Source: an uncultured Methanobrevibacter sp. (GTDB taxonomy: Archaea > Methanobacteriota > Methanobacteria > Methanobacteriales > Methanobacteriaceae). From it: a stretch of 38,615 bases of DNA. This document shows, one piece after another, positions 1 through 38,615 of this stretch. Position numbers and translations under genes: made by a program. How positions within the stretch are numbered: the stretch's first letter is position 1; the number at the start of each line of letters is the position of its first letter. The notes below the pieces were generated by a model that saw only the letters and a list, made by a program, of their open reading frames with translations, was not told the origin of the DNA and made no database searches. The DNA is taken from assembly GCA_902764015.1 (NCBI GenBank), contig CACWUH010000003.1, forward strand, positions 1-38,615. Reading direction: 5' to 3'.

Positions 1-2
1 AT

Positions 3-1013
3 ATCCAAAAGAAACTCAAGGAATTCGACCTGGAAGTGGATTTCGAATTGAAAAAGGGTTGTTTGGGTATTCTCGGCCCTTCAGGCTGCGGCAAGAGTAT
101 GACCTTGAAATCAATTGCAGGCATAGTAAATCCGGATAAGGGCGTTGTTAGCTTGACCACAGATGAGGAGATGGTCTATTTTGATTCTTCAAAAAAGATC
201 AATTTGAAGCCTCAAAAGAGAAATGTGGGATACCTCTTTCAGAATTATGCCTTGTTTCCAAACATGACCGTTGAGGAAAATGTCGCTATAGGCCTTTCCA
301 AAGACGATGATGAAAAGAGAGCCTCCGAAATGATCAAGCGCTTTCGTCTGGAAGGCTTGGAAAAGAGATACCCAAGGCAACTGTCCGGAGGCCAGCAGCA
401 GAGGGTTGCTCTAGCCCGTATATTGGCGTACGGTCCTGATGTGATTCTCTTGGATGAGCCATTCAGTGCCATGGATTCCCACCTTAAAGAGCAGCTGCGT
501 ATAGAGCTTGTCAATATGCTGAAGGATTTCGACGGGTTTTCCGTTCTTGTCACCCATGACCGTGACGAGGCATTCCAGTTCTGTGATGAGCTGATACTGT
601 TGGATGAGGGTAAAGTCATCGCGAAAGGAGCCACCCATGAGGTATTCGAAAATCCCGGAAGGGTTCAGGTTGCAAGGCTTACCGGATGCAAGAACATCTC
701 AAAAATAGAAATGATTGATGAATATCATCTCAAGTCACTTGACTGGGGAGTCGAATTCGAAGTTTCCGAAAGGATTTCTCCCAACATCACCCATATCGGA
801 ATAAGGGCGCATGATTTTTCTCCTGCAGAAAAGGATGACTTGAATGTGATTGATGCTGCAGATTCAACCAAACTGGAAAAGCCTTTCGAATGGGAGATAA
901 CCTTGGCAAATGGTTTGTGGTGGAAATGCGACAAGCAGATTCATGAGCATGAGTTTGAGATTCCAGATTATCTGAAAGTTGATCCTAAGGACATAATCCT
1001 GTTGGAGGAGTAG
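3..1013 (+). CDS. modC: Molybdate ABC transporter ATP-binding protein, 5' end outside window
   Basis: Hydrolyses ATP at the inner face of the membrane to power molybdate (possibly tungstate) import. All ABC motifs are visible: Walker A GPSGCGKS, Q-loop region LFQNYALFPNMTVEENV, signature LSGGQQQR, Walker B VILLDEP and the switch histidine in VTHD. A C-terminal tail of about 100 residues is consistent with the short regulatory domain of the ModC group. The segment KINLKPQKRNVGYLFQNYALF is typical of ModC proteins also found in Clostridia. The frame is open to the left edge, so the first codons (reading IQKKLKEFDLEVDF) belong to the same protein. The GTG at 36 is internal and would leave too little sequence before Walker A; the real start is upstream. 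The permease and binding-protein genes are presumably upstream too. Substrate choice between molybdate and tungstate cannot be settled here. Confidence 0.85.
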   Translation: MQKKLKEFDLEVDFELKKGCLGILGPSGCGKSMTLKSIAGIVNPDKGVVSLTTDEEMVYFDSSKKINLKPQKRNVGYLFQNYALFPNMTVEENVAIGLSKDDDEKRASEMIKRFRLEGLEKRYPRQLSGGQQQRVALARILAYGPDVILLDEPFSAMDSHLKEQLRIELVNMLKDFDGFSVLVTHDRDEAFQFCDELILLDEGKVIAKGATHEVFENPGRVQVARLTGCKNISKIEMIDEYHLKSLDWGVEFEVSERISPNITHIGIRAHDFSPAEKDDLNVIDAADSTKLEKPFEWEITLANGLWWKCDKQIHEHEFEIPDYLKVDPKDIILLEE

Positions 1014-1017
1014 GTTT

Positions 1018-1554
1018 CTAATATTTGAAGCAATCTTCCTGATGGTTGTCAATCACTCCGATGGATTCGAGATAGGAGTAGATTATTGTCGGGCCAACGA
1101 ATTTCATTCCTCTTTTTTTCAAATCCTTTGAAATGGTCTTCGACAAATCGGATTCGGTTAAAAATTCTGCCTTTATGATTTCGCCATTCGTAAATCTCCA
1201 GATGTATTCGTCAAAGCTTCCAAATTCTTTTTGAATTTCGATAAATACTTGGGCATTGTTTATTGCCGAGGTGATTTTGCCCTTATGGCGGATGATGCCT
1301 TCGTTCAGCCGAAGCTCCTCAACCTTGTCGTCATCATAGTTGGCCACCTTTTCAACGTCAAAGTCATCGAAGGCCTCCTTGAAGTTTTCACGCTTTTTGA
1401 GTATTGTAATCCAAGATAATCCTGCCTGAAATGACTCCAAAACAAGCATCTCAAACAGCATCCTGTCATCATGGGTCGGAACTCCCCATTCCTCGTCGTG
1501 ATACCGTATATAGATTTCATCGTTTCCTGCCCATGTGCATCGATTTTCTGTCAT
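1018..1554 (-). CDS. tag: DNA-3-methyladenine glycosylase I
   Basis: Removes 3-methyladenine from alkylated DNA, the first step of base excision repair. The start NRCTW, the HDEEWGVP segment, LFEMLVLESFQAGLSW and the C-terminal H-x3-C (HQEDC) are hallmarks of Tag. In E. coli Tag a zinc is held by Cys4, His17, His175 and Cys179; an N-terminal Cys and His plus the terminal H-x3-C pair are all present here. I chose the ATG at 1554 (MTENRCTW) over one seven codons upstream because the family begins just before the zinc cysteine, and a TATA-like CTATTTAA about 28 bases upstream fits a leaderless message from there. It converges on modC with a gap of only four bases, so the two transcripts must run into each other. 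Bacterial-type gene, a possible ancient transfer. Confidence 0.9.
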   Translation of the reverse strand: MTENRCTWAGNDEIYIRYHDEEWGVPTHDDRMLFEMLVLESFQAGLSWITILKKRENFKEAFDDFDVEKVANYDDDKVEELRLNEGIIRHKGKITSAINNAQVFIEIQKEFGSFDEYIWRFTNGEIIKAEFLTESDLSKTISKDLKKRGMKFVGPTIIYSYLESIGVIDNHQEDCFKY

Positions 1555-1750
1555 GAGAATAATTATTATTGACATTGCTTAAATAGTTATTTCAAATCTT
1601 TTTTTGGTGTGTGCATTTTCCTTTGATGTGAATTTTAGGAAAAAACACGACATTTTTCTTAGATTCTTTAAGAATCTTGGAATATATTTCAAAAACCAAC
1701 ATATTAATTAAGTATCTACTATAAAATAATATAAAGAGGAGAGTATTGCT

Positions 1751-2890
1751 ATGACTAAAATAGGTATGGGAATGATGAGGCTTCCGCTTCTGGATCAAAA
1801 TGACCAGACAAGCATTGACTATGAAATGGTAAACGAGATGGTGGATGCATACATGGATGCAGGATTCAACCATTTTGACACTGCATTCGTCTACCATGAA
1901 GGCGTTGGCGAGCCGGCATTCAAGAAATGCGTTGTTGACAGGTATCCTCGCGATGCATATAAGATTGCCACAAAACTGCCGTTGTTTGTAATCACAGAGG
2001 AATCGCAGCTTGAGCCTTTGTTTGCAAAGCAGCTCGAGGACTGCGGTGTGGACTATTTTGACTATTACATGCTGCACAATGTAAGCGGGTTTACAGAAAA
2101 CGCTTGGAAAAATGTTGATTTGTACTCATTCATAGAAAGGAAAAAGCAAGAAGGCAAAATCCGGCATATCGGACTGTCCACCCACGGAAATTCCGAATTT
2201 TTAGAAGAGATTTTGTTCGAGCATCCTGAATTGGAATTTGTCCTTCTTCAAATCAATTATCTTGACTGGGAGGATGAAAATATCGAGTCAAGAAAATGTT
2301 TGGAGGTTGCAAGAAAATATGGTAAGCAGGTAATGATTATGGAGCCCTACAAGGGAGGATTTCTGGCCGATGTTCCTGAAGACGCCGAAAAGTTGATGAA
2401 GGACTATAATCCCGACAGGTCAATAGTCTCATGGGCTATGAGATTTGTGGCCAATCTGGATGTATGTGTTGTCCTAACCGGCGCAAGCACATTGGAACAG
2501 GTTGAAAATAACATTGAGGAGTTCAAAAATGCGGACCCGTTGAATGATGAGGAGATGGAAATCCTTGAAAGTGTTTCACAAATCATCAACGACAACATCA
2601 CCGTGGACTGCACAAAATGCAGGTATTGCGTCGATTCATGCACTGAAGAGATTGATATTGCAAGGCTGTTTGATTTATACAACAAGCATAAGCTTCTTGA
2701 TATTGATCAGTGGACGCCCCATGGAAATGCCTATCTGAACTATTCCAAGCTTGATGGTGTGGGAATAGCTTCCGATTGCATTGAATGTGAAGCATGCCTT
2801 GAGGAATGCCCTCAAAAAATCAATATCCCTGAAGTTCTCAAGGATGTTGCAAAAACTTTTGAAACCGAAATCTATGGATTCACAGAATAA
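1751..2890 (+). CDS. Aldo/keto reductase with C-terminal 2x[4Fe-4S] ferredoxin-like domain
   Basis: NAD(P)-type aldo/keto reductase barrel (residues about 1-265) joined to an iron-sulfur tail. The catalytic tetrad is readable as Asp43 and Tyr48 (in HFDTAFVY), Lys75 (TKLP) and His109 (MLHN). The tail carries Cys287, 290, 293 and 297, then Cys343, 346, 349 and 353 (second cluster CIECEACLEECP), enough for two [4Fe-4S] clusters. This layout is common in clostridia and methanogens, where the enzyme may take electrons from ferredoxin; the substrate is unknown. The ATG follows a clear AGAGGAGAG ribosome site, and an upstream TATA-like ACTATAAAATAA marks its own promoter, divergent from tag. Monocistronic: a T-run and a new promoter follow before the NAC gene. 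Confidence 0.9.
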   Translation: MTKIGMGMMRLPLLDQNDQTSIDYEMVNEMVDAYMDAGFNHFDTAFVYHEGVGEPAFKKCVVDRYPRDAYKIATKLPLFVITEESQLEPLFAKQLEDCGVDYFDYYMLHNVSGFTENAWKNVDLYSFIERKKQEGKIRHIGLSTHGNSEFLEEILFEHPELEFVLLQINYLDWEDENIESRKCLEVARKYGKQVMIMEPYKGGFLADVPEDAEKLMKDYNPDRSIVSWAMRFVANLDVCVVLTGASTLEQVENNIEEFKNADPLNDEEMEILESVSQIINDNITVDCTKCRYCVDSCTEEIDIARLFDLYNKHKLLDIDQWTPHGNAYLNYSKLDGVGIASDCIECEACLEECPQKINIPEVLKDVAKTFETEIYGFTE

Positions 2891-2972
2891 TCCATATTTT
2901 TTTAATTTAAGTAATCTTTAATAACAATTAATTATATATTTATAAATAGTTAATTTATTGAAGGTTTTTAAC

Positions 2973-3323
2973 ATGATACCTGGTATGAATAAAAAACAAA
3001 TGAAGCAGATGGAAAGACAGATGAAAAAGATGGGCATGAAAATGGAGGATCTTCCAGGTGCCCTTGAAGTCATCATCCGTTTTGAAGATAAGGAATTGAT
3101 TATAGACAATCCTAGCGTTAGTTTAATGAATGTGATGGGTCAGGAAACCTACCAGATTGAAGGAAAGGCTCGTGAAGTTGAATTGGAATATGAAATTGAA
3201 ATTCCAGATGAGGATGTTGAAATGGTGGCCAACAGCGCAGGAGTTTCCCAAGACGAAGCAAGGCAGGCCCTAGAGGAATGTAAAGGGGACCTTGCAGAAG
3301 CCATCATGAAATTGAACCAATAG
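2973..3323 (+). CDS. nac: Nascent polypeptide-associated complex protein (archaeal NAC)
   Basis: Ribosome-bound homodimeric chaperone that contacts emerging polypeptides. The N-terminus is a Met/Lys-rich helix (KKQMKQMERQMKKMGMKM), followed by the NAC beta domain (VIIRFEDKELIIDNPSVSLMNVMGQETYQIEG) and a C-terminal UBA domain (DVEMVANSAGVSQDEARQALEECKGDLAEAIMKL), the standard archaeal order. At 116 residues the length is normal. ATG 2973 is preferred over an upstream in-frame TTG because homologues begin MxPG, and GAAGG lies eight bases upstream. A TATA-like stretch (ATATATTTATAAATA) sits about 30 bases before the start. The phosphoesterase gene follows after five bases, so the two are probably co-transcribed. 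Confidence 0.95.
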   Translation: MIPGMNKKQMKQMERQMKKMGMKMEDLPGALEVIIRFEDKELIIDNPSVSLMNVMGQETYQIEGKAREVELEYEIEIPDEDVEMVANSAGVSQDEARQALEECKGDLAEAIMKLNQ

Positions 3324-3328
3324 ATAAC

Positions 3329-4072
3329 ATGACATTAATTGCACACATTTCCGATTTGCATATATCAAACGCGACATTTGATGAAGAGATGTTCCTTGCT
3401 GCAGTGGCCGAAATCAATAGCTTGCAGCCGGATATGGTGATATTGACCGGAGACATTACCGAAAACGGCTATTATGTGGAGTTTGAACAGGCAACAAAAT
3501 ATCTGGAAATGTTTGAAGCTCCATTGTTTGCAGTCCCTGGAAACCATGATGCCCGTAATCTTGGCTATCAAACATTTGAAGAGTTAATTGGTGAAAAGAG
3601 CTGGAAACTGACAATGGATGGCAATTTCACAGTGATGGGACTTGACAGCAGCTCTCCGGATGAGGACAAGGGCCATGTCGGAACCCCTCAGCACATGTGG
3701 CTGGAGCACCAGTTGGATGAATGTGTGATTAACGAAAATTTCTCAATTGTTGCCCTGCACCATCATGTTGTGCCGATTCCTCAGACTGGGCGTGAACGCA
3801 ACGTATTGTCCGATGCAGGAGATATCCTGAAAACCCTGACAACCCATGAGGTCGATTTGGTTCTCTCGGGACACAAGCATGTTCCAAACATCTGGAAGAT
3901 AAACGAAACCGTTATAGTCAATGCGGGCTCACTTTCTTCCATAAAACTCAGGGGAAAGAACAAAAACTCATATAACGTTTATAACATCTCAGATACTGAA
4001 ATTGAGATTTATCTAAATGAAGTGAAAGGCGAAAGATTTCTGTTTGGAAAATATCCAAGGAATGTAATATAA
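3329..4072 (+). CDS. Calcineurin-like metallophosphoesterase (CpdA/3',5'-cNMP phosphodiesterase type)
   Basis: Predicted dimetal phosphodiesterase. Motifs in order: HISDLH (Asp9, His11), TGDITENG (Asp42), GNHDAR (Asn72, His73), the ALHHHVVP histidines and SGHKHV. This is the CpdA-like class III cyclic-nucleotide phosphodiesterase arrangement, although many members act on other phosphodiesters. At 247 residues it is a single domain with no signal peptide or membrane segment, so it should be cytosolic. It starts five bases after NAC and so likely shares its promoter. The next gene (NYN RNase) has its own TATA-rich spacer at 4073-4135. The position beside a cyclase-like gene makes a nucleotide substrate attractive, but that is inference. 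Confidence 0.85.
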   Translation: MTLIAHISDLHISNATFDEEMFLAAVAEINSLQPDMVILTGDITENGYYVEFEQATKYLEMFEAPLFAVPGNHDARNLGYQTFEELIGEKSWKLTMDGNFTVMGLDSSSPDEDKGHVGTPQHMWLEHQLDECVINENFSIVALHHHVVPIPQTGRERNVLSDAGDILKTLTTHEVDLVLSGHKHVPNIWKINETVIVNAGSLSSIKLRGKNKNSYNVYNISDTEIEIYLNEVKGERFLFGKYPRNVI

Positions 4073-4135
4073 ATTAAATTTAAATATAAGAATAAAATAT
4101 ATATAATAAACTGAATTGAATTTTTAGGTGATATT

Positions 4136-5161
4136 ATGAAAGTGGTCGTAGATGCTTCTAATGTAGCTCATCATGTTAAAAACCAAAGTGGGCAACCTCA
4201 GATGTCCAATATTCTTGCCGCTGTTAAAGCATTGGAAGAAAGTGAAGATGAATTTGTAATTATTGCTGATGCATCACTTCGTCATGATATTGATGATAAG
4301 GAAAAATTTGCAAAATTGCTGGAAAGCGATAACGTGGAAGAAGTTCCGGCCGGAAATGATGCAGATCATTTCATATTGGAAATTGCAACCCGTGAAAAAG
4401 CTAAGGTCTTATCAAATGATAAATTCAGAGATTATGCTGCTGAATTCAGAAACATCGCTTCAATGAGGATACCATTTATAATAGACCATGGCAGGCTCAC
4501 GTTTGGAAAACCAAAAAAACCTAAAAAGGACAAAAACATCCTACAACATATTTGTGATGAAATTATCAAGGAATTGAACTTTAAAAAATGGGAAATCTAC
4601 ACCGGCAAGGAAGGTTTGGAAATTTCCCCATTAAACATAGCCAAACAGGCCATCATTCGTATCGACAATGAGAATAACGCAGAATCCAGACTGGAGAACA
4701 TATTTGCCAAAATACCTATGTTCAACAAGATTGTGGAAATGGTGGATGATGTGGAAATCGCCGCTCCATATGTTATTTTCGTATTGGTACATCCTAAAGA
4801 TTATAAGATTGCCGTTAAAAACGCAGGCAATATCTCAGTTACCGTTGCAGACAGATTAGGCCTTGAGAAAAAACCTCTAATCGCTGTAAGAAATGACTTG
4901 TTTACAAAACCGGGAACTTTCGAGCTGAACATCCTGCTTGCAGATGAAGTCACTGAAACTGCACCATATAACGTTCTTGTGCGCGTAAGTGAACATGATG
5001 AGGTGTTCATCAAAAGAAATTCCAGAAACATTGCAAGCACCATCGCTGGAAGACTCGGATCCTGGAAATTCCCGTTCGTATCCGTAAAGCCTGACATGTT
5101 TTTAGAAAAACCTGGAGACTTTGAAATAGAGCTTGAAAAAGGGGGAGACCTAGATGGTTAA
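4136..5161 (+). CDS. NYN/Zc3h12a-like (PIN-fold) ribonuclease with duplicated C-terminal domain
   Basis: Probable metal-dependent RNase. The first ~125 residues show a PIN-like NYN pattern: VVDASNVAHH (Asp6, Asn9), IIADAS (Asp45), NDADHFIL (Asp75, Asp77) and VLSNDKFRDY (Asn94, Asp95). A lysine-rich linker (residues 125-133) follows, then a helical segment, then two copies of a ~57-residue unit: 211-266 and 277-333. These share PY..x.V.V, NI..T.A.RLG, .KP..F and F.LEKPG/FTKPG-like blocks. I do not recognise the repeat; it could bind ligand or RNA. Start ATG follows TAGGTGATATT. The gene overlaps the next by eight bases, implying coupled translation with the GGDD-domain membrane protein. The RNase class is fairly secure; substrate and regulation are not. 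Confidence 0.75.
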   Translation: MKVVVDASNVAHHVKNQSGQPQMSNILAAVKALEESEDEFVIIADASLRHDIDDKEKFAKLLESDNVEEVPAGNDADHFILEIATREKAKVLSNDKFRDYAAEFRNIASMRIPFIIDHGRLTFGKPKKPKKDKNILQHICDEIIKELNFKKWEIYTGKEGLEISPLNIAKQAIIRIDNENNAESRLENIFAKIPMFNKIVEMVDDVEIAAPYVIFVLVHPKDYKIAVKNAGNISVTVADRLGLEKKPLIAVRNDLFTKPGTFELNILLADEVTETAPYNVLVRVSEHDEVFIKRNSRNIASTIAGRLGSWKFPFVSVKPDMFLEKPGDFEIELEKGGDLDG

Positions 5162-6356
5162 TAGCTTAACTAAGACGTTTATCCGACTCACCACCAAGCT
5201 CAATCCGATTGCAGTCGGAACAAAATTTTTTCCAACAAATTCATTGGAAACCGAGTATGTAGAACTATTCAATTATACTCAAACCATTCTATTTGAACTT
5301 GAAAAGGCTGAAATCACATCCGATACCATCTTACAAAATCTTATCCGTGATGTGGGGGCCGAAAACCTTCCGAAGGACTACACTTTCCATGAACTGAAAC
5401 CTGCAGAAAATAGGATTGAAGAATATGCATTGGTAAGTAACATTATCATGGGCAGTGACCGTTATTTTTACATTGAACTTCCCCATCCTTCCCGCTTGAT
5501 TGATATTTTTGTTAAAATCATTCAAAACGAAAAGGGAGAGATTGTGGAAAAGACAGCTACAGAACTGGTTGCCAAGATGCTGAGCAAAAACGATGCCATT
5601 CGTGTAGCTATTGAACTGATAGGAATCGGGTTGTCCGAGGGAATACAGGTAATTTCAGCTGTGGGAATGACCGGTGCCGCTTCAATTGAAAGGGCAATTC
5701 ACTATACTCAGAGTGTCGGAAGCTTTCCGGGGATTGCATTTACCAAATTGGGCGGAGAATATGCATTGGTATTTGATTCACCTTTCCTGCTTCAGGAATC
5801 AAGGCCGGTCGATTTGGAAAATTATCTCTTCATTGACTTGATTGATTCCACTAAATTCATTAACAAAAATGGAAGGAATCAATTGGTGGAATTAATGACT
5901 GGCATTAAGAATTTCATCGAAAATGAATGTGATGGTGAACTTGAAGGCTACAGGGAAGGTGGGGATGATTTCATTGCGAAATTCCCATCAAAAGATTTGG
6001 CGATTCGTGCGGGACTTGATGCCGCTTGGTTTGCCCTAGATAATGGTGCAAAAATCAGGGCGGGCGTTGGAAGAAGCAGACGTGAAGCAGGTGAGAGGGC
6101 CCAGCTTGTAGATGATTTGGATTCGGCTGCTCCATTGTCACTAGTTGTTTTTGAATTGGCCAACGGTTTGTATGCTTACAATATTCCGTCAGAATTTACA
6201 AGAACCCTGATTAATTTGGTGGAAAATGAAAAGCCAAAATTGATTGGTGTATTCGCATTCGTATTCATATTTGCCTATGTGATGTCAATTTTGGGACTCG
6301 GAATGTTCAGTTTCATCGGGGTTATTTTAGCCCTTGTTTATGCGATTATCACTTAA
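5154..6356 (+). CDS. Tail-anchored protein with GGDD (palm/class III cyclase-like) domain
   Basis: Not a family I can name. Residues 1-215 are a soluble region of unknown fold. Residues 224-320 resemble nucleotide cyclase/GGDEF palm domains: a hydrophobic strand with paired aspartates, YLFIDLIDSTKF (Asp228, Asp231), then EGYREGGDDFIAKF (GGDD at 269-272), the position of the second metal site, then KIRAGVGRSRREAGERAQ, like the late strand/helix of GGDEF, mCpol and Cas10 palms. Two hydrophobic segments (about 363-382 and 384-399) end the protein and would anchor it with the catalytic part in the cytosol. The GGDD loop and aspartates suggest activity rather than decay. Start ATG 5154 lies behind GGGGGAG and overlaps the NYN RNase gene. 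Alternatives: a degenerate cyclase used as a sensor. Confidence 0.6.
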   Translation: MVNSLTKTFIRLTTKLNPIAVGTKFFPTNSLETEYVELFNYTQTILFELEKAEITSDTILQNLIRDVGAENLPKDYTFHELKPAENRIEEYALVSNIIMGSDRYFYIELPHPSRLIDIFVKIIQNEKGEIVEKTATELVAKMLSKNDAIRVAIELIGIGLSEGIQVISAVGMTGAASIERAIHYTQSVGSFPGIAFTKLGGEYALVFDSPFLLQESRPVDLENYLFIDLIDSTKFINKNGRNQLVELMTGIKNFIENECDGELEGYREGGDDFIAKFPSKDLAIRAGLDAAWFALDNGAKIRAGVGRSRREAGERAQLVDDLDSAAPLSLVVFELANGLYAYNIPSEFTRTLINLVENEKPKLIGVFAFVFIFAYVMSILGLGMFSFIGVILALVYAIIT

Positions 6357-6377
6357 TGAATTAAGACGAGAAAGACC

Positions 6378-6794
6378 ATGAGACGAAAAAAAGACGATAA
6401 AAGAGTTTTAAGATCAGGAAATGGTCGTCAAAATACTTCCAAAAGAAAATTCAGAAGAAATAAAAATAAGTTCAACAGTCGTCCGCCTCTGCCTAGGAAC
6501 CAAAGGAATAGGATGCCTAAAACACCTAGAAGAAGTAGCGGAGCTCTCATGTTCATAGTGATACTTGCATTGGTGGCATTTGTCATAGGTGCCGGAATGG
6601 GTGTTTCTTTAAGTTTTGATGATGGCAGCGGTGGCGGCCAGGATCATTTTGAAAACGTGACTGAAGAAATGACCAAAAACGTAAACAACTCCAGTGTCGT
6701 TTTTGACATTGAAACCGATGGAATTGACTATAATGAAAATGGGTCTTCACAACTCAATTCGCAGTATTTGAAGTCTAATGAAGAAGAAACGTGA
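6378..6794 (+). CDS. Single-pass membrane protein with Arg/Lys-rich cytosolic head
   Basis: Unrecognised. Residues 1-54 are very basic and proline-containing (RRKKDDKR, KRKFRRNKNKF, PPLPRNQRNR), residues about 55-79 form one transmembrane helix (ALMFIVILALVAFVIGAGMG), and the rest is acidic and Asn/Ser-rich, ending in EEET. By the positive-inside rule the basic head is cytosolic and the acidic tail external. A basic, proline-rich disordered head could bind RNA or the ribosome. It lies 21 bases after the GGDD protein and its stop touches argJ, so it belongs to the same operon. Ribosome site is weak (GACGAGAAAG). No known domain seen. Confidence 0.7.
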   Translation: MRRKKDDKRVLRSGNGRQNTSKRKFRRNKNKFNSRPPLPRNQRNRMPKTPRRSSGALMFIVILALVAFVIGAGMGVSLSFDDGSGGGQDHFENVTEEMTKNVNNSSVVFDIETDGIDYNENGSSQLNSQYLKSNEEET

Positions 6795-6799
6795 TTTTT

Positions 6800-8023
6800 A
6801 TGAATTTCATTAAGGAACTTGATGGAGGATTTTCAGTAATTGAAAATCTTAATGTATCAGGAGCTCGTGAAGGAAAATATGGTGTGAGCATAATTGTTTC
6901 ACCGAACAGCACCGCATCTGCGGTTTTTACTTCAAATAAGGTAGTTGCTGCTCCTGTTAAGTATACTCAGAATGTTTTGAAAAAAGGCATTATTTCAGCT
7001 GTTTTTGTTAACAGTGGCAATGCCAACTGTTTTACAGGCGAGCAAGGATTTAAGGACTGTGAGACATTGGTCGAATTGGTGTCCAAGGATTTGAAGATAC
7101 CAAAGGATGAAATAGCAATCTCTTCAACTGGTGTAATCGGCCGTGAAATGCCTATAGACATTATTTCCAAAGTGGCTTATGAATCATTGTCAAAGCTTGG
7201 AAACAATCCGGAAAACTCACTTGCGGCTGCAAAGGCCATCATGACAACAGATACATTTCCAAAGGAATGTGCAGTTGAAGTCACATTGACAACCGGCGAA
7301 ACAGTTAGGATTGCGGGAATTACAAAAGGAAGCGGAATGATTGCTCCAAATATGGGCACCATGCTTTCATTTATCGTAACCGATGCGGTTGTTCCTGCAG
7401 ATGAAATCAAAAAAGCGCTCCGGGCATCAGCAGACATTAGCTTCAACATGATTGTGGTCGATGGGGATGAAAGCACCAACGACACATGTCTTATGATGGC
7501 GAATGGTGCATCAGGAGTTGAAGTCGTAAAAGATGGAGAAATGGATTCAAACTTCCAGGAAGCCTTAAACTATGTGTGCATAGACCTTGCCAAAAAGATG
7601 GCCCGTGACGGCGAAGGCGCATCCAAATTCATCGAGGCCAATGTCAAAAATGCATTGAATGATGAGGATGCAAAGCTGGCCGCAAAATCAATCATATCCT
7701 CAAGCTTATTCAAGTCAGCGGTATTCGGAGGCGATCCGAACTGGGGAAGAATAGTCTCAGCAATCGGATATTCCGGATGTGAGTTGAACCCGGATATCGT
7801 GACAATATCCATTGCGGATGATATGGATGATGTAGATTTGGTCAAGAATGGTGAAATTTTGGCATTTGAAGACACGCCTTATCTTGAAAGGGCAGAAAAG
7901 ATAATGCAGTCAAAAAACATCACAGTCAATATCGACATGGATTTGGGCGATGGCGAAGCCACTGCATGGGGTTGTGATTTAACATATGATTATGTCAAAA
8001 TCAATGCTGAATACACCACTTAA
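6800..8023 (+). CDS. argJ: Bifunctional ornithine acetyltransferase/N-acetylglutamate synthase
   Basis: Transfers acetyl from N-acetylornithine to glutamate in the cyclic arginine pathway. ArgJ is made as a precursor that cleaves itself before a threonine; the site is readable as KGSGMIAPNMGTML, giving Thr187 as the new N-terminus and nucleophile (usual ATML, here GTML). Also typical are VNSGNANCFTG, STGVIGREMP, DGDESTNDT and the late GGDPNWGRI. Length 407 is normal. ATG 6800 is preferred to GTG 6791 because GTGAT from the overlap forms a ribosome site five bases before it. Last gene of the operon beginning at 4136. The partner argB is found about 11.5 kb downstream. Whether it also makes acetylglutamate from acetyl-CoA cannot be told from sequence. 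Confidence 0.95.
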   Translation: MNFIKELDGGFSVIENLNVSGAREGKYGVSIIVSPNSTASAVFTSNKVVAAPVKYTQNVLKKGIISAVFVNSGNANCFTGEQGFKDCETLVELVSKDLKIPKDEIAISSTGVIGREMPIDIISKVAYESLSKLGNNPENSLAAAKAIMTTDTFPKECAVEVTLTTGETVRIAGITKGSGMIAPNMGTMLSFIVTDAVVPADEIKKALRASADISFNMIVVDGDESTNDTCLMMANGASGVEVVKDGEMDSNFQEALNYVCIDLAKKMARDGEGASKFIEANVKNALNDEDAKLAAKSIISSSLFKSAVFGGDPNWGRIVSAIGYSGCELNPDIVTISIADDMDDVDLVKNGEILAFEDTPYLERAEKIMQSKNITVNIDMDLGDGEATAWGCDLTYDYVKINAEYTT

Positions 8024-8040
8024 AGAAAACCTTTAAATAT
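8022..8040 (+). promoter_or_regulatory. Strong archaeal promoter (BRE + TATA) for the 34-aa basic protein
   Basis: A purine-rich BRE (AAAGAAAAC) directly followed by CTTTAAATAT is a near-consensus methanogen promoter. Transcription would begin near 8062-8066, leaving a leader of about 50 bases before the ATG at 8114. Confidence 0.6.
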
Positions 8041-8113
8041 CTTGAAAACAAATATTTTTTTGTTATAGATTTAATTCTAATTTTGTAATGATAAATTTTA
8101 AGGAGGGTAAGAT

Positions 8114-8218
8114 ATGGCAAAAGTTAAAGGAACCAACAGAAGAACCAGACAAAAAAGAAGTTATACCAAACCTGGTAGTAAAAGAGGAAGGGGAGTAAAA
8201 CAAACCTGGAAAAAATAA
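8114..8218 (+). CDS. Very basic 34-residue protein, function unknown
   Basis: A short ORF that size filters miss: MAKVKGTNRRTRQK followed by KRSYTKPGSKRGRGV and QTWKK. About 40 percent of residues are Lys or Arg, with no acidic residue at all, so it very likely binds nucleic acid, for example rRNA. Reality is supported by a textbook AGGAGGGT site seven to eight bases before the ATG, a strong BRE/TATA promoter upstream and a T-rich stop region downstream (8227-8239). It is a separate transcription unit, between argJ and the methyltransferases. It does not match eL41 or eS30 as I remember them. Confidence 0.75.
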   Translation: MAKVKGTNRRTRQKRSYTKPGSKRGRGVKQTWKK

Positions 8219-8219
8219 T

Positions 8220-8240
8220 CCTCTTATAACTTTTTTTCTT
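8220..8240 (+). terminator. T-rich archaeal terminator
   Basis: The stop codon of the 34-aa gene is followed by CTCTTATAACTTTTTTTCTT, a U-tract typical of archaeal intrinsic termination. No strong hairpin is needed in archaea. Confidence 0.45.
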
Positions 8241-8293
8241 ATTTTAACTATTTTTAACTGTTATTCACTAATTTTCACATTGACAATAATTAT

Positions 8294-8329
8294 ATACTAT
8301 TTCTTAAATAATATTATCTAGGTGATAAT
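8294..8329 (+). repeat. Promoter/leader element, copy 1 of 2
   Basis: The 36 bases before this methyltransferase match the 36 bases before the next one (8987-9022) at 29 positions by hand count, including ATACTATTT, TTAAA and TTATCTAGGTG. It contains an AT-rich block and the AGGTGAT ribosome site. The leader was evidently duplicated together with the gene. Confidence 0.7.
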
Positions 8330-8932
8330 ATGATGATGCCTGAAAATGGACATAGGGCTCATGGATTTTCAAGTGCATTCTTCTTGGATTCCGATGAAAT
8401 CATTCAGGAATTGAATTTAAATGGTGATGAAACCGTTATGGATGCAGGCTGCGGTGATGGCCACAATGCAATCAAAATTCTTGAAGAGTATAATCACAAG
8501 GGAACCGTCTATGCTGTTGATGTCTATGATGCTTCAATTGAGGATATGGAAAAATATAAAAGTGAAAATGATGTTCAAAACTTGATCAATATCGAAGCCG
8601 ACATTACCGAAGGAATTCCGGGGGTCGATGACGAATCCGTGGATGTCATCCTTATGGTCAATGTTTTCCATGGATTTAAGGCCTCAAGAAAGCTTGATGA
8701 GGCTGTGATTGAACTTAAAAGGATTGTCAAAAAAGACGGAAAAATCGCAATCATGGATTACAAGGCATGGGACGTTCCGAAAGGACCTCCAACTCCGGTG
8801 AGATCTTCACCTGAGGAATTGGAAGAGTTGTTCAACAGGCATGGCCTTAAGATGACCTATTTGAATGAGGATATTGGTGAAGATATTCCCGAAGGCAAGT
8901 CCCACTATCTAATCATGTTTGAAAAGGAATGA
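8330..8932 (+). CDS. Class I SAM-dependent methyltransferase, tandem copy 1
   Basis: Rossmann-fold methyltransferase of the UbiE/SmtA-like kind. Motif I is VMDAGCGDGH (residues about 36-45), the adenosine-binding acidic region is VYAVDVYD, motif IV is VDVILMVNVFHGF, and IVKKDGKIAIMDYKAW is the typical post-IV strand. The HxH-like start (GHRAHGFSS) and the end KSHYLIMFEKE are shared with the next gene. Acceptor unknown; small molecules, including metalloids or quinone-like compounds, are possible. Three ATGs in a row open the frame; AGGTGAT before 8330 supports the first. No operon partner upstream. Confidence 0.85.
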   Translation: MMMPENGHRAHGFSSAFFLDSDEIIQELNLNGDETVMDAGCGDGHNAIKILEEYNHKGTVYAVDVYDASIEDMEKYKSENDVQNLINIEADITEGIPGVDDESVDVILMVNVFHGFKASRKLDEAVIELKRIVKKDGKIAIMDYKAWDVPKGPPTPVRSSPEELEELFNRHGLKMTYLNEDIGEDIPEGKSHYLIMFEKE

Positions 8933-8939
8933 CTTTTTT

Positions 8940-8975
8940 TGATTGGGAGTTTTAAACTCTCAAAAACTTTTTTTT
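8940..8975 (+). terminator. Hairpin plus T-run
   Basis: GAGTTT-T-AAACTC at 8947-8959 forms a short stem, followed by CAAAAACTTTTTTTTG. A second T-run lies just before it. It separates the two methyltransferase genes. Confidence 0.5.
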
Positions 8976-8986
8976 GAAAATTTTAA

Positions 8987-9022
8987 ATACTATTTTTTAA
9001 AGATTATTATCTAGGTGTAATC
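8987..9022 (+). repeat. Promoter/leader element, copy 2 of 2
   Basis: Second copy of the 36-base leader described at 8294-8329, differing at seven positions by hand count. It keeps TTATCTAGGTG, which supplies the ribosome site of the second methyltransferase. Confidence 0.7.
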
Positions 9023-9610
9023 ATGGAACACAGACATCATGGAAAATCAAGCGCAACTTTCTTAGATTCCGATGAAATATTGGCCGAATTAAATCTCAAG
9101 GGCGATGAAACCTTCTTGGATGCAGGCTGCGGTGACGGCTACATTTCCAAAAGGGCTGTTGAAAAATATCTTCCCCAAGGCAAGGCTTATGCAATTGATG
9201 CTTATGCAGAATCTATTAGAGAGTTAAAAGAATATGTGGATGAGAACAATATTCAGAATTTAATTCCTATCGAAGCGGATCTTACCGAAACTGTTCAGGA
9301 TATCGGCGACGGGTCCGTTGATGTTGTTTTGATGGTCAATGTTTTCCATGGATTTACAGACTCTAGTCAAAAGGAAGACGTTATAAATGAATTGAAAAGG
9401 ATTACCAAATCCGATGGCAGAATTGCAATAATGGATTTCAAGCCAATAGAAAACACCAGAGGGCCTCCACTCGAAATCAGGCTTTCACACATGGAAGTGG
9501 AAAAGACATTTAACCGTTGCGGCCTTGAAAAGGATTATCTGAATGTGGACATTGGCGAAGAGAATCCGCATGGCAAATCCCATTATCTAATCATATTCAA
9601 AAAGGAGTAG
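9023..9610 (+). CDS. Class I SAM-dependent methyltransferase, tandem copy 2
   Basis: Paralogue of the preceding gene: FLDSDEI.ELNL.GDET, DAGCGDG, QNLI.IEAD.TE, VDV.LMVNVFHGF, ELKRI, IAIMD, GPP and GKSHYLI.F.KE occur in both at the same spacing, and more than half of positions match by eye. The N-terminus is His-rich (EHRHHG), so a metal or metalloid acceptor is conceivable, but nothing proves this. Start ATG follows CTAGGTGTAATC. It ends six bases before tarI, so it may be co-transcribed with the CDP-ribitol genes even though its ancestor has its own leader. Confidence 0.85.
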   Translation: MEHRHHGKSSATFLDSDEILAELNLKGDETFLDAGCGDGYISKRAVEKYLPQGKAYAIDAYAESIRELKEYVDENNIQNLIPIEADLTETVQDIGDGSVDVVLMVNVFHGFTDSSQKEDVINELKRITKSDGRIAIMDFKPIENTRGPPLEIRLSHMEVEKTFNRCGLEKDYLNVDIGEENPHGKSHYLIIFKKE

Positions 9611-9616
9611 ACTCAC

Positions 9617-10327
9617 ATGATTTTTGCAGCGATACTTGCAGGAGGAATAGGCTCAAGAATGGGGGGCACGGACACTCCCAAACAGTTTTTGCCCCTAGGA
9701 AACAAGCCCGTTATCATTCATACCATTGAAAAGTTCGTAATCAATGAGAATATCGACAAGACAATTGTCCTGATTCCAAAGAACTTCATAAACCATACAA
9801 ATAATCTGATTAGCGAATACATCGGTGAAAATGATGACCTCATAGTCATCGAGGGCGGCGAGACCAGAAACGACACAATCATGAACAGCATCAGATATAT
9901 CGAAGACAATTTCGGAATCGATGATGACTCTATTATCCTTACGCATGACTCGGTGCGCCCGTTTGTCACTCATAGAATTATTGAGGATAACATCGATGCT
10001 GCAAGAAAGTATGGGGCCTGTGATACAGTCATTCCGGCTACAGACACAATTGTCGAAAGCGTGAACGGCCAGACCATTGAAAGCATCCCTGTGAGGGACT
10101 ATTATTACCAAGGCCAAACGCCACAGAGCTTCAATATAAAGAAACTTTTCAATCTAATCAACAGTTTGACGGAAGCTGAAACCAATATACTGACAGATGC
10201 CTGCAAAATCTTCACACTTAAGGATGAGGATGTACATCTGGTTGAAGGTGAAGTGACAAATATCAAGATTACATACCCTTATGACTTGAAACTGGCAAAC
10301 ACAATACTTGAGGATGGACATGATTAA
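9617..10327 (+). CDS. tarI: D-ribitol-5-phosphate cytidylyltransferase (IspD/TarI family)
   Basis: Joins CTP and ribitol 5-phosphate to CDP-ribitol. The nucleotide-binding N-terminus LAGGIGSRMG..TPKQFLPLGNKPVI, GGETRNDTIMNSI, THDSVRPFV, PATDTI and YYQGQTPQSFN are all IspD/TarI family signatures, and 236 residues is the usual length. It is called TarI, not IspD, because archaea make isoprenoids by the mevalonate route and because the next gene, which overlaps it by eight bases, is a clear TarJ. Start ATG 9617 gives MIFAAILAGG as in TarI. The product would feed a ribitol-phosphate-containing surface glycan or wall-linked polymer; no transferase for it is in the window. Confidence 0.85.
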   Translation: MIFAAILAGGIGSRMGGTDTPKQFLPLGNKPVIIHTIEKFVINENIDKTIVLIPKNFINHTNNLISEYIGENDDLIVIEGGETRNDTIMNSIRYIEDNFGIDDDSIILTHDSVRPFVTHRIIEDNIDAARKYGACDTVIPATDTIVESVNGQTIESIPVRDYYYQGQTPQSFNIKKLFNLINSLTEAETNILTDACKIFTLKDEDVHLVEGEVTNIKITYPYDLKLANTILEDGHD

Positions 10328-11336
10328 CATTGTTTATAGACTTAAATCCCCCAAATTTTTCGAGGAATCAATCGATGAGGTGGAGCTTGACGGAGTGGTC
10401 GTAAGGCCAACATACCTTTCAATCTGTCAGGCCGACCAAAGATACTATCAGGGCTCAAGGCCTGCCGAGATACTGGAGGAAAAACTGCCGATGGCGTTGA
10501 TTCATGAAGGAATCGGAGAGGTGATATATGACAAATCCGGTGAGTTCAAAGCCGGCGATAAGGTCGTCATGATTCCAAACACCCCTATGGGGGATGATGT
10601 CTGCAGGCCAAACTATTCCTGCAAGTCCAAATTCAGGGGAAGCGGATTCGACGGATTCACTTCAGACCTAATCAAGTTGGATTCAAGCCGTGTAGTCAAA
10701 ATCCCCGATGACTTCAATCCCCATGTTGCCGCATTCATAGAGCTGATGACGGTTGCATATCAAGGTATAAGTAGGTTTTCAGACCTTGCAATAACTCCAA
10801 AGGACACATTGGGGGTCTGGGGAGATGGAAACCTGGGATTCATCACTGCACTGTTTTTGAAAGAGAAATTCCCGGATTCCAAAGTCATAGTTTTTGGAAA
10901 GCACCTGGAAAACCTGAACCTGTTTTCATTTGCCGATGAAATCTATCAGATACACAATGTTGCTGATGACATGGCAATAGACCACGGTTTCGAATGCGTT
11001 GGCTCAAGTGCCTCCCAGTCTGCCATAGAACAGATTATCGATCTAATCAATCCTCAGGGAACCATAAACCTCTTTGGTGTAAGCGAATATCCTGTCCCGA
11101 TCAATACGAGGATGATTCTGGAGAAGGGATTGACCGTCCAGGGAAACAGCAGGTCCGAGAGGGAAGACTTTGTTGGAGTTGTTGAAACTCTCAAGCAAAA
11201 TCCTCAGCTCTTTGAATACCTGGAAAAGCTGGTGGCCAACATATGTGAAATAAACACCTTGAATGACCTGAAGGAAGCATTTGACAGGGATTATATTTCA
11301 CACTTTGGCAAGACCATCCTGAAATGGAATAAATAA
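10320..11336 (+). CDS. tarJ: Ribulose-5-phosphate reductase (TarJ-type alcohol dehydrogenase)
   Basis: Reduces ribulose 5-phosphate to ribitol 5-phosphate with NADPH, the step before TarI. Segments VVRPTYLSICQADQRYYQG, LPMALIHEGIGEV, KVVMIPNTP, SKFRGSGFDGF, GVWGDGNLGF, IDHGFECVGSSASQSAIEQI, LFGVSEYPVPINTRMILEKGLT and SRSEREDF closely follow Gram-positive TarJ as I remember it. ATG 10320 (MINIVYRLKSPKFF) is chosen over TTG 10308 and ATG 10314: the family begins MINxVY, and GAGG lies six bases upstream. The zinc-dehydrogenase fold with NWGKT/HFGKT end is kept. It overlaps tarI, so the two proteins are coupled. Looks acquired from bacteria. Confidence 0.9.
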   Translation: MINIVYRLKSPKFFEESIDEVELDGVVVRPTYLSICQADQRYYQGSRPAEILEEKLPMALIHEGIGEVIYDKSGEFKAGDKVVMIPNTPMGDDVCRPNYSCKSKFRGSGFDGFTSDLIKLDSSRVVKIPDDFNPHVAAFIELMTVAYQGISRFSDLAITPKDTLGVWGDGNLGFITALFLKEKFPDSKVIVFGKHLENLNLFSFADEIYQIHNVADDMAIDHGFECVGSSASQSAIEQIIDLINPQGTINLFGVSEYPVPINTRMILEKGLTVQGNSRSEREDFVGVVETLKQNPQLFEYLEKLVANICEINTLNDLKEAFDRDYISHFGKTILKWNK

Positions 11337-11864
11337 TCAATAATAAATCTTATTCATTATTTTTAAGGATTCGACCCTGAAATAGTTCCTGTCCTTTCTG
11401 GAGCACATTACAGGAAGCATTTCCACGGCCTTGATGTCCTCGCAATCAAGAACCAGATTGTTTTTGAGCTTGTTTTTGATGAAGTCGAGGATGAGATGGC
11501 AGGGTTCATCCTGTGAACATGCAAGCTTTATGGTGAATTCGGCATCTGATTTTAACGGGCATTCCCTGACTGTAACATCGATGTTTTTAGGGCATAGGAT
11601 ATAAACGGAAACCTTCTTCTGATGCTTTTCATAGAGATTTTCAGCAAATTCGACATATTTCGCAAGCTCTTCTTCATCGAAGTCCTTCAACTGGATTTCA
11701 AAATCGATGAACTCTCCGTCTTCGGTTCTGAAAACATCGCCTCCCTGATGAACTCCTTCATCAAGCATTAGGGAATCCTTTGGAGCGAGGCATCTGATTT
11801 TTCGTGTGTCATTAAAAGTCTCTCTGATTATTCTGGTTTTAATATTGAATTCTCTTGTTTTCAT
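11337..11864 (-). CDS. Uncharacterised 175-aa protein, possibly PD-(D/E)XK nuclease-like
   Basis: No family recognised with confidence. The centre reads GEFIDFEIQLKDFDEEELAKYVEFAENLYEKHQKKVSVYIL. A hydrophobic strand ending in E-x-Q, followed by a helix with Tyr and then a strand ending in a basic/hydrophobic stretch, is like the Rpn/YhgA-type PD-(D/E)XK core, but the upstream Asp is not certain. No membrane segment. ATG 11864 sits behind AGAGGTT. It converges with tarJ with no gap between the stop codons. Followed (in its own 5' direction) by an AT-rich spacer before the MATE gene. Function is open. Confidence 0.5.
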   Translation of the reverse strand: MKTREFNIKTRIIRETFNDTRKIRCLAPKDSLMLDEGVHQGGDVFRTEDGEFIDFEIQLKDFDEEELAKYVEFAENLYEKHQKKVSVYILCPKNIDVTVRECPLKSDAEFTIKLACSQDEPCHLILDFIKNKLKNNLVLDCEDIKAVEMLPVMCSRKDRNYFRVESLKIMNKIYY

Positions 11865-12077
11865 TTTTTAACCTCTAAAATTTTGGTTGTGTTTTCTATA
11901 TTGTTTTTCATAGCTTATAAATGAGTAAGTTTTAAATTCAAGCAATTTAAAGAGGTTAAATCAATTTTAAAATGTGGAGACAATTTGCATAATTGATACA
12001 AAATAGTCTTTTGAAATGTTTTGGTGAGATGGCAATGGCGTATATTTTGGATGGGTTTGAATGATTTGGAAATGAAG
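11865..12077. other. Intergenic spacer, no gene seen
   Basis: About 210 AT-rich bases between the minus-strand 175-aa gene and the end of the MATE gene. Short frames here have no ribosome site and low-complexity content. It must hold the promoter of the 175-aa gene; a TATA-like run is at about 11890-11925. Confidence 0.4.
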
Positions 12078-13442
12078 CTAATTTCCAAATCTTTCCCTTG
12101 TCCTTTTGATTTCATATCTTGCAAAGAGGTAATTGATTATGCTGGCGATTGCCCTTCCAATGCACAATCCTAGCCAGATTCCGACCAAACCCCAGTCAAG
12201 GATGAATACAAAGACATGAATCAATGGAACGACGAATAGAATTTCCCTCAGTATCGTAAACATCAGGCTGTACATTCCTTTCCCGATTCCCTGATAAAAG
12301 AAGCTTGAAGGGATTCCGATTCCTGTCAGAATCAGACAAGGACATACAATCTGGAGGTACTGTGCAATTCCCGGAACCAGATTGGCCGTTTCGGGAGTGT
12401 ATGCAAATATTGTGGCCAATGGAGTTGCAAATATTACGAGAATCAATGTGACTGCGGTGCCCAGTGCCAAACCGAATTTTGCTCCGAACTTATGGGTTCT
12501 TGAAAGGTAGTCTCCGTTTCTGGCGCCGTATGCGCTTCCGGCCACTGCGATGACAGCTGATCCTATTGCCGTCAGCGGCATTATTGCAAAGAGGTATAAC
12601 CTTTGGCCTGAAGTGAAAGTGGCTATTCCGTAGTCTCCTCCAACCAATGAGATTACAATCAGATAGATTGACATTGCTATCGCCATAATAAGCATATCGA
12701 GCGCTGATGGGATTCCCACCTTCAGAATGTCCTTTGCCAGTTTTGAATCGAACTTGAAGTTTTTAAGGGTGACATCGATGTATGTGTCCTTTTTAATCAG
12801 TATCCAGTAGAGGATTATCAATGCAGCAATCGCTGAGCTCACGACTGTTGCAAGGGAGGCTCCGGCTGAACCTAAACCGAGTGTGTAGATGAATATCGGG
12901 TCAAGTGATGCGTTCAGGATGACTGTGGCAACCACAACATACATTGCACGTTTCATGTCTCCTTCTCCACGAAGGATTCCGCTGCAGCCGTTTCCAAACA
13001 TCAATCCAATCAATCCTAAAAAGAGTGGTGTAGCATAGGCAACAGCTTCATTGAGTGTCTGTCCGGTAGCTCCATAGCTTTTAAGCAGGGGTTCCTGCAT
13101 TATCAGGAAAATCACTGTCAAAACGATGGAAGCTATCAGAAATATGAACAATGACTGTGTTGCTGACTTTGTGGCCATTTCACGATTCTTGGCTCCTATA
13201 AATCTTGAGATGCTGCTGGTGGCACCGTTTCCAAGTCCTACGCTTGCACCGTTCAAGATCATAAAAATCGGTGTTACAAATCCGATTCCCGCAATTGCGG
13301 TTTGTCCGAGGCCTGCCACCCAAATCCCGTCAACGATGTTGTAAAGGGCGGTCAGAATCATCGATATCATAATCGGAATTGCAAGCTTTTTGACTGCCTT
13401 TTCAGGCTCTCCTCTCATCAGTTCAACGTTTTTGTTTGCCAT
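12078..13442 (-). CDS. MATE-family multidrug/Na+ antiporter
   Basis: Polytopic exporter of the MATE family (NorM/DinF type), exchanging cations for drugs or toxic metabolites. About 12 hydrophobic segments are spread over 454 residues, starting with KKLAIPIMISMILTALYNIVDGIWVAGLG, where the internal VDGIWVAGLG replaces the VDTIFVGxLG seen in bacteria. GLGNGATSSISRFIGAKN and the repeat-half GSAYGARNGDYLSRTHKFG are family features. ATG 13442 is preferred over a start ten codons upstream: GTGAT lies just before it and the upstream frame runs into the marR coding end. The gene begins four bases after marR stops, so the pair is an operon controlled by that regulator. Confidence 0.9.
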   Translation of the reverse strand: MANKNVELMRGEPEKAVKKLAIPIMISMILTALYNIVDGIWVAGLGQTAIAGIGFVTPIFMILNGASVGLGNGATSSISRFIGAKNREMATKSATQSLFIFLIASIVLTVIFLIMQEPLLKSYGATGQTLNEAVAYATPLFLGLIGLMFGNGCSGILRGEGDMKRAMYVVVATVILNASLDPIFIYTLGLGSAGASLATVVSSAIAALIILYWILIKKDTYIDVTLKNFKFDSKLAKDILKVGIPSALDMLIMAIAMSIYLIVISLVGGDYGIATFTSGQRLYLFAIMPLTAIGSAVIAVAGSAYGARNGDYLSRTHKFGAKFGLALGTAVTLILVIFATPLATIFAYTPETANLVPGIAQYLQIVCPCLILTGIGIPSSFFYQGIGKGMYSLMFTILREILFVVPLIHVFVFILDWGLVGIWLGLCIGRAIASIINYLFARYEIKRTRERFGN

Positions 13443-13446
13443 ATTA

Positions 13447-13953
13447 TCACTGTTCCTCAAGTATCTCTTCACTTCTTCTGGCTATCTGCCTTAACTGGTA
13501 TTTCGCGTTTTCATCTAACTTGTCGATTCCAACGAGTTCTTCCCAATCGCTCAAATCCTTTTTCAGCAAGACAGCCATCTCCTCTCCTTTTGGTGTTGTC
13601 TTTAGAATGTATTTTCTTCTGTTCGCTTCATCGATTTGCCTTTCGACATAACCCTTGTCTTCTAGCTTTCGCAATGATTTGGCTATTGCTCCTTTGCTCT
13701 GACCAAATATTCCTGCCAAATCATCCTGCGATAGGTTTTTCCGGTTATGGATTTCTATTAGATATCTGCCTTCATGAACCATATCCATGTGATTCGGATT
13801 CTTCATTGTGTATTTCAGCTTGTTTTTGGATATGTGGTGGATTAATGCTATGAAATGCATAGAATCGAATTTGTCGCTATCTTTGGTCATGTCATGTAAT
13901 ATATTTTTCATGCTATATATATGTTTCCTGGTAAACTGTTTACCGATAAACAA
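13447..13953 (-). CDS. MarR-family transcriptional regulator
   Basis: Winged-helix dimeric repressor, probably of itself and the MATE pump. The DNA-binding part reads NLSQDDLAGIFGQSKGAIAKSLRKLEDKGYVERQIDEANRRKYILKTTPKGEE, the classic MarR helix-turn-helix and wing with the conserved D/E-x-R-x(3). Two starts are possible: ATG 13953, which could be leaderless from a TATA at about 13976-13985, or ATG 13911 (MKNILHDM). In the first case the first 14 codons lie over the operator; in the second the operator is in the leader. Homologues would decide. Only 45 bases separate it from the divergent gene at 13999. Confidence 0.9.
   Translation of the reverse strand: MFIGKQFTRKHIYSMKNILHDMTKDSDKFDSMHFIALIHHISKNKLKYTMKNPNHMDMVHEGRYLIEIHNRKNLSQDDLAGIFGQSKGAIAKSLRKLEDKGYVERQIDEANRRKYILKTTPKGEEMAVLLKKDLSDWEELVGIDKLDENAKYQLRQIARRSEEILEEQ
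13922..13952. promoter_or_regulatory. Tandem MarR-type operator
   Basis: Two adjoining 16-base imperfect palindromes of form TGTTTxCCxxTAAACA: TGTTTCCTGGTAAACT at 13922-13937 and TGTTTACCGATAAACA at 13937-13952. Their junction also makes a perfect GGTAAAC-T-GTTTACC (13930-13944). The site lies about 30 bases downstream of a TATA-like GATATATATT used by marR, where a bound repressor would block initiation. It may also influence the divergent gene at 13999. Confidence 0.65.
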
Positions 13954-13998
13954 TCATTTTAAATGTAATTTTTTTGATATATATTACCAGGTGATGGT

Positions 13999-14325
13999 GT
14001 GGACTATGAAAGAGTTATCCGTGAAAAATTTCCAAAATGCGATGTTGAAGTGATAGGTTCTGATGTTTTTGGGATTGAACAATTGGTTGAATACATTACT
14101 GATGATATTGTGGTATGTAATCCCCATTCCATAATGGTGTATAGGCATATGATTCGTTTCTTGATGAATGTTGGCGAAAGGGGCAAAATCTATTATCTTG
14201 AAGGCATTTCTGATGATGATTTGAAGCTGATTCATGCGGGGCTTTTGAAATTCACCTATGGAAGGGACATCAAGATTAACCTGTTTAAAAATGCAAATCC
14301 TGATAAGGATGTTTTGGGACTATAG
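13999..14325 (+). CDS. Uncharacterised 108-aa protein divergent from marR
   Basis: No domain recognised. A compact alpha/beta pattern: DVEVIGSDVFGIEQLVEYITDDIVVCNPHSI, a helix with RHMIRFLMNVGERG, then KIYYLEGISDDDLKLI and RDIKINLF. No membrane segment or cysteine cluster. GTG 13999 follows AGGTGAT; no in-frame ATG is better placed. It shares a 45-base intergenic region with marR and could be under the same operator. Its end overlaps the convergent zinc-ribbon gene by six bases. Confidence 0.6.
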   Translation: MDYERVIREKFPKCDVEVIGSDVFGIEQLVEYITDDIVVCNPHSIMVYRHMIRFLMNVGERGKIYYLEGISDDDLKLIHAGLLKFTYGRDIKINLFKNANPDKDVLGL

Positions 14326-14481
14326 CCGGAAGAATTCGTCGCAGTTTTCACAATAGTAATTGAATTCACTTTCACAGCAGTTTCCAAGTATTATCTCCCC
14401 ATTCATTGATTCGACTGCAAGCTCATCGCTTGCACCATGGAATACCTTTTTCAGTTCTCTCTCGCATTTCGGACACTTCAT
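14320..14481 (-). CDS. Small zinc-ribbon protein (53 aa)
   Basis: Two CxxC pairs, CPKC near the start and CENC near the end, with an additional CC in the middle (GNCCESEF), make a zinc-binding ribbon. ATG 14481 (MKCPKC) is preferred to one seven codons upstream. No more than zinc binding can be said; such proteins in methanogens are often orphan. It converges with the 108-aa gene and is divergent from the STAS-like gene, with about 50 bases between. Confidence 0.65.
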   Translation of the reverse strand: MKCPKCERELKKVFHGASDELAVESMNGEIILGNCCESEFNYYCENCDEFFRL

Positions 14482-14531
14482 GTGGATTATTTTATAAATC
14501 ATTAATTTTAAATATTAACATAGGTGTTAAG

Positions 14532-14789
14532 ATGATGATTAATCTAGGTGCCGAGTTCGGCACTCATTTGGAATCCAGTGACGATGCAATAGAATTGGTT
14601 GACATTCTAAACAAAATCCCAAAGGATGATTTTATAATCGATTTTAAAGAGGTCATGTTTGTCACAATGAACTTTGCACAGGCATACTACACTGCCAAGC
14701 TGGAATCAGATAAGAAGATATCAGAAATTAACCTTTCTGATGAAGTTAGCGTTGTTATGGGTGCGGCTGATGAAGCGGTAAACCCATAA
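14532..14789 (+). CDS. STAS-like protein (DUF4325-type), 85 aa
   Basis: Begins MMINLGAEFGTHLESSDDAIELVDIL and contains DDFIIDFKEVMFVTMNFAQAYYT, the strand-helix pattern (vvlDF.gV..is.sFA) of the STAS-like domain family often annotated DUF4325. The serine that would be phosphorylated in true STAS anti-sigma antagonists is not evident. Start ATG 14532 follows TAGGTGTTAAG; a longer upstream frame lacks a ribosome site and overlaps the zinc-ribbon gene. No kinase or histidine-kinase partner is adjacent. Confidence 0.65.
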   Translation: MMINLGAEFGTHLESSDDAIELVDILNKIPKDDFIIDFKEVMFVTMNFAQAYYTAKLESDKKISEINLSDEVSVVMGAADEAVNP

Positions 14790-15081
14790 TTTTTATTTTT
14801 TTTTTGATTGTCTCATTTTGTAAAATTGCTCCAGTTTCGAAATATTGACCTCACTCTGAAAGACTGCTCTCACTTTGAAATATTTCCTTGGGTTTGAAAA
14901 ATTGTTCTCGTTTAAAACTGCTTATTTTAAATAGTATGGGTTTCATATTACTTTATTAATTGAATTTGCTTTAATGAATTCCAGTTTTGAAATTTAAAAT
15001 ATGATATTATCTTGGATTTAGATTTAAAGCAAAAAATTTAACCACAATTTAATAACAATAAGCTTCCAAGGAGGTCAAATC
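14790..15081. other. Intergenic spacer with 19-base repeats and RNA-ligase promoter
   Basis: A T-run at 14791-14805 ends the STAS-like gene. The 19-base degenerate tandem repeat lies at 14826-14917. The remaining AT-rich part carries the RNA-ligase promoter, with TATA-like runs near 14993-15010 and 15040-15060. No coding frame is supported. Confidence 0.5.
14826..14917. repeat. Degenerate tandem repeat, 19-base period, about five units
   Basis: Units start at 14826, 14845, 14864, 14883 and 14902 with consensus close to tTGctCtcacTTTGAAAta. Units 1-4 are each exactly 19 bases; unit 5 is shorter. Each ends in a TTTGAAA-like block. No spacers, so it is not a CRISPR. The period is not a multiple of three, so it is not protein coding. 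Could bind a regulator upstream of the RNA-ligase gene. Confidence 0.55.
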
Positions 15082-16371
15082 ATGAAAGAGAAGCTATGTG
15101 AGAGATATTTTGAAAATACCATAAAGCCAAAGCACCTAAGTGAATTCAAATCAAAGACTCCAAAGGGAAACGTCATCGAAGGATACCTGTCAAGAAAGCC
15201 GAATAAGTTTTTAGGATCACTAGTAATAACTCATATCACAGAAGTAAACGGAAAAAGCTATGATACAGAGCAGTTCGTGCAGTCATTCCCGAAAATCCAC
15301 TACTGGGACAGAAGGCACCAGCTCAAGGAAGATGAGGAAAGCATAATCTATCACTGCCAGGAAAAGCTTGACGGAACCTGCCTTGTAATCTATGCATTGA
15401 AGGACGATATGGGCAATACCATCGAACTGGTTCCAAAAACCCGTGGAATGGCGGTGGCGGACGAGCATCTTCTTGAGATGTTCAAGCTTGTTGACAAAAA
15501 GGCGATTGAGGAGTTCTTCAGGGACAACTGCCACTCCAATGACACTCTGATGTTTGAGCTGTACGGCATACTGAACAAGCATGAAATAGCCCATATGGAT
15601 ACATACATCGACATCAGTCTGATTGGGGCATACATTGACGAATCATTCCTCAACTACATCCAAATCAAATGTCATGGTGATTTGGAGGATTTCAAAACGC
15701 CCGAAACGGTCTATACAATTGAGAAGTACCCTTATGAAAGTTCATTTTCAGTCAGATGGTGCGGAGTAAATCAGAAACTCAGAAACTATGAGGTAGCAAC
15801 CGATGAGAAATTTCCAACACTCTTCGATGCAATTGCTGAGGTCAAGTCCCTTCTCGAGAAGATAAACAAAAGCTATATCGAGCAGAACGGCCGCAGGGTA
15901 ATCGAAGGGGTTGTAATCAACGGTGAATATGTCATTGGTGGTCAGATGTATCTGAAGATAAAGCCAAAAGACATTGAAATGGAGGCCAAGACCCTCAATT
16001 CCGTTCCCCGCAGGTTCATCCTAAAGGAGGTCCAGAAGTACTTTGATGAATACGGTTCAAAGGTCCGTGAAATCTATGAGGAGGATGAAACCCACTACAT
16101 CAAATATGTGAAGCATAATCTTAAAGAGGAGTTCACATACGAGCAGATTGAAGATCCGAGAACTCGTCGCAGAATCAAGAAAATCTTTATGGAAGTCTGG
16201 GATTCCAAGGTTCCTCCAAAAAGCCTGCAGAACATCTGCGAGGAATTGGTTCGGGAAAACCCTGATGTAAGCGTTCAGGATTTGCTCAAAATATTTGCCA
16301 AATCATATCCGAGCAAGAAGAAAGACTCCAGATTCGCTTATCAGATTCTCTCTAAAATAATGAATAAATAG
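15082..16371 (+). CDS. ATP-dependent RNA ligase (nucleotidyltransferase superfamily)
   Basis: Seals RNA (possibly nicked or broken tRNA or other RNA) through a lysyl-AMP intermediate. Motif I is EKLDGT with Lys95; motif III is FELYG (158-162); motif IV EGVVI (275-279); motif V LKIKPKD (291-297, Lys292 and Lys294). These fit the T4 Rnl2-like RNA ligase grouping. C-terminal residues 300-429 form an extra, charged helical domain (RRFILKEVQKYFDEYGSK, RTRRRIKKIF). The ATG has a consensus AAGGAGGTC ribosome site. Differs from the DxxD homodimeric archaeal Rnl I remember for methanogens (EKLDGYNVR), so it may be a second, acquired ligase. A DNA ligase is unlikely: no OB-fold or BRCT-like region is evident. 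Confidence 0.8.
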   Translation: MKEKLCERYFENTIKPKHLSEFKSKTPKGNVIEGYLSRKPNKFLGSLVITHITEVNGKSYDTEQFVQSFPKIHYWDRRHQLKEDEESIIYHCQEKLDGTCLVIYALKDDMGNTIELVPKTRGMAVADEHLLEMFKLVDKKAIEEFFRDNCHSNDTLMFELYGILNKHEIAHMDTYIDISLIGAYIDESFLNYIQIKCHGDLEDFKTPETVYTIEKYPYESSFSVRWCGVNQKLRNYEVATDEKFPTLFDAIAEVKSLLEKINKSYIEQNGRRVIEGVVINGEYVIGGQMYLKIKPKDIEMEAKTLNSVPRRFILKEVQKYFDEYGSKVREIYEEDETHYIKYVKHNLKEEFTYEQIEDPRTRRRIKKIFMEVWDSKVPPKSLQNICEELVRENPDVSVQDLLKIFAKSYPSKKKDSRFAYQILSKIMNK

Positions 16372-16380
16372 GTGATGTTG

Positions 16381-16533
16381 ATGTTTGATATCTTTCTAAT
16401 CATCAATATCCTTCTAATCTCTTTTGCAGCAGTTCTCTTCTACAGGAATAGAATCTGGATAGGCCAGAAGAGATACCTGATGTTCTTTGTTGTCATTGTA
16501 GTCTGTTTTTTGGCAATACTTCTGATTCAATAG
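16381..16533 (+). CDS. 50-aa two-helix membrane protein coupled to the RNA ligase
   Basis: A short ORF below usual size limits. It reads MFDIFLIINILLISFAAVLF, then a basic loop YRNRIWIGQKRY, then LMFFVVIVVCFLAILLIQ: two membrane helices joined by a positively charged turn that should face the cytosol. The GGTGAT ribosome site overlaps the stop codon of the RNA-ligase gene and lies four bases before ATG 16381, so translation is almost certainly coupled. An in-frame ATG at 16375 is less well spaced. Function unknown; a membrane tether or partner of the ligase is one possibility. Confidence 0.7.
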   Translation: MFDIFLIINILLISFAAVLFYRNRIWIGQKRYLMFFVVIVVCFLAILLIQ

Positions 16534-16593
16534 TCTCATGCAAAATATTAAATTAAGTAACGAAGATATATAATAGTGATAATATTTTTGCAT

Positions 16594-16611
16594 ACTTCCA
16601 TTTTTGGAAGT
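16594..16611. promoter_or_regulatory. Inverted repeat near the transcription start of the SAP-domain gene
   Basis: ACTTCCA-TTTT-TGGAAGT forms a perfect seven-base stem. It lies about 25-30 bases downstream of a TATA-like ATATATAATAG (16566-16576) and ahead of GTG 16639, where it could be an operator or leader hairpin. Confidence 0.4.
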
Positions 16612-16638
16612 TGATTATATGATATAAAAGGTGTTTAA

Positions 16639-17574
16639 GTGAGTGAACAGAAATTAGAAGTATTTAATGTTTTGGATTTTTTAAACAAGGGTAATGAACT
16701 GGAAGATATTTTGAATAAAAAATTTGGTACATTCTCATCAGCAGAGGAATGCATCAAGTATCTTGTTGAGGAAGGATACCTTGAAGGTGATGTGGAAGTG
16801 GCTGCCGATGTGGAAATAACTGCCGAGTACATCTCAAAAAACTATGTCGTCTCCGAGCTGAAGGATATTCTGAGGGAAAACGGGCTGAAGGTTTCAGGCA
16901 AGAAGCAGGAGTTGGTCGAAAGGGTCCTGCCGGTTTTGAAGGAGGCAAGTGATGCCAGCAATCTGGATGCCAATGTCGATGCCAAGAAATCATTCAACAA
17001 TCTTGAACTGACCGACAAGGCATTTGAATTCCTTAAGGAAAACGAGTGGATCGACTTATACCTGTTCGCCCTTGTGGCTTTCAGGTTTGAGGATTACGAA
17101 ACATATTATAATGCATCAGATGCTGGAAGCGTTGAAACCGCATTGAACTTCTGTGATGAGATTCTCTCAAGGGCGTTGGTTGCAAACCAGTTTCTGGTGT
17201 TCATCGATGCGCTGTCGGCAAAGGCGCATGTCTATGCATATGACGGAGACTATGGTTCATTCATGGACTATGACCTGCAACGCTATATCATAGGATTGAA
17301 CCCGATCGTGATGGATGCCCAGACCTATGCAAGCTACGATATCATCAGCAAGGCCAATATCCTCAATCTTAAGAGCGTCACTGAGAATCTGGACATGGGA
17401 AGCCTGAAGAAGAGGTTCGACAAAATCTGGAACAAGTCCCATATCAAACACGCAACGGTGCCTAAAAAGACCTGCTTCAAGATTCTTCAAAGGGCAATCG
17501 ATGGCGCAGACATTGAGGAGCTTAACTTCGAGCTGAGGGAAAAGTTCTTCAACAAAAAGTATGGAATTGAATGA
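16639..17574 (+). CDS. SAP-domain protein, 311 aa
   Basis: Contains a SAP domain at about residues 70-98 (YVVSELKDILRENGLKVSGKKQELVERVL), a helix-extended loop-helix that binds DNA in many eukaryotic and some archaeal proteins. The rest is helical and acidic with no family I recognise; residues 130-290 include a Tyr/Phe-rich helical repeat-like area (FEFLKENEWIDLYLFALVAFRFEDYETYY). GTG 16639 follows AAAGGTG. It overlaps the next gene by four bases (ATGA), so a chromatin-like protein and a membrane protein are translated together. Role unknown. Confidence 0.7.
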   Translation: MSEQKLEVFNVLDFLNKGNELEDILNKKFGTFSSAEECIKYLVEEGYLEGDVEVAADVEITAEYISKNYVVSELKDILRENGLKVSGKKQELVERVLPVLKEASDASNLDANVDAKKSFNNLELTDKAFEFLKENEWIDLYLFALVAFRFEDYETYYNASDAGSVETALNFCDEILSRALVANQFLVFIDALSAKAHVYAYDGDYGSFMDYDLQRYIIGLNPIVMDAQTYASYDIISKANILNLKSVTENLDMGSLKKRFDKIWNKSHIKHATVPKKTCFKILQRAIDGADIEELNFELREKFFNKKYGIE

Positions 17575-18161
17575 TGAAGTCCAAAGTTGCCGGAATTGCC
17601 TTTTTGATTGGAAGCTTGTATTATGTTGTGGCTGAGGCCGTTTCTGCAGCTTTCTTTAACGCTTCACTTTTTGACGCTTACGTTTTTCATGCAATTTCCG
17701 AACTTGGAATTCCCGATGCGAATTCTCCCCTGTTCTGGCTTATGAACTCTGCTTTCATTCTGATAGGTTTGACATTGATTTTCGGCAATTTCTACACTTT
17801 CAAGGATTTCATTGTCAAAAACAGGAGAATCTTTTATGTTTTAACATTAATTACTGGATTGGGAGTCATCATCGTCGGCATGATTCACGGCGGAAATCCC
17901 CTGACCTCTGGCTATCACACGTTGGGTGCGGTGATGGCCATTCTTGGAGGCAATATCCTGCTTGTTTTGATTTCAAGATCTATGGATGTTTTCGACCAAT
18001 ATCAAAAAATTACATTGCTTTTGGGCTTAATTGGATTGGTTGCATTCTGGATACTGTTTTTCAGCATGGATAGCATCTACATGGCAGTTTTCGAGAGGAT
18101 TTCTGTTTACACATTGGTAATCTGGAGCTTTCTTTCCGGACTATATCTGGTCAGGTCATGA
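17571..18161 (+). CDS. DUF998-like six-helix membrane protein
   Basis: 196 residues with six hydrophobic segments. The start VAGIAFLIGSLYYVVAEAVSA, HAISELGIPDANSPLFWLMNSAFILIGL, and VGMIHGGNPLTSGYHTLGA are the pattern of the DUF998 integral membrane family, whose function is not established; the conserved SELG and HxxGA positions face a shared core. ATGs at 17571 and 17574 both overlap the SAP-gene stop. Followed by a 369-base spacer. Confidence 0.75.
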   Translation: MMKSKVAGIAFLIGSLYYVVAEAVSAAFFNASLFDAYVFHAISELGIPDANSPLFWLMNSAFILIGLTLIFGNFYTFKDFIVKNRRIFYVLTLITGLGVIIVGMIHGGNPLTSGYHTLGAVMAILGGNILLVLISRSMDVFDQYQKITLLLGLIGLVAFWILFFSMDSIYMAVFERISVYTLVIWSFLSGLYLVRS

Positions 18162-18318
18162 CATATATTTTTCTTGATTTTTCGGATGATTATCTGTCAT
18201 GGCGTTGACAGTTCTATAATAATTTTTAATTGAAATTTCTATTATTTTAAGTGTGGTTGCTAAATTATGAATTTTGTTTTGTTGGATGTTGGAGTAAGCG
18301 GTGTTTTTTGTAAAATTT

Positions 18319-18348
18319 GAATAATGTATTATGTTGGATACATTATTC
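18319..18348. terminator. Perfect 11-base hairpin at the end of the micro-ORF
   Basis: GAATAATGTAT pairs with ATACATTATTC around an eight-base loop. It covers the stop codon of the minus-strand micro-ORF, so it may end or stabilise that transcript. No long T-run follows on that strand, so an operator role is also possible. Confidence 0.4.
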
Positions 18349-18402
18349 GGATTCTTCTTTTTCTTTTTGTTTTTCTTTGAGGTTTTCAATTCCTATTATC
18401 AT
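18343..18402 (-). CDS. Putative 19-residue microprotein behind a consensus ribosome site
   Basis: Reads MIIGIENLKEKQKEKEESE and stops. The peptide is a short hydrophobic head and a charged Lys/Glu tail. Support: CAGGAGGAAAATC directly before the ATG (an almost perfect ribosome site), a TATA-like TTTATATAG about 50 bases upstream, and a DtxR-type palindrome overlapping the BRE position of that promoter. It is the only short frame in the spacer with such signals. It could instead be a leader peptide or a decayed gene start; no continuation is visible in other frames. Confidence 0.4.
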   Translation of the reverse strand: MIIGIENLKEKQKEKEESE

Positions 18403-18459
18403 GATTTTCCTCCTGAAGTTTTTCTTGTTAGGTTATTAGTTTTTAATGCTATATAAATT

Positions 18460-18475
18460 TTTAGGTATGCCTAAA
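18460..18475. promoter_or_regulatory. DtxR/IdeR/MntR-type metal-regulator box
   Basis: TTTAGGTATGCCTAAA is a palindrome (TTTAGG-TATG-CCTAAA) matching the TTAGGxxxxCCTAA form bound by metal-dependent DtxR-family repressors. It covers the BRE position of the minus-strand micro-ORF promoter and lies just upstream of the BRE/TATA of the 82-aa gene on the plus strand, so it could control both. A further half-site TTAGGTTA is at 18427-18434. Confidence 0.55.
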
Positions 18476-18481
18476 TTTTAA

Positions 18482-18497
18482 AGGAAAACTTTAAATA
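18482..18497 (+). promoter_or_regulatory. BRE + TATA promoter of the 82-aa gene
   Basis: AGGAAAAC followed by TTTAAATA, the same type as at 8022-8040. Transcription should start near 18518-18522, giving a short leader that carries AAGGTGATAAC before the ATG. Confidence 0.55.
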
Positions 18498-18530
18498 CTA
18501 CGTCGGTTAATTAAGAGTTAAGGTGATAAC

Positions 18531-18779
18531 ATGACAAACTTGGATAAGGATACTGAAGAAAAGATCTTAGCAATTGTCGAAAAATACCAAAAAGAGAATA
18601 CCAAACTTCTGAACTACCTCATTACCGATGATGAGATTACATTTTTCTCCCCATTGGCAAACGGCAAGGCAGTAACTGCCGAAGACCTGCAGAAGGTTGC
18701 CGATATTTTAGATGGATCTTTTATCGGAATGGAAATGGTAAACCAAGAGTATAGGTTTAAATTCAAAATGGGCTGTTAA
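18531..18779 (+). CDS. Uncharacterised 82-aa protein
   Basis: Not recognised. One helix (LDKDTEEKILAIVEKYQKENTKLLNYLI), a beta pair, a second helix (AEDLQKVADILDGSFIG) and a final strand (YRFKFKMGC). Soluble, acidic, a single C-terminal cysteine. The ribosome site AAGGTGATAAC is strong and a promoter with a nearby metal box lies upstream, so it may be metal-regulated. Converges on the QueG-like gene after 13 bases. Confidence 0.65.
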   Translation: MTNLDKDTEEKILAIVEKYQKENTKLLNYLITDDEITFFSPLANGKAVTAEDLQKVADILDGSFIGMEMVNQEYRFKFKMGC

Positions 18780-18792
18780 ATGCTCATTTTTC

Positions 18793-19467
18793 TTATTTTT
18801 TTAGATATTCCTGAGTGAGCCTGCACTCGCTCATGCACTTTGTGCAGCCGAGTCCGGCCTTATACTGGTCAATAATATATGTGCTGCATGCTTCAATGTC
18901 AATGATGTCCTCACGATTCAGCCTGTCGTTCCATTTTTGGGGGTTTATTGCATCCACGGGACATGCATCCTGGCAGTTAGTGCATTCATCACACTCTGAA
19001 TCAGTAATAGGTTCATCAAAATCCAGGGGCATATCGGTCAAGATGGCTCCAAGGCAAACTGCTGAGCCGTATTCGGGCGTTACAAACAATGCTGAGCGTC
19101 CAATCCATCCAAGACCTGATTTTGTAGCTATCGTCTTGTAGGGAAGGATGCTCAATAGTTTTTCCATGTTGCATTCGTTGCGCTTCATAGTTAAGGCGAA
19201 GGCATCATATCCGAGATCTTTAATGTATTCTTCGCCCTTAAGGGCAATTTCGGTTATCCTGTCAATTTGGCTATGGAAGCATTTCCAGTACTCTTCATAT
19301 TCCTCTTCCTTAACCATATCCATGGCCTGTTTTGGAAGCTTCAAGACAATACTTATTCCGTTGGGTAAATCAATAAATTCATTGGCCAGACCATCAACAT
19401 CAGCATAGCCCACTTTACTGGCCCCCAATTCAATCAAGTATTTTTTAATGTCATTCACTTCGGACAT
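18793..19467 (-). CDS. QueG-like double [4Fe-4S] protein (epoxyqueuosine reductase family)
   Basis: Contains the QueG-type KSGLGWIGRSALFVTPEYGSAVCLGAILTD segment and two iron-sulfur motifs: CDECTNCQDACP, then CSTYI...LGCTKCMSEC. The order C, C, C, CP and later C...CxxC(x3)C is that of QueG. At 224 residues it is shorter than bacterial QueG (about 350-380), mainly at the C-terminus, which lacks HEAT repeats. Archaea carry archaeosine, not queuosine, so the reaction is probably not epoxyqueuosine reduction; reductive dehalogenase-like relatives exist. ATG 19467 is preferred to one 24 codons upstream; TTTATATG about 27-33 bases upstream supports a leaderless message. Confidence 0.8.
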   Translation of the reverse strand: MSEVNDIKKYLIELGASKVGYADVDGLANEFIDLPNGISIVLKLPKQAMDMVKEEEYEEYWKCFHSQIDRITEIALKGEEYIKDLGYDAFALTMKRNECNMEKLLSILPYKTIATKSGLGWIGRSALFVTPEYGSAVCLGAILTDMPLDFDEPITDSECDECTNCQDACPVDAINPQKWNDRLNREDIIDIEACSTYIIDQYKAGLGCTKCMSECRLTQEYLKK

Positions 19468-19568
19468 AATATTTAATCTAATTTTCGAAACATATAAATG
19501 GTAGGGTTGATAACATTTATCTTTAAAGTTTATAAGCAATTAAGATTAATATTTAATGTAGTGATTAA

Positions 19569-20432
19569 ATGAAAGATATAGATGTTTTGATTGAAGCTTT
19601 GCCATATATAAAAAAGTTTCATGGCAAAAAGATTTTAATAAAATATGGCGGACATGCGATGGTGGATGAGGAAGCTAAGTCCTCCATAGCCCGTGATATA
19701 GTATTGCTCAAATATGTTGGAATGAAACCGTTGATTGTGCACGGAGGAGGTCCGGAAATCTCAAGGTCAATGGATAAGCTCGGAAAGGAATCCAAATTCA
19801 TCAAAGGTTTGAGGGTGACTGATGAGGAGACCATGGAAATCATTGAAATGGTTCTGGTCGGAAAGGTGTCCACTGATATCGTATCGGAACTCATCAGACA
19901 TGACGGTCAGGCAATAAGTCTGTCAGGAAAGGATTCAAGCCTTATCTTTGCCCATAAGACTGATGCAAAGAAAATCGATGAGGAACTTGTCGATTTGGGT
20001 CTTGTCGGTGAGGTTGACTGCATAAATACCGAGTTGCTTGAGATGTTTCTTGATAATGACTATATTCCAGTAATATCTCCTGTCGGAATTGCAAAGGACG
20101 GAACCAGTTTAAATTTAAATGCAGATACTGCAGCTGGTGAAGTTGCAAGCGCAATTGACTCTGAAAAACTGATTATTCTAACCGATGTGCCTGGCGTTTT
20201 AAGGGATTATTCAGACCCTGATTCATTGATTCCAAAGATAAGTGTTTCAGAAGTTCCTAGCTTGATTGAAGAGGGAATCATTTCAGGAGGTATGATTCCA
20301 AAAATAGAAACCTGCGTGAAGGCAATTGAAAACGGTGTTGAATCCTGTCACATCATTGACGGACGCAAAAAACACTCATTGCTTCTGGAAGTCTTTACAA
20401 CCGAAGGCATCGGAACCATGATTACTAAATAA
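19569..20432 (+). CDS. argB: Acetylglutamate kinase
   Basis: Phosphorylates N-acetylglutamate in arginine synthesis. Typical segments: [21 protein letters not shown] (nucleotide-binding lysine and Gly pair), [11 protein letters not shown] (substrate loop), [15 protein letters not shown]-like [21 protein letters not shown] and the late [10 protein letters not shown] with catalytic lysine. Length 287 is normal. No arginine-sensing N-terminal extension is seen, so feedback inhibition is less likely. The ATG is seven to eight bases after GTGAT. Stands alone here, about 11.5 kb from argJ. Confidence 0.95.
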
Positions 20433-20457
20433 TCATGGTCAATTCCACTTTTTTTTA
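20415..20457 (+). terminator. Terminator hairpin of argB
   Basis: ACCATGATTA pairs perfectly with TAATCATGGT around CTAAA (20415-20439), spanning the argB stop codon, and is followed by a T-run TTTTTTTT at about 20450-20457. The convergent acyl-AMP-ligase gene ends at 20462, so it may serve both directions. Confidence 0.65.
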
Positions 20458-20461
20458 GAAC

Positions 20462-21931
20462 TCATTCTTTAAACATTTCTCTCAGTTCTCTTCTAAGCAG
20501 TTTCCATCCGTTAACTCTTGGAAGCTCATCGAGAGGGAATATTTTTCTTGGAACCTTATATCTTGAGAGGTTCTCTCGGGCATAGCTGATTAGTCCTTCA
20601 TCATCAGCCTCATTTTCCCAGACAACCGCCGCAACAGGAATTTCGCCCCGGTGGCAGTCATTGATACTAAAAATAGCTATTTCTTTTACTTCAGGATATT
20701 TTATCAATACCTCTTCCACTTCAGTAGGATAGATCTTCCATCCGCTCATCACAATCATGTCTTTTTTTCTGTCGGTAATGAACAGACGGTTGTCCTCATC
20801 GAGGTATCCTATATCTCCTGTCAAAAACCAGCCGTCATCTAAAAATGACGCTTTTGTCTTTTCCTCATTTCCCCAATATCCCTTTGCAACGGCAGGGCCT
20901 CTGAGTGCAATTTCGCCCTGCTCATATTGTGGCAATGTTTTCGATGAGTCGCTTTCGTCAACTATTTTCACTTCTGAAAAGCAGACGGGATGTCCTACGC
21001 TTTCAAATCTGTCGGCTTCGCGGTAGTCTTCAGGTCTGATGACAGTGCCTGTTCCGATGACTATTGTTTCGGACAGTCCGTAGGCATTGATGATTGGTAT
21101 GGCATAGGTTTCGTGGAAATCCTTCCAGATTTTCTTGTGAAGCGGTCCTCCGCCTGAGATGATTTCGCGGACAGTCTTAAGCTCTTCTCTTTTGTCCATT
21201 GTGGTTAATGAATGAATCACTGGAGGCATTCCGCTTAGGACTGTGACATTTTCCTTTTGGCACAACTCAAGGTATTCGTCAAGGTTGAACTGTTCAATCA
21301 GAATGTAGTATGCCGCCGCCCTGAGGGCCGAAATTGCCCACGAAAGCCCGACATGAGCCATAGGATAAATTCCCAAAAACACGTCATCCTGTTTTAAGGT
21401 CAGCACGTCACATTCATTGTGGATTGCAGTGAAATAGTTTCCGTGTGTAAGCATCGCGCCTTTTGGTTTTCCGGTTGTTCCTGAAGTGTATTGTAATTGG
21501 CATAAGTCGTCCCAATCGGTGTTTTCCGCTTCCAGGACTTCGCTGTCCTTGAAACCTGCAACATCTTTAGGAATGTATGTTTCAATGTCAATCAGATTCT
21601 TCGCATCATCATCGGTAATCATCAGCCTCGCCCTTGAATCGCTAACGATGTATTCAAGTTCTGCTGCAGTGAAAATCCTGTTTCCGGGAATTGCGATTGC
21701 ACCTATTCTCCAGATTGCGAAAAGCGAAAAGAGGTATTCTTCGGAATTGTTCAGATAGATAAGCACTCTGTCTCCTTTGCCAATTCCCAATTCCTTCAGC
21801 TCACGGCCGATTCCGGAGATTATTGACAATATTTCTCCTGAATTGTATTTGTGTCCTGTTGTTGGATTGTACAGGACATCCTTGTCCAGCCTTTTTGAAT
21901 TGGCATCTAAAAAAGTAGTGATGTTCAACAT
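20462..21931 (-). CDS. AMP-forming acyl-CoA synthetase/acid ligase
   Basis: Adenylates a carboxylic acid and usually passes it to CoA. Motif YTSGTTGKPKG (residues about 148-158), IINAYGLSET, GEIALRGPAVAKGYWG, DGWFLTGDIGYLDEDN and RKKDMIVMSGWKIYPTEVEEVL are all present. The C-terminal catalytic lysine is in NGWKLLRREL, where Trp replaces the Gly that usually precedes Lys. At 489 residues it is full length for the shorter branch. Substrate unknown: fatty, aryl or dicarboxylic acid are all possible. The ATG abuts the stop of the dehydrogenase gene, so the two are one operon, and a linked substrate may come from that dehydrogenase. Confidence 0.85.
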   Translation of the reverse strand: MLNITTFLDANSKRLDKDVLYNPTTGHKYNSGEILSIISGIGRELKELGIGKGDRVLIYLNNSEEYLFSLFAIWRIGAIAIPGNRIFTAAELEYIVSDSRARLMITDDDAKNLIDIETYIPKDVAGFKDSEVLEAENTDWDDLCQLQYTSGTTGKPKGAMLTHGNYFTAIHNECDVLTLKQDDVFLGIYPMAHVGLSWAISALRAAAYYILIEQFNLDEYLELCQKENVTVLSGMPPVIHSLTTMDKREELKTVREIISGGGPLHKKIWKDFHETYAIPIINAYGLSETIVIGTGTVIRPEDYREADRFESVGHPVCFSEVKIVDESDSSKTLPQYEQGEIALRGPAVAKGYWGNEEKTKASFLDDGWFLTGDIGYLDEDNRLFITDRKKDMIVMSGWKIYPTEVEEVLIKYPEVKEIAIFSINDCHRGEIPVAAVVWENEADDEGLISYARENLSRYKVPRKIFPLDELPRVNGWKLLRRELREMFKE

Positions 21932-22921
21932 TTAAATCAGCTCCCTTACGAGGGCTTTAGTCACATCTATTGTGGATGCATCCCCTCCCAAATCTGGAGT
22001 TCTAATCTTGCAGTCCGCCAGTACCTTTTCAACAGCATTTCTGATGTCGTTTGATATTTCCCATTCGCCCAGATAGTCGAGCATCATTGAGGCAGACAGT
22101 ATCATTGAACACGGGTTTGCGATGTGTTTTCCTGCTATGTCGGGTGCTGAACCATGGACGGGTTCAAACAGTCCGTTGTGGTCCCCTATATTTCCGGAGG
22201 GTGCAAGGCCTAATCCTCCGACGAGTCCTGCACTTTCATCGGACAGTATATCTCCAAAGAGGTTGCTTGACACGATAACGTCAAAGCTTTGGGGCTGGGT
22301 AATCAGATACATTGCCATTGCATCGACATAGTAGTCTTCAGTCTTGATTTGAGGATAATCCTTGGCCACATTGTAGAATGATTCCTTGAAGACGCCGTCG
22401 GTCTTTTTGAGTACATTGCTTTTGTGGACGCATGTGACCTTGCTTTCCCCTCTTTTAATGCATAGGTTGAAAGCGGCCTTTGAAATCCTTTCGGACGCTT
22501 TTCTGGTGATGTGCCTTTCTGCAATCATCTTTTCCTTATCGCCGTATTCTACCTGCGAATAGAGTCCTTCGCTGTTTTCCCTGACTATCACAAAATCGAT
22601 ATCGTCACGGATGCAGTTCACGCCTCTGTATGACCTTATGGGCCTGATATTTGCATATACGTTCAGAGCTTTTCTTAGGTTGATGATTGGGCTAGGCTGG
22701 CCGGGTGTTGAGGTTGAAGCTCCAAACAATACTGCATCACTTTTGTTTGCAATTCGTATTGTCTCTTCCGGTAATGTAGTTCCATTCTTGTTGAAACAGT
22801 CAAAACCCGCTTCACCATACTCAAAACTGAATTCCAGGTCTAATTTATCGAGCAAATACTCGCAGGAATTCATCACTTCCCTGCCTATTCCATCTCCACT
22901 GATTATCGCAATCTTATACAT
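21932..22921 (-). CDS. Beta-decarboxylating dehydrogenase: 3-isopropylmalate or homoisocitrate type (LeuB/AksF)
   Basis: NAD-dependent oxidative decarboxylase of the IDH/IPMDH family. Motifs: IISGDGIGREV, ANIRPIRSYRGV, VRENSEGLYS (substrate specificity region), the HITRKASERI helix, CVHKSNVLKKTDG with catalytic Lys, YVDAMAMYL, VSSNLFGDILSDE and GLFEPVHGSAPDIAGK. The VREN-S/T-EGLYS string and overall 329-residue length fit archaeal LeuB as well as AksF, which makes 2-oxosuberate for coenzyme B. I cannot separate them by eye. Start ATG 22921. Followed immediately by the acyl-AMP ligase. Confidence 0.85.
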   Translation of the reverse strand: MYKIAIISGDGIGREVMNSCEYLLDKLDLEFSFEYGEAGFDCFNKNGTTLPEETIRIANKSDAVLFGASTSTPGQPSPIINLRKALNVYANIRPIRSYRGVNCIRDDIDFVIVRENSEGLYSQVEYGDKEKMIAERHITRKASERISKAAFNLCIKRGESKVTCVHKSNVLKKTDGVFKESFYNVAKDYPQIKTEDYYVDAMAMYLITQPQSFDVIVSSNLFGDILSDESAGLVGGLGLAPSGNIGDHNGLFEPVHGSAPDIAGKHIANPCSMILSASMMLDYLGEWEISNDIRNAVEKVLADCKIRTPDLGGDASTIDVTKALVRELI

Positions 22922-23091
22922 TATTTCACTTAAAGCAATTTTGTCGTATGTTAATAATATTTATGTCATATTATTTAATTATAATTTTGTTCGTATGTTA
23001 TCGAAATATTTTTATATTGTAGCAACTATAAATGATATTAATTACATAGTAAAAAGTAGTTAGACATCTTTAATTTAAAAGAGGGATTTAA

Positions 23092-23556
23092 ATGGAAAGA
23101 AGTATCGATGAATTGATTGAATTACTGAACGACAAAGATGACTTTGTTGTTGAAGATGCTGTTGGAGAATTGGAATTAAGGGCTGATGAAGCGGTCGATC
23201 CATTGATTGATGCTTTATCCAGCAGAAAAAAACAAATCAGATTGAATGCAGCTACCCTATTGGGAGCCATCAACAACCCTAAAGCGATTCCTGCCTTAAT
23301 CGACACCCTTAGGGACAACAACAAGCTGGTCAGAAGGGAAGCATCAACCGCACTCTCACGTATGGGTGAACCTGCTGTTGATCCGTTAATCGAAACATTG
23401 AATGATGAGGATTGGAAGGTAAGGGGAGCCGCCGCATGGGCGCTCGGAAACCTTGGTGATGAAAAGGCAATTCCCGAACTTGAAAAGCTGCTCGATGATG
23501 AAAGCGGTTTTGTAAAGCAAGGCGCACAAAGTGCCATAAACTCAATCAAGAAATAA
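23092..23556 (+). CDS. HEAT-repeat protein (PBS-lyase type)
   Basis: About five HEAT repeats over 154 residues, for example AVDPLIDALSSRKKQIRLNAATLLGAIN and AIPALIDTLRDNNKLVRREASTALSRMG, plus ALGNLGDEKAIPELEKLL. Such short HEAT proteins are scaffolds; the old annotation as phycocyanobilin lyase is by repeat similarity and does not apply to a methanogen. Start ATG follows AGAGGGATTTAA. A perfect 24-base palindrome ends it. A 153-codon minus-strand frame overlying it is a mirror of its codon pattern. Confidence 0.9.
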   Translation: MERSIDELIELLNDKDDFVVEDAVGELELRADEAVDPLIDALSSRKKQIRLNAATLLGAINNPKAIPALIDTLRDNNKLVRREASTALSRMGEPAVDPLIETLNDEDWKVRGAAAWALGNLGDEKAIPELEKLLDDESGFVKQGAQSAINSIKK

Positions 23557-23592
23557 TATTATTTCTTGACTTTTTTTATCTTTTTTTTAGTT
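23546..23592. terminator. 24-base perfect palindrome with T-runs
   Basis: TCAAGAAATAAT joined to ATTATTTCTTGA (23546-23569) spans the HEAT-gene stop and is followed by CTTTTTTTATC and a second run of T. It could stop transcripts from both the HEAT gene and, less efficiently, the convergent gene at 23597-24211. Confidence 0.65.
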
Positions 23593-23596
23593 GTTC

Positions 23597-24211
23597 CTAT
23601 GTGAACGCTATGTATTCCACTTCAAAGCCTGAATCGATTTCCATAACCTTTTCAGACAGGTAATCGGATAATTTTGTTATGTTTTCCCTGGAATCGGAGA
23701 ACAAAAAGATTTTTTCAGGCTCGATTTTTGCATGTTCAATAGGTTTTCCTTCGATTGGGCGGAAATCTGGCTTATAGCCTTTGCAGTATCCGAATTCTGT
23801 TTCTGTATGTTTCAGCTCATCAATCTCTTTATAGGTACCTTTTTTGATGATTTCAAGATTATCTAATTTGATTTTGAGCATGCCTACAAAATCAAGAGCC
23901 ACAATCATCTTTCCTGTATCCTCGTCCCTCAGGGTATAGTCTGAATGCAGTTCATCCAGTTTTCCAATCAAATCGTTCAATTTTTCTTCCAAAATGCTTT
24001 CATCTTTGCCTTCAATTTGGAAGAATGTGATGTCGTGGGTTATTTCATCCGGATTGGCTGGTTGTGTGTCGAAAACTATATGTGAGAAGGATTTCTTTGT
24101 TATGTTTGCATTCTGGGATATGATTTCGTCGAAATCGTCGATTTTCTCAGTATGCATTATTGCGGCTGCAAGATTTTTCTTGGATGTCATGATTAATATT
24201 TTTGACTTCAT
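23597..24211 (-). CDS. Uncharacterised 204-aa protein
   Basis: No family recognised. The N-terminus KSKILIMTSKKNLAAAIMHTEKI is like a nucleotide or response-type first strand and helix, and later parts show SHIVFDTQPANPDEITHDITFFQIEG and KIFLFSDSRENITKLSDYLSEKV, suggesting an alpha/beta protein. No membrane helix, one cysteine. ATG 24211 is chosen; the frame continues nine codons to a TTG that has no ribosome site. Divergent from the membrane protein at 24253 with 41 AT-rich bases between. Confidence 0.6.
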   Translation of the reverse strand: MKSKILIMTSKKNLAAAIMHTEKIDDFDEIISQNANITKKSFSHIVFDTQPANPDEITHDITFFQIEGKDESILEEKLNDLIGKLDELHSDYTLRDEDTGKMIVALDFVGMLKIKLDNLEIIKKGTYKEIDELKHTETEFGYCKGYKPDFRPIEGKPIEHAKIEPEKIFLFSDSRENITKLSDYLSEKVMEIDSGFEVEYIAFT

Positions 24212-24252
24212 AAAATAAAAGTTTTTATTATTACTCAAACAAATTAATAATC

Positions 24253-24894
24253 ATGAACCTGAAGAAATTCAACAGATATTTCATATATCTGCTTTCATTA
24301 TTCATCATTTCGCTTGGAGCCTCATTATCGATTAAGGCCAATCTGGGGACTTCTCCATTGATTTGCCTTCCTTATGTTTCTAGTTTGATAGTAAACTTGA
24401 GTGTTGGGGAAGTGATGTTTGTCTTCACCATTATTTTCATACTGATTCAGGTTCTGCTTCTCAGGAGGGATTTTGAAAAGAGGCAATATCTGCAGCTGGT
24501 TGTCGGAACCATCTTCTCATTTTTCGTTGACTTTTCGATGATGCTTGTAAATTTCCTAAATCCTGTCGGATACATTAACCAGATGATTCTATTGCTCTTC
24601 AGTTGTGTTGTAGTGGCATTTGGTGTTCTTCTGGAGATTCAAACCGAAATTGTCTATTTGCCGGCTGATGGCGTAATCGTTGCAATTTCAAAAGTCCTCA
24701 AAAGGGAATTTTCCATGATCAAGCCTTTTGTCGACTCGTCTATGGTCATTATAGCGGCGATATTATCTGTAGTGTTTTTGGGCTATCTTGCAGGCGTCCG
24801 TGAAGGTACGATAATTTCGGCGATAATCATCGGGCCGATTGTAAAGGTCTTGAAGAAGTATTTCGATTCTTATATCGAAAAAATAATTGAATGA
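24253..24894 (+). CDS. YczE/YitT-like five-helix membrane protein
   Basis: 213 residues with about five hydrophobic segments. The opening FNRYFIYLLSLFIISLGASLSIKANLGTSPL and the later EIVYLPADGVIVAISKVLKREFSMIKPFVDSSMV are the pattern of YczE/YyaS/YitT family proteins (shared G-x-S-L-x-x-x-A-x-LG-x-SP and PADG-like positions). The family function is unknown. ATG 24253 appears leaderless. It ends two bases before the stop of the convergent gene at 24897. Confidence 0.75.
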   Translation: MNLKKFNRYFIYLLSLFIISLGASLSIKANLGTSPLICLPYVSSLIVNLSVGEVMFVFTIIFILIQVLLLRRDFEKRQYLQLVVGTIFSFFVDFSMMLVNFLNPVGYINQMILLLFSCVVVAFGVLLEIQTEIVYLPADGVIVAISKVLKREFSMIKPFVDSSMVIIAAILSVVFLGYLAGVREGTIISAIIIGPIVKVLKKYFDSYIEKIIE

Positions 24895-24896
24895 TA

Positions 24897-25544
24897 TTAT
24901 TTTAAAACGATTGTCCGGTCAATCATTTCAATCAGTATCTTATTGATTGGGTTTATTAGTGATAATGGGTGTTCCTTTGGATAGTTGTCACTGAACGGAA
25001 GTACCCTGAAGCTGGACATGCACTGGTCGGTTGACCTAAGCGCAAAATATGCCCTGTAATCGCCATCGATGATGTTGACAATCAATCCGACATCCTCTAT
25101 CCGCTCATGACCTGCAATGCCTTCCTCAGCATAGACCCTAAACTTCTTGACTTCATCGGCAGTAATCAGAGCGTATTCAACCATGCATTCGTATTCATCA
25201 TCATCAAGGTCGTAATCGTCATATTCTATGATTTCAGAGCATTCACTGTCTGGAACAATCAGATTGGTGGCGCAGTATCCGAGGGAAATGTAGATTCCTT
25301 CATGGTCCAGTGCTTTCGAGATTATGTCAAAGTAGAGGTTGTCCAGTTTCATGGACTTGTATATGTCGCCGAAAATTTCAGGCACCATATGGGTGAGTCC
25401 GCCGTCTTCGATCACCGTGCAGTAGAAGTGCTCTTCGCCAAGATATCCTGCAGTCGATGCTTTTTCAATGGTCTTTTTGATGTCAAGGTCATTTGCATCT
25501 TCCATTCGTCTGGCTATTTTCATAACTTTGCTATCGCTTATCAT
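24897..25544 (-). CDS. Uncharacterised 215-aa protein
   Basis: No known domain. It is acidic, with an Asp/Tyr/Glu run (EYDDYDLDDDEYECMVEYA) in the middle, five cysteines not in a cluster, and hydrophobic strands. ATG 25544 is preferred to GTG 25553: AAGGTG lies six bases before it. It overlaps the end of the holin-like/phosphodiesterase fusion gene by 14 bases, so it is the last gene of a minus-strand operon and probably works with that enzyme. Confidence 0.6.
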   Translation of the reverse strand: MISDSKVMKIARRMEDANDLDIKKTIEKASTAGYLGEEHFYCTVIEDGGLTHMVPEIFGDIYKSMKLDNLYFDIISKALDHEGIYISLGYCATNLIVPDSECSEIIEYDDYDLDDDEYECMVEYALITADEVKKFRVYAEEGIAGHERIEDVGLIVNIIDGDYRAYFALRSTDQCMSSFRVLPFSDNYPKEHPLSLINPINKILIEMIDRTIVLK

Positions 25545-27516
25545 CACTTGCACCTTCTTTTAGCCTCTTAAGATTGGTTTTCAACAGTTTGTAGATGTTT
25601 TCGGCGCCGACGATTTCATCATCTCCGATATCCCAATCGGAAGGGTATAAGATGAAAGGTTCGGACTGGCTTCCGCCGACACCTCCATGGCTTCCTACCA
25701 GCTCCTCAAAGGCGCATACCTCATCGTTTTCAGCGTCATAAAAACTGTTGACCAGAATGTCAGGTGTGTATTTGAACGAGACGTTTCTTCTGATGTGCTC
25801 TGCAACATTTTTTCCAAAGCCTTCAAGAGGATTCTCGCCTTCGATTCTATCTTCATCCAAATAATAGGTTCCATTCCTGCCGATGGCTAGCTCGCCATGC
25901 TCGGATGACTTGACTGCAATGAAACCGATATATTCATTGCCAACAATTCCCGGAATCAACTCTGGGAAGAATTCGTTCATCTCTTCATAGGTCAATCTAT
26001 AATCCCATTGTGTCAGATAAATCATTGCAAGGTTACCTGAAGCTAAAACGATAACTTCAGAATCGCCTAATTCCTCCATTTCCCCTTTATCTATCAAATC
26101 ATCGTTGTTTTTGGAAAACGGAAGGAATGATTCTGTATAGTGATCCTCGTTGGATGTCATCTTGGAGAACATTTTCATGTCATGTGGAAGTAGGGATTTT
26201 ACGAAATCTTCAAAGGATTCGCCGTATCTTTGCATGAATGTGGCGCCATTTGTCTGACCGTGGTCTGACTGGATGACGAACTGATAGTCTCTCGGAGTGT
26301 ATTTGGTTGTATTAATCAGACGCCTAATCTGCTTGTCCATTCCCTTGAGCGCAAACCATGAATCCTCATCACGGACTCCTGAGTGATGTGCTATTTCATC
26401 ATATCCAAGATATGTGGAGTATGCAACATCGATATCTCCGACCATTATGTCCCCGACCAATGTGGAGGTGTTGATTTCCCTCATGAACACGTTGGTTGCC
26501 GCCCTTGTCGGGATATAGGTTATTCCGCGTTTGACTCTAGGTCGGATGTTCTTGATTCTATGCTTTATCTGGGAGATTATCTCCAGAATCATTTCTGAGA
26601 GGAATAATGTGATGATACGAGCAAAATTGCTCGGATTTGAAAATACGGAAAACCATGCCTTATTGTATAGCTTTCTGAGGTTTAGGATTTTGCTGAACGT
26701 GAATATGACGTTGTCTGTATCTCCGGAAAAGAGATTGGACCTGCTTGCACCGTCGTCCACAAGCAAACCGTTGCCATCTGAAATCCTTTCTTCCAATATT
26801 TTGACTTTCTCAACACCTGAGCATTGCATCATCTGATTGTCGTTTGGCTTTTCAATCCATCTGAATGCGGTGATGTCGGTATTGTTTCCGTGCAGTATTC
26901 CCGCCTGGCTAGCGCCTGTCTGTGAAGACAGGTCTGTTTCCCATTTTCTAAGTGTGTGGCTGCCGTCATCAATCATCGATTTGACTGTAGGCATCAGACC
27001 CTTGTCAATGGCTTCATTCAAGACATCATAGGCCAAACCATCGATTTCAACGATAATTAAACCAGGATAATCCTTGACTTTGTCTTTTCGTTTTTTCTCA
27101 GCATCCCTGAAAACGGACCGGTAATATGAACTGTCATCTTCAATGGTGAGCAGTGATGACAGGGATGTTGTAACGAATGCCATGGCCAGAGGCACCAGGA
27201 TTACTGCAAGCCCTTTGATTTCTATGCCAAACAGGGGTGCGAATATTTCAAGCAGTATTCCATTCAAAATCAGTGACCCGAAACCGAATGTCAAAACCAG
27301 AAACGGCATCAGTATTCGGGTCAGCAGTGGCCATAGGACTGCATTGACTATACTTATGAAGATAACTAAAAATGCTATATCATCAAAATAGTCTATGGTA
27401 ACTCCCAATCCCATATAACTGATTATATAGATTCCCAGGACATTTCCAATAAATATTATCAGGCTTCTTTTCAGCGTAACTCTCGGAGGGGTTTCAAATT
27501 CCTTTATGTGTTCCAT
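25531..27516 (-). CDS. Fusion: holin-like (PF04020-type) membrane domain + alkaline-phosphatase-superfamily phosphodiesterase
   Basis: Residues about 17-125 form four hydrophobic helices (IIFIGNVLGIYIISYMGLGVTI, FLVIFISIVNAVLWPLL, PFLVLTFGFGSLILNGILLEIF, LAVILVPLAMAFVTTSL), the layout of the YvlD/'phage holin' family. From residue 151 follows a phosphodiesterase/nucleotide pyrophosphatase: PGLIIVEIDGLAYDVL (metal Asp159), SSQTGASQAGILHG (Thr200 as nucleophile), GYDEIAHHSGV, and QSDHGQTNGATF (metal Asp and His). The catalytic part is likely cytosolic or wall-facing depending on helix count; with four helices both ends share a side. Substrate could be a lipid- or nucleotide-linked phosphodiester. 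GTGATT lies just before the ATG. Same operon as the LOG gene. Confidence 0.85.
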   Translation of the reverse strand: MEHIKEFETPPRVTLKRSLIIFIGNVLGIYIISYMGLGVTIDYFDDIAFLVIFISIVNAVLWPLLTRILMPFLVLTFGFGSLILNGILLEIFAPLFGIEIKGLAVILVPLAMAFVTTSLSSLLTIEDDSSYYRSVFRDAEKKRKDKVKDYPGLIIVEIDGLAYDVLNEAIDKGLMPTVKSMIDDGSHTLRKWETDLSSQTGASQAGILHGNNTDITAFRWIEKPNDNQMMQCSGVEKVKILEERISDGNGLLVDDGASRSNLFSGDTDNVIFTFSKILNLRKLYNKAWFSVFSNPSNFARIITLFLSEMILEIISQIKHRIKNIRPRVKRGITYIPTRAATNVFMREINTSTLVGDIMVGDIDVAYSTYLGYDEIAHHSGVRDEDSWFALKGMDKQIRRLINTTKYTPRDYQFVIQSDHGQTNGATFMQRYGESFEDFVKSLLPHDMKMFSKMTSNEDHYTESFLPFSKNNDDLIDKGEMEELGDSEVIVLASGNLAMIYLTQWDYRLTYEEMNEFFPELIPGIVGNEYIGFIAVKSSEHGELAIGRNGTYYLDEDRIEGENPLEGFGKNVAEHIRRNVSFKYTPDILVNSFYDAENDEVCAFEELVGSHGGVGGSQSEPFILYPSDWDIGDDEIVGAENIYKLLKTNLKRLKEGASDDKR

Positions 27517-27523
27517 GCAATCA

Positions 27524-28051
27524 CTATCTCAAATGTTCAAAAATCTCATCAATATCCTCGGCCACTTTATAAATCTCTTCCTGCTTGTATAGAAATCCTT
27601 TTTCGCCCATCTCATCAATCATCTTAAGCATCGTGCCATAGAAATTATCGATGTTGAAGACTATGATTTCCTTATCGTGTTTTTTCAGCTTCTTGAGTGT
27701 AACTATTTCAAAGAATTCATCCAGGGTTCCGATTCCTCCGGGCGAGATGATGAATGCATCTGAATTGTTCAAAAACTCCCTTTTTCGCTCATCCATCGAA
27801 TCGACATAAATGAATCTGGAGCATTTTTCACACAGCGGCTCAAATTCACCAATCCACTCCGGTGCGATTCCAATGGATTTGCCTCCGTTGTCATGAACTC
27901 CCCTTGCACATGCCCCCATCATTCCGGTGTCTCCGCCGCCGAAAACAAGAGTGTGGCCTTCATCAGCCATCCTGCAGCCTAATTCATAGGCTTTATCTGT
28001 GTAGATATTATCTATTTTTCGGCTTCCTGATCCGTAAAGGCATATGTTCAT
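27524..28051 (-). CDS. LOG-family phosphoribohydrolase (TIGR00730-type)
   Basis: Predicted cleavage of nucleoside 5'-monophosphates to base and ribose 5-phosphate. FGGGDTGMMG, MDERKREF (catalytic Arg-Lys region) and PGGIGTLDE (residues about 104-112) are the LOG signatures. At 175 residues it is a single domain. ATG 28051 (MNICLYGSGS) lies behind AGTGATAAC; the frame runs 19 codons further up into DUF2115, which is not supported. In archaea and bacteria outside plant contact the role is probably nucleotide clearance. It sits 11 bases after DUF2115 and seven bases before the phosphodiesterase fusion. Confidence 0.85.
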   Translation of the reverse strand: MNICLYGSGSRKIDNIYTDKAYELGCRMADEGHTLVFGGGDTGMMGACARGVHDNGGKSIGIAPEWIGEFEPLCEKCSRFIYVDSMDERKREFLNNSDAFIISPGGIGTLDEFFEIVTLKKLKKHDKEIIVFNIDNFYGTMLKMIDEMGEKGFLYKQEEIYKVAEDIDEIFEHLR

Positions 28052-28061
28052 GTTATCACTC

Positions 28062-28613
28062 TTAAATGTCGGGTGTCTGCTCTGCAAGGCATAGATGACA
28101 GATTGCATTTACATTGTCCTTCTGGTTTTCCTTTACCGGACAGTAATATGTTCCGTCAACCTCCTCAACAAAGAGGCTTCCCGGAAATTCGCTTCCAACA
28201 GGATGTATCGGTTCTTCCAGAATGAATGTTGTGTAAAGGGCAGTAATCACGTATATCAATGGGAACTTGTCGTCTTTTGAACTTGAAAGCCTTTCCTTTT
28301 CGAATGTTCTTTCAAGCATAGGAAATGACTCATCAAATGCAGTCTTGTCGATTGTTGCATCGACATAATCATCATTTTCCTTCACTTCCTTCATGCGCAT
28401 GATGAAATACTTTATATATATTTTCAGGTATTTTTCACGGTATTTCTCATGGACGTATTCTCCGTCCTTTCTCATATGTGCCGTGGCTAGCATCAAGTCA
28501 TTAACGGATATTATGCGAGCATATTTTTTCAGAATTTCCATTATCTCCGATTTCTTTATTTCCTCCTGCGGAGATAATTCTTCAAGTTCCATCAATATGT
28601 CTTCAGCTTGCAT
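28062..28613 (-). CDS. DUF2115 (UPF0305) family protein
   Basis: Methanogen family of unknown role. The end YYCPVKENQKDNVNAICHLCLAEQ with CPVK and CxxC is distinctive and probably binds metal; the middle has the helical RKDGEYVHEKYREKYLKIYIKYFIMRM. 183 residues, soluble. Start ATG 28613. First gene of the operon running to 24897; an 8-base inverted repeat lies in its upstream region. Confidence 0.8.
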   Translation of the reverse strand: MQAEDILMELEELSPQEEIKKSEIMEILKKYARIISVNDLMLATAHMRKDGEYVHEKYREKYLKIYIKYFIMRMKEVKENDDYVDATIDKTAFDESFPMLERTFEKERLSSSKDDKFPLIYVITALYTTFILEEPIHPVGSEFPGSLFVEEVDGTYYCPVKENQKDNVNAICHLCLAEQTPDI

Positions 28614-28633
28614 GATATTATTTATAAAATTCC

Positions 28634-28656
28634 TAATTAATAAAAACTATTAATTA
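28634..28656. promoter_or_regulatory. Inverted repeat between divergent genes
   Basis: TAATTAAT-AAAAACT-ATTAATTA is a perfect eight-base inverted repeat in the 77-base gap between DUF2115 and the 214-aa gene. Operator or merely AT-rich promoter sequence. Confidence 0.3.
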
Positions 28657-28690
28657 CTTTGACCTATCTAATATGTAATGGGGTTAGAAT

Positions 28691-29335
28691 ATGAATGAAG
28701 ATTTTATGGAGATTTCAAAAGAGGACATTGAGAGTGTCGAAAATGCCTTAAAGACAAATAGCGATTACAAGTTGAAAAATTCCAAATTTGATGTGAAATC
28801 ATTTGAAAAGGGAAAGGACATTGTAATAATCCAGTATGTCGCAAACGTTGAAAACGAGTTGGTTTTCAGCACATATGAGGAAAATGGAAAATATTACATT
28901 ACAAATACCTTTGAGCTGTTCATCGACAACATCATAAACGGCAATGTTTCACGTGACGTTTTCCAGTCCGTAAGCAGCTATTTCTATGATGTAATTGACA
29001 ATCCCGATGTGGATTTTACAGATGAAAAGGATGAGCTTATAAGCTTCCTGCTTCTTACAGAGGAATATGACGAATCCCAGCTTCAAAATGATTTGGATCC
29101 TGAAAAGATACGCCGGGACTATAAGAATGACCATGACAGAATCTACTCTGACAAGTCCATGAACCGGGTTGAAAAGAGTTTGGCTTTAAAAGAGCTTGTC
29201 CACATGTCAATCTGCCAGGTCGTCAATGACATCGAGCTTTTTTTCACAAGGCCTTCCAATCTGACTCCTGAAGAGGTTGCCGAGAAAAACAAGCAAGAGG
29301 CAAAGGCCCTTGAAAATGAGATGCAGTTGTCCTAA
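28691..29335 (+). CDS. Uncharacterised 214-aa acidic protein
   Basis: Not recognised. Helix and strand pattern; an acidic body and a long C-terminal helix (LTPEEVAEKNKQEAKALENEMQL). No membrane segment, one Cys. GGGGTT precedes ATG 28691. Own transcription unit, divergent from the DUF2115 operon. Confidence 0.6.
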   Translation: MNEDFMEISKEDIESVENALKTNSDYKLKNSKFDVKSFEKGKDIVIIQYVANVENELVFSTYEENGKYYITNTFELFIDNIINGNVSRDVFQSVSSYFYDVIDNPDVDFTDEKDELISFLLLTEEYDESQLQNDLDPEKIRRDYKNDHDRIYSDKSMNRVEKSLALKELVHMSICQVVNDIELFFTRPSNLTPEEVAEKNKQEAKALENEMQLS

Positions 29336-29391
29336 ATGTTTAAGTATTATTAATTACCATAATTATTATTATCAATTTGCTCGTTGATTAT

Positions 29392-29859
29392 ATGATAAAC
29401 ATTACCCGTAATGAAGAAGTCGTTCTCAATCAGATTAAAATATATGATATCGAATATCCTGATGGTGTTCCAGTCAATATACTCAGAAAGGAGCTTGGAT
29501 TTCATGAATATGATTTGGTTCACATTCTAGAAGAGCTTCAGGATAAAGGATTGATTATCTTTAAAGACAATAAGGCCAATTTGTCTGAAAGTGAAAAGGA
29601 AGTCAACACTGTCAATTCCAAAAAGGATTTGGAAGAGTTGGAATTGAATCAAAAGGAATTGGATTCATATAAATTAATCCAAGAGTTGGTTGACGATAAA
29701 AATCTTGTTTCCAAATATACCTTGGAGGGTCATTTGCTGTATGGGGACTTGGAACTCACTAATTTCAGAATGTATCATATAATTTTGTCTCTTCAGAATA
29801 AAGGGCTTTTAAAATCCATCAATAGGGACGATGGAGAATATTATCTTCTTGTTGAATAA
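29392..29859 (+). CDS. Protein with two winged-helix-like segments
   Basis: Residues about 1-55 (NEEVVLNQIKIYDIEYPDGVPVNILRKELGFHEYDLVHILEELQDKGLIIFKDN) look like a winged helix, and residues about 95-155 (KLIQELVDDKNLVSKYTLEGHLLYGDLELTNFRMYHIILSLQNKGLLKSINRDDGEYYLL) like a second. Probably a DNA-binding regulator or an archaeal MarR-like orphan. ATG 29392 is chosen over a TTG five codons upstream; the leader appears very short. Confidence 0.6.
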   Translation: MINITRNEEVVLNQIKIYDIEYPDGVPVNILRKELGFHEYDLVHILEELQDKGLIIFKDNKANLSESEKEVNTVNSKKDLEELELNQKELDSYKLIQELVDDKNLVSKYTLEGHLLYGDLELTNFRMYHIILSLQNKGLLKSINRDDGEYYLLVE

Positions 29860-29975
29860 TATTTTTTACATTTTTTTTAATATCTGAGTATTATTATTTT
29901 TCAATTTAATCATAATATTTATATAACTTAAAAATTATACCTTTATATAATTATTGAAATTATGATGTGTTTATT

Positions 29976-30425
29976 ATGATGAGAATAAGTATGTCACTAC
30001 CTAAAAAATTATTGGCAGATTTTGACGAAGTATTGAAGGAAAGAGGATACCAATCTCGTTCAAAGGGAATTCGTGATGCACTTCAGGATTACATTGTAAG
30101 ATATCAATGGATGAATTCCATGGAAGGGGAAAGAATAGGCATTATAACAATCATCTATGATCACCACTACACAGGGGTTATGGAAAGCCTTGCGGAAATC
30201 CAGCATAGCTTCAGAAACGAAATCAATACTAGTATGCACATCCACATGACGGATAAATACTGTATGGAAATCGTAGTAGTCAATGGTGATATTGCCGAAA
30301 TCCGTGATTTGACCGAAAGGATTATGAGACTTAAAGGTGTTGAACACGTAAAACTCACAAGTACAGCAAATGGGGAAGATTTCAAAGAACCAGGTCATTC
30401 ACATGACCATCCACACACTCACTAG
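29976..30425 (+). CDS. nikR: Nickel-responsive transcriptional regulator NikR
   Basis: Represses nickel uptake when nickel is bound. N-terminal ribbon-helix-helix: MRISMSLPKKLLADFDEVLKERGYQSRSKGIRDALQDYI. C-terminal ACT-like domain with the square-planar nickel site His77 (EIQH), His88, His90 and Cys96 (HIHMTDKYC), one residue later than E. coli numbering. A His-rich tail (GHSHDHPHTH) may also bind metal. ATG 29976 or 29979 is the start; TTTATATAATT about 30 bases upstream suggests a leaderless message. Near hycI, whose hydrogenase needs nickel. Confidence 0.95.
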   Translation: MMRISMSLPKKLLADFDEVLKERGYQSRSKGIRDALQDYIVRYQWMNSMEGERIGIITIIYDHHYTGVMESLAEIQHSFRNEINTSMHIHMTDKYCMEIVVVNGDIAEIRDLTERIMRLKGVEHVKLTSTANGEDFKEPGHSHDHPHTH

Positions 30426-30452
30426 CTTCTCCTTTTTATTTCTTTTTTTTAC

Positions 30453-31220
30453 ATGAAATTTAAAACCACTCCATATCATCATGATTTATTAAAGGATACT
30501 GATAGGTTGGCTGTTTTTTTCGAAGCCATCAAAGAATACGATTCAAACAATGATTTGGCATATGATTTGGGATGCGGAAGTGGAGTATTATCTTATTTTT
30601 TAAGTTCAAAATTTAAAGAGGTCATATCCATAGAAAGTGATGTCAAGGCATTCGGATGTGCAAAAGAGAATTTGTCCCATTTTGATAATGTTAAAGTCAT
30701 AAACAATGATGTTTTAGAGTATAATTTCGAAAAAAAGGCCGATTTGATAGTTTGTGAAATGCTTGACACTGCATTAATCGATGAGGAGGAAATTCCGGTC
30801 TTGAATTATGCAAAAAAATTCCTTAATGAGGATGGAAAAATCATTCCTCAGGGGATTATAAACACAATCGGGCTGGTTAACATGCAAAGACATCATATCC
30901 ATTGGGATGAAGGGGCAAAGTATGAGGCGCTTTCAGATGAGACGGTATATTCTGATGTTAACTTTTTAGATGATATCAATCCGGAATTTAATGCAAACAT
31001 CAGACTAAAAGCCAAAAAAGACGGTTTGCTTAATGGATTAAAAATTACAACCTACACAAAAATCAATGAAAATATAATTGCAGGACCCCTGCCAATGTTG
31101 AACCCTCCTCTATTGGTTCCATTGGATGAAAAGCAGATAAGGGTAAATGACTTTATAGATGTTGAGATAAAATATATTATGGGAAATGGGATTGAGAGTA
31201 TTGAAACAAAATATCTGTAG
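30453..31220 (+). CDS. Class I SAM methyltransferase, PRMT/L11-methyltransferase-like
   Basis: Motif I is AYDLGCGSGVLS and the acidic motif II VISIESD; the segment LIVCEMLDTALIDEEEIPVL parallels the double-E loop of protein arginine methyltransferases. The C-terminal half (residues 140-255) is beta-rich, as in PRMT. It could methylate a protein, but the small size and lack of a recognisable N-terminal motif leave the substrate open. ATG 30453 (MKFKTTPYHHD). No ribosome site of note after a T-run, so it may be leaderless or read through from nikR. Its stop is eight bases before hycI, suggesting an operon. Confidence 0.75.
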   Translation: MKFKTTPYHHDLLKDTDRLAVFFEAIKEYDSNNDLAYDLGCGSGVLSYFLSSKFKEVISIESDVKAFGCAKENLSHFDNVKVINNDVLEYNFEKKADLIVCEMLDTALIDEEEIPVLNYAKKFLNEDGKIIPQGIINTIGLVNMQRHHIHWDEGAKYEALSDETVYSDVNFLDDINPEFNANIRLKAKKDGLLNGLKITTYTKINENIIAGPLPMLNPPLLVPLDEKQIRVNDFIDVEIKYIMGNGIESIETKYL

Positions 31221-31228
31221 GTGAAAGT

Positions 31229-31711
31229 ATGGGATTTGAATCTCAGTTGGGCAATTTCTTGGCCGATTGTGAAAAGTTGATAGTCTTGGGAGTAGGCAAT
31301 GAGCTTAAAAGTGATGATGGTGTGGGGCCATACATCGTAAAGAAGCTGAAAGAAGAGAACATTGAAAATAATGGCTTATTATTCATTGATGCTAAAACTG
31401 TGCCTGAAAACTTCACCGGCAAAATCCGAAAGGAAAATCCTACTCACCTGATAATTGTTGATGCCTGTCTGATGGGCTCCAATCCCGGAGATATGAAAAT
31501 AGTTGACAAGAATGATTTTGCAAACATCGGAATCTCAACTCATTCAATGTCTCTGTCATTCTTTGTAAGATACCTTGAAAAGGACACCGATATTGAAATA
31601 ATGTTTGTCGGCATCGAACCGGAAACCATGGATTGGGGCGAAAGGCCAACACCGGAAGTTGAAAAGTCTGCAAATGAATTTATAGAAAGTTTAAAGGAAA
31701 TCGTATTATGA
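31229..31711 (+). CDS. hycI: Hydrogenase maturation protease HycI
   Basis: Clips the C-terminal tail of the nickel-bearing large subunit of a [NiFe] hydrogenase once nickel is in place. Motifs: VLGVGNELKSDDGVGPYIV (residues about 19-36, acidic nickel-contact residue in SDDG), IIVDACLMG and STHSMSLSFF with a histidine ligand, the HycI/HyaD pattern. 160 residues is normal. ATG 31229 follows TAGGTGAAAGT, and the ribosome site overlaps the upstream stop. The end overlaps the next gene by ATGA, coupling the protease to an ATP-grasp ligase of wall synthesis, which is odd. Confidence 0.9.
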   Translation: MGFESQLGNFLADCEKLIVLGVGNELKSDDGVGPYIVKKLKEENIENNGLLFIDAKTVPENFTGKIRKENPTHLIIVDACLMGSNPGDMKIVDKNDFANIGISTHSMSLSFFVRYLEKDTDIEIMFVGIEPETMDWGERPTPEVEKSANEFIESLKEIVL

Positions 31712-32802
31712 AATTATTGTTTATTGGTTCAAGATTATATGATGACTTAGACTGGTATGTAAGGTCTAAAGGAATTGAAAGTATTTTAACGGAATCTAAT
31801 GAGGATGCAATCAACCTTGATTTGCCCGATCAGGTATTCATTGTTCCGCGTGGAATGGATGGACCCAAACAGGTTGCATTGATGCAAAAGGTCGATGCGG
31901 TTGTTCCATTAATCGGAATTGACCCTCCATTGATTGATGTTGCCCATATGAAAGAGGAGCTTGAAGCGGAATACGGGATTCCTGTAATCGCAGCAGGAGT
32001 CAGGGCGGTTGAGCTGACATCCAATAAGATCAAAACCAAGGAATTCTACACTGAAATAGGTGTTGCAACTCCAAACCATCAGATATTGAATAGTCCAGAT
32101 GAGCTGACCTTGGACTTCCCGGTTGTTCTAAAGCAGGGCGAGGGGCAAGGTGGAAAGGACATTAAGGTTGCCAGTTCAATCGAGGATGTCAATGAATACT
32201 TCAAGGAATTTGATCAGGCGTTATGCGAGGAGTTCATTGAAGGGGCCGAAATATCTATTGAGGTATTGGGTTTCAATGGTGAATTTGTAGCGCTTCCCCC
32301 AATCTATAAGGGAGAAACCACTCTTGAAGGAACTCATCCATTGAACAAAACAAAAACGGGCCCGTGTATGGTTGAAGGACTGGACAATAACCTCGTTCAG
32401 CACACCGCATATAAGGTGGCAAAGAATTTGGCATCTGACGGAATATTTGAAATGGATTTCATGTACTCCAGAAAAAACGACCAACTGTATGCGATTGAAG
32501 TGAATACACGCCCTAACGGTACCCGATACTTGACCACTGCCACATGTGGTGTAAATTCATTGTGTGAATTGGTCAATATGGCCATTGGCGAGTTCAGCTT
32601 GGCTGATATTTCTGATAAGCTCCAATATCATTATTCGACAGAAATTCCAATTGGAAATTATAAAGGGCCTGCGCCAAACGAGCCTGTCAAATCTTTTGAG
32701 GTTAATGATTTTGTTGTACATGGTCCTGAAGGTTATCAGAGAGTTACTGCAAGGGCGAATTCAAAGCAAGAACTTGAAAATTTGGTTGAAAAATTAATCT
32801 GA
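31708..32802 (+). CDS. ATP-grasp ligase (carbamoyl-phosphate-synthetase-large-subunit-like) of the pseudomurein block
   Basis: 364 residues with the ATP-grasp order: an N-terminal Rossmann-like part (LLFIGSRLYDDLDWYV), then FPVVLKQGEGQGGKDIKV (glycine-rich ATP loop), EEFIEGAEISIEVLG and MDFMYSRKNDQLYAIEVNTRPNGTRYL (metal-binding Glu and Asn). This CPS-like ATP-grasp lies directly before MraY and a Mur ligase, the arrangement reported for pseudomurein clusters of Methanobacteriales. It probably joins an amino acid to a peptide or nucleotide precursor; the pair is not known here. Translationally coupled to hycI. Confidence 0.8.
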   Translation: MKLLFIGSRLYDDLDWYVRSKGIESILTESNEDAINLDLPDQVFIVPRGMDGPKQVALMQKVDAVVPLIGIDPPLIDVAHMKEELEAEYGIPVIAAGVRAVELTSNKIKTKEFYTEIGVATPNHQILNSPDELTLDFPVVLKQGEGQGGKDIKVASSIEDVNEYFKEFDQALCEEFIEGAEISIEVLGFNGEFVALPPIYKGETTLEGTHPLNKTKTGPCMVEGLDNNLVQHTAYKVAKNLASDGIFEMDFMYSRKNDQLYAIEVNTRPNGTRYLTTATCGVNSLCELVNMAIGEFSLADISDKLQYHYSTEIPIGNYKGPAPNEPVKSFEVNDFVVHGPEGYQRVTARANSKQELENLVEKLI

Positions 32803-32885
32803 AAGTCTGTGTTATAAGTTATAATTATAAATACTATTATCAAAATATATAATTAAAGTAATAAAAAATTTGATATAGTGGTATA

Positions 32886-33956
32886 ATGAATAATACAGAT
32901 ATGTTAATTCTTTTTTTAGTAACATTATTTGCTACAATATTCTTTACATGGTACATTAGAGGAATATTATTAAGAGCAAGGATTGCTGATAATCCTATAG
33001 TCAGTGAACATAGGCATAAAAGCGGCACCCCTACAATGGGGGGAATAGCATTCTTATTTACAATTTGTTTCATTATTGCACTATATTATAAAAACACTCC
33101 AATATTGATTGTTTCGTTCATCATGCTCGCAGGAGGAATCGTGGGCCTGGTCGATGATTTGATTGGTCTTAAAGTCAAGGAAATTCAAAAGATTGTTGTA
33201 AACACTTCAGATGAGGTAATCGCTTTGGGAAGGCTCGATGTAGAGCCTGGCGAGGAAGTGCGTGTTGCAACCCCGAAGGCAAAGGCTGAAGTGGATGACC
33301 TGCTTAAGGAAGGCAAGGTTGAAGTCATAGGTGAAGTTCCAATCAAAACAGAACCTGAGGAAACTGAAAAGATTATCTGTCAAATCGTTTTGGGGTTATT
33401 CTTGGCATTGACTGGTGCCATAACAACATTGGGTGGATTCACATTGGGAATATTTGCCATTCCTGTTGTTGTGATAGCGATTCTTGGGTGTATCAATTCT
33501 GTTAATCTCATTGACGGTATGGACGGTCTTGCAGCGGGAATTGTGGGAATTGCATCAATCTCATGTTGTGTATACGGTTATCTCTTTGGACCCCTAACTA
33601 TCATCCCGCCGTTTTTGATTTTGTCTGGAATATGTTTAGGATTTCTGGTGTTCAACAAGTATCCTGCATCAATATTCATGGGAGATACGGGATCATTTGT
33701 ATTGGGTACAGGCTATGCGGCAGCGGTTATGGTATGTGATGTTCCATACTTCGGCGTTCTTGCATTGGGCGTGCCAATCTTTTCAGTCATTGTGAGCCTG
33801 TTGCACAGGGCACATATTATCAAATTGCCTGTAGAGCCTCTTCATCATACATTGAACCATTATGGAATGTCTGAGGTAAAGATCATTTTGACATATTGGG
33901 GTACTACAGCTTTATTATGCATCATAGGCATACTTGCCAAGATGTACTTATTCTAA
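32886..33956 (+). CDS. MraY-like phosphoglycosyl transferase (pseudomurein)
   Basis: Moves a glycosyl phosphate from a nucleotide sugar to a lipid carrier at the membrane. MraY/WecA family features: the SGTPTMGG loop (residues 46-53), GLVDDLIGL with Asp90 and Asp91, NSVNLIDGMDGLAAG (204-218), FMGDTGSF, and EPLHHTLNHYG. About ten membrane helices. Unlike bacterial MraY, a charged segment of about 60 residues (100-160) is inserted after DDLIGLKVK, in the cytosolic loop. ATG 32886 gives MNNTDMLIL. About 80 AT-rich bases separate it from the ATP-grasp gene, so it may have its own promoter (TATA-like runs at 32830-32855). Confidence 0.85.
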   Translation: MNNTDMLILFLVTLFATIFFTWYIRGILLRARIADNPIVSEHRHKSGTPTMGGIAFLFTICFIIALYYKNTPILIVSFIMLAGGIVGLVDDLIGLKVKEIQKIVVNTSDEVIALGRLDVEPGEEVRVATPKAKAEVDDLLKEGKVEVIGEVPIKTEPEETEKIICQIVLGLFLALTGAITTLGGFTLGIFAIPVVVIAILGCINSVNLIDGMDGLAAGIVGIASISCCVYGYLFGPLTIIPPFLILSGICLGFLVFNKYPASIFMGDTGSFVLGTGYAAAVMVCDVPYFGVLALGVPIFSVIVSLLHRAHIIKLPVEPLHHTLNHYGMSEVKIILTYWGTTALLCIIGILAKMYLF

Positions 33957-33974
33957 TTTCTTTTGGTGATTATT

Positions 33975-35720
33975 ATGGATATTCAAGATTTGGTTGATTC
34001 TCTTAACGGAAAACTTATAGGAAATGAAGATTTCTTCTCAATTGACGGATTTAGCGGAGAGTTCACTTTCTTACATGATGCCCGCACTGGAGACATTGTC
34101 ATAAGGGATTGGGTGGATTCAGTCGGTGTTGAAATGGCATTCAATCAGAATATTGCCTGTCTTATAACATGTGAACCTAGGGATGGTGCCATTGAGACTG
34201 CAGAAAGGTTATCTTTCCCATTAATCATTATAGATGATATGGAGCTTGCCAAGAATTACGCATTAAGGCTTTCCAAACCAGATAAGCTGGAAAACATCTG
34301 CGATTTGGTGAATGCTGTTGAGGGTGAACTTGTCGGCAATGACGAATTCTTCTCGATTGACGGATTTACCGGGAGATTCACATTCCTAAATGATGCCCAT
34401 ACTGGAGACATTGTCATAAGGCATTGGATTAACGGAACAGGTATTCAGATGGCATTCAATAAGAATATCGCATGTTTAATCACACAAAACCCAAAGGATG
34501 GAGCCATTGAAACCGCAAATAGATTGGGCTTTCCATTGATAATTACCGATAAGATTGAGCTTGCAAATGCATTTGCGCTTTCACATGCTGTACTGAACTA
34601 TTCTCCATTTTCCCGCAATATTGTAATTACGGGAACAAACGGAAAATCAACAACATCACATCTGATTTATCATATCCTAAACAATGCAGGTTTTCATGTG
34701 CTGACAAATACCGATAGCGAATCCGAATTCAATACCCTAATCGATCCGATGGTTTCCAAAATGATTTCAGATGAGGTCAGAGAAAACGGTCAGCTTGATT
34801 ATCTCGTTATTGAAGTGTCCGAAGTGCAGGGTTGGCTTGGAAAGCTGATGAAGAATCATGCAGCGCTGATGAGTGAGGCGGTCTATCCTTCAGTAGGCGT
34901 CATAACGAATATTGCGATGGACCATATTGGCCTTGTAAATTCAATCGATGATGTCTACAATGAGATAAAGGCTGTTCCTGAAGCTATTGGCGAGGGCGTC
35001 ACCGTCTTGAATTATGACGATGAACTGGTCAGGTCATTGGATGCGAAAAATCCGTTTTTCACATCAATGTCTGAACTTGATAAGGACAATGCTGTTTACT
35101 TTGATGGGGATTCAATAATCTATGATGATAATCCTATTTTGACCATTGATGAGCTGCCATTCAAGGGAAAGCATTTCATTCAAAACATCCTGTCTGCCAT
35201 TGGGGCATGCATATCTTTAAAGATTGACATCGATAAGATTGTTGAAGGTGTCAAAACATACAAAGCATTGAATAGGCGATTTGCCAAGCTGAATGAGGAA
35301 CCGTTGATTTACGATGATTTCGCACACAATCCCGACGGCATCAAGGCGACAATCTCAGAGACTCTAAAACTGCTTCCAGAAAACCAAAAACTGCATGTTG
35401 CCTGTGCAATCAGAGGTTCCAGGGGAGTTGAAATCAACCAGCTGAATGTAGATGCTTTGGTGGAATCAATGAATGATGATATTGAATTGTATCTGTCCTC
35501 AAGCAACGATGTAGTAAATGAATTGAATTTCGTCGAAGACGATGAAAGAAATGTATTTTTCAATACTTTAGATGAAAACGGTATTGAATACACTCATTTC
35601 GATAATTTGAAGGACTGTTTGACTGAAGTTTATAAGAAGGCAGACAAGAATGACATCATTTTGCTGATAGGTGCTCAGGGAATGGATCCCGCAGAGTCAC
35701 TTTTAAAAGACATTATATAA
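33975..35720 (+). CDS. Mur-type ligase (pMurE-like) with tandem N-terminal duplication
   Basis: ATP-dependent amino-acid ligase of pseudomurein synthesis. The P-loop ITGTNGKSTTSHL begins near residue 218, GVITNIAMDHIG and the late YDDFAHNPDGIKATI are Mur-ligase motifs, and residues 4-103 and 108-203 are two copies of the same domain (FFSIDGF, TGDIVIR, MAFN.NIACLIT, DGAIETA.RL.FPLII). By hand count 55 of 78 residues match in the core, and the bases match well too. ATG 33975 (MDIQDLVDSL) follows TTGGTGATTATT; an in-frame start four codons upstream overlaps this ribosome site. One N-domain is the usual nucleotide-binding domain; the extra one is unexplained. Confidence 0.85.
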   Translation: MDIQDLVDSLNGKLIGNEDFFSIDGFSGEFTFLHDARTGDIVIRDWVDSVGVEMAFNQNIACLITCEPRDGAIETAERLSFPLIIIDDMELAKNYALRLSKPDKLENICDLVNAVEGELVGNDEFFSIDGFTGRFTFLNDAHTGDIVIRHWINGTGIQMAFNKNIACLITQNPKDGAIETANRLGFPLIITDKIELANAFALSHAVLNYSPFSRNIVITGTNGKSTTSHLIYHILNNAGFHVLTNTDSESEFNTLIDPMVSKMISDEVRENGQLDYLVIEVSEVQGWLGKLMKNHAALMSEAVYPSVGVITNIAMDHIGLVNSIDDVYNEIKAVPEAIGEGVTVLNYDDELVRSLDAKNPFFTSMSELDKDNAVYFDGDSIIYDDNPILTIDELPFKGKHFIQNILSAIGACISLKIDIDKIVEGVKTYKALNRRFAKLNEEPLIYDDFAHNPDGIKATISETLKLLPENQKLHVACAIRGSRGVEINQLNVDALVESMNDDIELYLSSSNDVVNELNFVEDDERNVFFNTLDENGIEYTHFDNLKDCLTEVYKKADKNDIILLIGAQGMDPAESLLKDII

Positions 35721-35802
35721 ATTTAAATATTACATTGATTCAATATAATAAATGTATAAATTAATTCTTTTTAGAAGAATACGATACTACGAGGATATAA
35801 AC

Positions 35803-36246
35803 ATGTTTATAAAGATTAGGAGAGACACATTAATAATTTTATTATTGGCGTTTATTTTAATTCTTTGCGGTCGTTTAATCACATATGTTGCATTCGCTTC
35901 ATCCACTGATATTGATGACGGCATCCCTATTTCAGGAGTCATTGTCAAGGGCAATGACATCGTTCCGGCAGATACTGTCAGGTATAATGTTATGCAAGCC
36001 GGTTTTAGGGATGGAAGTGTAATTTATGGAGATATTCTAAAGACTTCTAAAAGAGAAGTTTCCTTGCAGGATGCGATACAAACGGCGCAGGAATTTGCAA
36101 CACGGTCGACAGTGCCCGGCACATCCGTTGAACCGATTACTGCAGCTGATGTGCAGGTGGATAAGAATACTGGTGTTGTTACTGTAACTGTTATAGAAGA
36201 CTTTTCATCTGTAGAACTGAATAACCAAACGTTGGGAGTGGGATGA
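35803..36246 (+). CDS. Signal-anchored protein with POTRA/FtsQ-like segment
   Basis: Residues 8-34 are a single hydrophobic helix after a basic head (MFIKIRRD), then ISGVIVKGNDIVPADTVRYNVMQAGFRDGS (about 43-72), which resembles a POTRA domain as in FtsQ or Omp85 proteins. A final ADVQVDKNTGVVTVTVIED has a beta-hairpin look. The body is outside the membrane. 147 residues. ATG 35803 is chosen: GAGGATATAAAC precedes it. Coming right after wall-synthesis genes, a role in division or wall assembly is plausible but the POTRA call is by eye. It abuts the next gene. Confidence 0.65.
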   Translation: MFIKIRRDTLIILLLAFILILCGRLITYVAFASSTDIDDGIPISGVIVKGNDIVPADTVRYNVMQAGFRDGSVIYGDILKTSKREVSLQDAIQTAQEFATRSTVPGTSVEPITAADVQVDKNTGVVTVTVIEDFSSVELNNQTLGVG

Positions 36247-37512
36247 ATGAAATTGAATAAGTTCCACGCATCCATTGTTTTTTTAATCATATTTTTGATG
36301 ACAATGAGTAGCGTTGCTGCTACTTGTAACATCATTGTTATTACAGACCCTTCAGGCAATGACCCAAATGGTGCGGCAGCTGGAAGTATGTCTTTTGCAG
36401 ATAACATGTTCCAGTCCACATTTTTAATGTCTAAAAACAATCATTTTGCAGTGCTCTCAGGGGGTACCGGTAGTTCCGATACAAGGCTGGATTCCGTTAT
36501 TGATGCAGTTGCTAATTTGGAGAATAATGCTTCTGCTGCTTCTGCGGCATCTCTTGCTTCACAATTTAAAGGAGCTCGTCTGGTAGTTGGTGGTCCAAGT
36601 ATTGGAGCAGCTATTGGAGGTTCGTTTGATGCATATGTAGTCACTGTTGATGATGCGAGCAATGATATTAAAGTAACACCATATTCCAGTGGTGTAGCTA
36701 CATTGCAGCCTGGCCAGAAAGGAGCCATTATTCACTTAAGGAACACTGATGGAAATCCGTTATATGGTACAGCTGATTCCGTCAGAAAAGAGACAGCAAT
36801 GAATATCGGAAAAATGATCAGGGACGGATATCCTGCAACCACAATTCTTTCAGAAGCCATGGGTGAAGTAGCTCGTGATTCAGGAGAAAGATACGGTGGT
36901 GGTGGAGCGAATCTGGTTTCCGGTATTGCAACCGATGACATGTTTACTCCAATCGAGATGAATCAGACCGGTTATCCTATGGATGAGGAATACTCAAAGG
37001 TCTGTGATGAATGCGGATGGGGTATGGGTTACCCTAGAGCTGAAGGATATGACAGGTGTCCTGTCTGTGGAGCTGAAGTTAGAACCGTTTATGCATATGA
37101 GGCATTAGGAACTGCCTTAACTATAAGTCCAACAGCAGTCAGTGTTTCAGTTTATGGAAGTGACAAGCCTGGTTTGGCAGAGACCACATCTGAAATTGTT
37201 GAATCAGCTGTTGCAAAATATGGATATGATGCATCAGCCATTGCAGGTTCAATCAATAGGGCCATTAATAACGGACTTTTAATGGGTGTTGACCATGTGG
37301 AGCCTAAGGACATTAACGTTAAGCAAGGTTCCAAGGCCGTTGGTGTTTATTATAATGCCCTTCCGGGAGACAGATCCTCTCCGGCTTGGGACTTGCCTAT
37401 TGACGGCAATATCTTAAACATCCTGGGCAGTATTCAAACCGCAGTGGGAATTATTCTGATACTTCTAGTCGTATTCAGATCCAGATTGCTGAAGTCATTC
37501 CAGAATAGGTGA
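36247..37512 (+). CDS. Exported zinc-ribbon protein with C-terminal membrane anchor
   Basis: A signal peptide (residues 1-25, hydrophobic run then SSVAATC) leads a mature part with GG-rich segments (GGTGSSDTR, VVGGPSIGAAIGG, YGGGGANLVSG). Residues 253-274 are CDECGWGMGYPRAEGYDRCPVCG, a four-Cys zinc ribbon, and residues about 394-412 form the C-terminal anchor. A zinc ribbon outside the membrane is unusual. No enzyme family recognised. ATG 36247 is directly after the stop of the POTRA-like gene, with GGGATG as a ribosome site, so both form one unit. Confidence 0.7.
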   Translation: MKLNKFHASIVFLIIFLMTMSSVAATCNIIVITDPSGNDPNGAAAGSMSFADNMFQSTFLMSKNNHFAVLSGGTGSSDTRLDSVIDAVANLENNASAASAASLASQFKGARLVVGGPSIGAAIGGSFDAYVVTVDDASNDIKVTPYSSGVATLQPGQKGAIIHLRNTDGNPLYGTADSVRKETAMNIGKMIRDGYPATTILSEAMGEVARDSGERYGGGGANLVSGIATDDMFTPIEMNQTGYPMDEEYSKVCDECGWGMGYPRAEGYDRCPVCGAEVRTVYAYEALGTALTISPTAVSVSVYGSDKPGLAETTSEIVESAVAKYGYDASAIAGSINRAINNGLLMGVDHVEPKDINVKQGSKAVGVYYNALPGDRSSPAWDLPIDGNILNILGSIQTAVGIILILLVVFRSRLLKSFQNR

Positions 37513-37517
37513 TAGTC

Positions 37518-37949
37518 ATGGCGTTGATATTGGTTAGGGGTGAAAGCAATTCCAAATTGCTCAGTGCAGTTTCGGACATGGAACGTCATGGAAATCTGAC
37601 TTTGACTACAAAACCGAAGGTTGTCGATGCAAAATTTGCCGATTCATTGGTTGAAGGTATTCTGAATTCCGAACTTAAAACGAAATCCAATGTCGCCATT
37701 GCATTTTTTGTAAAGGAGGATACTACTTTAAGCATCATGCAAGTTAAAAAGATTCATCCTCCGGCTCATGTAGTGGTCGTTAGCGATGAATATGATGCCT
37801 ATTCCAAACTGGAATATGTTTTGAATAATGCTGAGGAATTCAATGATTATCATTCCACTAAAGCTATTAATGATGGGATGATTGACTATAAAATTAATAA
37901 AAAAGAAAGGCATATTAGAAATGATAAATTGAATAGCTATATCAAATAG
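37518..37949 (+). CDS. Conserved methanogen protein, DUF356-like
   Basis: 143 residues beginning ALILVRGESNSKLLSAVSDMERHGNLTLTTKPKVVDAKFAD, then MQVKKIHPPAHVVVVSDEY. This pattern, with the RGES opening and KIHPPAH, recalls a methanogen family annotated DUF356, but I am not sure of the number. Soluble alpha/beta. ATG 37518 is preferred to GTG 37509: GTGATAGTC lies before it. It follows the zinc-ribbon gene with five bases, so it may be the last gene of the wall-associated unit. Confidence 0.6.
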   Translation: MALILVRGESNSKLLSAVSDMERHGNLTLTTKPKVVDAKFADSLVEGILNSELKTKSNVAIAFFVKEDTTLSIMQVKKIHPPAHVVVVSDEYDAYSKLEYVLNNAEEFNDYHSTKAINDGMIDYKINKKERHIRNDKLNSYIK

Positions 37950-37954
37950 CTATT
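37932..37954. terminator. Hairpin between convergent genes
   Basis: AATAGCTAT-ATCAA-ATAGCTATT is a nine-base inverted repeat over the stop codon of the 143-aa gene, followed by a T-rich run (TTCCTTTTAATTTT). It likely ends both that gene and aMBF1. Confidence 0.5.
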
Positions 37955-38447
37955 TCCTTTTAATTTTCATAATATTGCCTAATGTTCGCTCTCCGGATGA
38001 GTTGCTGACAAAGTCGTTCAAATCGATTGAATCTACCTTTTCAAGTAACTTGATGTCCAGAGTGTTTTCCAATTTTTTTGTAAGCTTGGTGTCCGGAGTC
38101 ATTTTGCCGGTTTCAATTCTGGTTATCACTGAAACCCTTTCGTTTATCTTTTTACCTAAATCTTCACGAGACCAGTTTTTAGCTTCTCTGGCTTTTCTAA
38201 CTTCAAAGCTGAAGTCTTCAATTAATTCATCTGAAGGTTCATCGTTTCTGGAGTAAGGCCTATTCCTTGTAGTTGCCGGCCTCTGATTTTTATTATTTTT
38301 TTGTTTTACAAATTTTGGTTTAGGGGGTGCTTTTTGAATTTTTCCAAGTTTTGAACACTCTTTGCAAACAACCATCACTGATCCTTCAATTTTCGCTCTT
38401 ATAGGATTGTTTTCTGGCACAGGTTTGCCACAAATTTCACATTCCAT
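37950..38447 (-). CDS. Archaeal multiprotein bridging factor aMBF1
   Basis: Transcription- or ribosome-associated factor. N-terminal zinc ribbon CEICGKPVPENN ... CKECSKL, then a basic linker (KPKFVKQKNNKNQ), then a Cro/C1-type helix-turn-helix: VRKAREAKNWSREDLGKKINERVSVITRIETGKMTPDTKLTKKLENTL. 165 residues, standard for archaea. ATG 38447 (MECEICG). It is divergent from the start of a gene at 38610. Confidence 0.9.
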   Translation of the reverse strand: MECEICGKPVPENNPIRAKIEGSVMVVCKECSKLGKIQKAPPKPKFVKQKNNKNQRPATTRNRPYSRNDEPSDELIEDFSFEVRKAREAKNWSREDLGKKINERVSVITRIETGKMTPDTKLTKKLENTLDIKLLEKVDSIDLNDFVSNSSGERTLGNIMKIKRK

Positions 38448-38524
38448 ATTAATCAGTTCCTTAATTTTTTCTAAATAAATATATATTATTAATGTTATAT
38501 AATGATTGTTAGCATCAATTAAAA

Positions 38525-38540
38525 TGAATACCTTTAAATA
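38525..38540 (+). promoter_or_regulatory. BRE + TATA promoter of the gene at 38610
   Basis: TGAATACC followed by TTTAAATA. An inverted repeat GTTACT...AGTAAC lies downstream, about 10-35 bases past the TATA, in the position of an operator. Confidence 0.45.
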
Positions 38541-38609
38541 CTTTAAAGTTACTAATTGTTATTAAAGTAACATGTTGTTAAAATTTTAAACTAACTGGAG
38601 ATGATTCAC

Positions 38610-38615
38610 ATGGAT
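38610..38615 (+). CDS. First two codons of a downstream gene
   Basis: ATG GAT preceded by GGAGATGATTCAC, a good ribosome site. The gene runs off the window. In M. thermautotrophicus the gene divergent from aMBF1 is, as I remember it, the proteasome-activating nucleotidase; two codons cannot confirm this. Confidence 0.4.

Follow-up and report, generated by a model that had tools for sequence, protein, structure and literature searches.

We show that, throughout the class Methanobacteria, the genes of an NYN-type RNase and of a membrane protein with palm domains form a core pair instead of a patchily distributed defence locus. The pair was analysed in a window of 38,615 nucleotides from an uncultured Methanobrevibacter sp. 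(contig CACWUH010000003.1). It looks like a housekeeping pair rather than an antiviral system, because it is universal, single-copy and clade-wide, and because it lies in a tRNA-modification and NAC neighbourhood. The whole proposal that we put forward, to which we give a probability of roughly 0.45, is that of a housekeeping pair made of a membrane-bound, pseudo-dimeric cyclase-like enzyme and of an RNase that this enzyme would control. The features of the locus are:

2958..3323, + strand: archaeal NAC (nascent polypeptide-associated complex), an ancestral neighbour (TIGR00264, E=4.6e-38; gene order kept)
3329..4072, + strand: CpdA-like metallophosphoesterase (MPE), an ancestral neighbour and not an obligate partner (Pfam PF00149 Metallophos, E=2.7e-20)
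4073..4135, + strand: intergenic stretch 5' of the NYN gene, with conserved TTTAAATAT and ATATATA boxes and GGTGAT (alignment of 9 relatives)
4136..5161, + strand: NYN/PIN RNase of Zc3h12a type (Pfam PF11977 RNase_Zc3h12a, E=8.6e-17)
5154..6356, + strand: tandem-palm, membrane-anchored, nucleotidyl-cyclase-like protein of 400 aa (AlphaFold, Foldseek, conservation, duplication)
5463..5771, + strand: palm A, residues ~104-206, degenerate (AlphaFold elements; duplicate of palm B; residue counts)
5820..6182, + strand: palm B, residues ~223-343, with a putative NTP/metal site (AlphaFold, Foldseek, residue counts, hmmsearch of PDB)
6234..6350, + strand: two C-terminal transmembrane helices, residues 361-379 and 383-399 (AlphaFold helices; hydropathy)

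The re-derived frames (4136-5161 and 5154-6356) agree with the coordinates given in an initial annotation of this DNA, as does the overlap of 8 bases between the NYN and palm genes (5154-5161). The adjacency of the two genes is also borne out in relatives. Both are present in 128 of 132 Methanobacteria genomes (129 when the palm gene alone is counted, in single copy). In all 128 they share contig and strand, with NYN leading and a median gap of 4 nt, and they are direct neighbours in all but one. Since full-length open frames are kept in more than 120 genomes, chance is excluded. That the genes are paired speaks for a link in function but does not tell which way it runs. Such tight pairing (128/128) supports the link between RNase and palm protein that the initial annotation had drawn; the product and the control of the RNase we infer. 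The ancestral order of the cluster is tgtA-NAC-MPE-NYN-palm, and the neighbours of the pair are tgtA, NAC, MPE, ArgJ and ArgB. In Methanobrevibacter, the stretch at 4073..4135 is a probable separate archaeal promoter with a ribosome-binding site.

The locus had been likened to CBASS and cOA systems, with the adjacent phosphodiesterase as a third part. In such an antiviral circuit the palm would make a signal, the NYN protein would be the effector and the MPE, whose metal motifs are retained, would be the off-switch. Palm, NYN and MPE genes are indeed adjacent in the window and in 98/128 genomes, and palm and RNase are both predicted to be active. Yet the MPE is detached or missing in many genomes; in one genus it was detected in 1 of 12 genomes, and was undetected there even in a closed genome. 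The phosphodiesterase thus adjoins the pair often, but it is not a regular partner. Pfam and Foldseek revealed no recognisable sensor of CARF or SAVED type in the NYN protein, nor did any CARF-, SAVED- or CRISPR-like part turn up. With this and the irregular MPE, the three-part analogy finds no support. Palm B does share the GGDD hairpin (G269-D272, invariant) with the CRISPR-type palms of Cas10 and mCpol, but its gene comes without CRISPR-Cas, CARF/SAVED effector or association with defence genes. We found no copy of the pair in phage, plasmid or viral-contig collections, and the viral structure library gave no match at E<=0.001. PADLOC, whose models do not cover the palm protein, gave no match for the palm or NYN protein of the window, and one weak, unrelated and chance-like match for one NYN relative only. 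Universal single-copy distribution, neither patchy nor mobile, together with housekeeping neighbours, the lack of a PADLOC match for the pair of the window and the lack of phage, plasmid or viral copies, led us to reject a defence system, and we hold the antiviral circuit to be very improbable.

The assignment of the first gene to PIN-like/NYN RNases stood up well. Its product scores 61.7 bits against PF11977, for a curated cut-off of 23, and all 24 relatives compared keep the PIN residues D6, N9, D45, D77 and D95 unchanged. The PIN domain, of Zc3h12a type, spans residues 2-121 and matches the PIN of ZC3H12C/Regnase in Foldseek (E ~1e-5). The archaeal protein has the PIN/NYN catalytic core and the acidic residues of the Regnase/ZC3H12 RNases, but it lacks their CCCH zinc finger and has instead a C-terminal tandem repeat (~205-270 and 271-337; hhalign 58.6 versus at most 10.8 for shuffles). 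This C-terminal part matched no Pfam family and had no convincing match in the PDB, Foldseek results outside the PIN domain being insignificant.

The second protein matched no Pfam or NCBIfam family. Its AlphaFold model (mean pLDDT 85.5, pTM 0.74) and Foldseek confirm a nucleotidyl-cyclase/palm fold. The initial annotation had placed a single palm at residues 224-320; the predicted structure has two in tandem, the degenerate palm A and the GGDD-bearing palm B, followed by the two transmembrane helices. The two palms are related through internal duplication (hhalign 56 versus a maximum of 10.4 in 100 shuffles), and the N-terminal domain (residues 17-82) is no third copy. A membrane tail had also been foreseen, as a single anchor. 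The hydrophobic C-terminal tail is there, with a hydropathy peak in all 24 relatives, but it is predicted to be a helix pair. Palm B carries the motif FIDxxDST...GYREGGDD...GIGxSRREAGERA, in which D228, S232, T233, G269-D272, K280 and R309-E311 are invariant in 24 sequences, those other than the one of the window being 45-75% identical to it. The deepest genome retains these residues with the exception of R310K, and the hairpin motif of the family is GGDD(F/L/I/V). Three of the four aspartates proposed earlier as metal ligands (D228, D271 and D272) are among the invariant residues, but D231 is not a conserved ligand, as this position is D in 19/24, N in 4/24 and G in 1/24 sequences. Palm A mostly has T/S where palm B has D271, and its E132, E137, K145 and R180 are invariant. 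Set against the base-specifying pair (K-D/T or E-C) and the transition-state N-R pair that class III cyclases have on the partner palm, E132 lies near the base-specifying position and R180 is present as well, in an alignment that the hairpin gap makes ambiguous. Searches of the PDB with the palm A sequence returned designed repeats and chance matches only.

In the structural comparison called for by the initial annotation, the best Foldseek matches were class III cyclases, including the two-domain AC9 (E=1.7e-6). A search of the PDB with a palm B profile also placed class III cyclases first (Rv1900c, E=0.0012; Ma1120, E ~0.04). In the HMMER alignment D228 and D271 fall on the FTD and GD motifs of Rv1900c, and it is from this alignment that we take D228, D271 and D272 to be equivalent to cyclase metal ligands. 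The two metal aspartates of class III enzymes are thus present, one at the end of strand 1 (D228) and one in the GD of the hairpin (D271). The palm protein shares with class III cyclases (Rv1900c, Ma1120, PycC, mammalian AC) the palm fold, the FxDxxxST...G motif and the Gly-Asp hairpin, and with C1/C2 of mammalian AC the presence of two palms in one chain. It differs from them by having GGDD and not xGD(G/A/S), and by adding an N-terminal alpha/beta domain and the C-terminal transmembrane pair. Neither a class III dimerisation arm nor the N-R catalytic pair is evident. At the sequence level the cyclase relation is weakly supported, with E-values between 0.001 and 0.1 and none of the Pfam cyclase models reaching its cut-off; PF00211 grazes the palm gene in one genome and one family member (best E=0.13, below cut-off). 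When both domains are superposed on AC or GCH III the fit is poor (rmsd 15-21), so the predicted placement of the two palms relative to each other is tentative. The GGDD hairpin fits polymerase-type palms too. The protein has neither the GG(D/E)EF motif nor the PF00990 match of GGDEF diguanylate cyclases.

We propose that the genes form a housekeeping pair, coupled in translation and inherited vertically, and that the palm protein is an enzyme akin to nucleotidyl cyclases, bound to the membrane and pseudo-dimeric within a single chain. The metal site (D228 with D271/D272) would lie in palm B, to which palm A would be a degenerate partner, an arrangement known from adenylyl cyclases with fused C1/C2. 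The protein would most likely bind an NTP and, on the inner side of the membrane, turn it into a nucleotide that is cyclic or condensed in some other way. The NYN protein would be an RNase that depends on Mg; the palm protein or its product would set how active it is or where it is located, and the pair might thereby tune RNA turnover or processing. Sequence and prediction show the fold and its duplication, the invariant residues, the membrane segments, and the co-occurrence and order of the genes, whereas catalysis, product and control of the RNase are what we infer.

One might also imagine that the palm protein does no chemistry, and serves as a catalytically silent nucleotide sensor tethering the NYN protein in a membrane RNA-decay unit. 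The layout is comparable to the attachment of RNase E or RNase Y in bacteria, with two conserved C-terminal transmembrane helices tightly paired with a soluble RNase, and palm A is degenerate yet has invariant residues. A known cyclic-nucleotide sensor domain was found in neither protein. But the GGDD hairpin and all three of the canonical aspartates of the metal site stay the same across 24 diverse sequences, which suggests chemistry rather than binding alone, and we find a silent tether rather doubtful. An enzyme it may be, but of another kind: a nucleotidyltransferase or GTP-processing enzyme like Thg1 or GCH III, acting without second messenger in RNA maturation or cofactor metabolism, with the NYN protein trimming the same RNA. 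This is unlikely in our view. The palm has three acidic residues as in Thg1, GGDEF and Cas10 (PMC2904730), and the neighbours are the tRNA-modifying TGT and NAC. Archaeal GCH III (PF05165, 2qv6) shares with the palm protein the tandem palms, a GGD(N/D) hairpin and a GIGK-type strand and helix (GIGKxxxxA), and 2qv6 is also matched in Foldseek (E=1.7e-4). Yet the palm protein is membrane anchored, which would be unusual for tRNA repair, and has GGDD and not GGDN. In 24 members of the palm family PF05165 gave no match even when E-values as high as 10 were allowed, and comparing profiles with GCH III, for which six close sequences made a very shallow alignment, yielded nothing significant; membership in GCH III was rejected on these grounds. 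Moreover, a separate true GCH III is found with PF05165 at a different locus in 19/21 relatives tested, including all those at least 90% complete.

The proposed cyclase-like enzyme is of interest for another reason. Cyclic AMP was reported in Methanothermobacter (M. thermautotrophicus) in 1986, and a 2021 paper concluded that most archaea probably make it via an unknown adenylyl cyclase class, the archaeal CYTH protein tested being a phosphohydrolase (PMC8646023). This makes the palm protein a testable candidate for the missing cyclase of Methanobacteria. In ten genomes of the class we found neither PF00211 nor PF00990 above cut-off (PF00990 had no match in nine, and one sub-threshold match elsewhere), so that the palm protein is a strong remaining candidate. 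Should the neighbouring RNase be its target, gut and rumen methanogens would have a core, non-antiviral, nucleotide-controlled RNA cleavage. One could go further and see in it the founding member of a class of membrane-bound, single-chain, pseudo-heterodimeric archaeal nucleotidyl cyclases; it would make the cAMP, or a related cNMP, of Methanothermobacter, and its product or conformation would directly control a dedicated NYN RNase. So specific a reading is quite improbable; if true, it would give methanogens a core nucleotide-to-RNase signalling pathway outside defence.

A search of the literature for MTH177-MTH181, the guessed names of the Methanothermobacter genes, returned nothing relevant. 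Lupo et al. 2025 (PMC11915815) already list a cluster D that, judged by its description, is almost certainly made of the same genes: annotations, synteny, membrane prediction and taxa are the same. It comprises OG0001213, a Zc3h12a-like NYN RNase, and OG0001214, a 'nucleotide cyclase' with more than one transmembrane segment, syntenic in Methanobacteriales, to which taxa that study adds Methanopyrales (Table 1, PMC11915815). That study offers the label from InterProScan and a comment about signalling or the metabolism of nucleic acids, without functional test (PMC11915815). MK0296 of Methanopyrus, which belongs to a small family of archaeal GGDEF relatives whose palm has three acidic residues (PMC2904730), is possibly the Methanopyrales orthologue of the palm protein, compared here by description only; it was described as GGDEF-like (PMC2904730), whereas palm B is nearer to class III cyclases in our searches. 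New relative to Lupo et al. 2025 are the duplication behind the tandem palms, the conservation of individual residues, the dispensability of the phosphoesterase and the operon with tgtA and NAC.

Contig 3 of a Methanobrevibacter-like genome makes up the window, and named relatives reach 97% identity. The initial annotation had placed three genes and an eight-base overlap correctly, as the layout confirms:

2958-3323, NAC (TIGR00264), upstream of the phosphoesterase gene
3329-4072, CpdA-like metallophosphoesterase (MPE)
4136-5161, NYN-domain gene (NYN)
5154-6356, palm gene, sharing eight bases with NYN
6378-6794, rapidly evolving basic protein that has a single hydrophobic segment, downstream of the palm gene
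6791-8023, argJ, downstream, after the basic protein

We searched 132 Methanobacteria genomes (requested completeness at least 80%) and found the palm gene in 129 and NYN in 128; both are missing from three drafts, and one genome has no more than a fragment of the palm gene on a contig. The pairing of RNase and palm genes, proposed from this sequence, holds in all 128 genomes with both, always on one contig and one strand with NYN first. The gap is at most 50 nt in 105 genomes and 51-800 nt in another 22. In the remaining one, genome G099 (locus L136, 1431-3928), it is 2.5 kb; a TnpB/IS605-like element has inserted there and lies with a radical-SAM-like ORF between the two genes, the only clear separation seen. 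Since identity to the window drops with taxonomic distance, the locus is apparently inherited vertically. It is a core locus, close to RNA-modification and translation genes.

The pair is almost certainly the syntenic 'cluster D' of Lupo et al. 2025, common to pseudomurein-containing archaea and made up of a Zc3h12a-like NYN RNase together with a 'nucleotide cyclase' that has two or more TM segments (PMC11915815). These authors proposed a role in nucleic acid metabolism or signal transduction, considered a cell wall role improbable, and included Methanopyrales in their retained groups (PMC11915815). Earlier, Anantharaman et al. 2010 (PMC2904730) took MK0296 of Methanopyrus as typical of a small family of GGDEF relatives in archaea; MK0296 may be the orthologue of the palm protein. 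The existence of the pair is thus already on record, and we found no published account of its architecture or function.

The palm protein has no significant family in Pfam, NCBIfam, PADLOC or PHROGs. Its AlphaFold model, built with 24 relatives (mean pLDDT 85.5, pTM 0.74), has an N-terminal alpha/beta domain (17-82), palm A (104-206), palm B (223-343) and C-terminal hydrophobic helices (361-379 and 383-399). Palms A and B derive from duplication within the protein: they align with an hhalign score of 56 (E=2e-10), and shuffles reach no more than 10.4. Class III cyclases rank first in Foldseek (AC9, E=1.7e-6; Ma1120; Rv1900c) and also head the PDB sequences matched by a palm B-only profile (Rv1900c, E=0.0012). 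Model, Foldseek and profile together bear out the initial palm call.

Palm B and class III cyclases in the PDB have in common the motif FxDxxxSTxxxxxxG, D228 aligning with the strand-1 metal aspartate and D271 with that of the GD. In all 24 aligned homologues D228, S232, T233, G269, G270, D271, D272, K280, R309, R310 and E311 are invariant. Three of the four aspartates once suggested as metal ligands are among these, but the fourth, position 231, varies between D, N and G (N in the deepest genome). Palm A has no counterpart of D271, its residue 136 being T, S, A or K, but E132, E137, K145 and R180 are invariant. Such a pattern would fit a pseudo-dimer in which one half holds the metal site and the other serves as its partner. 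Two-domain superpositions are poor (rmsd 15-21).

The NYN protein matches RNase_Zc3h12a well over the Pfam cut-off, and its model resembles ZC3H12/Regnase PIN domains. All 24 relatives keep the PIN residues D6, N9, D45, D77 and D95, which makes an active nuclease probable. A tandem repeat (about 205-270 and 271-337) forms the C-terminal part of the protein; its hhalign score is 58.6, where 100 column shuffles reached 10.8 at most, and we found no description of it in the literature. The structural search returned no convincing match for the repeat, and thus nothing that points to a sensor of the CARF or SAVED type.

The most likely reading makes the palm protein a membrane-bound cyclase-like enzyme coupled to the soluble NYN RNase, in which palm B would be the active half and palm A its partner, and which would sense or convert an NTP. 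In support, the ten genomes tested gave no PF00211 or PF00990 match over cut-off. Each has one CYTH protein, but an archaeal CYTH protein is reported to be a phosphohydrolase, and a bacterial origin is given for true class IV cyclases (PMC8646023). The presence of cAMP in Methanothermobacter was reported in 1986, its synthase not being known (PMC8646023).

As a rival to the cyclase-like enzyme, a protein with one degenerate palm and hydrophobic C-terminal helices might be a non-catalytic nucleotide sensor tethering the RNase to the membrane; the metal-site aspartates of palm B (D228, D271 and D272) are nonetheless invariant. A Thg1/GCH III-like transferase of RNA or cofactor metabolism is another candidate, GCH III 2qv6 being a weaker Foldseek match (E=1.7e-4). 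The protein is not GCH III itself, since the same genomes encode a true one separately. Least likely is the antiviral circuit of palm protein, RNase and phosphoesterase. The three genes do adjoin in the window, but the CBASS/cOA analogy is not supported, given the missing sensor evidence, the core nature of the locus and the lack of copies in plasmid, phage and viral collections. The initial observation stands in refined form, and its interpretation holds in part: the palm fold and the RNase pairing survive, and the analogy and the phosphodiesterase do not.

The MPE gene adjoins the pair in 98 of 128 genomes, lies at other sites in at least nine and gives split matches elsewhere in five more. 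In one genus it was detected in only 1/12 genomes, being absent from a closed one too, and these counts argue against a phosphodiesterase as a regular part of the system. In-match stops or split frames are reported for the MPE of G053, G147, G051, G001 (genomes) and L070 (a locus), consistent with gene decay or assembly errors. A conserved TATA-like stretch between MPE and NYN in Methanobrevibacter suggests that NYN and palm share a promoter of their own there.

In deeper lineages, among them that of G150, the genome that diverges most, the order is tgtA (archaeosine tRNA-guanine transglycosylase), NAC, MPE, NYN, palm, with frequent overlaps. In G150 (locus L135, 8201-12392) the genes for a Methyltransf_30 methyltransferase, tgtA, NAC and MPE form a compact cluster and overlap or abut, which suggests that archaeosine tRNA modification and NAC are ancestrally linked.

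In the palm-argJ interval, the basic single-TM protein (6378-6794) has 33-52% identity within Methanobrevibacter, against about 67-95% for its neighbours, and BLAST does not recognise it outside the Methanobrevibacter group. Elsewhere in the window lie an aldo-keto reductase with a fused C-terminal 4Fe-4S ferredoxin-type domain (1751-2890) and two paralogous SAM-dependent methyltransferases side by side (8330-9610), whose copy number varies among relatives.
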